Shown in pieces: positions 1 to 64,000 of a stretch of DNA of 64,000 nt. A program made the translations under genes and the position numbers. Each line of letters starts with the position of its first letter. Position 1 is the first letter of the stretch. Under the pieces are notes generated by a model that had not been told where the DNA came from, ran no database searches, and worked only from the letters and a program-made list of their open reading frames with translations. This DNA comes from Fluviicola sp. (GTDB taxonomy: Bacteria; Bacteroidota; Bacteroidia; Flavobacteriales_D; Crocinitomicaceae): NCBI GenBank assembly GCA_002734085.1, contig NVXV01000008.1, positions 62,001-126,000 on the forward strand. Direction: 5' to 3'.

Positions 1-14
1 TTTCTATTGGTCTT

Positions 15-896
15 TTGATGAGTATTGCATTTGCTGCAAATATTGGTGGTACAGCAACGCTCATTGGTACACCACCAAATATACAAATGGCTGGAATTCT
101 TGATCAGGAATTTAATATGACAATTGATTTCTTCGAGTGGTTCATTGTTGGTTTTCCCTTCATGATTACGATGCTGACTATTACATACCTACTATTGCGT
201 CGTTATTTCGTTAAAAAATCTGATTTTCAAATGATGGATATTGCTCCTCGAAAACTTGATGTGAATCAGAAAAGAGTATTGACTTTGTTCTCTTTTGTCG
301 TTTTGTTTTGGATGGGACGGTCATTGCTTAATACAATCTTGCCATTTGAATTAAACGATACGGGTATAGCGTTGATAGGGGCGATGATACTTTTTATTGT
401 TCCTTCGGATGAACAAAAGCCTATATTAGCCTGGGAAGATCTCCAAAAACTTCCCTGGGGAATTTTATTCTTATTTGGTGGAGGATTGGCGTTAGCCAGT
501 ATTTTGGCTAACGCTAATATTGTGAACTACATGGTTAATGAAATGAAACCGTTAGTGACAATGCCCGCTATTATTTTGCTAGTCATCATTTTTGCAATCA
601 CAATTTTTTCAACAGAACTAATGTCAAACCTAGCATTGGTTAGTTTGATTATACCGTTGATGGGGAAATTTGCCATCGAAATGGATTTACCAATATTTGG
701 TATCGCTGCTGGAATCGCACTGAGTGCTAGTTGTGCTTTTATGCTTCCGGTCGCCACTCCTCCCAATGCCATTGTCTATTCGGCCAATTTGATAAAAATG
801 AAGAATATGTTGGTGTTTGGATTGCTACTCAATGTAATCACAGTGTTTATCGTTTCCGTTTTAATCTATTTCATGTTTTTCTATAACGGTATATAG
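15..896 (+). CDS. SLC13/DASS-type anion:sodium symporter, 5' end outside window
   Basis: Multi-TM protein with NIGGTATLIGTPPN and LPVATPPNAIVY motifs typical of DASS/SLC13 transporters; frame appears truncated at window start. Confidence 0.85.
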   Translation: MMSIAFAANIGGTATLIGTPPNIQMAGILDQEFNMTIDFFEWFIVGFPFMITMLTITYLLLRRYFVKKSDFQMMDIAPRKLDVNQKRVLTLFSFVVLFWMGRSLLNTILPFELNDTGIALIGAMILFIVPSDEQKPILAWEDLQKLPWGILFLFGGGLALASILANANIVNYMVNEMKPLVTMPAIILLVIIFAITIFSTELMSNLALVSLIIPLMGKFAIEMDLPIFGIAAGIALSASCAFMLPVATPPNAIVYSANLIKMKNMLVFGLLLNVITVFIVSVLIYFMFFYNGI

Positions 897-1955
897 CCGA
901 TCAACTTCTTCAAAGGTATTGAATGCGTGTAAAGAAATTCTCAAACGTTCTTGATTCTCGGGAACAGTTGGAGCATAAATCGCTTTGACTCCTATTTTTT
1001 GTTTGTGTAACTCAGTTTCCAGTGACCTTAAGGTAGATCTATCCCTAAATACGATTGATTTTATTGGACTGATTGAATCACTTTGAATAGAAAAACGATC
1101 AAATTTATCATTAAAGTAAGCGATGATGGATTGTAGTTTGTCTTGTTTAATCTTGTAATCTGTTCTTTTTAATTGTTGTAGAATCAGACTTGTATCATTA
1201 GAAGAAAGGGCTGTAGTGTAAATAAAAGGCCTCGAATAATTAACTAGATAGTCAATAGTTGTAGCGTCACCAACAACACAAGCGCCATTAGCTCCAAATG
1301 CTTTTCCAAAGGTGATAAGCTTAAGGAAGGGCTTGATGTTTTTCTCAGCACAATATCCAGATCCATTCTCCCCGAATACACCTCCGCTGTGTGCCTCGTC
1401 TACAATTAAGTACGCTTGGTATTTTTCACAAATGTTGTAAATTTCTTGAAGTGGAGCAAAGTCACCATCCATGGAGTATAATGACTCAATTACCACAAAA
1501 ACAGTCGATTGAGAGTTCTTAATTAATTTATTACTTAAATCCGAAAAGTCGTTGTGTTTGAACTTAATTCCTTTTGCCAAAGAGAGTCGAACACCATCTT
1601 TGATACTTGCGTGTGAACGTTCATCGTATAAAATGACATCGTCTTTTTGAGGTAGGGAAGACAGTACACCTAAATTGGCTGAATACCCCGAATTAAAAAG
1701 CAAAGACTTTCCATTTTGAAATAGACCAGCACAATATTCTTCCAGTTGTAAATGTAAATCAGTTGTACCCGCAATAAGCCTTGAACTACCTACATTATTA
1801 GAATGGATTGTATCAAATTGAATAGAATTACCAAACCCCAAATAATCATTACTAAAAAAGTCGGTATAACCACTATAGCTCTTGAGAGATCTAAGATTAC
1901 CTCCTTTCTCTCTTTGTCGTAATTTAGACGTTAATCGCTGATGTAAATTTTTCAT
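861..1955 (-). CDS. bioF: 8-amino-7-oxononanoate synthase family, PLP-dependent aminotransferase
   Basis: DFFSNDYLGFG, DEAHSGGVFG, TFGKAFGANGA motifs of the AONS/KBL family; next to bioB. Confidence 0.8.
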   Translation of the reverse strand: MKNLHQRLTSKLRQREKGGNLRSLKSYSGYTDFFSNDYLGFGNSIQFDTIHSNNVGSSRLIAGTTDLHLQLEEYCAGLFQNGKSLLFNSGYSANLGVLSSLPQKDDVILYDERSHASIKDGVRLSLAKGIKFKHNDFSDLSNKLIKNSQSTVFVVIESLYSMDGDFAPLQEIYNICEKYQAYLIVDEAHSGGVFGENGSGYCAEKNIKPFLKLITFGKAFGANGACVVGDATTIDYLVNYSRPFIYTTALSSNDTSLILQQLKRTDYKIKQDKLQSIIAYFNDKFDRFSIQSDSISPIKSIVFRDRSTLRSLETELHKQKIGVKAIYAPTVPENQERLRISLHAFNTFEEVDRLYTVIEKHEID

Positions 1956-2021
1956 CTGATGTATTTATGTCTAAACTCTAAATCGAGTAGAAGTATTCAA
2001 AAAAATGGAAAAACCCACTAA

Positions 2022-3149
2022 TTACTTAGCAGAAACAACTTTTCGAGGAGCAAAATCACTATTTTTTTCAGAGTTTGCTCTAGCTTCAGCCAATTCCTTT
2101 TCTCTTGCAGCTGCTTTCTTTTTCTTTTCTTCAATTAATTCATCAGTTTTACTTTCAGGTTTTTCACCATCCTGAAATGGAGCTTTTGGTTTTAAACCTA
2201 AGATTTCGAATAACTCTTTGTCCTCGTTAAACTCAGGGTTTGGAGTAGTCAACAGCATATCTCCTGCAAAAATTGAACTAGCACCCGCCATAAAACAAAG
2301 TGCTTGACCTTCTTTAGACATTGAAGTTCGTCCAGCTGATAATCTCACTACAGACTCAGGAAAAACAATTCTTGTGGTAGCGACCATTCTCACCATCTCC
2401 CAAATCTCAACAACTTTTTGATCCGCCATTGGTGTTCCTTCAACAGGAACAAGCGCATTGATTGGAATTGATTCTGGTGGAGTGTCCATTTTGATATAAG
2501 ACATCAATAGTCCCATACGGTCTTCAATAGACTCTCCCATTCCTATAATTCCTCCTGAACAAACAGATATCCCTGCGTTTTTAGCGTTATCGATAGTAGA
2601 AAGACGATCTTGGTATTCTCTGGTAGAAATGATATCGTCGTAATAATCTTCACTTGTATCTAAGTTGTGATTATAAGCATATAAACCAGCATTTTTAAGT
2701 CTTTTGGCCTGTTCGTCAGACATCATTCCGAGTGTACAACAAACTTCCATATCGAGTCCGTTTACCGCCTGAACCATTTGAATCACATTGTCAAAATCAC
2801 GATTATCGCGAATATTTCTCCAAGCAGCACCCATACAAAGACGAGAAGATCCATTTGCTTTAGCATTTTTTGCTTGTTCAATCACAGATTCAACAGACAT
2901 CAATTTCTGAGCGTTAACATCTGTGTGGTAACGAGCAGCCTGCGGACAATATCCGCAGTCTTCAGGACATCCACCTGTCTTAATACTCAATAGAGAGGAC
3001 ATTTGTACTTCTAAAGGGTTGTGATGCTCTCTGTGTACCGTTGCAGCTTTGTACAATAACTCCATTAAAGGTGTATTGTATAACTCTACTAAATCTTCTT
3101 TTGTTTTGTATGCTGGGTTTACTTTCATTGAATTAATTTTACTAGACAA
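2022..3149 (-). CDS. bioB: Biotin synthase with charged C-terminal extension
   Basis: Radical-SAM CPEDCGYCPQ motif and full-length BioB homology; extra K/E/A-rich tail. Confidence 0.95.
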   Translation of the reverse strand: MSSKINSMKVNPAYKTKEDLVELYNTPLMELLYKAATVHREHHNPLEVQMSSLLSIKTGGCPEDCGYCPQAARYHTDVNAQKLMSVESVIEQAKNAKANGSSRLCMGAAWRNIRDNRDFDNVIQMVQAVNGLDMEVCCTLGMMSDEQAKRLKNAGLYAYNHNLDTSEDYYDDIISTREYQDRLSTIDNAKNAGISVCSGGIIGMGESIEDRMGLLMSYIKMDTPPESIPINALVPVEGTPMADQKVVEIWEMVRMVATTRIVFPESVVRLSAGRTSMSKEGQALCFMAGASSIFAGDMLLTTPNPEFNEDKELFEILGLKPKAPFQDGEKPESKTDELIEEKKKKAAAREKELAEARANSEKNSDFAPRKVVSAK

Positions 3150-3448
3150 ATATAATTAGCTGAGTTGAACAAACGAGGTGATTTTTGGAAAAGTTATCAA
3201 AAAGTCGCTTTTAATGAAAACGTCTTTCGACCTAATGATGTGAGTACAGAAAATGACAAACGATTTTTAATAATGAATAGGAGAACAATATAAAAATCGC
3301 AGATTCTACCCACTGCATAACTAAAAATGCCTAAATTCCAGAAAATCGATATTAATTCCAACTATCACCCCAAACTCCATTAGTCACTAAAAACCACTTG
3401 TGGTTTGTCGTCACCAGTCACTAGTCACTCTCAACAAGTCCCTCCTCA

Positions 3449-4186
3449 CTACAAATAAATTTGAATTCCAAAATTAAAACCGAAAGCATAAGGTTTTCTA
3501 ATATAAGGTCCTTGTTCATTGTAGTTATTTGTGAGTTGTCTTCGTCCTTCCAACATAGCAAAGATTCCGTAATGTGGATTCAGTTGTACTCTTGTACCGA
3601 GAGTGGCTATGGCATCGATTACAAAAAAGTTGAATTTATCCTTTACGATTACATCTTCCGTTACTTCGTTATCATTTAAGTCTAATGTCGTAATTTCTCT
3701 TTTTAAAGACAAAAATGCTTTAGGCATTACCCCAATTCCACCGTAGAATGAAATCTCATTGCCGTAGGTATAAGCGACCCGAATAGGAAAGGAGATATGG
3801 CGATATGTGTTAACGTATCTATACACGCTATCAGTTGTGGTATAATCGTACGCTTCCCTATTACTTGTATAACCAACACCTATTTCGAATAGTAGGTTCT
3901 TATTGAGTTCGCTTCGTACTCCAGCAGCATAAGATGTTGTCCAAGCGGCTTCTTCAAATTCTCTTTCTCCTAGTTCTTCACCAAAAAGATTGTCGTTTGG
4001 AGTTAATGTACGGAACGTGTAGCAGGGAGAAACGCCGAAATACAGTTCAAAACCGTTCTTCTCTTTTACTTCTTTTGTTTTCTCTGGAGCTTCTTCCTGT
4101 TCGTCTGTTTCCGAATCATCTGTTATAATTTGAGCTCCTAAATTGAATGCGACTAAAAGTATCGGTAAAAAAAGAAATTTTCTCAT
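3449..4186 (-). CDS. Outer membrane beta-barrel-like protein
   Basis: Signal peptide, alternating beta-strand pattern, barrel-like C-terminus. Confidence 0.55.
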   Translation of the reverse strand: MRKFLFLPILLVAFNLGAQIITDDSETDEQEEAPEKTKEVKEKNGFELYFGVSPCYTFRTLTPNDNLFGEELGEREFEEAAWTTSYAAGVRSELNKNLLFEIGVGYTSNREAYDYTTTDSVYRYVNTYRHISFPIRVAYTYGNEISFYGGIGVMPKAFLSLKREITTLDLNDNEVTEDVIVKDKFNFFVIDAIATLGTRVQLNPHYGIFAMLEGRRQLTNNYNEQGPYIRKPYAFGFNFGIQIYL

Positions 4187-4275
4187 GTTTTTTATTAATT
4201 TAATAGCAAGATGAAAAATATAATTTATCTTTAGCTAACTGAATAAAACTAACTTTATAAAACAAATTTAATCAT

Positions 4276-7176
4276 ATGTCTGCAAGAAAGTCTAAAAAAA
4301 AGAAGTCTTTATTTCGAAGAATATTAAAATGGACAGGAATCACTTTTGTTCTTCTGTTGATTATACTGATTTCAATTCCTTTTTTATTTAAAGATGAACT
4401 GAAGGAATATGCGCTGCAAGAGGCAAATAAATTCTTGAAAGCAGACGTTGCACTTGGAGACTTTGATTTAACTTTCATATCTACCTTTCCTGACATGACG
4501 ATTCGTTTTGATGATGTTAAAATTACAGGACGAGATGAATTTAAAGGTGTTGAGCTAATAAATGTGAAATCCCTTGAGGCTGAGTTAGGTTTTTGGAGTG
4601 TAATTGGAATGGAGAACATTGAGATTTACGGAATTTCACTTGTTGAGCCCCGAATAGATGTTCGTGTCTTGGAAAACGGTGTTGCCAATTACGACATTGT
4701 AAAATCAGAGGAAGAAATGGCTGAAGAAGAGGAAACAACCGAAGAATCCCATTTCAAGCTCTCTCTAGACCATTACGAGATTGTAGATGGACACATTCGC
4801 TATGATGACAAGTTGGGGAACATGTATGCAGATATTGTTAAGCTTAACCACTCTGGAAACGGAGATTTAACAGCTGATGTAATTGATTTTGAAACAAAAA
4901 CTTCAATGGATGCATTGACGATTGATATGGGAGGAATCTCCTATCTATCGCGCGTAAAGACAGACTTGATTTTGAATTTATTGATGGAATTTAAAGAGGG
5001 AAGTGATAAATTCACCTTAGAAGAAAATGAATTGAAGTTGAACTCACTAAAACTTTCTTTTGAAGGATTCTATGAAATGCTTGAGGGGTATGAAAATATG
5101 GACATCAAGTTAAAAGCAGATCAGACGAGCTTTAAAGATTTATTATCCTTAATCCCTGCGTTTTATCACACGGGTTATGAGAGTATGGTGGCCAAAGGAA
5201 ACATGAGTCTTAACGGATTTGTAAAAGGGAAGATGGATGCTTCAAATCTGCCAGCTTGGGATTTCGGAACTTCTATTAAAGGAGCTTCTATAGCTTACCC
5301 AGATATGCCTTCAACGATTGATAATATTGCTGTTGTAGCTTCTTCTGCATTTCCAGGTGGAGATAATTTAGATAAAATGACCATTGATGTAGATAAATTC
5401 CACGCAGACTTTGTTGGAAATACAATTGATGCTAACTTCTTTATGAAAAATCCAATGACAGATCCATATATGAAGTCAAAGCTGATTGCAAATGTCGATT
5501 TGGCTAGTTTAGACAAGGTGATGCCGATGGAAGAAGGAGAGAAGTACAATGGAAAACTTGTTTCTGATATTCAAATTGAAGGACGAATGTCGACACTTGA
5601 AAGAGAAGAATACGAAAAATTTGATGCTTCAGGAACATTGTCGCTTTCTGATTTCCATTATGAATCAAAAGACTTACCTGATGCTGTAGATGTGAAAGAT
5701 ATGGTATTTGAGTTTTCACCACAGAAATTGAATTTGGCGAACTTAGAAGGACAAATGGGTAAAAGTGATTTTAAAATGAATGGTGATGTTGAAAATTATA
5801 TGGGTTATATTTTTAGAGACGAACCATTAAAAGGAACGTTTGATTATCATTCCAATGTACTTGATTTGGATGCAATGGTGCCCGCTTCTGAAGCTTCGAC
5901 ATCTACTGCTGAAACAACTGAGGGAGCTAGCTCAGAAGGAGCTCCAACGATTGAAGAAGAACCGGTACTAGTTCCAGGAAACATTGATTTCGTGTTAAAC
6001 TCTTCTATCAATGAACTGATTTATGATGGAATGGATATCAAGAATGTGAAAGGAAAAATGACCATTCGTAATGAAGAGTTAACCCTTGAGAATCTCACCA
6101 TGAATACAATGGAAGGTTCTGTTGGACTGTCTGGTAAATACAATACGCAGGACCATCAGCAGCCGAAAATGGCATTCAACTATAGTTTGAAAGACATTGA
6201 CATTAATAAATTGTCGAATAATTTTTTAACGATTGAAACTTTAGCACCTATATCCAAATATGCGCAGGGTAAAATATCTTCAGAATTTAGTATGACAGGT
6301 GACTTGACACCAGGTTTTGAGCCTGTTTATAATTCCTTATCTGGAAGTGGCAATCTTTTTGCGAACAAAGTTTCGATAGAAGGATATGAGCCTTTAGAGA
6401 AGCTAGCAGAGACTTTACAAATAAAGGAGTTAAAGAATCAAACATTGGATAACCTTGATGCAAGATTTAGCTTTGCTGATGGCAAAGTAGCAGTTAAACC
6501 ATTTACCATCAAAATGGGTAAGATAGGAACTGAGGTTTCTGGAACGACATCATTTGAACAAGACATAGACTACACTTTACAAATGAATATACCTAAGGAA
6601 GAAATTCCAGGAGAGATATTGAAGGCTGCCGAAAAAGCAATAGAGCAAGCGAAGAAAATCCCAGGATTTAAAATGAAAGAGCTTCCAGCTACTATTCCTG
6701 TAACGGCACTTGTTACCAATAAAGTGACTGATCCAAAGATCAAAACTAACATGAAAGAAAAAATCATGGAGTTAGCAGGAGACATTAAAGGAGGAGTTGA
6801 AGATTTCATCGATGACAAAGTACAAGAAGCAAAAGACACCATAAATGCTGTAGTTGACGACACAAAAGAAAAAGCGAAAGAAGAATTAGAAAAACAAAAG
6901 AAAAAAATTCTAGCCGACGCCCAAAAACAAGCTGACAAAGTCGTAGCCGAAGGAAAGAAGCAAGCAGATAAAGTTAGAGAAGAAGGTGACAAGAACGCTC
7001 AAAAACTAATCGACGAAGCAGGAAGCAATCCACTTAAGAAAAAAGCTGCCGAAGTTTCTGCGAAGAAGGTTCGTGAAGAGGCGGAGAAGCAAGCAAAACA
7101 GATTGAAAAAGAATCTCAGCAACAAGCGGATAAGATTATGTCTGAGGCTAGGAAGCAGGCTGATGAGTTGGAGTAG
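4276..7176 (+). CDS. AsmA family protein with Lys/Ala/Glu-rich C-terminal helical tail
   Basis: N-terminal TM, DVALGDFDLTFISTFPDMTIRFDDVKI AsmA-type start, AsmA_2-like C-terminal region. Confidence 0.8.
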   Translation: MSARKSKKKKSLFRRILKWTGITFVLLLIILISIPFLFKDELKEYALQEANKFLKADVALGDFDLTFISTFPDMTIRFDDVKITGRDEFKGVELINVKSLEAELGFWSVIGMENIEIYGISLVEPRIDVRVLENGVANYDIVKSEEEMAEEEETTEESHFKLSLDHYEIVDGHIRYDDKLGNMYADIVKLNHSGNGDLTADVIDFETKTSMDALTIDMGGISYLSRVKTDLILNLLMEFKEGSDKFTLEENELKLNSLKLSFEGFYEMLEGYENMDIKLKADQTSFKDLLSLIPAFYHTGYESMVAKGNMSLNGFVKGKMDASNLPAWDFGTSIKGASIAYPDMPSTIDNIAVVASSAFPGGDNLDKMTIDVDKFHADFVGNTIDANFFMKNPMTDPYMKSKLIANVDLASLDKVMPMEEGEKYNGKLVSDIQIEGRMSTLEREEYEKFDASGTLSLSDFHYESKDLPDAVDVKDMVFEFSPQKLNLANLEGQMGKSDFKMNGDVENYMGYIFRDEPLKGTFDYHSNVLDLDAMVPASEASTSTAETTEGASSEGAPTIEEEPVLVPGNIDFVLNSSINELIYDGMDIKNVKGKMTIRNEELTLENLTMNTMEGSVGLSGKYNTQDHQQPKMAFNYSLKDIDINKLSNNFLTIETLAPISKYAQGKISSEFSMTGDLTPGFEPVYNSLSGSGNLFANKVSIEGYEPLEKLAETLQIKELKNQTLDNLDARFSFADGKVAVKPFTIKMGKIGTEVSGTTSFEQDIDYTLQMNIPKEEIPGEILKAAEKAIEQAKKIPGFKMKELPATIPVTALVTNKVTDPKIKTNMKEKIMELAGDIKGGVEDFIDDKVQEAKDTINAVVDDTKEKAKEELEKQKKKILADAQKQADKVVAEGKKQADKVREEGDKNAQKLIDEAGSNPLKKKAAEVSAKKVREEAEKQAKQIEKESQQQADKIMSEARKQADELE

Positions 7177-7420
7177 GATCGGAGAGAAAGGTATGTTGGA
7201 TGGAGTAGTAGTTGTTGTATTTGCTAAACTATTTAGTATGGAATCAAACGATCACGGATGCAATCGCGCGATAGCGTTTGTTTTTACTGTATGAATAAGA
7301 AATGCGCCCAGCTCGTGCACGATTGCATCGCGTTCGCTGGACTCCTTACAAAAACTTAAAAATCTACTTCAATTAATCAACTATTTTCCTTAACTTCAAT
7401 CAACTTACTATAATTAGAAA

Positions 7421-9052
7421 ATGTTTAAGGTCAAAAAGAAATGGTTGCGAAGAACGCTTCGAGTAATTACTGTATCAGTTGCTCTAATAGTCATATTTGT
7501 TTATTTTTTCCTCGAGGGTATTGTTATTAGTAGGTTAGAGAGTAAGTTGGATAATTCTTATGGTAAGTCTTACGCAATCACCTATAATGAAATAAATTAC
7601 AGTGTTTCATTTACCAGTCTTTCTGTTGAATTGACAGATGTTAAAATCAAAACGGATACGGTTAAAGCAAAAAAGAATAAAAGCCCTGTGATTGATTTAG
7701 AGAGTAAATCAGTTGGTGTAAGTAAAATGTCCTTATGGAGCTTTTTTGTGTTGTCTGAAATGGATGTAAGTACTATTACGATTGATACTCCGCATCTTTC
7801 TATAGCAAAAAACAAAGAATTTGAAATTGATGACGAATCTAAACCTATTGAAGAAGAGCTGGATATTTCCACAAACATTAAAAGTATTAGGTTTGATGAA
7901 TTCAAAATTAATAATGGTTCTGCTGTTTTCTATAAGGACGTAAAGATGACAGACACTTTGTTTAGATTAAATGACCTTGATTTTCGTGCTCTGGAATTTG
8001 AGTCTGTCAAAGAAAATCTTTCGGAGTTGCTAATCATGGATAAATATAGTAAGCTTAGTGTTGAGAGTAAGTCATTTAATCTCAATTTAGGTGAGGATAA
8101 CTACACCATTTTTGTTAAAAAATTTGATGGCGAGTTAATTGCCGGAGATTTGCAACTCAAAGACATCCATTTTAAACCTCCGACCGATAAGCTTAGATCA
8201 GGTAAAGAATATCGGGGAGATGTAAAAATAAACCAGTTAAATCTATATGGTGTTAAACACATCATGGACGATAAAATTAACTTATCAGCTGATACTGCTG
8301 TTATTATAGATACGCATATCGATTTGACGAAAAACCAAGCTTTGAGTAATCAAAGAGAAAAAGTGTTGTGGATGGAGAACTTATTGTCATTAAAAGAGGA
8401 GTTATCTATCAATATTCTGAAATTTAAAAATTGCTCGCTTGCTTCTGAAATTAAAAAGCTGGACGGTGACAAAAACTATAAACTTGAACTTACAAAGCTA
8501 AATGGTGAAATTTCAAATATCAATACCAAAGGTGATTCAGAAAACTTAAAAATCGAACTACAATCGAATGTGTTTAAAACCGGTGAGTTAAATATGACAG
8601 TAACATTTCCTTATGATGACCCACTCGTTTCTAATTTTGAAGGAACCATTTCAAACATTGATCTCAAGTCTTTCAATGAATTAATTGTAAAAATGTTCTC
8701 TCTAAAAATCGAAGAGGGTATGCTAAGTACTTTGAGTTTTAGAGGGAAAAGCTACGATAATGTGAGTAAAGGAAAATTGATTTTTGAATACAAAGATTTG
8801 AAAGGAAGTTTTATCAAAGAAAGTAATGGAGAAAGGAAGCAGGCTCTATTAATTTCAAAGTTGATGAACCTGATAATTCATTCATCAAACCCACGATCTG
8901 GAGAAACTCAACCCGAAGAAGTCGAATTTGCCTTCACTAAAGAAAAACATCATGGTCAGATTATGCTATGGTTAGGAGGTATAATTGATGGGACTGTTCT
9001 AACAATAATAGGCAAAAAGAAACATGATTTCTTACTGAATCGAATGGAGTGA
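7421..9052 (+). CDS. AsmA-like/DUF748-like periplasmic protein
   Basis: N-terminal TM followed by repeated beta-rich AsmA-type segments. Confidence 0.5.
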   Translation: MFKVKKKWLRRTLRVITVSVALIVIFVYFFLEGIVISRLESKLDNSYGKSYAITYNEINYSVSFTSLSVELTDVKIKTDTVKAKKNKSPVIDLESKSVGVSKMSLWSFFVLSEMDVSTITIDTPHLSIAKNKEFEIDDESKPIEEELDISTNIKSIRFDEFKINNGSAVFYKDVKMTDTLFRLNDLDFRALEFESVKENLSELLIMDKYSKLSVESKSFNLNLGEDNYTIFVKKFDGELIAGDLQLKDIHFKPPTDKLRSGKEYRGDVKINQLNLYGVKHIMDDKINLSADTAVIIDTHIDLTKNQALSNQREKVLWMENLLSLKEELSINILKFKNCSLASEIKKLDGDKNYKLELTKLNGEISNINTKGDSENLKIELQSNVFKTGELNMTVTFPYDDPLVSNFEGTISNIDLKSFNELIVKMFSLKIEEGMLSTLSFRGKSYDNVSKGKLIFEYKDLKGSFIKESNGERKQALLISKLMNLIIHSSNPRSGETQPEEVEFAFTKEKHHGQIMLWLGGIIDGTVLTIIGKKKHDFLLNRME

Positions 9053-9101
9053 ATTTTTGATTCCCATCTTGTTAATTGTTGAAAGCAACATATTACTTTA
9101 G

Positions 9102-10094
9102 TTATTTCCTAATCAACCTTTTAGTTACAATACCTTTGGATGTATAAACTCTACAAATATAAACACCTTGGTTTTCGTTGGATAAATCGATTGTTGTTTG
9201 TCCACTTGCCACCACTTTGTTAATGATTTCTTGACCTGTAATCGAATAAATAATAACGTGTTCAATCATTTCACTATTGGTCTTTACGAAAACTTTTCCT
9301 GTGGTCGGGTTGGGGTAGAGCTCTATGTTTTCTAAAGATTGCTTAGTCAATGAAGCGGTGTATGATATTAACGCAGATTCATTGGCTTGTTCGACTTGTT
9401 TTTGATCATCTTGCAAAATGGAAATGGCCTTTAGTTCATTACCGTTCCACTCGTCGTCAATTATTGCTCTAAAAGTAATAACTGTATCTTCTCCAATTAT
9501 TTCTGGGAGTTCTATGCGAATTGGTTGTTCGCCGGCAGCGGATTTGCGAAACACATCATGATGAACATTCTCGCCATTACTTGCATCGAAATTTAAAGTC
9601 TCCTCTACAATGGCCGTATACAAATCAAGACTGTCTAAAACGCTCGCGGCAGTTTTAGTGATTGTTACTGAAACAACTACAGAATCTAAAGATGTATTCT
9701 GAGCAATTGATGTCGATAATTGGAATGGAGTAGTTTGATTTTCGTAGGGATCAAATAATACAGAACTTGAATAATCATCTCCTGGCGGAATTACGTTTCC
9801 TTGTACAACAAGTCGTGGTGTTCCTCCATAAATATTATAAAAATTAGTTCGCGCGTCATTTTCTGAAACGTTGTGTTGGCTTAATGGACATGCACTATAG
9901 GGTGAGCTCGGGTGATACGCAATATGCAAAACTTCAGGATGATTATTTAGGTTTGTATAAAACCCTGGATTCCTAGACGCACAAGCAGAACAGTATGTAT
10001 TAGTATAATGTTCTACAATAATTGTCTTAGCAACTTCTTGTGCCGTAGAAGTCAATGTTATTCCTGAAATTAATAGCGTAAAAAATAGTTTCAT
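9102..10094 (-). CDS. Omp28-related secreted protein with T9SS type A sorting domain
   Basis: VEHYTNTYCSACASRNPGF thioredoxin-like/Omp28 motif; C-terminal LYPNPTTGKVFV...GVYICRVYTSKGIVTKRLIRK. Confidence 0.8.
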   Translation of the reverse strand: MKLFFTLLISGITLTSTAQEVAKTIIVEHYTNTYCSACASRNPGFYTNLNNHPEVLHIAYHPSSPYSACPLSQHNVSENDARTNFYNIYGGTPRLVVQGNVIPPGDDYSSSVLFDPYENQTTPFQLSTSIAQNTSLDSVVVSVTITKTAASVLDSLDLYTAIVEETLNFDASNGENVHHDVFRKSAAGEQPIRIELPEIIGEDTVITFRAIIDDEWNGNELKAISILQDDQKQVEQANESALISYTASLTKQSLENIELYPNPTTGKVFVKTNSEMIEHVIIYSITGQEIINKVVASGQTTIDLSNENQGVYICRVYTSKGIVTKRLIRK

Positions 10095-10331
10095 AATCGT
10101 GTTTTAAATCCTTAGTCGTGTTGTTTGCAAAATACTTACACAAATTAAGAACAATTTTTTATTTAATTAGAATAACATGAGCTATTTATGGACTTCGTGT
10201 CGTTTGAATAAATTCTGGAGACCCTAGAGAATACATTCTTTTCTGAAGTTTATCTTCTCATTTAAATAATACGACTATAAACCAAATTATTTATATGCAA
10301 ACCTTATCTTTGCAGTCTAAATTTATTGAGC

Positions 10332-11429
10332 ATGGCGTTAAAATGTGGTATCGTTGGTTTGCCTAATGTTGGGAAATCGACACTTTTCAACTGTTTGTCA
10401 AATGCGAAAGCGCAATCGGCAAATTTTCCTTTTTGTACTATTGAACCAAATGTTGGGACGATATCTGTTCCAGATCCCAGATTAGAAGAACTGGAGAAAT
10501 TGGTGAACCCACAACGTGTTGTTCCAACTACAATGGAAATTGTTGATATTGCCGGATTAGTGAAAGGAGCATCGAAAGGAGAGGGGTTAGGCAATCAATT
10601 CTTAGCCAATATTCGAGAAACCGATGCCATAATTCATGTTTTACGTTGTTTTGATAATGATAACATTGTTCATGTTGACGGTTCTATTGATCCCATACGA
10701 GATAAAGAAGTAATCGACTACGAACTTCAACTTAAAGACTTAGAAACGATAGAAAAGAGAATCAATGGACTCTCAAGGGTCGTTAAGTCTGGCGATAAAG
10801 ACGCTGTTCAACAATATGATTTAGCAGAAAAGATTAAAAATCACATAGAAGGCGGGAACTCTGTACGTACACTAGAATTTTCTGAAAAAGAGGAGAAGTG
10901 GGTAAAAGAGTTTCAATTGATTACTTCAAAACCTGTTTTGTATCTATGTAATGTAGATGAAGCCTCTGTGAAAAGTGGAAATGCTTATGTTGAAAAGGTA
11001 AAGGAGGCAGTGAAAGACGAAAATGCAGAAGTACTAGTGATTGGTGCTCAAATTGAGGCCGATATTATGGAGCTTGAAACCTACGAGGAACGTCAAATGT
11101 TCTTAGAGGAATTAGGATTGGAGGAGCCTGGGGTGAATCGCTTGATTCGTACAGCATATAAGTTATTAGATCTCGACACATACTTTACAGCAGGAGAGAA
11201 GGAAGTTCGCGCTTGGACAGTAAAAAAAGGTTCTACTGGTCCACAAGCTGCTGGTGTGATTCATACAGACTTCGAAAAAGGGTTTATCCGAGCGGAAGTA
11301 ATGAAATACGCCGATTTTGCATCTCTTGGATCTGAGAATGCAGTGAAAGAAGCTGGTAAGTTCAAAATAGAAGGGAAGGAGTATATCGTAGAAGATGGAG
11401 ATATTATGCACTTCCGATTTAATGTATAA
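10332..11429 (+). CDS. ychF: Redox-regulated ATPase YchF; ORF opens at 10326 but likely start is the ATG at 10332
   Basis: GIVGLPNVGKSTLFN P-loop; C-terminal TGS domain. Confidence 0.95.
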   Translation: MALKCGIVGLPNVGKSTLFNCLSNAKAQSANFPFCTIEPNVGTISVPDPRLEELEKLVNPQRVVPTTMEIVDIAGLVKGASKGEGLGNQFLANIRETDAIIHVLRCFDNDNIVHVDGSIDPIRDKEVIDYELQLKDLETIEKRINGLSRVVKSGDKDAVQQYDLAEKIKNHIEGGNSVRTLEFSEKEEKWVKEFQLITSKPVLYLCNVDEASVKSGNAYVEKVKEAVKDENAEVLVIGAQIEADIMELETYEERQMFLEELGLEEPGVNRLIRTAYKLLDLDTYFTAGEKEVRAWTVKKGSTGPQAAGVIHTDFEKGFIRAEVMKYADFASLGSENAVKEAGKFKIEGKEYIVEDGDIMHFRFNV

Positions 11430-11451
11430 TCACAAAAGAGATTAAACAAAG

Positions 11452-11482
11452 AAAGCCAGTTATAGAAATGTAACTGGCTTTT
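11452..11482. terminator. Bidirectional intrinsic terminator between convergent genes
   Basis: AAAGCCAGTTA...TAACTGGCTTT stem flanked by A/T runs. Confidence 0.75.
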
Positions 11483-11502
11483 ATATTTTGCAATAATTAA
11501 TT

Positions 11503-12219
11503 TTAGTTCACAATTTCATCATACCAAGTATTCCATTGCTCATACTCTTCAAAGTATTGAGCTCCTAAATTCATTATTTCTTTAGCTTGATCATCTTGAC
11601 GGCTTTCTACAAGTACTTTTGCAGATTCGTACATTCCAAACATGATCATTTTTTTATCTATCTCTGACCATTGTGATGCATCTGCTTCTTTTAATAATTC
11701 TTCAGCTTCTCTCCATTTTGAACGTGCAGTTGCTTTATCCATATTTCTATATCTACACACAGCTTCAATGTATTTTCCACTGATATTCTCTCTTCCGAAC
11801 TTATAGATACGCATTACCCATCCAAAAGCTCTACGATATTCTCCTGCGTCAAATTCGTTCTCGATAATTTCCATTAAAGAACTCTTAAGTTCATCAAAGA
11901 ATTCAGAATACTTTTCACGAACTGCACCATCATCATCTTTACGATTTAGTTTTCCAACTGTACTGAGTGCATCTTTATAGGCGTTATCGTAGGCATCATC
12001 TCTATCACCTACAAAAGAAATTTTGTACTGACCGTATGCTAAATAATAATAAGGAATTGGGTCATCTGAAGTCTTACTTTTCAATGTATACTTCTCTGCT
12101 TCTTTGATTAACTTTTCCCAGTCTCCATCTGCTTTAAGAATCAATAAGTCTTGATATTCTTGAGCGACCACAGTTGATCCGATTAAAAAGGCTGCTAAAA
12201 GCGTAAGTAAATTTTTCAT
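11503..12219 (-). CDS. Secreted hypothetical, TPR-like
   Basis: Signal peptide; helical repeat-like sequence. Confidence 0.5.
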   Translation of the reverse strand: MKNLLTLLAAFLIGSTVVAQEYQDLLILKADGDWEKLIKEAEKYTLKSKTSDDPIPYYYLAYGQYKISFVGDRDDAYDNAYKDALSTVGKLNRKDDDGAVREKYSEFFDELKSSLMEIIENEFDAGEYRRAFGWVMRIYKFGRENISGKYIEAVCRYRNMDKATARSKWREAEELLKEADASQWSEIDKKMIMFGMYESAKVLVESRQDDQAKEIMNLGAQYFEEYEQWNTWYDEIVN

Positions 12220-12353
12220 TTTTTTGTATTTTTATTTGTACTAATTTGTCCAACTACTATGCCTAAAATCGATGTTAACAACTCTTTAACACAGTACACC
12301 TTATTCAGCTAATAATACGTAAAAATAAATAAAAAGTAACGTTTGGATAAAAA

Positions 12354-13409
12354 TTAATCTGATTTTTCCTCTTCAAGCAAATACGTCCAAGGTTTTAAAT
12401 GTGGATAATAGTCGATAATTACTTTGATTACTGCTAACAAGGGAACGGTCAGAATGATACCAAGTATCCCTGTTATACTACCGAAAATAACAATACTCAA
12501 TAAAATGATTAATGGATTAACATTCGTATTGTTTCCCATTATTTTAGGAGTAATAAAGTTGCCTTCTATGAACTGAATAAAGCCAAATATAGCTATCACA
12601 CCAAAGGCATACCAACCAGAATCCTTTGTTAATAATGCAAGAATAGTGGGTATTAAAGCACTTACGATTACTCCAATATATGGAATTGGTGCTAATATAG
12701 CAGCTACTATTCCGAAGAACAAAGCGTTTTTAATGCCCAAAACATAAAGGCCAACTGTTGTTAATACACCAATTATTAAAATAACCAATATTAATCCTTT
12801 CAAATATTGAAACAAGCTACCCTTCACTTCTTCAATAATCTCTCGACCTTCCCCAGCATCGTGTTCTTTTTTATGATAAGCTTCTACAAATCTGAAAACA
12901 TTGTCCCTGTAAAGTAGCATAAAGAATATATAAATTGGACAGCTTATAAGAAAAAATAATGTATTCTTTAACCCAACAAAACTACCTTCAATTAATGAGA
13001 TAACGGCACCTTTTAATTCCTCCAGATTATTGGTTAGTGCTTCAGTATGATTATCAATATAACTTTGTATTGATTCCGATGTAAAAGGGATCTCTTTGAT
13101 ATTTAAAAAAGCTTGATTGTTTTTCATCAAGCTAGGTAGCTCCTCAACAATTTCCTGACTTTGAACGACAATAATGATTAAAACGCCAGCAATAAATATT
13201 GAAACGATTAGTACAGTGATAAGCGCTGATAAGCCTCTTGATAAACCCATTTTTTCCCAGATTCTTGTAAACGGAAGTAGAATAATGGAAACCATTCCAG
13301 CAAAGAGTATAGGCATTAAAACATTACCAAAAAAGTATAACGCCACAATCACTATTGAAATGATGAATATGCTTTTAGCAGATTGGTCTAATGGGCTGGA
13401 TTTATTCAT
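12354..13409 (-). CDS. AI-2E family transporter/permease
   Basis: Multi-TM with IPYIGVIVSA...FIQFIEGNFITPKIMGNNTNVNPLIILLS motif. Confidence 0.9.
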   Translation of the reverse strand: MNKSSPLDQSAKSIFIISIVIVALYFFGNVLMPILFAGMVSIILLPFTRIWEKMGLSRGLSALITVLIVSIFIAGVLIIIVVQSQEIVEELPSLMKNNQAFLNIKEIPFTSESIQSYIDNHTEALTNNLEELKGAVISLIEGSFVGLKNTLFFLISCPIYIFFMLLYRDNVFRFVEAYHKKEHDAGEGREIIEEVKGSLFQYLKGLILVILIIGVLTTVGLYVLGIKNALFFGIVAAILAPIPYIGVIVSALIPTILALLTKDSGWYAFGVIAIFGFIQFIEGNFITPKIMGNNTNVNPLIILLSIVIFGSITGILGIILTVPLLAVIKVIIDYYPHLKPWTYLLEEEKSD

Positions 13410-13416
13410 TTATGAG

Positions 13417-15549
13417 TTATTGGTTACTTTTAATGAGTAAATTTAGAATATTTATAGCAGCTTTTGAAATCTTTGTGCCAGGTCCAAAAACACCAAAAAC
13501 ACCTGCTTCATAGAGAAAATCATAATCTTGTTGAGGGATTACTCCACCCGCTACAACCATAATATCTCCCCGTCCGAGGTTTTCAAGTTCCTCAATTATT
13601 TTTGGTACCAATGTTTTATGTCCTGCTGCCAATGATGAAACACCAACAACGTGTACATCATTTTCAACAGCTTGTTTGGCTGCTTCTTTTGGTGTTTGGA
13701 AGAGCGGTCCGATATCAACATCAAAGCCAATATCTGCAAAAGAAGTTGCAATCACTTTGGCACCACGATCATGACCGTCTTGCCCCATTTTGGCAATCAT
13801 AATTCTTGGTCGTCGACCTTCTAGTTTAGCAAATTCATCGGCTTTGCTTTGTGCCATTTCAAAGTCTTTATCTTTCATAGATTCTGAGGAATATACACCA
13901 CTAATTGAACGTATGGTTGCCTGGTAGCGACCAAAACTTTTTTCCATAGCTTGAGAAATCTCTCCCAAACTAGCTCTATTTCGAGCACATTCAACAGCGA
14001 CTGCTAATAAATTACCATTTCCAGACTTGGCAACATCTTCTAATTTTTTCAATGAAGCAGTTACCTTTGAATCATCACGATCAGCTCGAAGCTTTTCAAG
14101 TCTTTTGATTTGGGAGTCTCTCACTTTCGTGTTGTCCACTTCAAGAATCTCCATGGCTTCTTCTTTGTCAAGTTTATAGCGATTAACGCCAACAAGAACA
14201 TCTTTTCCCGAGTCTAATCGAGCTTGTTTTCTCGCAGCGGCTTCTTCAATACGCATTTTAGGAATGCCTGTTTCAATCGCTTTAGCCATACCACCAAGCT
14301 CTTCAACCTCTTCAATCAGCTTCCAAGCTTCTTCTACTAAATCGTGAGTAAGCTTCTCAACGTAGTAACTACCACCCCAAGGATCAATGAAATCAGTAAT
14401 TCCGGTTTCTTCTTGCAAGAAAATTTGAGTGTTTCGAGCAATTCGAGCAGAAAAATCTGTTGGTAAAGCAATTGCTTCGTCCAACGCATTAGTATGGAGT
14501 GATTGCGTACCACCAAATACTGCAGCCATTGCTTCAACGCATGTTCTTGATACGTTGTTATACGGGTCTTGTTCTGTCAAACTCCATCCTGAAGTTTGGC
14601 AATGTGTTCTCAATGCAAGCGATTTAGGGTTTACAGGATTAAATTTCTGTACAAGTTTAGCCCAAAGTAATCTCCCGGCACGCATTTTTGCAATCTCCAT
14701 AAAATGATTCATTCCGATACCCCAGAAAAAACTAAGGCGAGGAGCGAATTCATCTATTTTTAGTCCAGCTTTGATTCCAGCGCGCAAATACTCTAGACCA
14801 TCAGCAAGAGTATAAGCCAGTTCTATAGATGCTGTTGCCCCAGCTTCCTGCATGTGATATCCAGAAATAGAAATCGAGTTGAATTTCGGCATATTTTGAG
14901 ATGTGTACTCAAAAATGTCTGAAATAATCTTCATAGAAGGAAGTGGAGGGTAAATGTAAGTATTCCTCACCATGAATTCTTTCAAAATATCATTCTGAAT
15001 CGTTCCAGATAGTAATTTTTTATCCACTCCCTGTTCTTCTGCAGCAACGATATAGAAGGCCATGATCGGAATTACTGCGCCATTCATCGTCATGGAAACC
15101 GACATTTTATCTAAAGGAATCTCATCGAATAAAAGCTTCATATCCAATATCGAATCGATCGCAACCCCCGCTTTACCAACATCACCTTCTACACGCTCGT
15201 GATCTGAATCATACCCACGATGTGTAGCTAAGTCGAAAGCAACCGATAGTCCCTTTTGTCCAGCTTTTAAGTTTCTTTTATAAAAGGCATTTGATTCTTC
15301 TGCTGTCGAAAAACCAGCATACTGTCGGATCGTCCATGGTCGTGAACTATACATTGTAGTATAAGGCCCACGTAAATAGGGCGCAATACCTGAAGTAAAA
15401 GTCCTGTGTTTTAAAGGTTTTATATCCTTGAATTGGTAATATGATTTCAATGTGATTTTTTCGGCAGTAGTAAATGATTCTTCTGCTTTATAATTAACAT
15501 TCTTGTTGTTTCCTTCTAAACTATATGTGCTGAAATTTACTTTTTTCAT
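13417..15549 (-). CDS. scpA: Methylmalonyl-CoA mutase, large (B12-binding) subunit
   Basis: [22 protein letters not shown] and C-terminal [14 protein letters not shown]12-binding motif. Confidence 0.95.
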
Positions 15550-16850
15550 GCTACTGTAATATTACATTCAAGTTCTAAAATAAGCTCCTTACCAAATTCA
15601 TTTTCTTGTGTTGCCTTCCAAACTTCTTGCTTAGATTCATGATTGAAGTATTTGTTTACACCAATTAGTATATTTTCTTTATTTTGAATGAGTTCAATTC
15701 TTTTTAAGGCAGTGTTTTGTATTTCCTTCTTAAGAGAGTCACTACCTTCTTCTTCTAATTTGAGAAATAATTCCCACGTGTTTTTTTGGAGAGCTGAAAT
15801 CAAATTTTCCTGACTGTAAGCACCTCCTGAAGGATCAATAACTTTGTCTAGATAAGATTCTTCTTTCAAAAGCAAGACAATATTTGTGGCCAAGCGTTGT
15901 GTCTTTTGTAAGTCTGGATTTATTGCTTTCCAATTATACGGTAACACTGTCAATTCATCAACACCTCCAATCACAGCGGATAGAGCCTCTGTGGTTTGAC
16001 GTAGTAAATTTGTATTTGGGTCTTTTAGAGACTTATTTATAAATCCTGTTTCAGCTTCAATATACGCTATAGTAGAGCAGGAGTGTTCTGGTGTGTAAGC
16101 ATTGACAATATTATGCCATAGGCTTCTCAAAGTCTTAAGCTTCGCTATTTCAAAAAAATAATTGCCGCCAATTCCAACTTTGAATTTTATCTGCGATGCT
16201 GCTTCGTCTATGCCTAAACCTTCACTCTCCATTAAATCATGAAGTACATTGTGTCCTTCGTGGAGGCAATAAGCAATCTCATGGGTTACGTTTCCTCCAG
16301 TACTTTGTACCTTTGTGCCATCAATCAATCGATTTCGCATATTCGAGATAAAACCAAAGTCTTCTTCGGAAGTATTAATTGCAGTACCTATGACCTTCTT
16401 ATACTTCTTTCCTAAGTCATTTAAAACTTCAAATTGACTCTTATCATGGTATATGAAAGTTGTTACAATGTGTTCAAACCCAATTTCAGAAAACAAAGTC
16501 TCTAGGTCAGTAGCATTAAAATCATTCAGATCAATTCTTAAACCTGTTGCACCATTCATTAAAAGATGAAGTGCAGATTTATTCATTGATTTTGCGTCTG
16601 AATTTTGAACTGCATTAATGATTTGCCAATCATTATTATTGAACTTTCCGCCGCGAGTATAAGGAGCGATGCCAGGAACAGTGTGAGTAGATTCATCATC
16701 AGGAAAGGCATAGCTCTTGAAATCAACGTTTTCTATTGGGTGAGAATGATGAAGAATATCCTCAACATTTTTACCTTTTAAATCTTGAGATACCTTCTTT
16801 AACCATTCTTCTTGACTTGTATTAGTAAATTCGTTGTAAAAGTCACTCAT
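15546..16850 (-). CDS. mutA: Methylmalonyl-CoA mutase, small subunit
   Basis: MCM family barrel lacking the B12 domain; 4-nt overlap with the large-subunit gene. Confidence 0.85.
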
Positions 16851-16980
16851 TTTGACAAAAATTGTGTTTCGTCAAAGATAGAAAAATAAATTATGGATAA
16901 ATACAATAACTCAAGTAGGATAAAGAAAAAATCGTCTCTTTTTTAAATATATAATTACGGAATATATTCTATTTCATGGG

Positions 16981-17355
16981 TTATTCATCTTTTTGATTTA
17001 ACATGTCCGTTTCCTGTTGGGAAAGTGTCCAGTTGTCAGTTGCCATAATTTGAACCCAAGTGTTGTTTGATTTCTTGTAGACTTGAATATGGAGACCTAA
17101 TTCTTCTTCAAAAAGCTTCTCAAGTGTACTTGTTTTAAGATTTTCGTGAATACTAATTGGTACCATAGCGCCTTCCTTTCTGATGTCCTTGATTCTAAAA
17201 GCACCGTCGTAAACTAATTCTTTAGGACTAGCTTCTCCCTTAGTGTACTTGGTTTCAAAAAATTCTATTTTTAAGTGTGGATATTTTTTATTAAATTGAT
17301 TTTTTATTGACTCTAAAGTCATAAAATCATCATTTATCTCAATTGTTGAACTCAT
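16981..17355 (-). CDS. Conserved-looking hypothetical, about 124 aa
   Basis: Intact ORF with coding-like composition. Confidence 0.5.
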   Translation of the reverse strand: MSSTIEINDDFMTLESIKNQFNKKYPHLKIEFFETKYTKGEASPKELVYDGAFRIKDIRKEGAMVPISIHENLKTSTLEKLFEEELGLHIQVYKKSNNTWVQIMATDNWTLSQQETDMLNQKDE

Positions 17356-17464
17356 AGTTGATTATTTATTACTATACTGCAAATGTAAATTGTTGAAGTG
17401 AGCTGATACGATAATTATGACAGTTTTAAATATGATAAAAATCAGTAATTATAAAATAATATAT

Positions 17465-18424
17465 ATGATTAAGAATTTTTTACTTGTTACTAGTGTGATG
17501 TTTACGAGTGTTTTATGTTTTACATCTTGTGATTCGACTACAAACAAAAGTATGGAAGATAAGAAGGTAAGTATAACTCGAGATACTAAAGAGGTGTATG
17601 TTCAAAATGAAACAGAAAATCAATATGATTTGTCTTATTTCTCGGGAAAAGCGGAAGTAAATATCTATCATCTTGAAAAAGCAAGGTATAATGATGTTCA
17701 TCCTGGAGAAGCTGTCTTAATATTTGTAACAGAGCCCTTTCTCATTCAAAAACAAGTGAAATCAGATCACCCAAGTAACAGCAATTCAGTGCCAGTTTTG
17801 AAAATGAATAGGATAGACCGATTTTCTACTGGTATTTACGACTATTCGATTTATACATCTGTTTTTACACCAACAACCAAATTTGAACCAACTTATCCAT
17901 TAAAAGTAACAATGAGTAGTCAAGATTGGTGTGGACAATCTTTTATGCAGCTCAATAACAATAGGGGATTTGATTTTATGTTACGCTCTTATTTTGAGTC
18001 AGAAGGAGATACAACTGAGCATTTAGGTTATTCACTTACGGAAGATAATATATTGAATCTTGCACGTATAGATACAGCATTATTGCCAAGAGGTGAATTT
18101 GATGTTATTCCTTCAATGTCTCATTTGAGATTGTCTCACGCACCTCTTAAAATGTATAAAGGAAATGCATCATTATCAAACTTAGAGAATCAAGTTGTTT
18201 ACTCATATGATATCCCAGAGCTAAAAAGGGGAGTTAGGATATTCATGAATCCGAGGGACAATTTTCAAATTGTAAGATGGGAAGAGACTTATCCAACCGT
18301 TTTTGATGGAAAGCTTAGGAAATCGGTATATACACTTAGAAAGTCTGAAAGATTACCTTATTGGGAGTTAAACCAAACAAAGGATGACAATTGGAGAGAT
18401 TCCCTTCAATTGAATTTTATTTAA
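17465..18424 (+). CDS. Septum-formation-type/hypothetical lipoprotein; ORF opens at 17417
   Basis: Internal start MIKNFLLVTSVMFTSVLCFTSCDS gives a lipoprotein signal. Confidence 0.55.
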   Translation: MIKNFLLVTSVMFTSVLCFTSCDSTTNKSMEDKKVSITRDTKEVYVQNETENQYDLSYFSGKAEVNIYHLEKARYNDVHPGEAVLIFVTEPFLIQKQVKSDHPSNSNSVPVLKMNRIDRFSTGIYDYSIYTSVFTPTTKFEPTYPLKVTMSSQDWCGQSFMQLNNNRGFDFMLRSYFESEGDTTEHLGYSLTEDNILNLARIDTALLPRGEFDVIPSMSHLRLSHAPLKMYKGNASLSNLENQVVYSYDIPELKRGVRIFMNPRDNFQIVRWEETYPTVFDGKLRKSVYTLRKSERLPYWELNQTKDDNWRDSLQLNFI

Positions 18425-18587
18425 TTAATCCCTTTAGATTGACTATAATTTATCTCACGGATGTCAAAAAATGTAAAAAATACCTAAAATTTGAACAGTT
18501 TTAGTTGGATTTATTAATATTTTCCTATCTTAGTAAAAACTGACATTTATTGTCTTTTAAGTTGTTTAATTAAAATAAGTAAAAATT

Positions 18588-18818
18588 ATGGGAAGACCAC
18601 CAACAAAACCAGCGAAGCTGAAAGATGGTTTTTATATTGAGGTTAGAAACGAAGGGTCTAAAGCCAATGGTATCAAAATTCGTAGAGATACAAAAGAAGA
18701 GATGCTAATGGCAATAGAGGATTACAGCCGTATTAAGGATGTAAACGTTCTAGGTGAGCTGAAAAACGATAAATGGGTAGACAAAAAAGAGAGTAAAAAG
18801 AAACTTTCTAAAAAATAA
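18588..18818 (+). CDS. Small basic protein with AT-hook-like N-terminus (MGRPPTKP)
   Basis: 76-aa ORF, GRPP motif, Lys-rich C-terminus. Confidence 0.55.
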   Translation: MGRPPTKPAKLKDGFYIEVRNEGSKANGIKIRRDTKEEMLMAIEDYSRIKDVNVLGELKNDKWVDKKESKKKLSKK

Positions 18819-18854
18819 TATCCTACTCAATAACTATATTAAAAGTCCTTTTTT

Positions 18855-18875
18855 AAGCCTAAATTACGCAAGTCT
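18855..18875 (+). repeat. Island-flanking motif copy 1 (AAGCCTAAATTACGCAAGTCT)
   Basis: 20/21 match to the reverse complement of 30857-30877. Confidence 0.6.
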
Positions 18876-18896
18876 ATAGGTAGGGCTTAAAAATTT

Positions 18897-18928
18897 AAAA
18901 GGGATTCAGATTTTTCTGAATCCTTTTT
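18897..18928. terminator. Intrinsic terminator
   Basis: AAAAGGGATTCAGA-TTTTT-CTGAATCCTTTTT hairpin. Confidence 0.75.
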
Positions 18929-19110
18929 AATTTTTGTGAATAAAGCGAAACAGCTTTCGCTTAGTAAATTTTATTTATTTTCACAATTTTCTCAAATTTT
19001 ACTTTTTACAGATTATTTATACTATAGTTGACATTTGCTCCCATGAAGGTTTGTTATTTGTTTGACAGAAATATTTTGATTATTTTTATACTAAACTTTG
19101 ATATTAAATT

Positions 19111-19626
19111 ATGCATTCAGCTGTAGACATAGCTAATATATTTGTAAGTAAAGGGCTTGAAGAAGATTCACCTGTAACGCAGATGCAACTCCAGAAAATG
19201 GTATATTTTGCACATGGTATAACTTTAGCATATACTGAAGGTAAAAATAAATTGGTTAAGGAAAAATTTGAAGCATGGGATTTTGGACCAGTTATTCCTG
19301 AGATTTATCATGAGTTTAAACAATTTGGAGCAAAACCAATCACCCCTGAAGTTGATATATATAGGTTGATAAATAAAGGGCGAAAATTTGAGTCAATTGA
19401 ATTAGAGAATCCTACTGAAAAAAAAATAGTTGATGATACATGGGAAGCTCTTAAAGGATTGACAGGTATTCAACTATCTAAATGGACACATAAAGACGAT
19501 TCTGCGTGGGCCAAAGTATATAGGCGAGGGAGTCGTAGTATTAAGTTAAAGGATGAGGACATCATCAATGACTTCACTCCTCTTTTAACAAAAAGTAAGG
19601 AGTCAAAACAAAAAGTAGGGAGTTAA
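19111..19626 (+). CDS. Panacea domain (DUF4065, SocA-like) protein, candidate antitoxin
   Basis: VTQMQLQKMVYFAHGITLAY...EAWDFGPVIPEIYHEFKQFG...LSKWTHKDDSAWAKV matches Panacea/DUF4065 signature positions. Confidence 0.8.
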   Translation: MHSAVDIANIFVSKGLEEDSPVTQMQLQKMVYFAHGITLAYTEGKNKLVKEKFEAWDFGPVIPEIYHEFKQFGAKPITPEVDIYRLINKGRKFESIELENPTEKKIVDDTWEALKGLTGIQLSKWTHKDDSAWAKVYRRGSRSIKLKDEDIINDFTPLLTKSKESKQKVGS

Positions 19627-19627
19627 A

Positions 19628-20119
19628 ATGAAGGATGATAGTCAATCAGAAAAATCCCCTGAACTTGAAGAAGAAATTTTTAGTTCTGAAAAATTATTAG
19701 ATAGTTCTGATTCAACTCAACCAAGTGATTCAACCAAAGAAAGACCTAACCCCGCAGAATCTCAAGAATGGGAAACTTCTTGGGTTTCAGATAAAGAAAC
19801 ATCGGCTTATAATGAGGTTTCGATTGATATGGAACGAGCCAAAGTTAAACGATACAAGGATGAACACACCACACGTATTAGTTTGGTTGAGAAACTATTT
19901 GTTTTAACATGTATGTGGTTGATTTTTACAGCGATTATTATTTTCGGTGTTGGCCTTGGTGATATTCAACTCTCGGATAAGGTTCTTATAACAATTCTCT
20001 CAACAACTACAGTAGAAGTTTTAGGTTATTTGACGGTAGTTTTACTATACTTATTTAACAAAGATGGAGCACCCGTTTCTAATCTTGATATAAATGCAAA
20101 AAATGGAAGCCAGTCTTAG
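19628..20119 (+). CDS. Acidic N-terminus plus two-TM membrane protein; candidate partner toxin of the Panacea gene
   Basis: Starts 1 nt after the Panacea stop; hydrophobic LFVLTCMWLIFTAIIIFGVGL and TVEVLGYLTVVLLYLF segments. Confidence 0.55.
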   Translation: MKDDSQSEKSPELEEEIFSSEKLLDSSDSTQPSDSTKERPNPAESQEWETSWVSDKETSAYNEVSIDMERAKVKRYKDEHTTRISLVEKLFVLTCMWLIFTAIIIFGVGLGDIQLSDKVLITILSTTTVEVLGYLTVVLLYLFNKDGAPVSNLDINAKNGSQS

Positions 20120-20156
20120 TAGGAGTTACATTAAGTATCAAACGGGCACAAAAATT

Positions 20157-20193
20157 AAAAAAAAGGAGTCAGATATTTTCTGACTCCTTTTTT
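20157..20193. terminator. Intrinsic terminator
   Basis: AAAAAAGGAGTCAGA-tatttt-TCTGACTCCTTTTTT hairpin. Confidence 0.75.
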
Positions 20194-20196
20194 GCT

Positions 20197-20397
20197 TTAT
20201 TCGAATTTTTCAGTGAAATTAAATTCCATCTTTTTAAGCATATACTTAGCCTTTTCTATCTCACTCTTTGCAATCAGTTTTGTTTTTTTGAAAGCATCCT
20301 TTTCAGTTGTAGCTCTATTTTGCAGCTTTTTAGATTCATCATGATGCTTCTGTCCAGCCATTCCGATTTTACTCAATTTTATTTCTTTTTTAGTCAT
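20197..20397 (-). CDS. Small basic helical hypothetical
   Basis: 66-aa ORF next to the terminator. Confidence 0.4.
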   Translation of the reverse strand: MTKKEIKLSKIGMAGQKHHDESKKLQNRATTEKDAFKKTKLIAKSEIEKAKYMLKKMEFNFTEKFE

Positions 20398-20518
20398 AAT
20401 TAATATATATATTTTTATTTGAGCAATATGCTTAATAGTTATATAGAATTTTTTACGAAAAGTTTATAATTTGATTTATTACCTGACTCCTTTTTGTTTT
20501 TGGATGATTTCGTATTAA

Positions 20519-20911
20519 TTAATCTTCTGTATTATCATCAGATTGGTCTTCAATCAAAGAAAGTATTTTGTCAAGTTTTTTATCAAATTCGCTAAATTTT
20601 GATTCCAATGAACCTATTTTTGATTCCAATGAACTAACTTTTGAGTCCAATGAGCTAATATCAGATTTTAAGGAGGCAAAGTTATTTTTTACTTCACCAT
20701 GAATTGTATTAACAAGAGTTTGTAATCCAACTATATCTTTATGGATTTTATTGAAGTGTTGTTCATATCTATCGAATCGTTTATCCAAATCGCTGAATCT
20801 TTTATTAATAGCTTTTCTTAAGTCATCAGTAGTATTTGCTTCTTCTGGCTTAATAGGCAATACTTTACTCATAAATAGTTGTTTTTTATTAAAATTATTA
20901 CAAATGTCCAA
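20519..20911 (-). CDS. Coiled-coil protein; likely start at internal MSKVLPIK
   Basis: Heptad pattern SSLDSKVSSLESKIGSLESKFSEFDKKLDKI. Confidence 0.5.
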   Translation of the reverse strand: MDICNNFNKKQLFMSKVLPIKPEEANTTDDLRKAINKRFSDLDKRFDRYEQHFNKIHKDIVGLQTLVNTIHGEVKNNFASLKSDISSLDSKVSSLESKIGSLESKFSEFDKKLDKILSLIEDQSDDNTED

Positions 20912-21230
20912 TTTGAACTAGAAAAGACTCCAGTGCATTATAAAGAGTGTGATTAATTTCCGCAAATATTAAATAATCTCCGATTAGATTGTCTGACACA
21001 CAAGATTCACCATATTTTTTTATAAGGTTTTTATTCTCGTGCAGTCTGGCAATAGTTTCTTCACATAATGTTTTAACTTCCACAGAATCAGACTGAGCTT
21101 GATATTCTCTTAAAGCTTCTATAGCTTTTTTAGAGCTTGTAGCAAGTAGATATGCTGTGGTGCCATCATCGTGTTTGGTACGCTCTGCCTCACGAAAGTA
21201 AGTTTCCAATTTTATTAAAGAATCATTCAT
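20898..21230 (-). CDS. Helical hypothetical
   Basis: Intact ORF in a minus-strand cluster. Confidence 0.45.
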   Translation of the reverse strand: MNDSLIKLETYFREAERTKHDDGTTAYLLATSSKKAIEALREYQAQSDSVEVKTLCEETIARLHENKNLIKKYGESCVSDNLIGDYLIFAEINHTLYNALESFLVQIGHL

Positions 21231-21241
21231 TGTGTTAGGTT

Positions 21242-21760
21242 TTAATTATTATTTAAAGAATCTATTTCTTTATCAATTTCTGCCAGCTCATCCTCATCAG
21301 CGGAAATCATATCACCAATTCCGAGATACTTACCATATATCAATACTTCAATTGTAGGTCTAACAGTCTTAAGAGCTTTTGTAAAATCAAATGGACCTAT
21401 TACTAAAAACACAAATGCTGATAATACTATTAGTCCAGCTGCATTCCAGTTTACTAAATCTCCCAGCTTGATGGGCTGCTCGAAATAATAAGTGGCGAGG
21501 CAGTTATATCCTACCCACAAACCAACCAAAATAAATCGGGCTATAGGATAGACAAGTCGAAATGCCCAGTCTAACCATCTTTTTTGATTACGCTTTTTTT
21601 GAATAATACTTCTTAATTTTTTCTTTCTATGCAGTAACCACTCAATACGTTTTTTATCTCTTTTGTATTGAAAAATTGCCCATAAAACAAGAATAATAGC
21701 AATAATAGCAGATACAATTATCCAACTCCAGTTATTATTATCCTTATTCTTTGATTTCAT
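21242..21760 (-). CDS. Membrane protein of unknown function
   Basis: Three hydrophobic segments; acidic C-terminal tail. Confidence 0.5.
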   Translation of the reverse strand: MKSKNKDNNNWSWIIVSAIIAIILVLWAIFQYKRDKKRIEWLLHRKKKLRSIIQKKRNQKRWLDWAFRLVYPIARFILVGLWVGYNCLATYYFEQPIKLGDLVNWNAAGLIVLSAFVFLVIGPFDFTKALKTVRPTIEVLIYGKYLGIGDMISADEDELAEIDKEIDSLNNN

Positions 21761-21888
21761 TTTAACTTTTTGGGACTATTTATAAGAAAATAGTTATGAC
21801 AATTTTTATAGAGATACAATGGTTATTTAGACGTAGAAAACGATTGAGATTAAAATCCCAGATACCAAAACATCATCAATTCAAATTT

Positions 21889-22188
21889 TTAGGAATTATT
21901 GTTACTTGGTGCGCCTAAGAATGATACGGCATTTACAGCTACAAACTTTGTGGTTTCAATTGTATCGTCAGGATTTCCCCCTCTATTTACTGTTTCAACT
22001 GCTGCTTTATAAATTGACCTTGCTTGAGCAACATCAATCATATTAGGTATCCACAATGTAGTGTTTGGCAGGTCGTGTTTTACATTATCACTGTCAGTCC
22101 AAGCATTAAAAAATCCACTATCTAATAATTCTTCCTTTAGTTCGCCATGTCTTTCAACATTGATGTCATAAGCTATTAATACATTCAT
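21889..22188 (-). CDS. Small Cas2/SinR-like (ferredoxin-fold-like) protein
   Basis: MNVLIAYDINVERHGELKEELLDSGF...LPNTTLWIPN pattern resembling SinR/Cas2-like small proteins. Confidence 0.5.
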   Translation of the reverse strand: MNVLIAYDINVERHGELKEELLDSGFFNAWTDSDNVKHDLPNTTLWIPNMIDVAQARSIYKAAVETVNRGGNPDDTIETTKFVAVNAVSFLGAPSNNNS

Positions 22189-22240
22189 AATGTCAAGAGT
22201 TTATATTTAAAACTATCATAAATATAGCAAAATTTAGCGC

Positions 22241-22280
22241 AGGGGCAATCGCTCCAGTCCGAAAGGAAAGGAGAACCCCT
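22241..22280 (-). other. Structured element: AGGGG...CCCCT closing stem around a CTCC-TCC/GGA-GGAG hairpin
   Basis: Nested inverted repeats read directly in the sequence. Confidence 0.5.
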
Positions 22281-22291
22281 AAGATGCCTTC

Positions 22292-23659
22292 TTAGCAAAT
22301 TTTTTCATACGCAATATCTGTGTCATAAAACACATATTCTGTTTCTGTTAACTCACATGCAACACTCATGAACACATATATAAAGTCACGAAGTCTTGCG
22401 TTAAGTCTAATTTCTTTTACTTTTTTCTTTAATTTTCCAATTAATGCTTGGTAAACATTATTTGTAATTGCAGCAATAATTAAGAACACAGTGTTCTCAT
22501 TCATGTTGCTAAATGGTGGTAGCTTCCAGCCGAAGTCATTTTTCATTGTATCAAAGTTTCTCTCGCTGGTTCCACGTTGGTTGTAAAATTCAACAAGTTC
22601 CTTTGCTGAACTATTCCAGTCATTGGTAATAATCAATTTATAGGCATATTGACCTCCGTATATCCATGTCATCGGAGTTGTTCCATATTGACCTTTTCTT
22701 ACTGTATCACGTTTTCTATCCATTCTTAGTACAATAAGTCTATAAGTTTCGTTTGAGCCACTTATTTTCCACTCTAAATCTGTGGTTTCGCAATCCCAAT
22801 CATAAAGAGAAGTTTGAATATATACCTTGTTCCATACATTACTGTCATCCGTATTTAAGGTCTCCATTAATTTTTTACTCTTCCTTGCACCTACAACGAA
22901 ATGAATACCATTCTTATGCAGGTAGTCAAAAGTTGGACCATGGTATGCTCCTCTATCCATCCGAACACGTCCAATGGAAATCTCGTTTTTCTCTAAATTC
23001 TCAATACATTTCTGAGTTGACTCTAATATCCTCGCACCAGGGGCAACATTCCCATTTCTCATCTCTATGTATACAGGAAGGTTGTCAATGCACGCTACCA
23101 TTGGGGCAAAACATTTCTCTTTATTTTTATTTTTCTTTGCTTCTCGAACCTCGGTGTATATAGTTGTTGCATCAAGGTCTAAGTCGTATTTTTTATTTTT
23201 ATTTAATAATCCAATTTTTGACGTTATGGACGCAAGAAGTATGTTCATTTGTTCATTGTCATTAGTTTCCCTATGAGTGACCCTCTTGTAGGTCTTACTT
23301 CCTTTTCTCATCGCTTCTCTATATCCACGTTTGCTTCTATGTACTCCAGACTCTTTAAGAACATCAGTAGCTAGACTTTTCATGACTCTACCTAGAGTAT
23401 CATGACTAGGTAATTTAAGTCCTGGAATAATATCCAAATTCTTTCTGAGTTTGGTAATATGGTCAAGTCGAAATCCTCCACATAAGTTTGTTAGCATCCA
23501 AGAAATAATAACGTCATCATATCCATACTTAGCCTGCTTGACTCTGGTGCCAAGGCACTCTCGAATTTGCTCCGCTATCTTGAAGCTCTTAATTTGCTTC
23601 AAGACAGGTATTGCTCCTCCGAAAGGCGTAATTTTTCTATTTGACCGTCTGGCTTTCAT
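22292..23659 (-). mobile_element. IS1380-family-type DDE transposase; element ends not resolved
   Basis: DLDATTIYTEVREAKKNKNKEKCFAPMVACIDNLPVYIEMRNGN, RMDRGAYHGPTFDYL, FYNQRGTSERNFDTMKNDFGW. Confidence 0.85.
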
Positions 23660-23710
23660 GATGATGTTTCTATTTCTTAGTTTTTGTTTTTTTGATTGTA
23701 TTTAGAAAAA

Positions 23711-23772
23711 GGAGGAAAGGGTTGTCAACCCTAATTACAAGAGAATAAATGGCGTTTATACTCTGAACCTCA
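23711..23772 (-). ncRNA. Tandem three-way-junction unit A
   Basis: GAGG/CCTC closing stem; inner hairpins AGGGTTGTCAACCCT and AGAGAATAAATGGCGTTTATACTCT. Confidence 0.4.
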
Positions 23773-23778
23773 CTAATA

Positions 23779-23850
23779 AAAGAGGGAAGGCTATGAGCGA
23801 AAGCCTTTTATAAAGTGGGAGTGAATTACTTATCCCACTTCAACCTCTTA
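23779..23850 (-). ncRNA. Tandem three-way-junction unit B
   Basis: AAGAGG/CCTCTT closing stem; inner hairpins AAGGCT..AGCCTT and AAGTGGGA..TCCCACTT. Confidence 0.45.
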
Positions 23851-23861
23851 TTTATTAAAAA

Positions 23862-23928
23862 AAAAGAGGGTAGCTGGCTGAGCTCTTACGAAGACTTTGA
23901 TGTTTAGTGCAAAGTCTTCAACCTCTTT
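23862..23928 (-). ncRNA. Tandem three-way-junction unit C
   Basis: AAAGAGG/CCTCTTT closing stem; 10-bp hairpin GAAGACTTTG..CAAAGTCTTC plus a weak AGCT..AGCT hairpin; U9 run follows on the minus strand. Confidence 0.45.
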
Positions 23929-23972
23929 GTTTTTTACTTGACTTATAGCAATTTGCCTGTCAAAAGTTCAAC

Positions 23973-24278
23973 TCAATTTATATTTTGATAGAAATCTAAT
24001 TTTCCATTTGTAAATGTGATGTCAAATAATTGCGTGGGATTTATTGTGTTTTTGAAAATGCGAGGCTCTATGAGTTGCTTATATTTGGGTTGACTTATAA
24101 TTGGCTTTGTTTCTAGGAGTCCATGAAACCTCAATAATGCAATTACATGCTTCATTCGGTCCTCCTCTGATATATTGAAGTCATATAAAACGGCAACAAT
24201 GTCATTAATCGGCTGATAAGCCTCATCTTTGCATTCCTCCAAAAACACTAGTAAATCTGTTAATCTATAATAAATCAT
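23973..24278 (-). CDS. Small hypothetical; ORF track opens at 24329, likely start is the ATG at 24278 (MIYYRLTD)
   Basis: Downstream start excludes the strong hairpin at 24311-24340. Confidence 0.45.
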   Translation of the reverse strand: MIYYRLTDLLVFLEECKDEAYQPINDIVAVLYDFNISEEDRMKHVIALLRFHGLLETKPIISQPKYKQLIEPRIFKNTINPTQLFDITFTNGKLDFYQNIN

Positions 24279-24487
24279 AATCTTTTGTATTTGACCAACA
24301 CATAATAAGAGAGTGCGATGAGCCCCCACTCACCGCACTCGAATTTTCATCAATTCTTTTTTGAGCGCATTTTTGTTATAGGTTCTTCACTCATTAGGGA
24401 ATAGCTGAAAACTCAGTCTAAAGACCTTCTTATTATAAATGTTGGAGTTAATATTTGCAGAAGAATTCTGCTTTGACTATGTGCTTA

Positions 24488-25771
24488 TTAGCTTGCTTTT
24501 GGGAATTCAAGCATTTTTATATCTGGAATTCCAGAAACACCTTTGATACTACCGTAAAAATCAATGGTGCTAGTTAGCACTTGCTCAATGTGTTTTGCTC
24601 TGCGTTTCCAGAGTAATTGCATTTTTCTCTGCTCATCGTGATGGCTATCTTGTAACTGCTTGAATCCTTCAAGAATAGACTCAAATGTTGCTTTAAACTC
24701 TTGAGAAGTCAAGTAATCGTAAAGTAAGCTTATTTTATCTTGTTTGCCTGATTGTTTAACCATTACTGAATGAGTCTTAAGCAAACCATATCGAAGCATT
24801 AAGGACATATCTTTTACATTGTAGAGAGTTGTTACCCAAACTCCATCAATGAGAGCATATTTACCTTTAACATCCTTAGGCATTGTCTTGGTAACGATAA
24901 CCATTATATCTGCCTTGCTTTCTAGATTATCCTGCTTGAGCTTCTTTATAAAACTGCTACTCCAGTTTTTTGTATTCTTACTTTCATAAATAATCTTCCC
25001 AGCAATTGCTCCAGTTTGTGTAACAACCGTTTGAATACAGTCAGCTCCATTTGCCCCTTTCTTTACTTCCTCAATATTATCAGTTGAGTGAATCTCGGAT
25101 AACATCTCTTCTAGAACAAGCTCTTGGGCTTCGCCTTGAGATTGCATGCTCCCTTGGTTTGCTCGCTGTTGAGCCTCTTGTAGCTTATTCTTAAGTGATT
25201 CAATTACATCTTCTTTCTCCTTAATTTTCAAGAAGCTCTCTGTTTGTAATTTTTCCTGGAGATTGGTTTTCATTTCTGAAAGTTGTTCAGATAGTTTCTC
25301 TTCCATTTTAAGATGAATCATCGCTTCTTTTTCTTCGAATTCACGAGATAGCTTCTTAAGCTTTGCTTTCGTCTGGTTCAACTCAATAAGCTGATTACTT
25401 TTTTGCTTAAGCTCATCTTCGAGTTCGGCAAGTTGACTTTCCTTTTCTTTATGAATCTCTTGACGAATTGACTCTTTAAGTTGGGTCTCTTTCGTTTTAA
25501 GTTGAGACTTTACTTGATTATCAACTACCTTAGAGAAGTCAGATTGTTCTTTTGCAAACTGTTCTGTCAACTCTGAGAGTTCAGACTTTTGTAATTGAAG
25601 TTCTTCTTCACGTCTCTTAAGTTCTGACTGTAAGTCTTTCTTAATTGACTGGTGAAATTGATTGACCAAGGCGTTATCAAGGTCAAAGGTGCTATAGCAC
25701 TCTGGGCATTTAATTTTTAATGTTTTCATGACTATTGGTTTTTGTGCTGCTATTTGCAGCTGGTTAAACAT
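24488..25771 (-). CDS. DUF2130 domain protein: N-terminal zinc-ribbon-like CPEC, long coiled coil, nuclease-like C-terminal domain
   Basis: MKTLKIKCPECYSTF start (about 25729), coiled coil, GADCIQTV...GKIIYESKNTKNWSSSFIKKLKQD. Confidence 0.75.
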   Translation of the reverse strand: MFNQLQIAAQKPIVMKTLKIKCPECYSTFDLDNALVNQFHQSIKKDLQSELKRREEELQLQKSELSELTEQFAKEQSDFSKVVDNQVKSQLKTKETQLKESIRQEIHKEKESQLAELEDELKQKSNQLIELNQTKAKLKKLSREFEEKEAMIHLKMEEKLSEQLSEMKTNLQEKLQTESFLKIKEKEDVIESLKNKLQEAQQRANQGSMQSQGEAQELVLEEMLSEIHSTDNIEEVKKGANGADCIQTVVTQTGAIAGKIIYESKNTKNWSSSFIKKLKQDNLESKADIMVIVTKTMPKDVKGKYALIDGVWVTTLYNVKDMSLMLRYGLLKTHSVMVKQSGKQDKISLLYDYLTSQEFKATFESILEGFKQLQDSHHDEQRKMQLLWKRRAKHIEQVLTSTIDFYGSIKGVSGIPDIKMLEFPKAS

Positions 25772-25966
25772 GGTCCAATCATTCTCATGGATTGGATTTA
25801 TTTCGATAAATTGTTTGTTTAAACCTTTTCAAGAACCAGAATAAGGTATGAAGTTGACACTATTGGGGATAGCATTTCTGCGGGTCAACATCATCTTATA
25901 CGTAAATAAAAATATTTTGTTACAAAAACGTAACAATTTTAGATTTAATTCGTATGAATAATTATA

Positions 25967-26197
25967 ATGAATGAAGAGATGACAAATACAGAATACTTAC
26001 AGAAACTTGCTGAAAAAATAAAGAATACTAGAAAGCAAAAAAAGATGACTCAAGAGAAGCTTGCAGATAGGCTTGGAACAGTTCCTAGCTATGTTGCAAG
26101 AATGGAAAAAGGAGAGCAAGATAGCCGAATCACATCCTTACTTGAGTTAGCAGATGCCTTAGATATAAGTATTGGAGAGTTGGTGAGCGTAAATTAA
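25967..26197 (+). CDS. XRE-family HTH regulator
   Basis: KIKNTRKQKKMTQEKLADRLGTVPSYVARMEKGEQ HTH_3 pattern. Confidence 0.85.
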   Translation: MNEEMTNTEYLQKLAEKIKNTRKQKKMTQEKLADRLGTVPSYVARMEKGEQDSRITSLLELADALDISIGELVSVN

Positions 26198-26201
26198 AAT
26201 A

Positions 26202-27218
26202 TTATTCAAGTAAGGATATTTTGGATATAATCACTTCATTCTCCAGAACTGAATCTTCAACACCTTCCTGATAAACATCTACTTCTCCTAATTTATAGGT
26301 GACATTGAATTTTTGATTTAAGAATTCATCTTTCATTTTACAGGAATTATCAGGATTGGCATATTTATCTAGATTTGCATTCCATATCATTATTTGTTCT
26401 CCTTGTTCATCCTCAAATAATGTAAGACAGCTGCCACGGAACTCACCTCCAACATATTTTAATATCATTGTTGAGTCCTTTTTTATGCTTACCTCTTTTT
26501 TGCTGTTGTCGCTTGTAATTTCTTGAACGTAGCCATCATCCGTAACTTTGTATTGTTTTATGTCAAGATTTACCTCTTCACCAACAGGGATTTCAAAGTT
26601 GTCATTAAAATCTTTTTCATCCAAGGTATGGAGAACTCTATTTTCAGAGGGATTTAGAATAATAAACAGTGTTTTATACTGAGCTTTGTGCTGTGAATGA
26701 TGAAGAGAGTATTCATAGTTAATTTTATAAATTTTACCTATGACTTCATTTGGTTCTCGATTTTTTAAGCTCTCCAAAGGCTTAAACATGTGAGCATAAT
26801 TATTATCTTCAAAATTACCCTTAGATGCTTGATATATCTCTGATATATCTTGACAATTTTTTCTCATATCTTTAACAAGTTTATCTAACTCTCCTTTATG
26901 ATACTTATTTACCTCCCCATCAGAATAGTACATCTTGGACCTTGGTCTTTCAGCCAATCGTGCCCCTGCACTCAACTCATTAAGTATTTCATCGTATGTA
27001 TTTTGCACTGCCTTTAATTTTTTACTGGCAATTAGCAAACTATCTTGCACGGTAATGTCTTTGATGTTTTCCACTTCATTTACTATGAATCGAGCATAAC
27101 TTTTCCTCTTTTGAATTTGTTCTTTAATTTCGCTGGTTAATACTTCGTCACCAGTTTTAGACTGCCCTCCACAAGAGTAGATAATAGTAATAATTGAAAG
27201 TGTCAGTAATAATCTCAT
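26202..27218 (-). CDS. Hypothetical lipoprotein
   Basis: MRLLLTLSIITIIYSCGG lipobox. Confidence 0.55.
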   Translation of the reverse strand: MRLLLTLSIITIIYSCGGQSKTGDEVLTSEIKEQIQKRKSYARFIVNEVENIKDITVQDSLLIASKKLKAVQNTYDEILNELSAGARLAERPRSKMYYSDGEVNKYHKGELDKLVKDMRKNCQDISEIYQASKGNFEDNNYAHMFKPLESLKNREPNEVIGKIYKINYEYSLHHSQHKAQYKTLFIILNPSENRVLHTLDEKDFNDNFEIPVGEEVNLDIKQYKVTDDGYVQEITSDNSKKEVSIKKDSTMILKYVGGEFRGSCLTLFEDEQGEQIMIWNANLDKYANPDNSCKMKDEFLNQKFNVTYKLGEVDVYQEGVEDSVLENEVIISKISLLE

Positions 27219-27266
27219 ATGAATATATTTTTCGCTAATATACGAAATAAACAGTTACAAACAACC

Positions 27267-27280
27267 GATTGTATACAATC
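27267..27280. promoter_or_regulatory. Perfect 14-bp palindrome GATTGTATACAATC, candidate operator
   Basis: Lies between divergent lipoprotein and XRE genes. Confidence 0.45.
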
Positions 27281-27315
27281 ACTTGAAATAATATGATTGA
27301 AGTTAATTTCACAGC

Positions 27316-27549
27316 ATGGTTAAAAGTGGTAGAAAATCAGAGATGCCAATAGAAATAATTGAGCTTGGACAGCGAATTCAACAGATTATTAAAGAAAAAG
27401 GATTTAAAACTAGAGAGGTAGCTCACGATTCAGGACTAGATGTCGAGAATTTGAGGAAGTACATCAAGGGAAGACAAGAGATGAAGGTTAGTACGATGCT
27501 TAAAATTTCTAGAGCACTTAAAGTTGATGTTGGAGAATTGTTTAAATAA
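27316..27549 (+). CDS. XRE-family HTH regulator
   Basis: LGQRIQQIIKEKGFKTREVAHDSGLDVENLRKYIKGRQEM HTH pattern. Confidence 0.8.
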   Translation: MVKSGRKSEMPIEIIELGQRIQQIIKEKGFKTREVAHDSGLDVENLRKYIKGRQEMKVSTMLKISRALKVDVGELFK

Positions 27550-27655
27550 ATTAAAAAACCAATTGAACGAGTGACTGTAATTATGCAATTAACCCAAAAC
27601 AAAGACTCAAATTTGATTTAAATTACTATATTGCAATAAATTAAAACCTTTAATC

Positions 27656-27862
27656 ATGCCAAATTATTACGTTAGAACGGTGCCTCAATCGAATGGAGAC
27701 CATGAAGTTCATAAGGAAGGATGTAGTTATATGCCTTTATCAGAAAACAGAAAAAAACTTGGAAATTTCCCAACTTGTAAATCTGCTGTCACAGAGGCGA
27801 AGAAGACATACTCAAAATCAAACGGTTGTTATTATTGCAGTAATGACTGTCATACAAGTTAA
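27656..27862 (+). CDS. Small Cys-rich protein
   Basis: 68 aa with EGCSY, PTCKSA, GCYYCSNDC motifs. Confidence 0.6.
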   Translation: MPNYYVRTVPQSNGDHEVHKEGCSYMPLSENRKKLGNFPTCKSAVTEAKKTYSKSNGCYYCSNDCHTS

Positions 27863-28002
27863 TTAACGAGAACATCTAAGTATATTTGTACAAGTCTTGA
27901 ATTTAACTATTCCTAATGGTTGTTCAAGTCATATGTACTATTTTATCTTTTTTGTAACTTTATTTCAAATGATAAAGTAATTATATTTACATATTTATAG
28001 AA

Positions 28003-28299
28003 ATGAATAGAGTGTTTAATCATAGATTAATTGATGTTTTTAAGGCTTGTCTAAAAGCTCTAAAACAACTCAAAATGAAAGTAGATTATGAAAGTCTTGA
28101 AAAGGGTAGAATCGAAGCCTCTACAAGAGCCTCAATACTTTCATGGGGAGAAAGCATTGTGATTGATTTTGAATCGAGTGGCGATAAGTGTTCAATGAAG
28201 GTTTCATCAGAAGCTGCGGCGCAAGTTTTTAGTTGGGGAAAGGATTCATCGAATGAAAGAGAAATATTAAACTTAACTGAAAAAAAACTGAAGACTTGA
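28003..28299 (+). CDS. Hypothetical, 98 aa
   Basis: Intact ORF, 4-nt overlap with the next gene. Confidence 0.5.
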   Translation: MNRVFNHRLIDVFKACLKALKQLKMKVDYESLEKGRIEASTRASILSWGESIVIDFESSGDKCSMKVSSEAAAQVFSWGKDSSNEREILNLTEKKLKT

Positions 28300-28628
28300 A
28301 ACTTTATATATCAAATTGTAAGTCTTGTGGGAAAAAAATCCCATTGAATTTAAACGCTCCAAGTAGGGCTCATATAAGAAATATATATGGTGACCAATTT
28401 AGCGTTGAGTGCTCTAATTGTTGTAATATAAATGATTACACGCCGAGCGATATACATGCTGAGTCTCAAGTTAACTCGACTATTAAAGGTGGAGCTATTG
28501 GAGGCGCTATTGGTTTGTTAGGAGGGCCAATCGGTCTTCTTATAGGTGGCGCTATTGGAGGTGCTATTGGTAATGACCAAGATACACAGGAAAAAAATCA
28601 AGTAAAACGTTTTAATAGGAGTTATTGA
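28296..28628 (+). CDS. Zinc-ribbon-like plus glycine-zipper protein
   Basis: CKSCGKK...ECSNCC and GGAIGGAIGLLGGPIGLLIGGAIGGAIG. Confidence 0.55.
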   Translation: MKLYISNCKSCGKKIPLNLNAPSRAHIRNIYGDQFSVECSNCCNINDYTPSDIHAESQVNSTIKGGAIGGAIGLLGGPIGLLIGGAIGGAIGNDQDTQEKNQVKRFNRSY

Positions 28629-28630
28629 GT

Positions 28631-29146
28631 ATGAACTTGAAAAATCTAAATAAAATAAAACTTGGTAGACTTTCTCTTATTTTAATTGGCTCTGCTTTGA
28701 TTGTTTGTTTTGCTGTCATAGACAATTTCTTATCACCGATTACCCATAGTTTTAGAACGATTGCTGAATTAAAAGGGTTATTTTTTATTATTGTTGGCAT
28801 ATCTACTTTTATAGGCATCTTGCATTTGATTTATGTAGCTCAAAAAGGTCACACAAATGAATATCTTCTCTATCGAAGGATGGGGCCTATAATTTCTTCC
28901 CCATTAACTGCTGCCACTCAAGGAGTTTTTATCTATGGTGGCATAGAAATAGTGTTTATTATTTGCTATGACATTTCCACTGTTAAGGAATTTCAAGGTA
29001 TAAATAAACTTGCAGTGTCAATAGCAATGCTTGCAATAGTTATATATGCTTTTTACATTTTGTCTGCGATGCTATCTGATATAGTCAAGTACGAACCTGA
29101 TAATACTGAAACAGGAAAAATAGTATCGGATAAAAAAAGTAAATAA
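28631..29146 (+). CDS. Multi-TM membrane protein; ORF opens at 28625 (TTG), ATG at 28631
   Basis: Four hydrophobic segments. Confidence 0.5.
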   Translation: MNLKNLNKIKLGRLSLILIGSALIVCFAVIDNFLSPITHSFRTIAELKGLFFIIVGISTFIGILHLIYVAQKGHTNEYLLYRRMGPIISSPLTAATQGVFIYGGIEIVFIICYDISTVKEFQGINKLAVSIAMLAIVIYAFYILSAMLSDIVKYEPDNTETGKIVSDKKSK

Positions 29147-29196
29147 CTATAACCTAAGTAATTTTTGCACTAATATTTTAAAAAATAGAAAACCAC

Positions 29197-30768
29197 ATGG
29201 ACTTTAGTAAGAATCCCTTGTTAAATTCTACTCACGAATATAAACTCAGAACCATTTATAAAAGGTTTCCAGGCCTAAAAAAAGCTGATAAAACCGAAAT
29301 CCTTTCATTATATGATTTTTTTAACTCAACACCTCAGAAATATTTCTCTCAAGAAGTATTCAAGGTTTACTATGAGTTCATATCTGAAATGAAACCAGAA
29401 AGATTACAAATGTGTTTTAAAGAACATGTTCATTCTTTGGATATTGCTTTTAAATCATTATCAAGAATTAATAATGAAAATTTTCATGATACTTTTCATC
29501 CAAATGATGAAATTGATAGAATACGATTCATAGATAGATATATTCATCACAATTATCAACGTTTAATTGAAGGGGCTTATCACGCTTTTATTTATCCCAT
29601 TACATTTGATATATTGAAATCAAATGATAAGAAAACCGAGAATATGAATGTCTTTAACTGTAATCAAGTTTTAGAAAAGTCAGAAAAATTCAGCATAATT
29701 TCAAAGTTCTATGACCATGATGTTAGAAATGCTATTGCGCACAATGATATTGAATTTTTGGAAAAAGATATAAAATATCGAAATAGAAAAAAAGTTAAAG
29801 TTTTACATAGTCGGAGTACAATAAATTTATTTGACAAGTTGCTTGATACGTGCAATGCCATGGCTTTTGCGCTTAAAACTTTTGTACTCACTAATAATGA
29901 GTTTATTCAAGAGAATAATATACAAATTCCTAAGTGGATTATAGTTGAAGAGATAATTCCAAACTTAAATACTTATGAATGGAGAGTTGAAGATATTTTT
30001 GAATCAACTTTGCCAGATGGAAGGAATCAGTTAATAATTTATGGGAAGAATAGTTTACTAAGTTTTAATGAGGCACTATTTTATTCTTTTCAAACCACGA
30101 TATTAACTGAACGATTTCTTAGTGGTTATGATAGATACTACATTAGTTCTCAGAGTAAATATGCTCCTATATGCTTTGGAGGATTTAACGGTAAGATACT
30201 GAAGGAAAATAGAGAGAAAGGCAACTTAAATTACAAAGGGGTTATTGAAGATGTGCTTTTCTTTGTACCCAAATTTAAAACACCTCGCTTCTTCAGATTA
30301 TTGAGACGATTATATTTTACTTCTAAAACTGAATTTAAATACAAGTATTTATTTCGTAAAAAAAGTGAATATCAAGTAAGATGGACGGAAAGTCATCGTA
30401 ATGTAAATCATTCAGTCGTGAAGGCTGGGGTTGTTTTAACAAGTATTGACAAATTGCCTGAAGATATTATACGAGAAAATATAACTCAAATCGCTCGTAA
30501 GACTATTAAAAATGCTAGAAAAAACACTTCCTTGTTTAAAAGGCATAGGTATTTGACAGTTGGGTATTTAAGTATTTTCATATATCAAGAGGATAGGCGA
30601 CTTAGGGAAATTAAGAACTCAGGATTGATTGAGAACTTGATTTGTACTGTTGTGAAGAAAAAACTGAAGAGAATTAATTCTCCTGATATAATTGGAAGCA
30701 AAATTGAAACCATAGGAAATTACAGAATTGCCTGGAATAAGAATTCAACTGTTTTTGATAATGTTTAA
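29197..30768 (+). CDS. Large hypothetical with HEPN-like RNAIAH (RX4H) motif
   Basis: KFYDHDVRNAIAHNDIEF in a predominantly helical context. Confidence 0.55.
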   Translation: MDFSKNPLLNSTHEYKLRTIYKRFPGLKKADKTEILSLYDFFNSTPQKYFSQEVFKVYYEFISEMKPERLQMCFKEHVHSLDIAFKSLSRINNENFHDTFHPNDEIDRIRFIDRYIHHNYQRLIEGAYHAFIYPITFDILKSNDKKTENMNVFNCNQVLEKSEKFSIISKFYDHDVRNAIAHNDIEFLEKDIKYRNRKKVKVLHSRSTINLFDKLLDTCNAMAFALKTFVLTNNEFIQENNIQIPKWIIVEEIIPNLNTYEWRVEDIFESTLPDGRNQLIIYGKNSLLSFNEALFYSFQTTILTERFLSGYDRYYISSQSKYAPICFGGFNGKILKENREKGNLNYKGVIEDVLFFVPKFKTPRFFRLLRRLYFTSKTEFKYKYLFRKKSEYQVRWTESHRNVNHSVVKAGVVLTSIDKLPEDIIRENITQIARKTIKNARKNTSLFKRHRYLTVGYLSIFIYQEDRRLREIKNSGLIENLICTVVKKKLKRINSPDIIGSKIETIGNYRIAWNKNSTVFDNV

Positions 30769-30856
30769 TGAATGAATTTACAATAAAACCTCCAGAAAAC
30801 AAATCCCAGATGCTTATTCTTATTATACGAAAGCTCCTATTTTAATGTTGCAATTG

Positions 30857-30877
30857 AGACTTGCGTAATTAAGGCTT
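30857..30877 (-). repeat. Island-flanking motif copy 2 (inverted)
   Basis: AGACTTGCGTAATTAAGGCTT = reverse complement of 18855-18875 with one mismatch. Confidence 0.6.
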
Positions 30878-30934
30878 TTTTAAGGGCTTTTTTTATTTTA
30901 GAGAAATCTTATTTTTATTTATTGTGAACTGCTC

Positions 30935-31819
30935 ATGAAAAATTATTCCTATTTACTCTGGACATTACTTTTTTTAGTCCTTTTAGGATCGATTCCTTTA
31001 CTATTATACAATAGAGGAGTTGATGTAGCTAGAATTGTTGGTTTTATCGTCTTAATAGCTATTGTAGTAGCGTTATGGTATTGGAGATATGCAATACGCA
31101 AAAAGTCGCCCAGAAATGAGCGAATTAAGCTAGATGCAAACGATCTGTTTTGGCTTGAAAAAAATATTTCCTTCTATAAGAAACTATCTAAAAATGATCG
31201 CAAAATATTCTTGGATCGAATAGGTATATTTTTGGCGGATATTCAAATAACCGAGGTAGATAAAGAGGTAGCAGATAAAGAAACTTGTTTTTATGTGGCT
31301 TCAAGTGCAATTATCGCCTATTGGGGATTGCCGTATTGGAATTATGGAGAGCTTCAGGAAGTATTAGTATATCCTACAAACTTCAATATGGATAACACTT
31401 TAAATGAGCTTGGACGAGTAGGAGGTAAAGTACATCATGGAGGTCTAATGGATAAAACCATGATTCTTTCATTTCCTGAGTTGAAGAAGGGATTTCAAAT
31501 TAATAATGATAAAAAGAATGTAGGTGTACATGAATTTAGTCATCTCTTAGATAAATCAGATGGTTCTATTGATGGTATACCTCCTTTTATGGAAAAAGAA
31601 GATAGAAAAATTTGGTTAAACATAATGGAAAGGGAGATGAGTAAGATCAATAGTGATTCGTCTACTATTCCAGATTATGGTGGTGTGGACAAGACGGAGT
31701 TCTTTGCTGTTGTTTCTGAATATTATAAAGAATGCCCCAAACTCCTAAAAATTAAACATATAGAATTATATAATGTATTACACAGTTATTACAATCAACC
31801 AAAAATAAAAAAGGGTTAG
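30935..31819 (+). CDS. M90/MtfA-like zinc-dependent peptidase with N-terminal TMs
   Basis: NVGVHEFSHLLDKSDGSIDGIP and YGGVDKTEFFAVVSEYY. Confidence 0.85.
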   Translation: MKNYSYLLWTLLFLVLLGSIPLLLYNRGVDVARIVGFIVLIAIVVALWYWRYAIRKKSPRNERIKLDANDLFWLEKNISFYKKLSKNDRKIFLDRIGIFLADIQITEVDKEVADKETCFYVASSAIIAYWGLPYWNYGELQEVLVYPTNFNMDNTLNELGRVGGKVHHGGLMDKTMILSFPELKKGFQINNDKKNVGVHEFSHLLDKSDGSIDGIPPFMEKEDRKIWLNIMEREMSKINSDSSTIPDYGGVDKTEFFAVVSEYYKECPKLLKIKHIELYNVLHSYYNQPKIKKG

Positions 31820-31841
31820 CCAGTATCACTGACTAACCCTT
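31811..31841. terminator. Intrinsic terminator between convergent genes
   Basis: AAGGGTTAG..CTAACCCTT stem. Confidence 0.7.
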
Positions 31842-31865
31842 CGCGCTAAACTATACTACAAAAAA

Positions 31866-32063
31866 CTATTTTCTTGCTTTGCAACCGTAGTAACAGGCCT
31901 GAGGAGCAAGATCCTCATTAGGATTTGTGGTAGTATCTATTGACTTAGGTGTCGGCATATCTTTACTAGCATTCACATTAGTTAATTTTTCTTGAGGCTC
32001 CCTATCGGAACAGCTCATAGTAAAAATCAATAATATAGATGCTATTGTTACTTTCATATTCAT
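31866..32063 (-). CDS. Small lipoprotein
   Basis: VTIASILLIFTMSCSD lipobox. Confidence 0.5.
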   Translation of the reverse strand: MNMKVTIASILLIFTMSCSDREPQEKLTNVNASKDMPTPKSIDTTTNPNEDLAPQACYYGCKARK

Positions 32064-32308
32064 TATAAATATAACGTCTTAAAATCAAATAATTACGGTA
32101 AATCGCTGTATGTGGGCTATAGATGTGCGAATGGTAGCTTAAGATTATCGAACAAAAACATTTTGTTTAATAATGGATTAAAATCACAAAATTTTGATAA
32201 ATATTAAACAGGATTAAGTCGTTTTGATGAAGAGGTAAAATCAATGTGAGGAACAAAAGTGAATTGATATAGGTTGTTATATAACGCAGATTACCAATAA
32301 GGACAAAA

Positions 32309-32339
32309 AAAAGGCCGTTTACGAATAAACGACCTTTAG
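32309..32339. terminator. Intrinsic terminator
   Basis: AAAGGcCGTTTA-cgaa-TAAACGaCCTTT. Confidence 0.7.
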
Positions 32340-32367
32340 AAATAAGAATATTTTATTCTTACAATAA

Positions 32368-32739
32368 TTAGTTGTTAGAATTTCTCAATGCATCTTGAAA
32401 TTCTTGGCTATTAAATGCATCCTCTAATCCACTTGCAGCCGTTGAAAGGAATACAATTACAATTATCCAAATAATTGCGTAAAGCACTAGTCCAATGATA
32501 CCTGTTATCATACCTCCAGTAGCAGCACCTTTACCGCCTACACTTGGATCAGCTTTAATTTTCTTCTTAGCAACTACTGCTAAAATTATTGCCAATATAC
32601 CAGTAATAATCCCAAGTATACCACCTAATATCCAACCTAAAGCAATAGATACTATACCTAGTACAAGAGATGCTGTTGCCATACCATTACTTTTAGGTGC
32701 ACCTGTGTTCGCTGCTCCTACATTTTCTGTTTCACTCAT
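32368..32739 (-). CDS. DUF4190-type membrane protein
   Basis: NGMATASLVLGIVSIALGWI...GGMITGIIGLVLY. Confidence 0.75.
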   Translation of the reverse strand: MSETENVGAANTGAPKSNGMATASLVLGIVSIALGWILGGILGIITGILAIILAVVAKKKIKADPSVGGKGAATGGMITGIIGLVLYAIIWIIVIVFLSTAASGLEDAFNSQEFQDALRNSNN

Positions 32740-33065
32740 AGTTTTTAGTTTAAAATTAACGTCTCAAACATAAGTAAAATTATTTTAACAAATTTTCTAT
32801 TTTATAAAAAAAACATAAAAGTAGTATCAGTTTTTCTCTAGATCCCTTTGAAGACCTACTTGTAAACGTGAGACATAAGTTATTAACACTGTGTTGATAG
32901 TATCTAAAAAATTACTTTTATTATTGGTGATCAAGTGTTTTTCTATCTCTAGTAAGAACAAATTAACCTTCATATATTTAATAGCTCCACTTTTCAACTC
33001 ACTTCTCGAGTTGTTTTCGTTTAAAACGCATTTTATATTTGAAAAGAGAGAATCTAGAAGGTAAA

Positions 33066-36000
33066 TTATTGCTTTATTAGTTTAATGTTTTGTGTTTTGT
33101 TATTGACGGTAATTACCAAATTATAGTTTCCTGCACTAAGCTTGTACTTACTTAGATCTAGCTGTATGTTTTGTTCGTTTGCTTGCATTGTAAATATCAG
33201 CTTACTATTATTGTCATACAGACTTATTTCTGATGCTTGTGCCTGCTTAAGGTTTATCTCTAACACGTTTTGAAATGGATTTGGATAGGCTACAAATTTT
33301 GCAGATGCAAATTCATTAATGCCTGCTGTCATTACTACCCATTGTCCATCAGTTGGTACTTGAGTTAACAATCCCGCTCCGTTCTCTGCTCTTATTGAGA
33401 AATAATAATCTTGATTGAAAGGTACAGATAATCCTGTATGTGTAATAGAGGTATTCATAGCATTGTTCGTCCAAGATACGATATTGGAGTCTCCTGCCGT
33501 GGTGCCTATCGCATACCAATAAGCTACTACATCTGAGTGTGGGTCTGTTGTGCTTGTCCAATTTGCACTTAACTGCGTGTTCACGTTGGTAGTATCAATA
33601 TCTACTCCCGTACCATCATTGGTAGTAAATGTTAGTGGTGAAGTCCAATCTACATTTATTAGTTGATCCGCTACACTAGATATATTATTGACATTATCGT
33701 CAACTAAAGATTTTACTTTTCCGCTTGGTGTGCTTGGGTCAGGATTCTGGTAGCGAATATCAGATGTAGTTGTATTGCCTACTGTTACCGTTACCGACGG
33801 ATATCTAGAACGATATACCTTTAACGCCGCGACAGACATATTAGCATTTCCACTACGGAAAGAAATATAATCTCCAGTAGATATTGGTGATGAATCGTTC
33901 CATGATGTGATGAAGGCATCGTCTCTGTATATTATCATGTCCCCAGATATTCTGTCATAAATTACTTTATAATCATATTGTTGTCCCGCTACAGTAGTTA
34001 GTGGTATATCTATTACTGGTGGACCAAATACGTCATTTACTACTTTATAGATTTGTAGTTTAGCATCATCCACTCTAAACCAAACAAAATAAGAGTTTCC
34101 TCTATTGGTAAGGCTATCGTCATCTGCAAAGAAATGAAACCCTGCTCTCCTGTTTCCTCCTGAACCATCTATCTTCGCTTGAAAATGGTATAAATACCTG
34201 TTCGATAAACTTTGGTTTAAGTAAGCGGAAATATTAGTGTTTGATTCGGTTTCATCGGATTGGTACAATTCTCCGTTATTAATACTCCATGAGCCAACAA
34301 CCTCAGCCCATTCTGGATGGATGTTAGAATTAAAATTATCTGCAAAAAATCCATTGTTGGCATTAGCTCTCCACTCAGTGCCATCAAAATCTATTACTTG
34401 GTAGTAGCTTTTTTGTATACCACTTCCACCGGTATTATCTGCATCAGTAAAGCTAGCGGTAAAGTCGCTCGTTACCCAACCAGTAGGCGCAGATACGGAG
34501 GTGGTTGGAGACGTGATATCAGGAGAAACAGCGTTCCAGCTGATACTGTATCCTGGTTCTGATGTAGCACAATCTGAACGAAATTCTATTAATACTGCGC
34601 TTCCATTAATTGTAAAAGTTGATGGAATTGATGTTCCCGTATATTCACCGATTTTTGGCGAAAACACACTATTACCGTCATATATATAAAGATAATCCCA
34701 AGTATCCTCAACATCAAACTGATTCACAGTAAGGTTGATCTGGTTAGTGCCTGTTGGTTCAATTAAATAAAGTGTGCGTTCATCATCAGTATAATTTCCA
34801 GAAGCTCCCCCCAAATCAGTTACAGTTCCCGAAGATGCTGTATAGTTTGTTACTGTAGTTGCGTTGTTAATGTGTTTGTAATAATAATCCCAGTCCCAAT
34901 TTTGACCTGGATCTGTATGTGATTGATTAGGGTAGTGTTGATGTCCTTTAATACTCACACAACCCCCAGGTATACCTGCACTATTGTATTGTGTAAATCT
35001 AGACCAAGGAAAATAAGCTGTTCTTAATGGACTGATACCATAACCACTTTGAGTAATATCCTTAGCTAAAGCAGCTGAAGATTGATACATGGCAGCCGTG
35101 TACCAAGTGGAATCATTGACCCAGCCTTCATGTTCAAAACCAATAGTGTAAGGATTCTCTGAACCAACATGCCACGCTTTGTTAGACTCTAAAACGACTT
35201 GCGTAATTTGTCCGTCAGAAGAACGTAAGACATAATGGTAAGAAACATTTGATGAGCAGTTGTTTGCCCAAGAAATAGCACCTGCGTAGGTACCCTGAAT
35301 TGTGTGAACTGTAATGGCAGAAACAGGTGTTCCACTTCTCGAACTAAAATTACAAGAGGTTAAGTTAGTTAAAGCTGGAGGATAATCTGGTGATTTGTTT
35401 CCTATGTTCGACACTTGATAAGCGTTACCGTTAGCATCAGTTACATTTTCATCAGTGATTTTTATGTACTTAGCACTTAAAATTTTCAAGTTTTCTTTAC
35501 CAAAGATATTAACCATTTGAAAAGTATGTTGAGGAAAATTATACTTTGTTTGTGCAGTTTTATCATTTAAAAAATTATACACTGAGTATAAATGTGAATT
35601 TAATGCAAAGTCTTGCTGCAAACCATCATAAGGTAATTCACTTAAAGTAGATAAAATGGAAACGTGATTTTCAATATTGTTTTTATTTCCGTCTAGTTGT
35701 TGTAATAAGTAATTATAAGCTGAGGCGAATGCTAGAATATTTTGTTGTGGACTAGTTTCTATTTGGTGAACACTAATACCAGAAAGTTCAGCGATATAAT
35801 TCAAATTATTCTTAAAATAACCTTCTCCATCAAGTGTCAACCCCATAACACCATAGACTAGAGGTAGACCAGCACAACCCTGATGTTCATTTTCTATATG
35901 ACGAAAACGAGTCATTGTAAACGAAACTGCTTCTAACATTCCCTTTGGTACATCTGGGTATTGTTGATAGGCAACATCAAATAAATTTTGATGTGGATTC

Positions 36001-36077
36001 GTTGGGAGATTTTGCTGTTGAGCAAATGAAAAGCCAAAAAGGCTAAAGCTTAAAACAAGTAATAGTAGTTTGTTCAT
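33066..36077 (-). CDS. Secreted N-acetylmuramoyl-L-alanine amidase (Amidase_2) with CUB domain and T9SS sorting tail
   Basis: SAITVHTIQGTYAGAISWANN...GFEHEG; CUB-like segment; C-terminal AYPNPFQNVLEI...NIKLIKQ. Confidence 0.85.
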   Translation of the reverse strand: MNKLLLLVLSFSLFGFSFAQQQNLPTNPHQNLFDVAYQQYPDVPKGMLEAVSFTMTRFRHIENEHQGCAGLPLVYGVMGLTLDGEGYFKNNLNYIAELSGISVHQIETSPQQNILAFASAYNYLLQQLDGNKNNIENHVSILSTLSELPYDGLQQDFALNSHLYSVYNFLNDKTAQTKYNFPQHTFQMVNIFGKENLKILSAKYIKITDENVTDANGNAYQVSNIGNKSPDYPPALTNLTSCNFSSRSGTPVSAITVHTIQGTYAGAISWANNCSSNVSYHYVLRSSDGQITQVVLESNKAWHVGSENPYTIGFEHEGWVNDSTWYTAAMYQSSAALAKDITQSGYGISPLRTAYFPWSRFTQYNSAGIPGGCVSIKGHQHYPNQSHTDPGQNWDWDYYYKHINNATTVTNYTASSGTVTDLGGASGNYTDDERTLYLIEPTGTNQINLTVNQFDVEDTWDYLYIYDGNSVFSPKIGEYTGTSIPSTFTINGSAVLIEFRSDCATSEPGYSISWNAVSPDITSPTTSVSAPTGWVTSDFTASFTDADNTGGSGIQKSYYQVIDFDGTEWRANANNGFFADNFNSNIHPEWAEVVGSWSINNGELYQSDETESNTNISAYLNQSLSNRYLYHFQAKIDGSGGNRRAGFHFFADDDSLTNRGNSYFVWFRVDDAKLQIYKVVNDVFGPPVIDIPLTTVAGQQYDYKVIYDRISGDMIIYRDDAFITSWNDSSPISTGDYISFRSGNANMSVAALKVYRSRYPSVTVTVGNTTTSDIRYQNPDPSTPSGKVKSLVDDNVNNISSVADQLINVDWTSPLTFTTNDGTGVDIDTTNVNTQLSANWTSTTDPHSDVVAYWYAIGTTAGDSNIVSWTNNAMNTSITHTGLSVPFNQDYYFSIRAENGAGLLTQVPTDGQWVVMTAGINEFASAKFVAYPNPFQNVLEINLKQAQASEISLYDNNSKLIFTMQANEQNIQLDLSKYKLSAGNYNLVITVNNKTQNIKLIKQ

Positions 36078-36335
36078 GATTTAAAATATTTGAGTATCAA
36101 GGGTAAATATAACTAAAAGTAATAATGCTATCAAAATATAATTTAGGATTACCTATAACTATCAGTGAGATTACAAATCCAAACGAAGAAAAGTCCTTTT
36201 GGTGTGCTCTATGTTATAGACGAAGTTATAAATGAAGGAAAGTCCATCATATGTCAATTATCACTTAACTATATTATACAAAAAGAGGCAATATAAACTG
36301 ATATATTACCTCTATTAAACAATCTTTATGATTTT

Positions 36336-36770
36336 TTAGTCGTTAATTTCTATTTGTTCAATAGCGTCATCCACACGGATTTTATCAATTATATCAACAC
36401 CTTCTATCACTTTTCCAAAACATGTGTGATTACCGTCTAAATGTGCCGTATTGGTTCTACCATGACAAATAAAGAATTGAGAACCCCCTGTGTTTCTCCC
36501 TGCGTGTGCCATGGATAAAACACCTCTGTCGTGATATTGATTGTCCCCATCTAGTTCACAATCTATTTTATACCCAGGGCCACCAGTTCCATTTCCTTTC
36601 GGACATCCACCTTGAACAACAAAATCTGGTAGGACTCTATGGAATGTTAAACCATCGTAAAACCCGTCTTTCGCTAACTTCACGAAATTAGCCACAGTGT
36701 TTGGAGCATCTTTCTCGTAAAATTCTACTTTCATTTCACCGTGATTTGTCTTTATAATTGCGTTCATCAT
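36336..36770 (-). CDS. Cyclophilin-type peptidyl-prolyl isomerase
   Basis: [33 protein letters not shown]. Confidence 0.95.
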
Positions 36771-36914
36771 CTATTTTTTTTGACGCGAATTTAATCATTT
36801 AAAAACGGTTAAAAAAATAAGATTGAAACAAATATTTAAGATGCAAATAGGATACTTGATTGATTTAATATAAAATGTATAGGTTATGGCTGAAGAAATA
36901 GATTTGGAATAATA

Positions 36915-37352
36915 CTATTGAACAATCTCCTCTTGAATACCTGATTTACTAAGTTTTATTTGTTCGCCAGAATCACTAACAAGAACTATAGTGATATCTA
37001 TGGTTGAACCTAGTTCAGATAAACCCATTCTAGCGTTGTTTCTGTAAACCTTATCACCTTTAGCTTCAAACTCATTTTTGTCGAACTTCAGAATCTCAAC
37101 TTGTAGGTCATCTGAAGAAGCTGTTAGCGACGTTGCTTTCCAGTTTTCTTCAAAAGATCCACTTTCAGGAAGTATCATAAAAGAAATATACTTTGAGGAA
37201 CTGTTGTCCGTTTGTGGCATTTGATTGTTTATGAAATTCACTTCTAGCTTCATCTTGTCCGCAAGTTCTGTATTGAATTTATTCTTAACATTAGAACAGG
37301 AGAGGAGTACGGCAAGAACAATACTCAAAGAAAGGATAGAATGTAGTTTCAT
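36915..37352 (-). CDS. Hypothetical lipoprotein
   Basis: LAVLLSCSN lipobox. Confidence 0.5.
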   Translation of the reverse strand: MKLHSILSLSIVLAVLLSCSNVKNKFNTELADKMKLEVNFINNQMPQTDNSSSKYISFMILPESGSFEENWKATSLTASSDDLQVEILKFDKNEFEAKGDKVYRNNARMGLSELGSTIDITIVLVSDSGEQIKLSKSGIQEEIVQ

Positions 37353-37825
37353 TATTTCACTTTAACAGATATTTCCATATCAAATATAGCAACAATTTCA
37401 TTCTTCGTATTCTTTGCCTCTACTTTTACCCACTGATTAACACGTTCTTTAGTTCTCATTGCTTCTTGAAATGCTTTCTCCACAATAGCTCCATCTTTAG
37501 ATTCAAAAGTGACGTGTGTCATTGCACGCATTAAAAACTCAGCTTTTACGGCTTTAAAAGCGAAAGATACTTTTACACCAGAGTTTTCTGCAAAGTAATA
37601 AGCGTGAAGTCCTGCTGCAACATCAGCACCAACCGCCAAGCTTCCAAAATACATTGATTTTAAATGATTTTTTGTTCTGCGTCGAAGTTTGACTCTCACT
37701 TTGCAGGACTTTTCATCTAAATGCATCAACTTCGGTCTAACATAAGCTATCAAAGGTATTTTTATAACACCCATCAACCAAAGTAGTCGACGCATTTTTG
37801 ACAACGAAATATTATTTTGACTCAT
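37352..37825 (-). CDS. DUF4442 hot-dog/thioesterase-like protein
   Basis: MYFGSLAVGADVAAGLHAYYFA pattern. Confidence 0.7.
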   Translation of the reverse strand: MSQNNISLSKMRRLLWLMGVIKIPLIAYVRPKLMHLDEKSCKVRVKLRRRTKNHLKSMYFGSLAVGADVAAGLHAYYFAENSGVKVSFAFKAVKAEFLMRAMTHVTFESKDGAIVEKAFQEAMRTKERVNQWVKVEAKNTKNEIVAIFDMEISVKVK

Positions 37826-38789
37826 CGTATTCTTTTACAAGTTGATCTATTATTCCTTTAATAGGTTTTATTTCTTTAACATCTTCTATGCTTGGTCCTG
37901 CACACCACAATGTTTTGTAAGTAGCTCCAAAAGCCGCTTTCTTGAGAGATTTCATTCCTTTCATGAAAGTCAGCGCCTTCATCCACTTTTTAAGCTTTTT
38001 GTTTTTATTTAGTAACCGCTCTAACCAATTTTGTTTTGTACCAATTTTCTCCACATAAGGTGTTTTGATAACTGTACAAGGTGTACCTGAAAGTTTTGTT
38101 GTCATCACAATGTCGTCTTTCCCGTAATCAATTATGGCCTGCTTGTATTCATCAGTTACACCAGCTTCTGTTGAAGCGATAAATATTGAGCCCATCGATA
38201 GTCCATCCGCTCCTGCTTCCAAGACTTTTCTCATATCTCTACCGTTTCCAACTCCACCTGCTGAAATAACGGGTATGTTGCAAGCTTTTTTAAGTTCTGG
38301 AACAAGCTTTTCAAAAGGGTAGGGACCAGCATGACCGCCAGCTTGACTATTCACTGCGATAACTGCATCTGCACCGAGTGCTTCTACTTTTTTTGCGTAT
38401 TCCAGGTTGACGACATCACAAAAAACTTTTATTCCGTTTTTCTTAGCTTCACGAATTGTTTCTTCTGGAGATCCAAGGCTTGTGATAATATAGTCCACTT
38501 TTTCTTCGCAAATCAATTGAAGCTGTTCTTTGTATAAAAAATTACTCTTGTTAACGATTAGATTAATTCCTAAGGGACCACTTGCTTCTTTTTTCACTTG
38601 TCGAATAGCCTGTCTAAGTTCTTCGATTGTTCTATAGTTCAACGCAGGAACAGCTGCAGTTGCACCAGCCCTAATGGATGCTACTAGCATTTCAACATTT
38701 GATACTAAAAACATTGGTGCCACGATAATCGGATATCTAATTCCGAGCATTTGACTTAATGGTGCGTCTATTTTCTCCGATATTGCCAT
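37812..38789 (-). CDS. Nitronate monooxygenase family
   Basis: RYPIIVAPMFLVSN, NSQAGGHAGPYP, ISAGGVGNGRDMRKVLEAGADGLSMGSIFIAS. Confidence 0.9.
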   Translation of the reverse strand: MAISEKIDAPLSQMLGIRYPIIVAPMFLVSNVEMLVASIRAGATAAVPALNYRTIEELRQAIRQVKKEASGPLGINLIVNKSNFLYKEQLQLICEEKVDYIITSLGSPEETIREAKKNGIKVFCDVVNLEYAKKVEALGADAVIAVNSQAGGHAGPYPFEKLVPELKKACNIPVISAGGVGNGRDMRKVLEAGADGLSMGSIFIASTEAGVTDEYKQAIIDYGKDDIVMTTKLSGTPCTVIKTPYVEKIGTKQNWLERLLNKNKKLKKWMKALTFMKGMKSLKKAAFGATYKTLWCAGPSIEDVKEIKPIKGIIDQLVKEYDESK

Positions 38790-38973
38790 GCTGCTAAATT
38801 AATATTTTTTATGCATACACAATAAATTTATTGTAATGAATTGATATTTTGTTCGTTCTCTTTCAGCATTCTTCTTTTTGTTTTGCGTAAAGCCGAGAAT
38901 TATGCTTAATTATAATTTTAGAAGCCTTGTATTTAGTAACTTTGTTACCCAGTCAACTAATGATTGAAAAACT

Positions 38974-41079
38974 ATGAGATTAAGTTTAGTATGTTTATAT
39001 ATTATTTTGTTTATAGCTTCTTCTTGTCGGATCAATAAAGGATTCGAGGCATTGAATGAGTATAATTACTTTGAAGCTAAAAAACAGTTTGAAAATGCCA
39101 TTGAAAAAAAAACTTCTCCAGCTGCCTATGGTTTAAGTATTGTCTATTTGAAAGAAGACAATCCATTTCATAATTTAGATTCAGCTTATCATTATGGGTT
39201 GTTGGCTGTGGAGACTTATGACTTACTAAAAGAAAATCAACAGCTAAAACTAGCAGAGAAGTATGGGTATACACTCGGTGCTGCAAAACATCAACGCGCA
39301 AAAATCAGTAAGCGTTTTTATAACATAGCTAAGGAGAAACATACAGTGAAAGGGTATAAAGAATTTATTGCGAATCATCCCTGGTCAGATCTAAAAGATT
39401 CAGCTGTTTATGATCTGAATTTATTAGCTTTTGAAAATGCTAAGGAAGAGAATTCGAGTAAAGCTTATCAGAATTATATTAAATTCTACCCTGAGAGTGA
39501 ATACATTGATGAGGCAAAACAACTAAAATATAAAGCTGAATTCTCTGAGTCTATTGTTCCAAACGACCCGAGTTCTTATGCTGAATTTATTCGTCGTTTT
39601 CCTGATAACCCATATGTGGATGATGCATATGCAAGGATTTATCAGTTAGAAACGAAAGAAAACACAGTCGAAGTTTACGATCAGTTTATTTCAAACTATC
39701 CGAACAATCCTTATATATCGGATGCTTGGAAGAATTTATATCGGCTGTATATATCTGATTACAATAAAAGTACCATTGAATCATTTCAAGAAACTTATCC
39801 CAACTTTCCTTTTCCGAAGTTAATTGAACAAGATATTCAATTAGTGGGTAGAGAAATGTACCTATATAAACTCAATGGGAAATATGGATTTATGGACGCA
39901 GAAGGCTTGCCTTATATCCCTCCTAAATATACCTACGCGAGTAATTTCAGCAACGGGTTGGCGGTTGTAACAGAATCTGAAAAGTTCGGCTATGTTAATA
40001 AAAATGGTGACTTAATCATCGAATATCGTTTCGATGATGCGCAAGACTTTATGCATGGTAGAGCGATTATTGAAGAGGATAGGAAGGTAGGGTTAATTGA
40101 CCCAACAGGTAAATATATATTAGATCCCATTTATGAAGACGTTGGTAGCTTCTCTGAAGGCGTGTTTTATGTTCAAACCTCTAAGGGCTATCAATACTTT
40201 AATCTGGAAGGGGATCCTGTTTTTGATATAATTTTTGATGAAGCTTTTTCGTATGAAAACGGTAGAGCTTTTGTTTCAAAGGAGGGCGAAAATGGTTTTA
40301 TTGGTAAAGATGGAAATTTCTTGATTTCTTCATTTAAAGGAAAAATAAGACATTTTAATGATTCAATATATATATTGGAGTTGAGAGACTCAATGACTTT
40401 CATTTATCCAAATGATTCGTTAGTCAATGGGAAATACTTTGATCAAATTGGAAACTTGAAAGAGAATAGAGCAATCGTTCTCAAAGAGGGAAAATATGGA
40501 TATGTTGACGAGAAAGCCAATATTGTTATTCCGATGGAGTTAATTGAATTTTCAAATCTTTTTCAATTTGCACAATTTGTAAACGGACATGCAAAAAAAT
40601 TAAAAGGGAACAGGTATGCACTAATCGATAGTATGGGTAAACAAATATTACCTGCTATTTTTACTGGAATAGGAGACTATGCAGAACTAATTCCTGTGAC
40701 AAAAGGTGATCAATGGGGGTATACCAACAGAGATGCGCGTTTAATTATTAATTATCAATTTGATTATGCATACGCTTTTCAAAATGGAATTGCTTTTGTT
40801 GAAAAACAAGGTAAGATGGGAGCTATTAATATGAAAGGTGAAGTTGTTATACCTATCCGTTATGATGATTTGAATCGTGTTGGCAATGACCTTTTCATAT
40901 TTAAACTTGGTAGTAATATGGGACTATTGAATCAACAAGGTGAACAAGTTGTACCAAATAAGTACAATCGGGTAGTTCCAGTTAGTGATAATTTGTTTCG
41001 ATTGGAGAATAATGAAAGAATTGACTACTACGATGTATCTAAATCAGGTTTAATTACGTTACAAATGGAGGATGAATAA
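38974..41079 (+). CDS. WG-repeat lipoprotein with N-terminal TPR-like region
   Basis: Repeated (K/R)YGFMD..G / KFGYVNKNGDLII.Y.FD WG units. Confidence 0.85.
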   Translation: MRLSLVCLYIILFIASSCRINKGFEALNEYNYFEAKKQFENAIEKKTSPAAYGLSIVYLKEDNPFHNLDSAYHYGLLAVETYDLLKENQQLKLAEKYGYTLGAAKHQRAKISKRFYNIAKEKHTVKGYKEFIANHPWSDLKDSAVYDLNLLAFENAKEENSSKAYQNYIKFYPESEYIDEAKQLKYKAEFSESIVPNDPSSYAEFIRRFPDNPYVDDAYARIYQLETKENTVEVYDQFISNYPNNPYISDAWKNLYRLYISDYNKSTIESFQETYPNFPFPKLIEQDIQLVGREMYLYKLNGKYGFMDAEGLPYIPPKYTYASNFSNGLAVVTESEKFGYVNKNGDLIIEYRFDDAQDFMHGRAIIEEDRKVGLIDPTGKYILDPIYEDVGSFSEGVFYVQTSKGYQYFNLEGDPVFDIIFDEAFSYENGRAFVSKEGENGFIGKDGNFLISSFKGKIRHFNDSIYILELRDSMTFIYPNDSLVNGKYFDQIGNLKENRAIVLKEGKYGYVDEKANIVIPMELIEFSNLFQFAQFVNGHAKKLKGNRYALIDSMGKQILPAIFTGIGDYAELIPVTKGDQWGYTNRDARLIINYQFDYAYAFQNGIAFVEKQGKMGAINMKGEVVIPIRYDDLNRVGNDLFIFKLGSNMGLLNQQGEQVVPNKYNRVVPVSDNLFRLENNERIDYYDVSKSGLITLQMEDE

Positions 41080-41863
41080 AGTATTAGACTTCATAGAAAA
41101 TCATAAGTTTGGGATTATTATAACGTTAGTAGTCCATGTTGTGCTTTTCATTTATTTTCAGTTTGAGACTTATTATGAGCCAGTAAAATATGACACTTGG
41201 GACTTCACAGGTCGAAATATTGAAGCTCCAGATGACATTGAGATATCGCCAGATCAAATTGAAACTCCACAAGAATCGGATTTGTTTCAGTCGAATGAAA
41301 AAGTGACTTCATTTGTGAAAAACGCCAATGATTCTCGCGAAGAAAGTTTTGATGAGAATGTCAAATATACTTCCTACGAGAAAGATCCTTCCGAAAGTAT
41401 TCGCGAATACGAATCGCGTATCAAAGAAGAATTGAATATGGGTAAGAACCAATCTGACCAAGCAAATAGTGAGTCAAATACGGATATAGAAAATAAAAAC
41501 AATCAGTCCGACCCAAAAGAAAATAATGAAAATACCGCAAATGCTAGTAACGAAAAGGTGGCTGGATACACAATGGTCGAATTCAGTCTTACTAGCCGAC
41601 ACCCTCTAAATAAAAATGATTGGTATATCAGAAATCCAGGATACACATGTGGAAATGTAAATGGACTTGTTACTGTTCGTATTGAAGTAGCGCAAAGTGG
41701 TGATGTGGTGGATGCCAAGTATATTCCTGAACGGAGTAGTAACGCCAATCAATGTATGATCAGTAGAGCAGAAGAATATGCATTGAAGTCTAGATTTAAC
41801 TACGATGGGAGTGGGGCTAAATACCAAGAAGGTACAATAACATATCGTTTCGTATACCGTTAG
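41072..41863 (+). CDS. TonB-like energy transducer-type protein
   Basis: N-terminal TM, disordered middle, C-terminal GLVTVRIEVAQSGDVVDAKYIP. Confidence 0.6.
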   Translation: MNKVLDFIENHKFGIIITLVVHVVLFIYFQFETYYEPVKYDTWDFTGRNIEAPDDIEISPDQIETPQESDLFQSNEKVTSFVKNANDSREESFDENVKYTSYEKDPSESIREYESRIKEELNMGKNQSDQANSESNTDIENKNNQSDPKENNENTANASNEKVAGYTMVEFSLTSRHPLNKNDWYIRNPGYTCGNVNGLVTVRIEVAQSGDVVDAKYIPERSSNANQCMISRAEEYALKSRFNYDGSGAKYQEGTITYRFVYR

Positions 41864-41871
41864 TAAATAAC

Positions 41872-42768
41872 ATGAGAAATTTCATTCGAAAAATAACGCC
41901 AGCATTTTTACTAGATTGGTATCGTCGATATAAGAAAATAAAAGTTCGCTCTGAAATTGAACAACAAGCTAAGAATAATGAGGGCTGGACGAAAACAGAC
42001 CTCAAAGACCAATTACAAAGTTTTGGAATTAAAGAAGGTGATACGATTCTTGTTCATTCTTCAATGTCTAAAATAGGTTTTGTTGAAGGTGGGCCAAAAA
42101 CAATTGTTGATGCTTTACTCGAAACCGTTGGACCAAATGGTCACATCTTAATGCCAAATTCTCCAAATGCAAGATTTCAGCTTGACTACATTCAAGAGAT
42201 TCACTATTTTGATGTACTTAATGATAAAAGTAAGTTAGGAGCTATTTCTGAGTATTTTAGAAATCATGAAAATGCTGTTCGTAGTTGGCATCCAACTGAA
42301 CCCGTAAGTTGTATCGGTCCGGATACTGAATTTTTTGTTGGGACGCATTTCAACCAAATCACACCATACAATGAAAATAGTCCTTTCTATAAAGTAGCGG
42401 AACGAAATGGAAAAATACTCATGATAGGTGTAACACTTGATAATGCTGGAACGAATTTACACACTCTAGAAGACGCTATAGAAGATTTTAAATATCCCGT
42501 TTATCATCCAACCGTTTTTGAAACTAAAATAGTTGACCCGAAGGGAGAAGAACATCGCGTAACAACTAAAGTTCACGACCCTATTTGGTCTAAGAAAAGA
42601 AAGTGTGATGGATTAATCCCGCTTTTTGAAGAACGAAATGTACTTGAATTTGTTAAGTTTGGTAATGCCTCCACACTTTTATTAGATGCAAGAAAAATGT
42701 TGGATGTGATGATAGAGGAGTATAAAGAACATGGAGTAACAATGTATACACCAAACGGCAGTAAATAA
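41872..42768 (+). CDS. AAC(3)-family (YokD-like) acetyltransferase
   Basis: GDTILVHSSMSKIGFVEGGPKTIVDALLETVGPNG...SWHPTEPVSCIG. Confidence 0.85.
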   Translation: MRNFIRKITPAFLLDWYRRYKKIKVRSEIEQQAKNNEGWTKTDLKDQLQSFGIKEGDTILVHSSMSKIGFVEGGPKTIVDALLETVGPNGHILMPNSPNARFQLDYIQEIHYFDVLNDKSKLGAISEYFRNHENAVRSWHPTEPVSCIGPDTEFFVGTHFNQITPYNENSPFYKVAERNGKILMIGVTLDNAGTNLHTLEDAIEDFKYPVYHPTVFETKIVDPKGEEHRVTTKVHDPIWSKKRKCDGLIPLFEERNVLEFVKFGNASTLLLDARKMLDVMIEEYKEHGVTMYTPNGSK

Positions 42769-42776
42769 TAGAGTTT

Positions 42777-43142
42777 ATGGAAGAAAAATTGACGTTAGTA
42801 TTAGGAGCAAGTGAGAACCCAAGCCGCTATGCAAATATTGCAGTTAAACGACTTCAAAGTCATAATATGCCAGTAATTGCAGTAGGATATAAAGAAGGAG
42901 ATATCGATGGGACAAAGATTCAAAAAGAGTTTCCTAGCGATGAAGATGTAGATACAGTGACCCTGTACTTATCAAAGAAAAATCAAATTCAGTACTATGA
43001 TGATATTGTCAATCTAAAACCAAAGCGTGTGATTTTCAATCCAGGTACGGCCAATCAAGAATTTGAAGATCGACTCGCAAAAAATGACATTGAAGTAATT
43101 GACGCTTGTACGCTTGTTATGCTAAGTACAGGAGAATATTAA
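42777..43142 (+). CDS. CoA-binding domain protein
   Basis: LTLVLGASENPSRYANIAVKRL...VIFNPGTANQEFEDRL. Confidence 0.85.
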   Translation: MEEKLTLVLGASENPSRYANIAVKRLQSHNMPVIAVGYKEGDIDGTKIQKEFPSDEDVDTVTLYLSKKNQIQYYDDIVNLKPKRVIFNPGTANQEFEDRLAKNDIEVIDACTLVMLSTGEY

Positions 43143-43144
43143 AA

Positions 43145-43717
43145 ATGAACTGGATCAAAAAGCGAAAGTGGGATTTACTATTCCTATTGTTAATTGGTTT
43201 ACTTTTTATTCCATCAGTTCGTAAACCAGTGCAAGTATTCGTTCAAAGAATTATTGCCACTAGTCCAGATGAGTTAGCAGAAAGTGAGAAGGTAGAAGTG
43301 AACAGCTATGACTGGGAGTTATTGTCCATGAAAGGAGAAGTAGTTAATTTCTCCGAATCGATTGGAAGACCTGTTGTTCTCAATTTATGGGCTACTTGGT
43401 GTCCACCTTGTATCGCTGAAATGCCTGCATTACAAAATTTGTATGATTCATTTGGTATAGAGGTAGATTTCTATTTTGTGTCTTCCGAAGATTCGGATAA
43501 ATTAAAAAAATGGCTTAAATCTAAAGAGTATAATTTACCTGTTTACAACGCATATTCAGCGTATCCAAAAGAATTTGAATCTAATACCCTTCCCACGACA
43601 TTTGTTCTGAATAAGCAGGGCAGAATTGTAATGAAAGAAGTGGGTAGCGCTAAATGGGACAGTGATGGCGTGAAAGACTTTCTACAAGAATTAATAGATG
43701 AGAAGCAAGCGAATTAA
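43145..43717 (+). CDS. TlpA-like thiol-disulfide oxidoreductase; ORF opens at 43106, likely start at 43145
   Basis: LNLWATWCPPCIAEMPALQ. Confidence 0.9.
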   Translation: MNWIKKRKWDLLFLLLIGLLFIPSVRKPVQVFVQRIIATSPDELAESEKVEVNSYDWELLSMKGEVVNFSESIGRPVVLNLWATWCPPCIAEMPALQNLYDSFGIEVDFYFVSSEDSDKLKKWLKSKEYNLPVYNAYSAYPKEFESNTLPTTFVLNKQGRIVMKEVGSAKWDSDGVKDFLQELIDEKQAN

Positions 43718-44334
43718 GATTTTCCAAACAAATTCCTATCCTTAGAAAACACAAAATTTCGAGTAATTGGACCTTCATTCATTAGTAAATCAAGAATAGA
43801 TAAATTGGAGTAAAAAGGCATTTTATCAGAAAAAACCTGAATGTATTTTCGCTGTTCTTGTTCGAATTTCTTGGTGTCTAATGAAACGCGGTAATCATTT
43901 GGAGATTCTGGAGCGATATATTTTTCTGAGAACTCAACATTAATATTCAAATCAAGCCAAGACAGAACTGTTTTAAGAATGTATTGATTGTAGTCTATTA
44001 GCAATTTTTCTTTGCGGTAAATCAAATCCTTGACAAGCGGACCGTAATAGAAGAAGTATGGCGCATGTTTATAGCTACTTTCTATTGCTTTCCAATGGTC
44101 TTTTCGCCAACTGGTTTCTTCAACTATTTCAATCTCCTGTATGATGGATTTACTCCCTTTTGGCCGAAGAACCGGAACACTTAAGTACATTGGTCCATTA
44201 CTGCCCAGAATTTGAGTCCTATTACGCCAAGTTTGTTTTTTGTAGAACTCATGAACGTCAATAGTAATCTCTTCGTACTTTGCTAAAGCTTGAAAGTAGG
44301 GGAGTTCTCCAAAATAATTTGTAGAAAAAAGCAT
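43714..44334 (-). CDS. WbqC-like family protein
   Basis: LFSTNYFGELPYFQALAKYEEITIDVHEFYKKQTWRNRTQI. Confidence 0.85.
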   Translation of the reverse strand: MLFSTNYFGELPYFQALAKYEEITIDVHEFYKKQTWRNRTQILGSNGPMYLSVPVLRPKGSKSIIQEIEIVEETSWRKDHWKAIESSYKHAPYFFYYGPLVKDLIYRKEKLLIDYNQYILKTVLSWLDLNINVEFSEKYIAPESPNDYRVSLDTKKFEQEQRKYIQVFSDKMPFYSNLSILDLLMNEGPITRNFVFSKDRNLFGKS

Positions 44335-46271
44335 TACTCAATCCACGTAAATAAACGATTCCAACGAATTCCCTCATCCGGATCTTTTGAAAACCAAACA
44401 AGAGAAGCTTTACCAACGATGTGATCTTCAGGGACAAATCCCCAGACACGTGAGTCAGCAGAGTTGTAACGGTTATCTCCCATCATCCAATAATAATCCA
44501 TTTCGAATGTATACGTTGTAGCTTCTTTTCCATCAATGAAGTATTTGCTATCTTTTTCTACAAAATCGTGTAGTTCGTATGCTCGAATAACTCTTTCGTA
44601 CCACGCTACATTATGAGGATTTAACTCTATAGTTTCTCCTTTCTTAGGTACCCAGAATTTTTCAAAGTTGGATACTGTATTGTGATGGTTTAGAGATTTT
44701 GGATACATCTTTAGTTGTTGTATTCTAGTAAGAATAGTTGGTGCTTGACCACTTTCATAGTTTTGAGGATCATCTAGCTCGAATTCCGCATGAGGGTAAT
44801 TCTTTTTCATTTTAGTAAGCTGATCGTCACTAAGGAACATGTTTAACCCTTCTCTAGTATAGTATTGTTCGTCTGTGATATCGTACTTACTCTCAAGGAC
44901 ATTTTTACTTGGCAATTTTAAGTTACTTACTTTATATTGTTTTAATCGGTACTTGAAATCTGGTATTTTTTTATTGTTAACAAACACATTAGAATTAACT
45001 ATTTCAATAGAATCCCCAGCTATACCAATACATCTTTTAATGTAGTTTTCACGTTTATCAACCGGTCTATAAACTACACCATAATGATCGATTATTGTTC
45101 CTTCAGATCCAGAATAGGTTTTCTTTTTTACACCTATTTCTTCTCGAGCTCTATCTTTCCAATACTCAAGATTCTTGACGAATTTTCCATACCTCTTCGA
45201 ATTCGAATAATAATCATCAATGACAGTGTGAATATTCTTATCGTATTCTTCTTGGAATTTTTCTCCTTCATATTTTGCCTTTAAATAATCTTTAAACTCT
45301 TCTTTTCTTTTGGCAAAAGCTGGATCGTTTTCTGGAAGATCTTCCAAATAGCCTATTGAAACACTTCTTAAATTATTTTCTGCCTGATATAACCTAAGCG
45401 CTTCACTTAGAACAATTCCATGATAATCATGTCCCATTAAACCATTAGGCATTCTTGGGTCATAAACAGCCGTATCTCCAGAAGGGTAGTTAAATACGAC
45501 AACATCAAAATTCTCTACATCATCCCAACCTGGTAGACGCGTATATTCTAGTTTTTCTAAAGTTGTATAAGATTTGATATCCAACCATGGAATAGTGTTG
45601 TGAACTAGAGGGAAGGAGAGAGGTGTTACAGGTACTTTCGGACCGTAAGCCAATTTATTTACAAATAAAAAATCTCCCACCAAAAGTGTTTTTTCCATTG
45701 AACCAGTTGGGATTTGGAATGGTTCAAAAACGTATGTTCGAATAGCACTAGCTGCAATTAATGCAAATAAGATACTATCTCCCCATTCTTTAATAATTGT
45801 TTTTTTTCCTTTCTTTTTCTTTTGAAGTGCACCTAAAACAAGAGCGATTGCGTGACCAATAATAGGCAAGGAGAGAAATAAAACCAGATGATCACTGTTT
45901 TTACGTCTCTGTATATCTTTTTCATTCTCCCAATCGGTTGTGAACTCTGGTTGAAGTGAGTCATCGTTGGCTATTTTTGCCATTAAAAGGAAGGGGAAGA
46001 AGATCCCTTGTAATGTGTCACCAATGGTAAAAAAACCATACTTTCTAATGTAACTAACATTAAAGACCATCCACATAATCAAGTGAATTCCTGGAATAAT
46101 CATTAAGAATGCCCACCACCATGGTTGTCCTGCAATTTTTGAGGCAATAGCATAGTTATAACCTGGAACCAGTGCTTCCCATTGTTTGTGTCCCGCTTTT
46201 GGAAAACTTTTCCACCACATAGCGATGTATGGGTAAACTAAAAAGAACAAGTAAAAATATAATGCTGACAT
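44334..46271 (-). CDS. lepB: Signal peptidase I, large form with N-terminal TM region and long insert
   Basis: PFQIPTGSMEKTLLVGDFLFVNK; MDYYWMMGDNRYNSADSRVWGFVPEDHIVGKA. Confidence 0.9.
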   Translation of the reverse strand: MSALYFYLFFLVYPYIAMWWKSFPKAGHKQWEALVPGYNYAIASKIAGQPWWWAFLMIIPGIHLIMWMVFNVSYIRKYGFFTIGDTLQGIFFPFLLMAKIANDDSLQPEFTTDWENEKDIQRRKNSDHLVLFLSLPIIGHAIALVLGALQKKKKGKKTIIKEWGDSILFALIAASAIRTYVFEPFQIPTGSMEKTLLVGDFLFVNKLAYGPKVPVTPLSFPLVHNTIPWLDIKSYTTLEKLEYTRLPGWDDVENFDVVVFNYPSGDTAVYDPRMPNGLMGHDYHGIVLSEALRLYQAENNLRSVSIGYLEDLPENDPAFAKRKEEFKDYLKAKYEGEKFQEEYDKNIHTVIDDYYSNSKRYGKFVKNLEYWKDRAREEIGVKKKTYSGSEGTIIDHYGVVYRPVDKRENYIKRCIGIAGDSIEIVNSNVFVNNKKIPDFKYRLKQYKVSNLKLPSKNVLESKYDITDEQYYTREGLNMFLSDDQLTKMKKNYPHAEFELDDPQNYESGQAPTILTRIQQLKMYPKSLNHHNTVSNFEKFWVPKKGETIELNPHNVAWYERVIRAYELHDFVEKDSKYFIDGKEATTYTFEMDYYWMMGDNRYNSADSRVWGFVPEDHIVGKASLVWFSKDPDEGIRWNRLFTWIE

Positions 46272-46295
46272 AATTTATTTTCTTTAATACTATTG

Positions 46296-47027
46296 TTATT
46301 GAAGTTTTAATACATCCTTCATTGTGTAAACTCCTTTTTTATCAATGATCCATTCTGCGGCTAACACAGCCCCTAAAGCAAAACCTTTTCTATTGTGAGC
46401 TTCGTGTTTTATTGAAATTGTATCAATGACTGATTTATAATGTATGGAATGTGTTCCTTTCACTTCTGGTTCTCGAATGGCTTCGATATTTATTGCTTTA
46501 CCATCTGCATTCGTTTTTGAACCTTGAGGGCATATCCAATCTTGGTAAGTAGAATTATTTTCTATAATACCTTCTGCTAACGTTATTGCTGTACCACTAG
46601 GTGCATCGAGTTTTTCAGTATGATGAATTTCTTCCATACTCACATCATATGCTGTATGTTGACTCATTAGTTTTGCAAGCACTTGATTTAGCTTGAAAAA
46701 GAGATTTACTCCCACACTGAAGTTGGAAGCGTGTAAAAGCACAGTATCATTCGAATTAACACGTTCAGTAACTTGCTGCAGTGATTCATTCCAGCCAGTT
46801 GTTCCGATTACAGCAGGAATTTTATGATCTACTAAATAGTGAATATTGGATAAAACTGCCGATGGTGTTGAGAAGTCAATAGCAACATCAAAGCTGTTAG
46901 TATCTTGATCTTCTAAAGGATTTTCACTAGTAATTTTTGCAGTAATCGTATGGCCACGTTCCAAAGCGATTGTTTCAATCTCTTTACCCATTTTTCCGTA
47001 TCCAACCAGTGCAATTTTCATTTCCAT
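46296..47027 (-). CDS. dapB: 4-hydroxy-tetrahydrodipicolinate reductase
   Basis: KIALVGYGKMGKEIE; EIHHTEKLDAPSGTA. Confidence 0.95.
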   Translation of the reverse strand: MEMKIALVGYGKMGKEIETIALERGHTITAKITSENPLEDQDTNSFDVAIDFSTPSAVLSNIHYLVDHKIPAVIGTTGWNESLQQVTERVNSNDTVLLHASNFSVGVNLFFKLNQVLAKLMSQHTAYDVSMEEIHHTEKLDAPSGTAITLAEGIIENNSTYQDWICPQGSKTNADGKAINIEAIREPEVKGTHSIHYKSVIDTISIKHEAHNRKGFALGAVLAAEWIIDKKGVYTMKDVLKLQ

Positions 47028-47078
47028 GCGTTTTAGAACGTAACAAAAGTAAAAGAAAGTATATGCTGAAGCTCCATT

Positions 47079-47654
47079 TTAACGAAAATTAAGTGTAAGA
47101 GCCAATCCTGGAGAATTGAACTGCTGTAAACTAGGTCTAATATTGAGGGTTAAGTCTTGGCTAACGTCAAAATTAACAAAGTGAGCACTTACGTGAGCAT
47201 CCAGCACATTTAATGCGTAAACTGCTATAAATGCAAATATCATTAAATCCCTACTTCTTTCAGCATTTTGATATAAAAGTAATACTCCCTGACTATCATA
47301 TTGTAGCAAGTCTTGATTATTAGGGTTGGGTTCTCCATTATCAATTCTATAATTATATTCTTTTCTTAACCTCCGTTGCTCAATATTGTTCTGAATTGCA
47401 AAGTAACTAGTAACGCCTAATCCAGCATATATGATAGGAACTTTCCAAAAAGCATTTTTTTTACCTTTTGGCATTGCCAAATGATTATATACCTGTCCTG
47501 CTCCAGGAAGTAATGCGCTAAGTAATGTAGCCCTTTTGGGTGAATGAGAAGTATCTTCAACGACACCAGAATTAACGAGTGAATCTGACAAACTGTTCTC
47601 TTGTGCGTTTAAGACGAAAGAAGTAAATAAAAAACAACACAATAAAACACGCAT
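47079..47654 (-). CDS. DUF5683-type membrane protein
   Basis: PKRATLLSALLPGAGQVYN motif. Confidence 0.75.
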   Translation of the reverse strand: MRVLLCCFLFTSFVLNAQENSLSDSLVNSGVVEDTSHSPKRATLLSALLPGAGQVYNHLAMPKGKKNAFWKVPIIYAGLGVTSYFAIQNNIEQRRLRKEYNYRIDNGEPNPNNQDLLQYDSQGVLLLYQNAERSRDLMIFAFIAVYALNVLDAHVSAHFVNFDVSQDLTLNIRPSLQQFNSPGLALTLNFR

Positions 47655-47658
47655 TAGG

Positions 47659-48558
47659 TTAATCGTTTAGAATTTCTATAATACGGTTTAAATCAACCTC
47701 AGAGTTGAAATTAATAATCACTTTACCATTGCCATTGGGCTGTTTTTTGATCTGTACCTTCGCAGCTACTTTATCAGAAAAACGCTCTGCAAATTCGTTT
47801 TGTGTTTGGCTTACTTTGTGCTTTGGTTTTTCTCTCTTTGTGTTGGTTGGCGTTTCTTTTCCTTCACGAATTAAATCTTCTACCTGTCGAACCGATAAGT
47901 TGTCCTCAATTATTTTATCAAAAATATTGAGTTGTTTCTTTTCGTCATCCAGAGCAACTAATGCTCTAGCGTGCCCCATTGAAACTTCTTTCTCACGAAC
48001 GGCCAATTGAATTTTAGCAGGAAGTTTTAATAACCTTAAATGATTTGTAATTGATGTTCTGCTTTTGGAAATTTGTTTTCCTAATTTTTCTTGTGTCAAG
48101 TTACATTCCTGAATAAGTCGCTGATAGGAGAGGGCTACTTCGATGGCATTCAGGTCTTCGCGTTGTATATTTTCAACCAATGCCATTTCGAGCATAGCTT
48201 GATCATTAGCAACCCTGATGTAAGCGGGCACTTCTTCTAATCCAGCAATTTGAGACGCCTTAAAACGACGCTCTCCAGAAATCAACTGGTATTTATTTCG
48301 TCCTAATTTACGAACGGTCAAGGGCTGAATAATTCCATGCGTTGCAATAGACTCACTTAATTGCTCAAGTGCTTCTTCTTCAAAATGAGTTCTAGGGTTG
48401 AAAGGATTTGCTTCAATATGATTAATAGGCAACATCGCAACCGATCCTAATACCGAAGAATCAGAAATTTCTCTTGACGTTATATCTGTCGCAGAACTTT
48501 CCAGTAATGCACTTAAACCTTTACCTAATGCTGGGCGTTTCTTCGAGTTAGAGCTCAT
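47659..48558 (-). CDS. parB: ParB/RepB/Spo0J partition protein
   Basis: LGKGLSALL, NPFNPRTHFEEEALEQLSESI, ISGERRFKAS. Confidence 0.95.
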   Translation of the reverse strand: MSSNSKKRPALGKGLSALLESSATDITSREISDSSVLGSVAMLPINHIEANPFNPRTHFEEEALEQLSESIATHGIIQPLTVRKLGRNKYQLISGERRFKASQIAGLEEVPAYIRVANDQAMLEMALVENIQREDLNAIEVALSYQRLIQECNLTQEKLGKQISKSRTSITNHLRLLKLPAKIQLAVREKEVSMGHARALVALDDEKKQLNIFDKIIEDNLSVRQVEDLIREGKETPTNTKREKPKHKVSQTQNEFAERFSDKVAAKVQIKKQPNGNGKVIINFNSEVDLNRIIEILND

Positions 48559-49360
48559 CTTCTAATGATATTTTATTGTCGTCTGATTGTAGTCTTGTTG
48601 CTTCATTACGTTGCAAAATTTCGCGTGCCAAATTTAAATAATTTACAGCACCTTTACTTGTTGCATCATGCATAATAATTGTAGATCCATGACTAGGAGC
48701 CTCTGCTAAGTTTGTATTTCTGTGAATTACAGTATCAAACACCAATTTCTGGAAATGCGTTTTTAACTCTTCTACTACATGATTTGCAAGACGAAGACGC
48801 GTGTCATACATTGTAATTAATAAACCTTCAATGTCTAAATCAGTATTTAAACGACCTTGGACAATTTTAATTGTGTTTAATAATTTTCCTAATCCTTCCA
48901 AAGAGTAATACTCGGATTGTACAGGAACAATAACCGAATCAGCAGAAGTTAAAGCATTAACTGTTATCAGTCCAAGAGAAGGAGAACAATCTATTAGTAT
49001 GAAGTCATAATTATCCTTAATTTTGTCTAAAACCGTCTTTAATAAATACTCTCGATTAGGCATATTAATCATCTCTAATTCAGCACCTACTAAATCTATA
49101 TGTGAAGGGAGTACATCTAAATTTGGATTATCAGTAGTTAAAATAACTTCTGAAGGATGAACTTCATTTATCAAGCAATCATATATATTTTTTGTCTGCT
49201 TAGGATCAAAACCAACACCTGAAGTAGCGTTCGCTTGAGGATCTGCATCAACAATCAGTGTTTTATATTCTAACACACCAAAACTACCGCCTAAATTTAC
49301 AGCTGTAGTAGTTTTTCCAACCCCGCCTTTCTGATTTGCTACGGCAATTATTTTCCCCAT
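48548..49360 (-). CDS. parA: ParA/Soj ATPase
   Basis: IAVANQKGGVGKTTTAVNL; LIDCSPSLGLIT. Confidence 0.95.
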   Translation of the reverse strand: MGKIIAVANQKGGVGKTTTAVNLGGSFGVLEYKTLIVDADPQANATSGVGFDPKQTKNIYDCLINEVHPSEVILTTDNPNLDVLPSHIDLVGAELEMINMPNREYLLKTVLDKIKDNYDFILIDCSPSLGLITVNALTSADSVIVPVQSEYYSLEGLGKLLNTIKIVQGRLNTDLDIEGLLITMYDTRLRLANHVVEELKTHFQKLVFDTVIHRNTNLAEAPSHGSTIIMHDATSKGAVNYLNLAREILQRNEATRLQSDDNKISLEDEL

Positions 49361-49474
49361 TTTATTATTGTTAATCTATATTTATTAAACGAACAAGATA
49401 TGAATTTAAAATTCAATTTAAGTACAATTTTAAAAGAAAAATTATAAGACTATTGAAGCTCTTTGTCAAGTAAA

Positions 49475-49801
49475 TCAAGACAACTCATCGAAATCAACTG
49501 ACGTATAAGAAGTTGAGTCGGACGCGTCACTATATTCATCTGTTTGTTTTAATTCTTCAATTTTGTTTAGTGCATCTTGAAGCCCTTCCGTGAACTTTTC
49601 AAAATCTTCTTTGTAAAGAAATAGCTTATGTTTCTGATAACTAGGCTGTCCATTATAGGTTGTCTTTTTGCTTTCTGTTAAAGTTACATACAAGTCATTG
49701 TTTCGAGTAGACTTAACGTCAAAGAAATAAGTTCTTTTTCCCGCTCTTACAACTTTCGAGTAAACTTCATCGTTTCTAACAGCTTTCTTCTCTTCTTCCA
49801 T
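49475..49801 (-). CDS. DUF3276 (PUR-alpha-like) protein
   Basis: VRAGKRTYFFDVKSTRNNDLYVTLTESKK. Confidence 0.85.
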   Translation of the reverse strand: MEEEKKAVRNDEVYSKVVRAGKRTYFFDVKSTRNNDLYVTLTESKKTTYNGQPSYQKHKLFLYKEDFEKFTEGLQDALNKIEELKQTDEYSDASDSTSYTSVDFDELS

Positions 49802-49920
49802 ATTCCTAAACTTTTCTGAACTGTATACAAATATTTAGTTTTTTTTTGTTTCCTACAACTAAAATATCAAACTTGTTAATAACTTTAACCAGAAAGTGAA
49901 CTACTTTTAAAAATGAAACT

Positions 49921-50736
49921 ATGCTTATAATCAATATTTTAAAAAATAAAGGTCGATTGTTTTGTGGTATTTCTATTTGTTTTTTAGTTTTTTCATGTAT
50001 TGAAAATGATAAAAATAACTTGTCTCCAAAATCAACTCCCGATAGCTTACTTCAAGGTAATTTCATATTTGATACCATTAAAGTTGAGTCACTTTCGAAA
50101 GTGAAAAAAGTTATCAAAATAGACTCCTTAGAACAAAGGATTATTGATTCAGGATTGGTTAATATTCAAGATATTGATTCCACTATCCTTGTTGATGTAA
50201 AATACTCAAGCTTAGATAATTTCATGAAGATGGATCTCTATGGAAGTTTAAACAGAATATATCTCCAAAAAGAAGTTGCAGAAAGATTATCTGTTGCTCA
50301 ACAAGCATTAAAAGAGAAAGATTCAACCTTATCGTTATTAGTTTTTGATGGTGTTCGGCCGCGTTCTGTGCAACAGCGTATGTGGGATGCGCTTGATACG
50401 ATTCCTTTTCACGATAGAATTAAATTTGTAAGCAACCCAAAAAATGGAAGCCTGCATAGCTATGGGTGCGCAGTTGATTTATCGATATATGATTATAAAG
50501 TGGATACGCTTTTGGATATGGGGGCAGGGTATGATGATTTGAGAAAAATTGCCTATCCCAAGTATGAAAAAGAGTTTTTAGAAAGTGGAGAGTTAACCAA
50601 AGAGCAATATGAAAACCGGAAGCTACTGCGATCAGTAATGCGTAAAGGAGGTTTTTGGGTAATTGCTACAGAGTGGTGGCATTTTAACGCATTCTCAAGA
50701 GAGAAAGCGAAAGAACTGTATGAGATTGTTGAGTGA
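49921..50736 (+). CDS. M15D D-Ala-D-Ala dipeptidase-like lipoprotein
   Basis: DGVRPRSVQQRMWDAL, GSLHSYGCAVDLSIYD, TEWWHFNAF. Confidence 0.9.
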   Translation: MLIINILKNKGRLFCGISICFLVFSCIENDKNNLSPKSTPDSLLQGNFIFDTIKVESLSKVKKVIKIDSLEQRIIDSGLVNIQDIDSTILVDVKYSSLDNFMKMDLYGSLNRIYLQKEVAERLSVAQQALKEKDSTLSLLVFDGVRPRSVQQRMWDALDTIPFHDRIKFVSNPKNGSLHSYGCAVDLSIYDYKVDTLLDMGAGYDDLRKIAYPKYEKEFLESGELTKEQYENRKLLRSVMRKGGFWVIATEWWHFNAFSREKAKELYEIVE

Positions 50737-50785
50737 TTTGTATTTAGGTTTTAGGCTTTGGAATTGTGACTAGAGTGGAAGCTTA

Positions 50786-52105
50786 TCATTTGTATTTCCC
50801 TTTCCAAAGTTTATCTAGATTTTTCTGTAATTCTTGCTCTCTTTGAGAACTTCCAGCCTGAAAAAAGTTAGTTCCAGCAATATCATCAGGCATAAACTCT
50901 TGATTTGCAAAGTTACCGGGATGATCATGAGAATATTTATAACCTTTTCCGTAATCCAGTTCTTTCATGAGCTTTGTCGGCGCATTTCGAAGTGAAAGAG
51001 GTACTGATAAATTCCCTGTTTCTTTCACTAAGGCTTGTGCTTTATTTATCGCCATATAAGATCCATTTCCTTTTGGAGAATTTGCCAAATACATTGTGCT
51101 CTGAGCTAAAATAAGCCTTGCTTCTGGAAAGCCTACAACATTAACAGCTTGAAATGTGTTGTTTGCCATAATTAACGCTGTCGGATTTGCTAATCCAATA
51201 TCTTCACTGGCAGAGATGATCAATCTTCTAGCAATAAACTTTGGATCCTCACCGCCTTCAATCATACGAGCAAGCCAGTAAACTGCAGCATTTGGATCAC
51301 TTCCTCGAATTGATTTGATAAACGCTGAAATAATATCGTAATGTTGTTCACCGTCCTTGTCGTATTGAGCAATGTTCTGCTGCGCTATAGACATTACTTC
51401 TTCATCAGTAATGATAATTTTTTTGTCTGTAGGAAAGGTGTTTACAACAATCTCAAGTAAAGTAAGTAGCTTTCGGGCGTCACCTCCTGAAATACGCAAT
51501 AGAGAGTCTATTTCTTTAAGTTCAATATCTAGTTTAGAAAGCCACTCATCTTTTTTTATAGCATTTTCTAGTAATAATACGAGTTGTGATTTTTCAAGGG
51601 GTTTTAAAATGTATACTTGACTACGAGACAATAGTGCTGAGATTACTTCAAATGAAGGGTTTTCAGTGGTTGCACCAATCAGGGTCACTACTCCTTTCTC
51701 AACTGCACCTAGTAATGAGTCCTGCTGTGCTTTTGAAAATCTATGAATTTCATCGATAAACAGTAAAGCTCCAGATCGATCAAACATTCCTGTATTTTCA
51801 GCCTTTTTGATAATCTCTCGAACATCTTTTACTCCTGAAGAAATTGCCGATAAAGTATGAAAAGGACGATCTAGTTTTTCCGCTAATAACAAAGCGAGTG
51901 TCGTTTTTCCGACTCCTGGAGGCCCCCACAATATCATTGAAGGAATAGCTCCAGCGTTGAGCGATTTTTGCAAACTAGCGCCTTTTTTTAATAAATGTTC
52001 TTGCCCTACATATTCATCCAAGGATCTTGGACGCATACGTTCTGCCAATGGAGTTGTGGGGGCTTTTTGCATTTTTTTTAATTCATACAAAAATAGATAT
52101 ATCAA
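50786..52105 (-). CDS. rarA: Replication-associated recombination protein A; likely start at internal MQKAPTTPLAERMRP
   Basis: LAERMRPRSLDEYVGQEHLL; ILWGPPGVGKTTLA. Confidence 0.95.
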   Translation of the reverse strand: MIYLFLYELKKMQKAPTTPLAERMRPRSLDEYVGQEHLLKKGASLQKSLNAGAIPSMILWGPPGVGKTTLALLLAEKLDRPFHTLSAISSGVKDVREIIKKAENTGMFDRSGALLFIDEIHRFSKAQQDSLLGAVEKGVVTLIGATTENPSFEVISALLSRSQVYILKPLEKSQLVLLLENAIKKDEWLSKLDIELKEIDSLLRISGGDARKLLTLLEIVVNTFPTDKKIIITDEEVMSIAQQNIAQYDKDGEQHYDIISAFIKSIRGSDPNAAVYWLARMIEGGEDPKFIARRLIISASEDIGLANPTALIMANNTFQAVNVVGFPEARLILAQSTMYLANSPKGNGSYMAINKAQALVKETGNLSVPLSLRNAPTKLMKELDYGKGYKYSHDHPGNFANQEFMPDDIAGTNFFQAGSSQREQELQKNLDKLWKGKYK

Positions 52106-52142
52106 TCGGTGAAAACAAGCGGTATAGTATAGAAAAGGTTTT

Positions 52143-52213
52143 TAAAAAACATAAGAGGGAACGGACGAGCGTCCTGTTCCCTCTTACTAATCAACCTAAC
52201 CTAACCACCTAAA
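52143..52213 (-). ncRNA. Candidate short structured RNA or leader with terminator-like hairpin
   Basis: Minus strand ...GGTTAGGTTAGGTTGATTAGT-AAGAGGGAACAGGACGCTCGTCCGTTCCCTCTT-ATGTTTTTT; promoter upstream. Confidence 0.5.
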
Positions 52214-52219
52214 TCGAGA

Positions 52220-52250
52220 CAAAGATAAGTTAGCATTTTTAATATTGCAA
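52220..52250 (-). promoter_or_regulatory. Bacteroidota-type promoter: TTG-N20-TATCTTTG
   Basis: -7 box 52220-52227, -33 TTG at 52248-52250 (minus strand). Confidence 0.6.
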
Positions 52251-52471
52251 ATTTCAGTCTCAAATTTTAACATATTTTGTATAAAAAATGTTAAAAAATT
52301 GTCAAAATTTAATGGTTTTTTTACTATAAAACTGTGAATCAATCAATTGTAATATTTAAAAATAATAGAAGAAAATGTTAAAATATAAGATGCAGAATTA
52401 GTGCGGGTTACGCTGAACTCACTGTAGGTAGAGGAAGGTAGATAATGATTATCAATGTGATAAACAAGTTG

Positions 52472-53104
52472 TTAATCGCCTAAAATTTCGATTAATGGTT
52501 TTTTGTCAATTTCATGATTCCCATCAAAATCAATTATTTTGAAATTAAAATCTTGTGATTTAAAAAGTTTTTTAACCTCAGACTCTTTTCCTTTAAAATA
52601 AGGATCATTTTTGCCTAGTACAAAGTAGTTTTGGGATTTCATTAAGCTAGACTGATTTGGATCAAAATCCAAATCTGGAGGGAAGACTGAAGCCCAAAGG
52701 ACAAAGATATCTGCATTAAAATTACCGGATTCATGCCACCTCGTAGCTGTCGCACCACCTTGAGAAAAGCCTAGAAGTATTTTTCTTTCGTACTTTCTTT
52801 TATTTAATAAATCTTTTGCTAACATGTCAAGATAGCTGATGTTATCTTCAATATCATCTAACCTCGCTTCCTTTGTCATCCAAGATGCACCGACTCTTCC
52901 GCTTGTGCCTTCCAAATAAAAACGATGCATTCCCTCAGGTGCAATGACGAAATTCTCATTTGGATCTAACGATTCAAATTTCCGAATAAAATAGTAGGGG
53001 AGTTGTCCATATCCATGAAGTACAATCCATACATTTTTGGCACTATCAGCATTTCCATGTGTGAAATAGCGGACAGTCTTTTCTATTTTATATTGGTGCT
53101 CCAT
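52472..53104 (-). CDS. Alpha/beta hydrolase (phospholipase/carboxylesterase-like)
   Basis: WIVLHGYGQLPYYF; ILLGFSQGGATATRW. Confidence 0.85.
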   Translation of the reverse strand: MEHQYKIEKTVRYFTHGNADSAKNVWIVLHGYGQLPYYFIRKFESLDPNENFVIAPEGMHRFYLEGTSGRVGASWMTKEARLDDIEDNISYLDMLAKDLLNKRKYERKILLGFSQGGATATRWHESGNFNADIFVLWASVFPPDLDFDPNQSSLMKSQNYFVLGKNDPYFKGKESEVKKLFKSQDFNFKIIDFDGNHEIDKKPLIEILGD

Positions 53105-54531
53105 GACTTTATTTTTTCGATAACTTGTTCAGGTTTTTCAAGGTGCGGTGCATGTCCACAATCCTCAATAAAATAAGGGATTGCATTTTTCAGTTGCTTA
53201 CAAATTATGTATACTTGATCGTTCGTTCCGTATTGATCATTCTCTCCTTGGATTATTAAAGCGGGTACGTCATTCTTCTTTATGTCTTCCGAAATATCCC
53301 AGTTGGAAAAATCATCTGAGAGCCATGTGTTTGCCCAAGCATAAAATAATGACTCTGTTTTTGTACCGTGATACATTTCTAAGCCTTTCATTTTTCCAGA
53401 CTCAAAAGCTTCAATAGCCGGGGAGATTCCTTCTTTCGTTTCCTGTTCATTTAATACATGAGCAGCCATTGTTACAATTCCTTTAACTTTCTTGGGGTAT
53501 TTCGATGAATAAAGTAAAGCATTTGTTCCACCATCTGAGTGACCAATTATAATAATATCTTGATTTAGGTTTATTGATTCAAGAAATGCTGGTAATTGCT
53601 CTAAAGCAAAGTGATGTAGATATTTATCATCTCTCTTATTGTTGTATTCAAAGGAGAAGCCGTAGCCAGGAAACTCTAATATTAGGGCTGGAAGGTTTAA
53701 ACTATTAGAAACTTTTTCAGGGAAATATTTCCATTTCGCAATTGAACCAATTGCTTCATGTAAAAAGAGTAGAACAGGTCTATTTTCATTGAGTTCTCCG
53801 ATAGTTTTGTACGCAATATTTCCAAAACTTGTTTTCGCCCACTTATAAGTAAATGAACTAGTTTGTACCTCAATTGCTCTAGCTACATGTTTCGGATTGA
53901 TAAAACCTAGAGGATGAATAAAACTGGGTATTTCGAAATAATAACTGTTTTGGATTGAATTACAAATATTTAAAGTCTCTTCTTTAGAAACCATTTTGTC
54001 TTTTCCTCCACGTAACATACGGACAGGGCATGAAATAGACCGAACTGACTCTTTTGTTATAGAAGGTTTTTTTCCTAGTTCAATCATGAATGACGCCGTT
54101 TTCTTTAAAAGATCGGGTAAATATGAATCGTGAAGACTCAATAGATAATCATAAAACGGTTTGACTTTAGATTGTAGAAAATCAATATCCAGTGATTGAG
54201 TTTCCTTAATTGCTGACTCAGGAGTCCAATCTAGCTTGGTTCCTTGAGTAATAATGCCTTTTATATGAGTGTTACCACTTTGAGCAAGAGAAAGTGCTAT
54301 GTAACCGCCTAGACTAAACCCGTAAATAAAACAATCTCCTATTTTTGAAATGTATTCGTCAAAATCAGTTATTAAATCTTCAATTGTAAATGGAATAGAA
54401 GCATCTGATTTGCCACCATGATGCGGAATTTCGTAAATTAAGACATTATAACGCTTTGAAAGAAATGAAGAAATTTCATCAAATTCTTTTGCATTACCAA
54501 GTGCGCCGTGTATTAGTATTAGATTATTCAT
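53083..54531 (-). CDS. Fusion of two alpha/beta hydrolase domains
   Basis: Domain 1 LILIHGALG...IYGFSLGGY; domain 2 LLFLHEAIGS...IIGHSDGGTNALLY. Confidence 0.85.
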   Translation of the reverse strand: MNNLILIHGALGNAKEFDEISSFLSKRYNVLIYEIPHHGGKSDASIPFTIEDLITDFDEYISKIGDCFIYGFSLGGYIALSLAQSGNTHIKGIITQGTKLDWTPESAIKETQSLDIDFLQSKVKPFYDYLLSLHDSYLPDLLKKTASFMIELGKKPSITKESVRSISCPVRMLRGGKDKMVSKEETLNICNSIQNSYYFEIPSFIHPLGFINPKHVARAIEVQTSSFTYKWAKTSFGNIAYKTIGELNENRPVLLFLHEAIGSIAKWKYFPEKVSNSLNLPALILEFPGYGFSFEYNNKRDDKYLHHFALEQLPAFLESINLNQDIIIIGHSDGGTNALLYSSKYPKKVKGIVTMAAHVLNEQETKEGISPAIEAFESGKMKGLEMYHGTKTESLFYAWANTWLSDDFSNWDISEDIKKNDVPALIIQGENDQYGTNDQVYIICKQLKNAIPYFIEDCGHAPHLEKPEQVIEKIKSWSTNIK

Positions 54532-54542
54532 TTATGAGTTAT

Positions 54543-54575
54543 AAAAAAAAGCCCAAACGATTCGTCGGGCTTTTT
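54543..54575. terminator. Intrinsic terminator downstream of efp
   Basis: AAAAAGCCC..ACGA-tt-CGT..GGGCTTTTT. Confidence 0.75.
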
Positions 54576-54593
54576 AATAAATATTTAATTCAG

Positions 54594-55160
54594 TTACTTA
54601 ATTCTTTCGACGTAAGTTCCTGTACGAGTATCTACTTTTATTTTTTCACCGTTATCTATAAACAAAGGAACTCGAATCTCTGCTCCAGTATCTATTGTGG
54701 CTGGTTTAAGGGTGTTTGTAGCTGTATCTCCTTTAATCCCTGGCTCTGTATACGTGATTTCTGCTTCAATATACATAGGAAGATCAACCAATAAAGGCAT
54801 TTCTTCTTCGGCATGGAAAGTTATTTCGCAAATCATTCCTTCTTTTAAGTATTCTGGCTGATCAACTAATTTAGTTGGAATCATTACTTGCTCGAAAGTT
54901 TCTGTATGCATGAAGTGGTATCCAATACCTTCCTCAACATAAAGAAATTGATATGGGCGTCGTTCTATGCGTATAACATCAATTTTGTGACCAGCAGAGA
55001 ATGTGTGTTCCAATACCTTTCCACTTTCAATATCACGCATTTTTGTTCTAACAAAAGCGGGTCCTTTACCAGGTTTTACGTGTTGGAATTCAATAATTGT
55101 TACCAATTTACCATTCCAGTCGAGGCACAAGCCATTTTTAATATCAGATGTAGTTGCCAT
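54594..55160 (-). CDS. efp: Elongation factor P
   Basis: VEFQHVKPGKGPAFVRTKMRDIESGKVLEHTFSAG; GAEIRVPLFIDNGEKIKVDTRTGTYVER. Confidence 0.97.
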   Translation of the reverse strand: MATTSDIKNGLCLDWNGKLVTIIEFQHVKPGKGPAFVRTKMRDIESGKVLEHTFSAGHKIDVIRIERRPYQFLYVEEGIGYHFMHTETFEQVMIPTKLVDQPEYLKEGMICEITFHAEEEMPLLVDLPMYIEAEITYTEPGIKGDTATNTLKPATIDTGAEIRVPLFIDNGEKIKVDTRTGTYVERIK

Positions 55161-55212
55161 ATTATAATTTATAAAGTTGTCAAATATAAAAAGATTAAAT
55201 TATTTGTGCGGT

Positions 55213-55863
55213 TCAAGTATTTCTTAATTCTTTAATGGTTTGAACTGGATCGTCAGATTTAAAAACAAAACTTCCAGCAACTAAAGCTGAAGCTCCTGCA
55301 TCTACTAAAGATTTTGCATTGTCGCTATTTACTCCTCCATCAACTTCAATTATTGTAGTGGCCCCTTTATTATCGATCAAGTTCTTAAGTTTACGTACCT
55401 TGTCTACAGTCGAAGGGATAAATTTTTGTCCGCCAAACCCAGGATTTACAGACATAATTAATACAACATCGATATCCTTAATTACATCTTGAAGTAGATC
55501 AACGGGTGTGTGAGGATTGATGGCAACTCCCGTTTTCATTCCGGCTGCTTTTATTGCCTGAAGCGTGCGATGTAAGTGCCTACAAACTTCATAATGTACA
55601 GTCAGAATTTCTGCACCGGCCTCTTTAAAGTCTTCAATGTAGTCGTCTGGTGTTTCAATCATTAGATGGACATCGAGTGGCTTTTCTGCATGTTTATGAA
55701 TCGCTTTCATCACAGGTAATCCAAACGAAATATTAGGAACGAATTGCCCATCCATAATGTCAATGTGTATCCAGTCTGCTTCACTACTGTTTAACATTTT
55801 CACATCGCGTTCTAGATTTGCGAAATCAGCCGCTAAAATTGAGGGAGAAACTATTGTACTCAT
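55213..55863 (-). CDS. rpe: Ribulose-phosphate 3-epimerase
   Basis: SPSILAADFANLERDVKML; HIDIMDGQFVPNISFG; VNPGFGGQKFI. Confidence 0.97.
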   Translation of the reverse strand: MSTIVSPSILAADFANLERDVKMLNSSEADWIHIDIMDGQFVPNISFGLPVMKAIHKHAEKPLDVHLMIETPDDYIEDFKEAGAEILTVHYEVCRHLHRTLQAIKAAGMKTGVAINPHTPVDLLQDVIKDIDVVLIMSVNPGFGGQKFIPSTVDKVRKLKNLIDNKGATTIIEVDGGVNSDNAKSLVDAGASALVAGSFVFKSDDPVQTIKELRNT

Positions 55864-55907
55864 ATATTTTTTTGTTTGAACAAAAATAATAATTCCTTTG
55901 GGATAGT

Positions 55908-57497
55908 TTAAGGTAAGTTTGCCTCAAATAGTTTCATGTATTTTTCTTCTCTGCCATAAATGTCATTATGGAACCGAATTTGATCGGTAGAATCATCAAT
56001 TACGGCAGTTCTATATCTTATGTGAACTAAAAATTGGTTGTTAATATTTAAATAAGTTTCTTCATCCCTGCCGACCAATGAATCCAAAGAGTCTTTGTAG
56101 ACATGATCCTCCAATTCAAGTATTTTTTTAGCGAGTTCAAAGGGGTGTTCCACTCGAATACATCCATGACTAAAGTTTCTTTCTTCTCGTGCAAACAAAT
56201 GTTTAGCGGGTGTATCGTGAATGTAAACGGCGTGTTTATTAGGGAATAGAAATTTTAACAAACCTAAACTATTCGATGATCCACTAGATTGTTTAACTCT
56301 AAAAGGAAATGTTTTAGAAGTTATAGTTTTCCAATTTACGCTGTCAGGAGAGATTGTTTCACCTTTTTTAGTTAAAATATAATTTTTCTTACTAAAATAA
56401 TTTGAGTCTTTCCTAGCTCCATATAAAATCTCAGTGCTTGCAATAGAATAGGGTACATGCCAATACGGACGAGTAACAATATATTCTAAAGTAGCTTCAA
56501 ACTCTGGTGTCTGAGTCAAATTTGCACCTGCGACAACTTTATGTTTTGCAACAATAGTGTCTTTGTTGTAAAAATGTAAAAGAAAAGAAGGTATATTAAC
56601 TTCTATATATTTTGAACTTATCAGTGAGTCTGGAGTGGATTTAAGCTTTTCTAGTGCTATAACTCCCTTGTAAAAACGCTGTAGATTTGATTGGTGTAAA
56701 ACTCTTAAAGAGTTCTTTCCTAAAACCCCATCGGGTTTTAACCCATTGAGATATTGAAAATTTTTAAATACATGAGTCAAACTATCTCTGGAGATATTTA
56801 CATCATTTATAAACCCTTTTTCCTTCAAATTCAAAGCGATTTTATTACTATCTGACCCCAATGAATCCTTTTGATCAACTTTTATTATGTTTTCGTTCAA
56901 TGGATATAAACTCGTAAAGTCATTTAGTGATTTATGAAGTGTAGGAATATTTATACTCTTATTTCCAAAGAAAAGCAGGTGTGAAACCCAATCATTACTA
57001 GCTATTTTAGAATTGAGAAATTTATCTAAGTGAACCAGGTCAGCAAATCCGTGGTCGTTAATTGTACTATCTTTAAAATTTATTAAACCTCTCGATTGAA
57101 TATCCAAGTACTCTGATAATCTGAGTAAAGTCAAAATTTCTTTTTGATAAGGAGTATTTGAACTATAATAAGGCCTGGAATCTAAAGTCTTTAATGGTAA
57201 ATTAAGTTTTATATCATCGTTTATATACTCGGTAAAGTATAAATCTTCTAAAAGACTGTCTTTCACCCAAAGTGTTTTAAAATTCCTTGCTTCATAAAAA
57301 GCCATAACATATTCAACACTCTCATTATTGATATTTATAGAATCTGTTATATGATTTAGAGCATAAGTCAGACGTTGCTCATCAGTAGAGGGATAGTTAT
57401 TATCGTGGTCATTATCTATCAACGAAGAACAACCATTAAACAGTACTACAGAAACTCCAACTGTTAAAAAAAACGATATGGTAAAGCGTAGTCTCAT
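55908..57497 (-). CDS. L,D-transpeptidase (YcbB-like) with peptidoglycan-binding domain
   Basis: NKHAVYIHDTPAKHLFAREERNFSHGCIRVEHPFELA. Confidence 0.9.
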   Translation of the reverse strand: MRLRFTISFFLTVGVSVVLFNGCSSLIDNDHDNNYPSTDEQRLTYALNHITDSININNESVEYVMAFYEARNFKTLWVKDSLLEDLYFTEYINDDIKLNLPLKTLDSRPYYSSNTPYQKEILTLLRLSEYLDIQSRGLINFKDSTINDHGFADLVHLDKFLNSKIASNDWVSHLLFFGNKSINIPTLHKSLNDFTSLYPLNENIIKVDQKDSLGSDSNKIALNLKEKGFINDVNISRDSLTHVFKNFQYLNGLKPDGVLGKNSLRVLHQSNLQRFYKGVIALEKLKSTPDSLISSKYIEVNIPSFLLHFYNKDTIVAKHKVVAGANLTQTPEFEATLEYIVTRPYWHVPYSIASTEILYGARKDSNYFSKKNYILTKKGETISPDSVNWKTITSKTFPFRVKQSSGSSNSLGLLKFLFPNKHAVYIHDTPAKHLFAREERNFSHGCIRVEHPFELAKKILELEDHVYKDSLDSLVGRDEETYLNINNQFLVHIRYRTAVIDDSTDQIRFHNDIYGREEKYMKLFEANLP

Positions 57498-57589
57498 TAC
57501 TTTTTGTAATATTACGAGGTAAGTTAAGCATTTAATGGGATAACTAAAGATTATTGAACATTATTTTTTTAATAAATTTGATTTAACGT

Positions 57590-58219
57590 ATGGAGTTTCA
57601 GTATTATCCAATTACACTTATAATAATAATTTCAACCGTATTGCTTTCAATTAAGGCATTTAACGATCCAGAGTTGAAGTTTAGATGGGTGTTTTATCCT
57701 TTTAAGATAAAAAGAGAGAAACAGACGTACAGAGTAGTTTCTCATATGTTTATTCATGGAGATTACATGCATTTACTTTTTAATATGTTTGTATTATTTT
57801 CTTTTGGAAGAAATCTTGAGTATATTTTTGGAGAATATTTTGGAGTTGGCATCGGTAAAATTCATTTCGTTGTTTTGTACCTCGTTGGTGGATTAGCATC
57901 TTCAATTTGGCCTTATACGAGAAATTATGATAATCCGAATTATATGAGCCTGGGTGCTTCGGGTGCGGTTTCAGCTGTATTGTTTGCCACGATCTTATGG
58001 TTACCTAGTCAGCCCTTGAACTTAATGTTTATTCCAATAGACATACCGGCTTGGGTTGTTGGGGTTTTATACCTCGGTTTTGAATATTATATGAGTAAAA
58101 AAGGAGGTACAGGTATCGCTCATGATGCCCATTTTGGCGGAGCTGTATTCGGTATAGCATATATTTTATTTATTAATTTTGATAAGGGAATAGAATTTAT
58201 TTCGTATATTTTCAGTTGA
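57590..58219 (+). CDS. Rhomboid family intramembrane serine protease
   Basis: HMFIHGDYMHLLFNMFVLFSFG; SLGASGAVSAVLFA; HDAHFGGAVFG. Confidence 0.95.
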   Translation: MEFQYYPITLIIIISTVLLSIKAFNDPELKFRWVFYPFKIKREKQTYRVVSHMFIHGDYMHLLFNMFVLFSFGRNLEYIFGEYFGVGIGKIHFVVLYLVGGLASSIWPYTRNYDNPNYMSLGASGAVSAVLFATILWLPSQPLNLMFIPIDIPAWVVGVLYLGFEYYMSKKGGTGIAHDAHFGGAVFGIAYILFINFDKGIEFISYIFS

Positions 58220-58220
58220 T

Positions 58221-59063
58221 ATGGCGCTACTATACATCAATAATAACGGGGAAGTCCTTAAAAATGAAGGAGCTACTTTGTCTTCTGCTAACAGAGGACA
58301 CCTTTATGGTGATGGATTATTTGAAAGTATACGCGTTAAAAATGGTAAGCCACTCAATCTAGACGCACATTTCATGCGGATGATTGAAGGTGCGATTGCA
58401 CTCAAAATGCGTGTTCCAAAATTTTATACTACAGACTTTTTTAGAGAGAAGGTACAAGAGCTATTAGATGCTTCTAGTATCGATAAAGGTGGTAGAATTA
58501 GAATATCCATCGACAGAGCGTCTGGTGGCACTTATACTCCTGAATCAAACGAAACGACCTATTTTATTGAGGTATACCCAATAAACAATAACGATTACAA
58601 ACTCAACAGTAAAGGATGGGAGATTGATTTGTACTCTACAATGAGAAAACATAAATCACCTATTTCTAATTTTAAAACAAAAAATGCTTTACTCTATGTC
58701 ATGTGTGGAATTGAAGCAAGAGAAAAAAATCTTGACGACTTACTAATTACTGACCCGAAAGGTGGAATTTTAGAAGGATCTAGTAGTAATCTCTTTGTTG
58801 TGAGCAATGGTGTGCTGTATACTCCTGGTTTAGAAGAAGGGTGTGTAGGAGGGGTGATGAGAATGAGTGTTATAAATACAGCTTTGGAAAATAGTATGAA
58901 AGTCTATGAAAGTGCTATTATGCCACAAAATTTATTAGCAGCAGATGAAGTATTTTTAACGAATGCGATTAAAGGAATAATTTGGGTTGGAGGTTATAGA
59001 ACAAAACGATATAAAAATGATACATCAACTAAACTCATTGAATTATTGAACAAAACGCTTTAA
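58221..59063 (+). CDS. Aminotransferase class IV
   Basis: NRGHLYGDGLFESIRVKNG; EGSSSNLFVV. Confidence 0.9.
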   Translation: MALLYINNNGEVLKNEGATLSSANRGHLYGDGLFESIRVKNGKPLNLDAHFMRMIEGAIALKMRVPKFYTTDFFREKVQELLDASSIDKGGRIRISIDRASGGTYTPESNETTYFIEVYPINNNDYKLNSKGWEIDLYSTMRKHKSPISNFKTKNALLYVMCGIEAREKNLDDLLITDPKGGILEGSSSNLFVVSNGVLYTPGLEEGCVGGVMRMSVINTALENSMKVYESAIMPQNLLAADEVFLTNAIKGIIWVGGYRTKRYKNDTSTKLIELLNKTL

Positions 59064-59095
59064 CAAGGTGTTTCTAAAATAAAACATACATTAAA

Positions 59096-59629
59096 ATGAA
59101 AATAGTCGGATTTGCTGGAAGTAACAGTAAGAAATCAATCAACAAACAATTTGTAAAATATACTTTAGAACAATTAAAAGACCACGAAATTCATCTTCTC
59201 GACCTAAACGATTTTGAAATCCCAATGTTCGGTGTAGATAGAGAGGAGGAAAAAGGTTATCCCAATAAAGTAAAGGAATTCATAGAAATTATTCAGTCTG
59301 CTGATGGTTTAGTAGTGTCTCTTGCAGAGCACAACGGAGCGTATACAGCTGTTTTTAAGAACCTCATGGATTGGTGCTCAAGATACGAGCTGAAATTTTT
59401 TAATAAAATTCCTATGCTTTTATTATCTACCTCTCCTGGCGGTTATGGAGGAGGGAACTCTATGGAGTTGGGATTGAGTCGACTTCCTAAGTTTGACGCT
59501 AATATCGTTGCTAATTTTTCGCTTCCTAAGTTCAATGACAATTTTAACAACGAAAATGGAATTAAAGATGATGAACTACGGGCTAATTACGAAGCTAAAC
59601 TACAAGAGTTCAAGAAAGAACTAATATAG
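59096..59629 (+). CDS. NAD(P)H-dependent FMN reductase family
   Basis: FAGSNSKKSINKQFV; SLAEHNGAYTAVFKNLMDW. Confidence 0.9.
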   Translation: MKIVGFAGSNSKKSINKQFVKYTLEQLKDHEIHLLDLNDFEIPMFGVDREEEKGYPNKVKEFIEIIQSADGLVVSLAEHNGAYTAVFKNLMDWCSRYELKFFNKIPMLLLSTSPGGYGGGNSMELGLSRLPKFDANIVANFSLPKFNDNFNNENGIKDDELRANYEAKLQEFKKELI

Positions 59630-59757
59630 CCTTTTTTAGAGATTTATTCAATCATACTTGTGTCATTTTTATTGGGATACCCCCCTGATTAATTGCTATA
59701 GTAAATCATTCACATTCCTAAAAAAAATGATTATCTTCGCACCAACAAAATCAGTAT

Positions 59758-61443
59758 ATGTCAGACGATAAAAAAGTGATATTTTCGATGATGGGAGTGA
59801 GTAAATCTACTCCTGCAGGAAAACAAATTATAAAAGATATTTCTCTTTCTTTCTATTATGGTGCAAAGATTGGAATCATTGGTTTGAATGGTTCTGGTAA
59901 ATCGACTGTAATGAAGATTATTGCAGGTATCGATAAGGATTTTAGAGGTGATCTAACCATTTCTGATGGGTATACAGTCGGTTATTTACCACAGGAGCCT
60001 GAATTGGATCCTTCAAAAACTGTGAAAGAAATCGTTATGGAAGGTGTTCAAGGCACAGTTGATATTCTTAAAGAATACGAGGAAATCAATAATGCTTTCA
60101 TGGATGAAGCGGTGATGAATGATCCAGATAAAATGGAGAAACTCATCGAACGTCAGGGTGAGGTTCAAGATAAAATCGATCATTTAGATGCATGGGAACT
60201 AGATGCACAGCTGGATAGAGCGATGGATGCATTGCGTTGTCCTCCTGACGATCAAAACGTAGAGAATTTATCTGGTGGAGAACGCCGTAGAATTGCTTTG
60301 ACACGTCTTTTACTTCAAAATCCAGACATCTTGTTGTTAGATGAGCCGACAAACCATTTGGATGCTGAATCGATTCATTGGTTGGAACAGCATTTGGAAC
60401 AATATAAAGGAACAGTTATCGCTGTTACTCACGACCGTTACTTCCTAGATAACGTTTCTGGTTGGATTCTTGAGCTTGATAGAGGCGAAGGAATTCCATG
60501 GAAAGGTAATTATTCATCTTGGTTGGATCAAAAGTCTAAGCGTTTGAGTCAAGAAGAAAAACAAGCTTCAAAAAGGCAAAAAATGCTTGAACGTGAGTTA
60601 GAATGGGTGCGTTTGAATCCAAAAGGCAGACAAGCGAAAAGCAAAGCGCGTTTGAACAATTACGATAAACTTTTATCTGAAGACGCTAAAGCGAAAGAAG
60701 CTCAACTTGAGATACCGATTCCAAACGGGCCAAGATTAGGTTCTAACGTTATCGATGCCGAGCATGTAAGAAAAGCATTTGGAGATAAATTGTTGTATGA
60801 TGATTTGAATTTTCAGTTACCTCCGAACGGTATCGTAGGTATCATTGGACCAAATGGTGCGGGTAAGACTACTATTTTTAAGATGATCATGGGGGAGTTA
60901 GAGCCCGATGCGGGAACGTTTAAAGTCGGTGAGACCGTTAAGATTGGCTATGTGGATCAGGCACATGCTGATTTAGATCCAGAAAAATCTGTTTTTGATG
61001 TTGTTTCTGGCGGTACAGAGCATATTGAAATTGGAGATCAAAAAGTGAATGCTCGTGCATACTTGTCAAAATTCGCTTTTGCTGGTTCTGATCAAAATAA
61101 AAAGGTAGGTGTACTTTCCGGTGGTGAAAGGAACCGTTTGCATTTAGCAATGACGCTCAAAACTGAAGCTAATGTATTACTTTTAGATGAGCCGACTAAT
61201 GATATCGATATTAATACGTTGCGCGCGTTAGAAGAAGGTATAATGAACTTCGCAGGTTGTGCTGTGGTTATCTCTCACGATAGATGGTTCCTGGATAGAA
61301 TTTGTACACATATTTTAGCATTCGAAGGGGATTCTCAAGTATACGCTTTTGAAGGAAGCTTCTCAGATTATGAAGAAAACAAAAAGAAACGTTTAGGTGA
61401 TACTTCTCCTACACGATTGAAATATAGAAAACTGGTTAAATAA
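59758..61443 (+). CDS. ettA: Energy-dependent translational throttle protein EttA
   Basis: Two ABC-F ATPase domains, GLNGSGKST, LSGGERRRIALTRLLL, full-length EttA-like. Confidence 0.95.
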   Translation: MSDDKKVIFSMMGVSKSTPAGKQIIKDISLSFYYGAKIGIIGLNGSGKSTVMKIIAGIDKDFRGDLTISDGYTVGYLPQEPELDPSKTVKEIVMEGVQGTVDILKEYEEINNAFMDEAVMNDPDKMEKLIERQGEVQDKIDHLDAWELDAQLDRAMDALRCPPDDQNVENLSGGERRRIALTRLLLQNPDILLLDEPTNHLDAESIHWLEQHLEQYKGTVIAVTHDRYFLDNVSGWILELDRGEGIPWKGNYSSWLDQKSKRLSQEEKQASKRQKMLERELEWVRLNPKGRQAKSKARLNNYDKLLSEDAKAKEAQLEIPIPNGPRLGSNVIDAEHVRKAFGDKLLYDDLNFQLPPNGIVGIIGPNGAGKTTIFKMIMGELEPDAGTFKVGETVKIGYVDQAHADLDPEKSVFDVVSGGTEHIEIGDQKVNARAYLSKFAFAGSDQNKKVGVLSGGERNRLHLAMTLKTEANVLLLDEPTNDIDINTLRALEEGIMNFAGCAVVISHDRWFLDRICTHILAFEGDSQVYAFEGSFSDYEENKKKRLGDTSPTRLKYRKLVK

Positions 61444-61465
61444 CAAATAAAGAGATTACATTTTT

Positions 61466-62920
61466 ATGTCAGAACAAGTAAGGAAATTAGAACCAAACGC
61501 ATTGTGGAATCATTTTGGAGACTTAAACGCCGTACCTAGACCAAGTAAAAAAGAAGAAAGAGTTATCCAGTTTATGGTAGACTTTGGTAAAAACTTGGGT
61601 TTAGAAACACATACAGATAAAATAGGTAACATAATCATTAAAAAGCCTGCAACATCTGGGATGGAGGATCGTCAAACGGTTATTCTTCAGTCTCACGTTG
61701 ACATGGTTCACCAGAAAAACAACGATACAGATTTTGACTTCGACAAAGAAGGAATCAAAATGGTGGTTGATGGTGACTGGGTAAAAGCGGAAGGAACTAC
61801 ACTTGGTGCTGATAATGGACTTGGGGTGGCTACAATAATGGCGTTACTTTCTTCTGACGATATTCCTCATCCAGCTTTAGAAGCTATGTTTACAGTGGAT
61901 GAGGAGACAGGAATGACCGGAGCTAAGGAGTTGGATCCTAGCTTTTACGATGGAACAATCTTGTTGAACTTAGATACAGAAGACGATGATGAATTAAGTA
62001 TCGGTTGTGCTGGTGGAATAGACACTAATACACGCTATGAATATGAAGAGTTATATTCTTTAGAAGATGTTCAGGCTTACCGTGTTGAGATCAAAGGACT
62101 GAAAGGAGGTCACTCGGGAATGGATATCGACAAAGGTCGCGCAAATGCAAATAAGTTAATGGCTCGTTTTATTTACGAAGCGGGTATGGATGTGATGCTT
62201 CATTCTTTTGATGGTGGAGGCTTAAGAAACGCTATTCCACGGGAAGCAGTAGCTGTAGTTTCTGTATTGACTTTAGATCAAGATAATTTCGAATCATTTG
62301 TAAAGAAAATAAAAGATGAGCTTTATACAGAGTTTGATCCAGTTGAACCTAATTTAACAATTGAACTTACTAAAGTTGACACGCCAGATAAGATGGTTTC
62401 AGGTTATGAACGCGAGAAAATGATCCGTTCGTTATATGCATTGCATAATGGTGTCTTTAAATTGAGTTTAAAATTTGAAGGGTTAGTTGAAACGTCTTCA
62501 TCATTAGCTCGTGTTTCAATTAAAAACGGACTTTTCGAAACTAAATCGTTGCAACGAAGTAGCGTTGAATCTACAAAAAAGGATGTTGCAAATACGATTA
62601 AGTGTTCTTTCGAGTTGATGGGAGCAGAGGTAGAACAAACGGGTGATTATCCTGGTTGGGAGCCTAATCCAGACTCAGCTATTCTGAAGACAATGACTAA
62701 AATGTATAAAGATCGATTTAATAAAGATCCAAAAGTACAAGCGTGTCACGCAGGATTGGAGTGTGGTATTTTAGGAACACACCTTCCAAATGTAGATATG
62801 ATTTCCTTCGGGCCAAATATTCGTCACGCTCACTCACCAGACGAATGTGCGCAAATTAGCTCGACTAAAAAGTTTTGGGATTTCTTACTTGATGTATTGA
62901 AAGAAACTCCGAAAAAATAA
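61466..62920 (+). CDS. pepD: Aminoacyl-histidine dipeptidase
   Basis: ILQSHVDMVHQKN; TLGADNGLGVA; MFTVDEETGMTGA. Confidence 0.95.
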   Translation: MSEQVRKLEPNALWNHFGDLNAVPRPSKKEERVIQFMVDFGKNLGLETHTDKIGNIIIKKPATSGMEDRQTVILQSHVDMVHQKNNDTDFDFDKEGIKMVVDGDWVKAEGTTLGADNGLGVATIMALLSSDDIPHPALEAMFTVDEETGMTGAKELDPSFYDGTILLNLDTEDDDELSIGCAGGIDTNTRYEYEELYSLEDVQAYRVEIKGLKGGHSGMDIDKGRANANKLMARFIYEAGMDVMLHSFDGGGLRNAIPREAVAVVSVLTLDQDNFESFVKKIKDELYTEFDPVEPNLTIELTKVDTPDKMVSGYEREKMIRSLYALHNGVFKLSLKFEGLVETSSSLARVSIKNGLFETKSLQRSSVESTKKDVANTIKCSFELMGAEVEQTGDYPGWEPNPDSAILKTMTKMYKDRFNKDPKVQACHAGLECGILGTHLPNVDMISFGPNIRHAHSPDECAQISSTKKFWDFLLDVLKETPKK

Positions 62921-62921
62921 A

Positions 62922-63137
62922 ATGACCAACAGAGAAGAACTGGTCAAATTGGCCAATATGAGAATGCCCTTTGGGAAATTCAAAGGGCGTTTTTTGGTTG
63001 ATGTCCCTGAGCCATATTATGTATGGTATCGTGGTAAAGGTTTTCCTCAAGGGAAACTAGGCGAACAAATGCAGTTGATGTACGAAATTAAAGTAAATGG
63101 TTTGGAGGAGTTGATTCGGCCGCTGGTGAATCGATAA
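62922..63137 (+). CDS. DUF3820 family protein
   Basis: MPFGKFKGRFLVDVPEPYYVWYRGKGFPQGKLG. Confidence 0.85.
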   Translation: MTNREELVKLANMRMPFGKFKGRFLVDVPEPYYVWYRGKGFPQGKLGEQMQLMYEIKVNGLEELIRPLVNR

Positions 63138-63160
63138 ATATTTAAATACATTTTTTAAAT

Positions 63161-63589
63161 ATGAGAAATAATTGTAAACTGTTAATGCTAGTAATTTTAA
63201 TCTCAGCTTGCGTAAGTCAAAATGAAGCTGATAATACTGATTCTAAAGTGAATAATTATGAGGTAATTCATACCTTTAAAGATGAAAAAGACTCTTTGTT
63301 TGCGAATGTTTATGCTCACTCTGTTGAAAATAACATTTACGATTCAATTGTAATTACTGATTTAGATAGTAATTTCGACGACTTTATTTACGAAATTAAA
63401 TGGAATAAACTTTCGAATCGTGATGGGCTTGACTTAGTTGGAAGTTCTGATTTTTATGGGTATGACCTAAAGTTTGAAAAGGATTTCTTTAGAATTGTTA
63501 TGCTAGATTCTAATAAAGAATATACTTCGGATGAATTAACCATTTCTTGGAAAAAAGAAAAGAATCAATTTGAGATTTTAAAATATTAA
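63161..63589 (+). CDS. Hypothetical lipoprotein
   Basis: LLMLVILISACVS lipobox. Confidence 0.5.
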   Translation: MRNNCKLLMLVILISACVSQNEADNTDSKVNNYEVIHTFKDEKDSLFANVYAHSVENNIYDSIVITDLDSNFDDFIYEIKWNKLSNRDGLDLVGSSDFYGYDLKFEKDFFRIVMLDSNKEYTSDELTISWKKEKNQFEILKY

Positions 63590-63917
63590 GTTCAAAATAT
63601 CAATTAGAGTCTATTGCTTTAGATGAATCGATAAATATCTAAACTTTAATCGTTATATCAAGTCGCATAGCGACGTAAGATTCCATATCTGTGGACTTCA
63701 GTCCGCAGCTAATAGATTGAAACGAAAAATATTTTTGCCGCTAATTTTGTCTCAAAATTCGTGACAAAAAACTCCTTCATAACCAATCATTCGTAAAAAA
63801 TAACCACCAACTCTAAAATGTTAATATCATTTCATATATACTCATCCATAATCTTGTACTTTTCCTACAATTAGAGTAAACTTGCATTTTTAAAATTCGA
63901 GAAATAAATTTCTGAGC

Positions 63918-64000
63918 ATGATACACTTTTTCGTTAATGCATCTAACACAGTTTATACTGTTCAATCTCCAAATGAGATCTCTTCAGAGGACGTCCAAAA
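63918..64000 (+). CDS. purL: Start of phosphoribosylformylglycinamidine synthase, truncated by window end
   Basis: MIHFFVNASNTVYTVQSPNEISSEDVQ resembles the N-terminus of Bacteroidota PurL; only 27 codons visible. Confidence 0.6.
   Translation, partial: MIHFFVNASNTVYTVQSPNEISSEDVQ

Follow-up and report, generated by a model that had tools for sequence, protein, structure and literature searches.

Three tandem three-way-junction units, possibly an attenuator array, precede the transposase gene of an IS1380-type transposon in Fluviicola sp.

The window analyzed here, a stretch of 64,000 nucleotides, carries on its minus strand (23704-23928) three consecutive units of ~65-70 nt apiece, each closed by a U-rich run. 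All three share the architecture GAGG-UU-hairpin-(R)UAA-hairpin-CCUC followed by the U-rich run, and together they occupy the 313-bp intergenic region between a small open reading frame (ORF) and a transposase gene, both of which are co-directional with the array (Table 1). The three-unit array is real and is not a product of chance. Tentatively, we interpret it as a tandem attenuator or insulator that would reduce the transcription reaching the transposase gene from the genes upstream. A preliminary description of this DNA had reported three tandem units of one architecture on the minus strand, and all the letters it quoted were found to be present. Directly after the closing stem, the tail letters are TTTTTTTTT in unit C, TTTTATT in unit B, and CTTTTTC in unit A; such T-rich tails were present in all three units on the minus strand only.

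Table 1 Features of the array and of its carrier element. Positions refer to the window.
Feature	Position	Strand	Remarks
Unit C	23857..23928	-	AAAGAGG-UU-10-bp hairpin-GUAAG-4-bp hairpin-AC-CCUCUUU, then U run (9 T)
Unit B	23774..23850	-	AAGAGG-UU-hairpin-AUAA-6-bp hairpin-C-CCUCUU, then UUAUU
Unit A	23704..23773	-	GAGG-UU-interrupted 9-bp hairpin-GUAAUU-6-bp hairpin-UU-CCUC, then CUUUUUC
Own-unit P1, unit C	23925-23922/23869-23866	-	
Own-unit P1, unit B	23847-23844/23785-23782	-	
Own-unit P1, unit A	23771-23768/23715-23712	-	
Left element end	18858..18873	-	ACTTGCGTAATTTAGG read outward
Right element end	30859..30874	+	ACTTGCGTAATTAAGG read outward
Target-site duplication	left 18848..18857, right 30875-30884		CTTTTTTAAG, 10 bp
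IS1380-family DDE transposase gene	22292..23659	-	directly downstream of array; Pfam DDE_Tnp_1_4
Small ORF	23973..24278	-	101 aa counted from ATG; no family match; located 44 bp upstream of unit C
Second structured region, cloverleaf-like	24290..24450	-	between DUF2130 gene and small ORF; z -5.9
DUF2130 protein gene	24488..25771	-	same operon direction

When each unit was folded alone, the three-way junction was both the MFE and the centroid structure, with -20.3 kcal/mol (z -3.3) for unit C, -24.2 kcal/mol (z -4.2) for unit B, and -13.5 kcal/mol (z -1.0) for unit A, the stability of unit A by itself being unexceptional. The second hairpin of unit C, previously remarked upon as weak, had 4 bp in this fold. 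For the entire 236-nt stretch the folding z was -4.65. A unit descriptor, consisting of a 4-bp G+C-rich closing stem, a first hairpin with 9 or more pairs, a second with 4 or more, and then a T-rich stretch, matched the 313-bp intergenic region three times, while a single match was obtained in 1 of 2000 dinucleotide shuffles of this region and more than one in none of the 2000. The same descriptor gave 1 match in 300 kb of the organism's own genome and 0-2 matches in each of 30 whole-window shuffles. The reverse strand folds about equally well, so the direction of the array was assigned from gene order and the minus-strand T-rich tails.

The three related sequences were aligned by hand to fit the structure, with loops N-padded to keep the arms in register. 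Standard pairing was found in 92.5% of the pair cells of this alignment, and 12 of 23 pairs were altered on both sides among the units, compared to 4.5 expected from shuffles and with none of 500 shuffles reaching 12; slid registers of the alignment gave 2-4 such pairs. Selection on structure had been proposed earlier on the ground that the inner stems differ yet still pair, and the excess of both-sided changes agrees with this. As judged from a structure-fitted alignment of three, pairing appears to be kept among paralogues, which is not a phylogenetic test. P1 (GAGG/CCUC), the UU that follows P1, and the UAA preceding the second hairpin were identical in all three units. Stems that vary on both sides around an identical P1 and identical junction bases usually indicate that a junction fold is under selection, and they would suit a structured RNA that acts in trans or as a sensor, that is, either ~65-nt RNAs (cut or stopped) or a tandem aptamer, with a protein or ligand predicted to be bound via the constant junction (P1 GAGG/CCUC, J1/2 UU, J2/3 UAA). 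The U run at each unit end, as in processed or terminated sRNAs, would also fit. However, there is no space for separate promoters between the units, and with three paralogues only, the constancy could also reflect descent.

Searches for relatives of the array bear on the same reading. Rfam gave no gathering-score match in the window and chance-level matches only in the array region, just as the preliminary description had recognized no named RNA family. A covariance model built on the array units (R1) scored 65.8 bits for unit C, 73.9 bits for unit B, and 63.6 bits for unit A. With R1, these three units only were recovered from the 4.03-Mb genome, nothing credible from 240 family and 395 class genomes (about 620 in all), and no array from loci and elements with related transposases. 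The preliminary description had named the absence of homologous arrays elsewhere as a result that would refute it, and this was the result obtained in the genomes and elements searched. The term RNA family therefore carries no phylogenetic demonstration here. The lack of a homologue in these genomes, in related elements, and in Rfam argues against a trans-acting or sensing RNA, which we consider unlikely and which ranks next after the attenuator reading. Two R1 matches of 24-27 bits (L097 and L098) lay in the tails of unrelated genes and were rejected, as were five viral stretches that matched in an IMG/VR pattern scan, none of which folds into the unit. A DNA search for array copies gave AT-rich chance matches only in the organism's own genome and no copies in plasmids and phages. 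A MITE or dispersed-repeat reading was rejected because neither DNA nor R1 searches revealed a second copy in the genome.

The complete transcript behaved differently from the isolated units. Its MFE structure had -63.8 kcal/mol compared to -58.0 kcal/mol for three separate junctions; the closing strands mostly re-paired with neighboring units, and the own-unit P1 probability was 0.03-0.38. While unit C is the last unit made, with its U run just transcribed, its P1 probability was 0.99. The six inner hairpins were robust, and the closing stems (GAGG and CCUC strands) were exchangeable between units. Hence, the earlier picture of three three-way junctions holds for each unit folded alone, whereas the complete transcript favors an inter-unit P1, giving two competing folds. 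Inter-unit P1 pairing was absent from the preliminary description.

The array is carried by a 12,017-bp transposon (window 18858-30874) with inverted ACTTGCGTAATTNAGG ends, and this carrier element was likewise missing from that description. Together with the target duplication, the inverted ends identify it as an IS1380-type mobile element. The 4.03-Mb genome contains exactly two copies of the core motif of the ends, TGCGTAATTNAGG; in viral contigs scanned with the end motif, there were chance matches that had neither the full end sequence nor element genes. The insertion site is the loop of a terminator after the gene at 18588-18818, and when the element was excised in silico, the terminator hairpin with its T run was restored. 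This flanking gene is kept in nine genus relatives, and in those inspected (L087, L089, and L095) it is followed by an ordinary terminator.

The transposase reached 199 bits with NCBIfam NF033539, above the cut-off of 180 for the IS1380 family (IS942, IS613, and IS612), and it was 28-31% identical to the IS942, IS612, IS613, and ISBf12 proteins. Its gene is single-copy in the genome, and no transposase of this kind was found in the viral contigs searched. Unlike these IS1380-family transposons, the present element is 12 kb long, carries DUF2130, HTH, and cargo genes, and has ACTTGCGTAATTNAGG ends, with target duplications of 7-13 bp across the related elements. The IS1380-family transposase presumably acts on these ACTTGCGTAATTNAGG ends. 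Small ORFs are also carried by the element. The literature searched held nothing on a DUF2130/IS1380 element or on its terminator-loop targeting, and the 12,017-bp IS1380-type transposon appears to be undescribed there. DUF2130 homologues, 39% (L014) to 54% identical, occupy the same position in the related loci L014, L016, and L017. The DUF2130 protein has an invariant D244, an E263-x-K265, and a long coiled coil, and it precedes the transposase in four elements. By its residue pattern, D244...ExK may form a PD-(D/E)XK-type motif, and the protein is possibly a nuclease partner of the transposase. Structure predictions were of low confidence for both the DUF2130 protein (pLDDT 58) and the small ORF (pLDDT 56).

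Structured mobile-element DNA was among the options raised in the preliminary description. The array does lie inside a transposon, and both strands fold, which would be compatible with single-stranded DNA structures used in recombination, such as attC-like sites or transposon-end structures. The array resembles integron attC arrays in that folded sites are arranged in tandem in mobile DNA. It differs from them in that its units are three-way-junction shaped, with no cassettes between them. Furthermore, the array is not located at the ends of the element, since 5-7 kb separate it from these ends and from the target duplication; a search of the genome for the integron integrase (TIGR02249) gave sub-threshold tyrosine recombinases only and nothing over the curated cut-off; and there are no further array copies. 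A recombination role is thus scarcely probable.

The small upstream gene was considered in a similar manner. Since the array begins 44 bp past the stop codon of the small ORF, it might stabilize or regulate that gene, either as a 3'-UTR structure or as a type III toxin-antitoxin repeat RNA, a resemblance suggested by structured units arranged in tandem next to a small gene. In type III systems, the antitoxin repeats are nearly identical direct repeats located upstream of the toxin gene. In contrast, the units described here, of ~70 nt, have diverged and follow the gene, and no toxin matched the small ORF. A genome search with PF13958 (ToxN) gave no match, although the control likewise matched nowhere. 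We regard a role of the array in serving the small gene as decidedly improbable.

Comparison with related elements showed how restricted the array is. In L014 (Flavobacteriales BRH_c54), the transposase is 83% identical to that of the window, the gene order is the same (divergent HTH, DUF2130, small ORF, transposase), and both loci are bounded by inverted CTTGCGTAATTNAGG-type ends; inverted end pairs enclose the L014 and L016 elements as well. DUF2130, a small ORF, and the transposase are kept in L016, where an HTH protein is on the other strand before DUF2130, and in L017, which is cut by a contig end. Removal of the full L014 element (L032/L033), which has a 13-bp duplication, restored an equally good terminator, while the L016 element (L034) has a 7-bp duplication and no clear terminator. 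By eye, the single ends L038, L039, L083, and L084 have the appearance of terminator halves.

In L014, 73 bp separate the small ORF from the transposase gene and the array is absent there, the leader closest to the transposase AUG is still similar to that of the window, and the two small ORFs have no recognizable relationship. No such hairpins were found in the gap before the transposase in L014, L016, or L017. In L015, a 43% relative, the corresponding gap contains T-run hairpins that differ in sequence from those of the array. By this comparison, the array is an addition in one lineage, in a gap where terminator-like hairpins have arisen at least twice, and selection may have favored a terminator-like structure there repeatedly. 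The presence of the array in one element only, and its absence from the 83% relative L014, would also be expected of a locally duplicated hairpin with no selected function now, a recombination leftover in one element lineage. Unselected duplicates would lose their pairing, however, whereas nearly all pair cells are paired here and both-sided changes are frequent, so this explanation is quite improbable.

The attenuator reading, which we favor tentatively, would operate as follows. RNA polymerase arriving from DUF2130 and the small ORF would transcribe the units in the order C, B, A. Every unit would fold as it emerges, forming a branched hairpin with a short G+C closing stem right next to the U-rich run, and would thereby have some chance of stopping transcription before the transposase AUG. 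With interchangeable GAGG and CCUC strands, a unit that failed to stop the polymerase could re-pair with its neighbor, which would place the U run in a loop, so the braking by the array could also be graded or switchable. Transcription in the minus direction, the stop itself, and low transposase expression as its purpose are what we infer. Consistent with this reading, all three units take the same shape alone, far above chance, with stems kept by both-sided changes; all have T-rich tails on the minus strand; and the closing stem of unit C is 99% formed at the fresh U run. The array also fills the gap that measures only 73 bp in L014, and L015 has T-run hairpins in the corresponding place. In addition, as the element inserts into terminators, one terminator is destroyed, and the element would be exposed to read-through.

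Several observations count against the attenuator reading. None of the three units was called in a canonical-terminator scan, because the stem at the U run closes a junction and has only 4-7 bp. Among the options of the preliminary description, tandem terminators or attenuators fit best, but not in canonical form: a U-rich tract follows the stem, whereas the uninterrupted G+C-rich, short-loop hairpin of an intrinsic terminator before the U tract is lacking. The array resembles tandem terminators and attenuators in that a G+C-rich stem leads directly into a U-rich run and this arrangement recurs between co-directional genes; it differs from intrinsic terminators in that the stem at the U run is short, closes a three-way junction, and can exchange strands between units. 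The genome does not make regular use of branched, U-ended units, as the single match in 300 kb indicates, own-unit closing stems are disfavored energetically in the complete transcript, and in L014, L016, and L017 no such hairpins occupy this position. The constant junction UU and UAA would be unneeded for simple termination. Finally, a search for Bacteroidota-type promoters upstream of the transposase found nothing convincing in the leader downstream of the array, and full termination would therefore silence the transposase.

Should the array stop transcription, it would show that branched junctions closed by short stems and followed by a U run can serve as tandem attenuators, which current terminator finders miss, and it would provide a control point for transposase dosage in a large-cargo IS1380-type transposon. 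A more specific proposal, that the exchangeable chain of branched attenuators is a new tandem three-way-junction regulatory RNA whose stop/read-through switch meters the transposase of a terminator-homing transposon, seems improbable to us.

Other structured elements were observed in the transposon and its relatives. Strong two-way terminator hairpins lie just inside an element end, at 18897-18928 in the window and at about 790-830 in L033, and they may replace the terminator destroyed by insertion. A conserved hairpin of the TCTCCTTTCC-ATTC-GGACTGGAG-CAAT type follows the transposase stop codon at 22242-22280 (minus strand) in the window, at 4380-4417 in L014, and at 2755-2795 in L012; in L015 and L017, a different hairpin lies right after the transposase stop.

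The cloverleaf-like region between the DUF2130 gene and the small ORF had no match in Rfam. Its third hairpin (24310-24341) has a GTGGGG apical (GGGG) loop in the window, L014, and L016, and 7 of its 13 pairs are changed on both sides across these three. The region was located at 2370-2540 in L014 and 2440-2580 in L016, with a weaker version at 980-1030 in L017, and it is more widely kept than the three-unit array. In general interest, the carrier element, with its terminator-loop insertion and the GGGG-loop RNA structure beside the DUF2130 gene, may outrank the array.

Two further gene groups were noted. At the left end of the element, 19111-19626 encodes a SocA/Panacea-domain antitoxin-like protein that scores below the NCBIfam SocA cut-off; together with 19628-20119, it is possibly toxin-antitoxin cargo. 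In L015 (1179-2676), tandem small ORFs before the transposase share the C-terminal pattern GGxxLxxxxxPxDxAxNIxEF, which is also present in L017, and these small proteins form an uncharacterized family in these elements.
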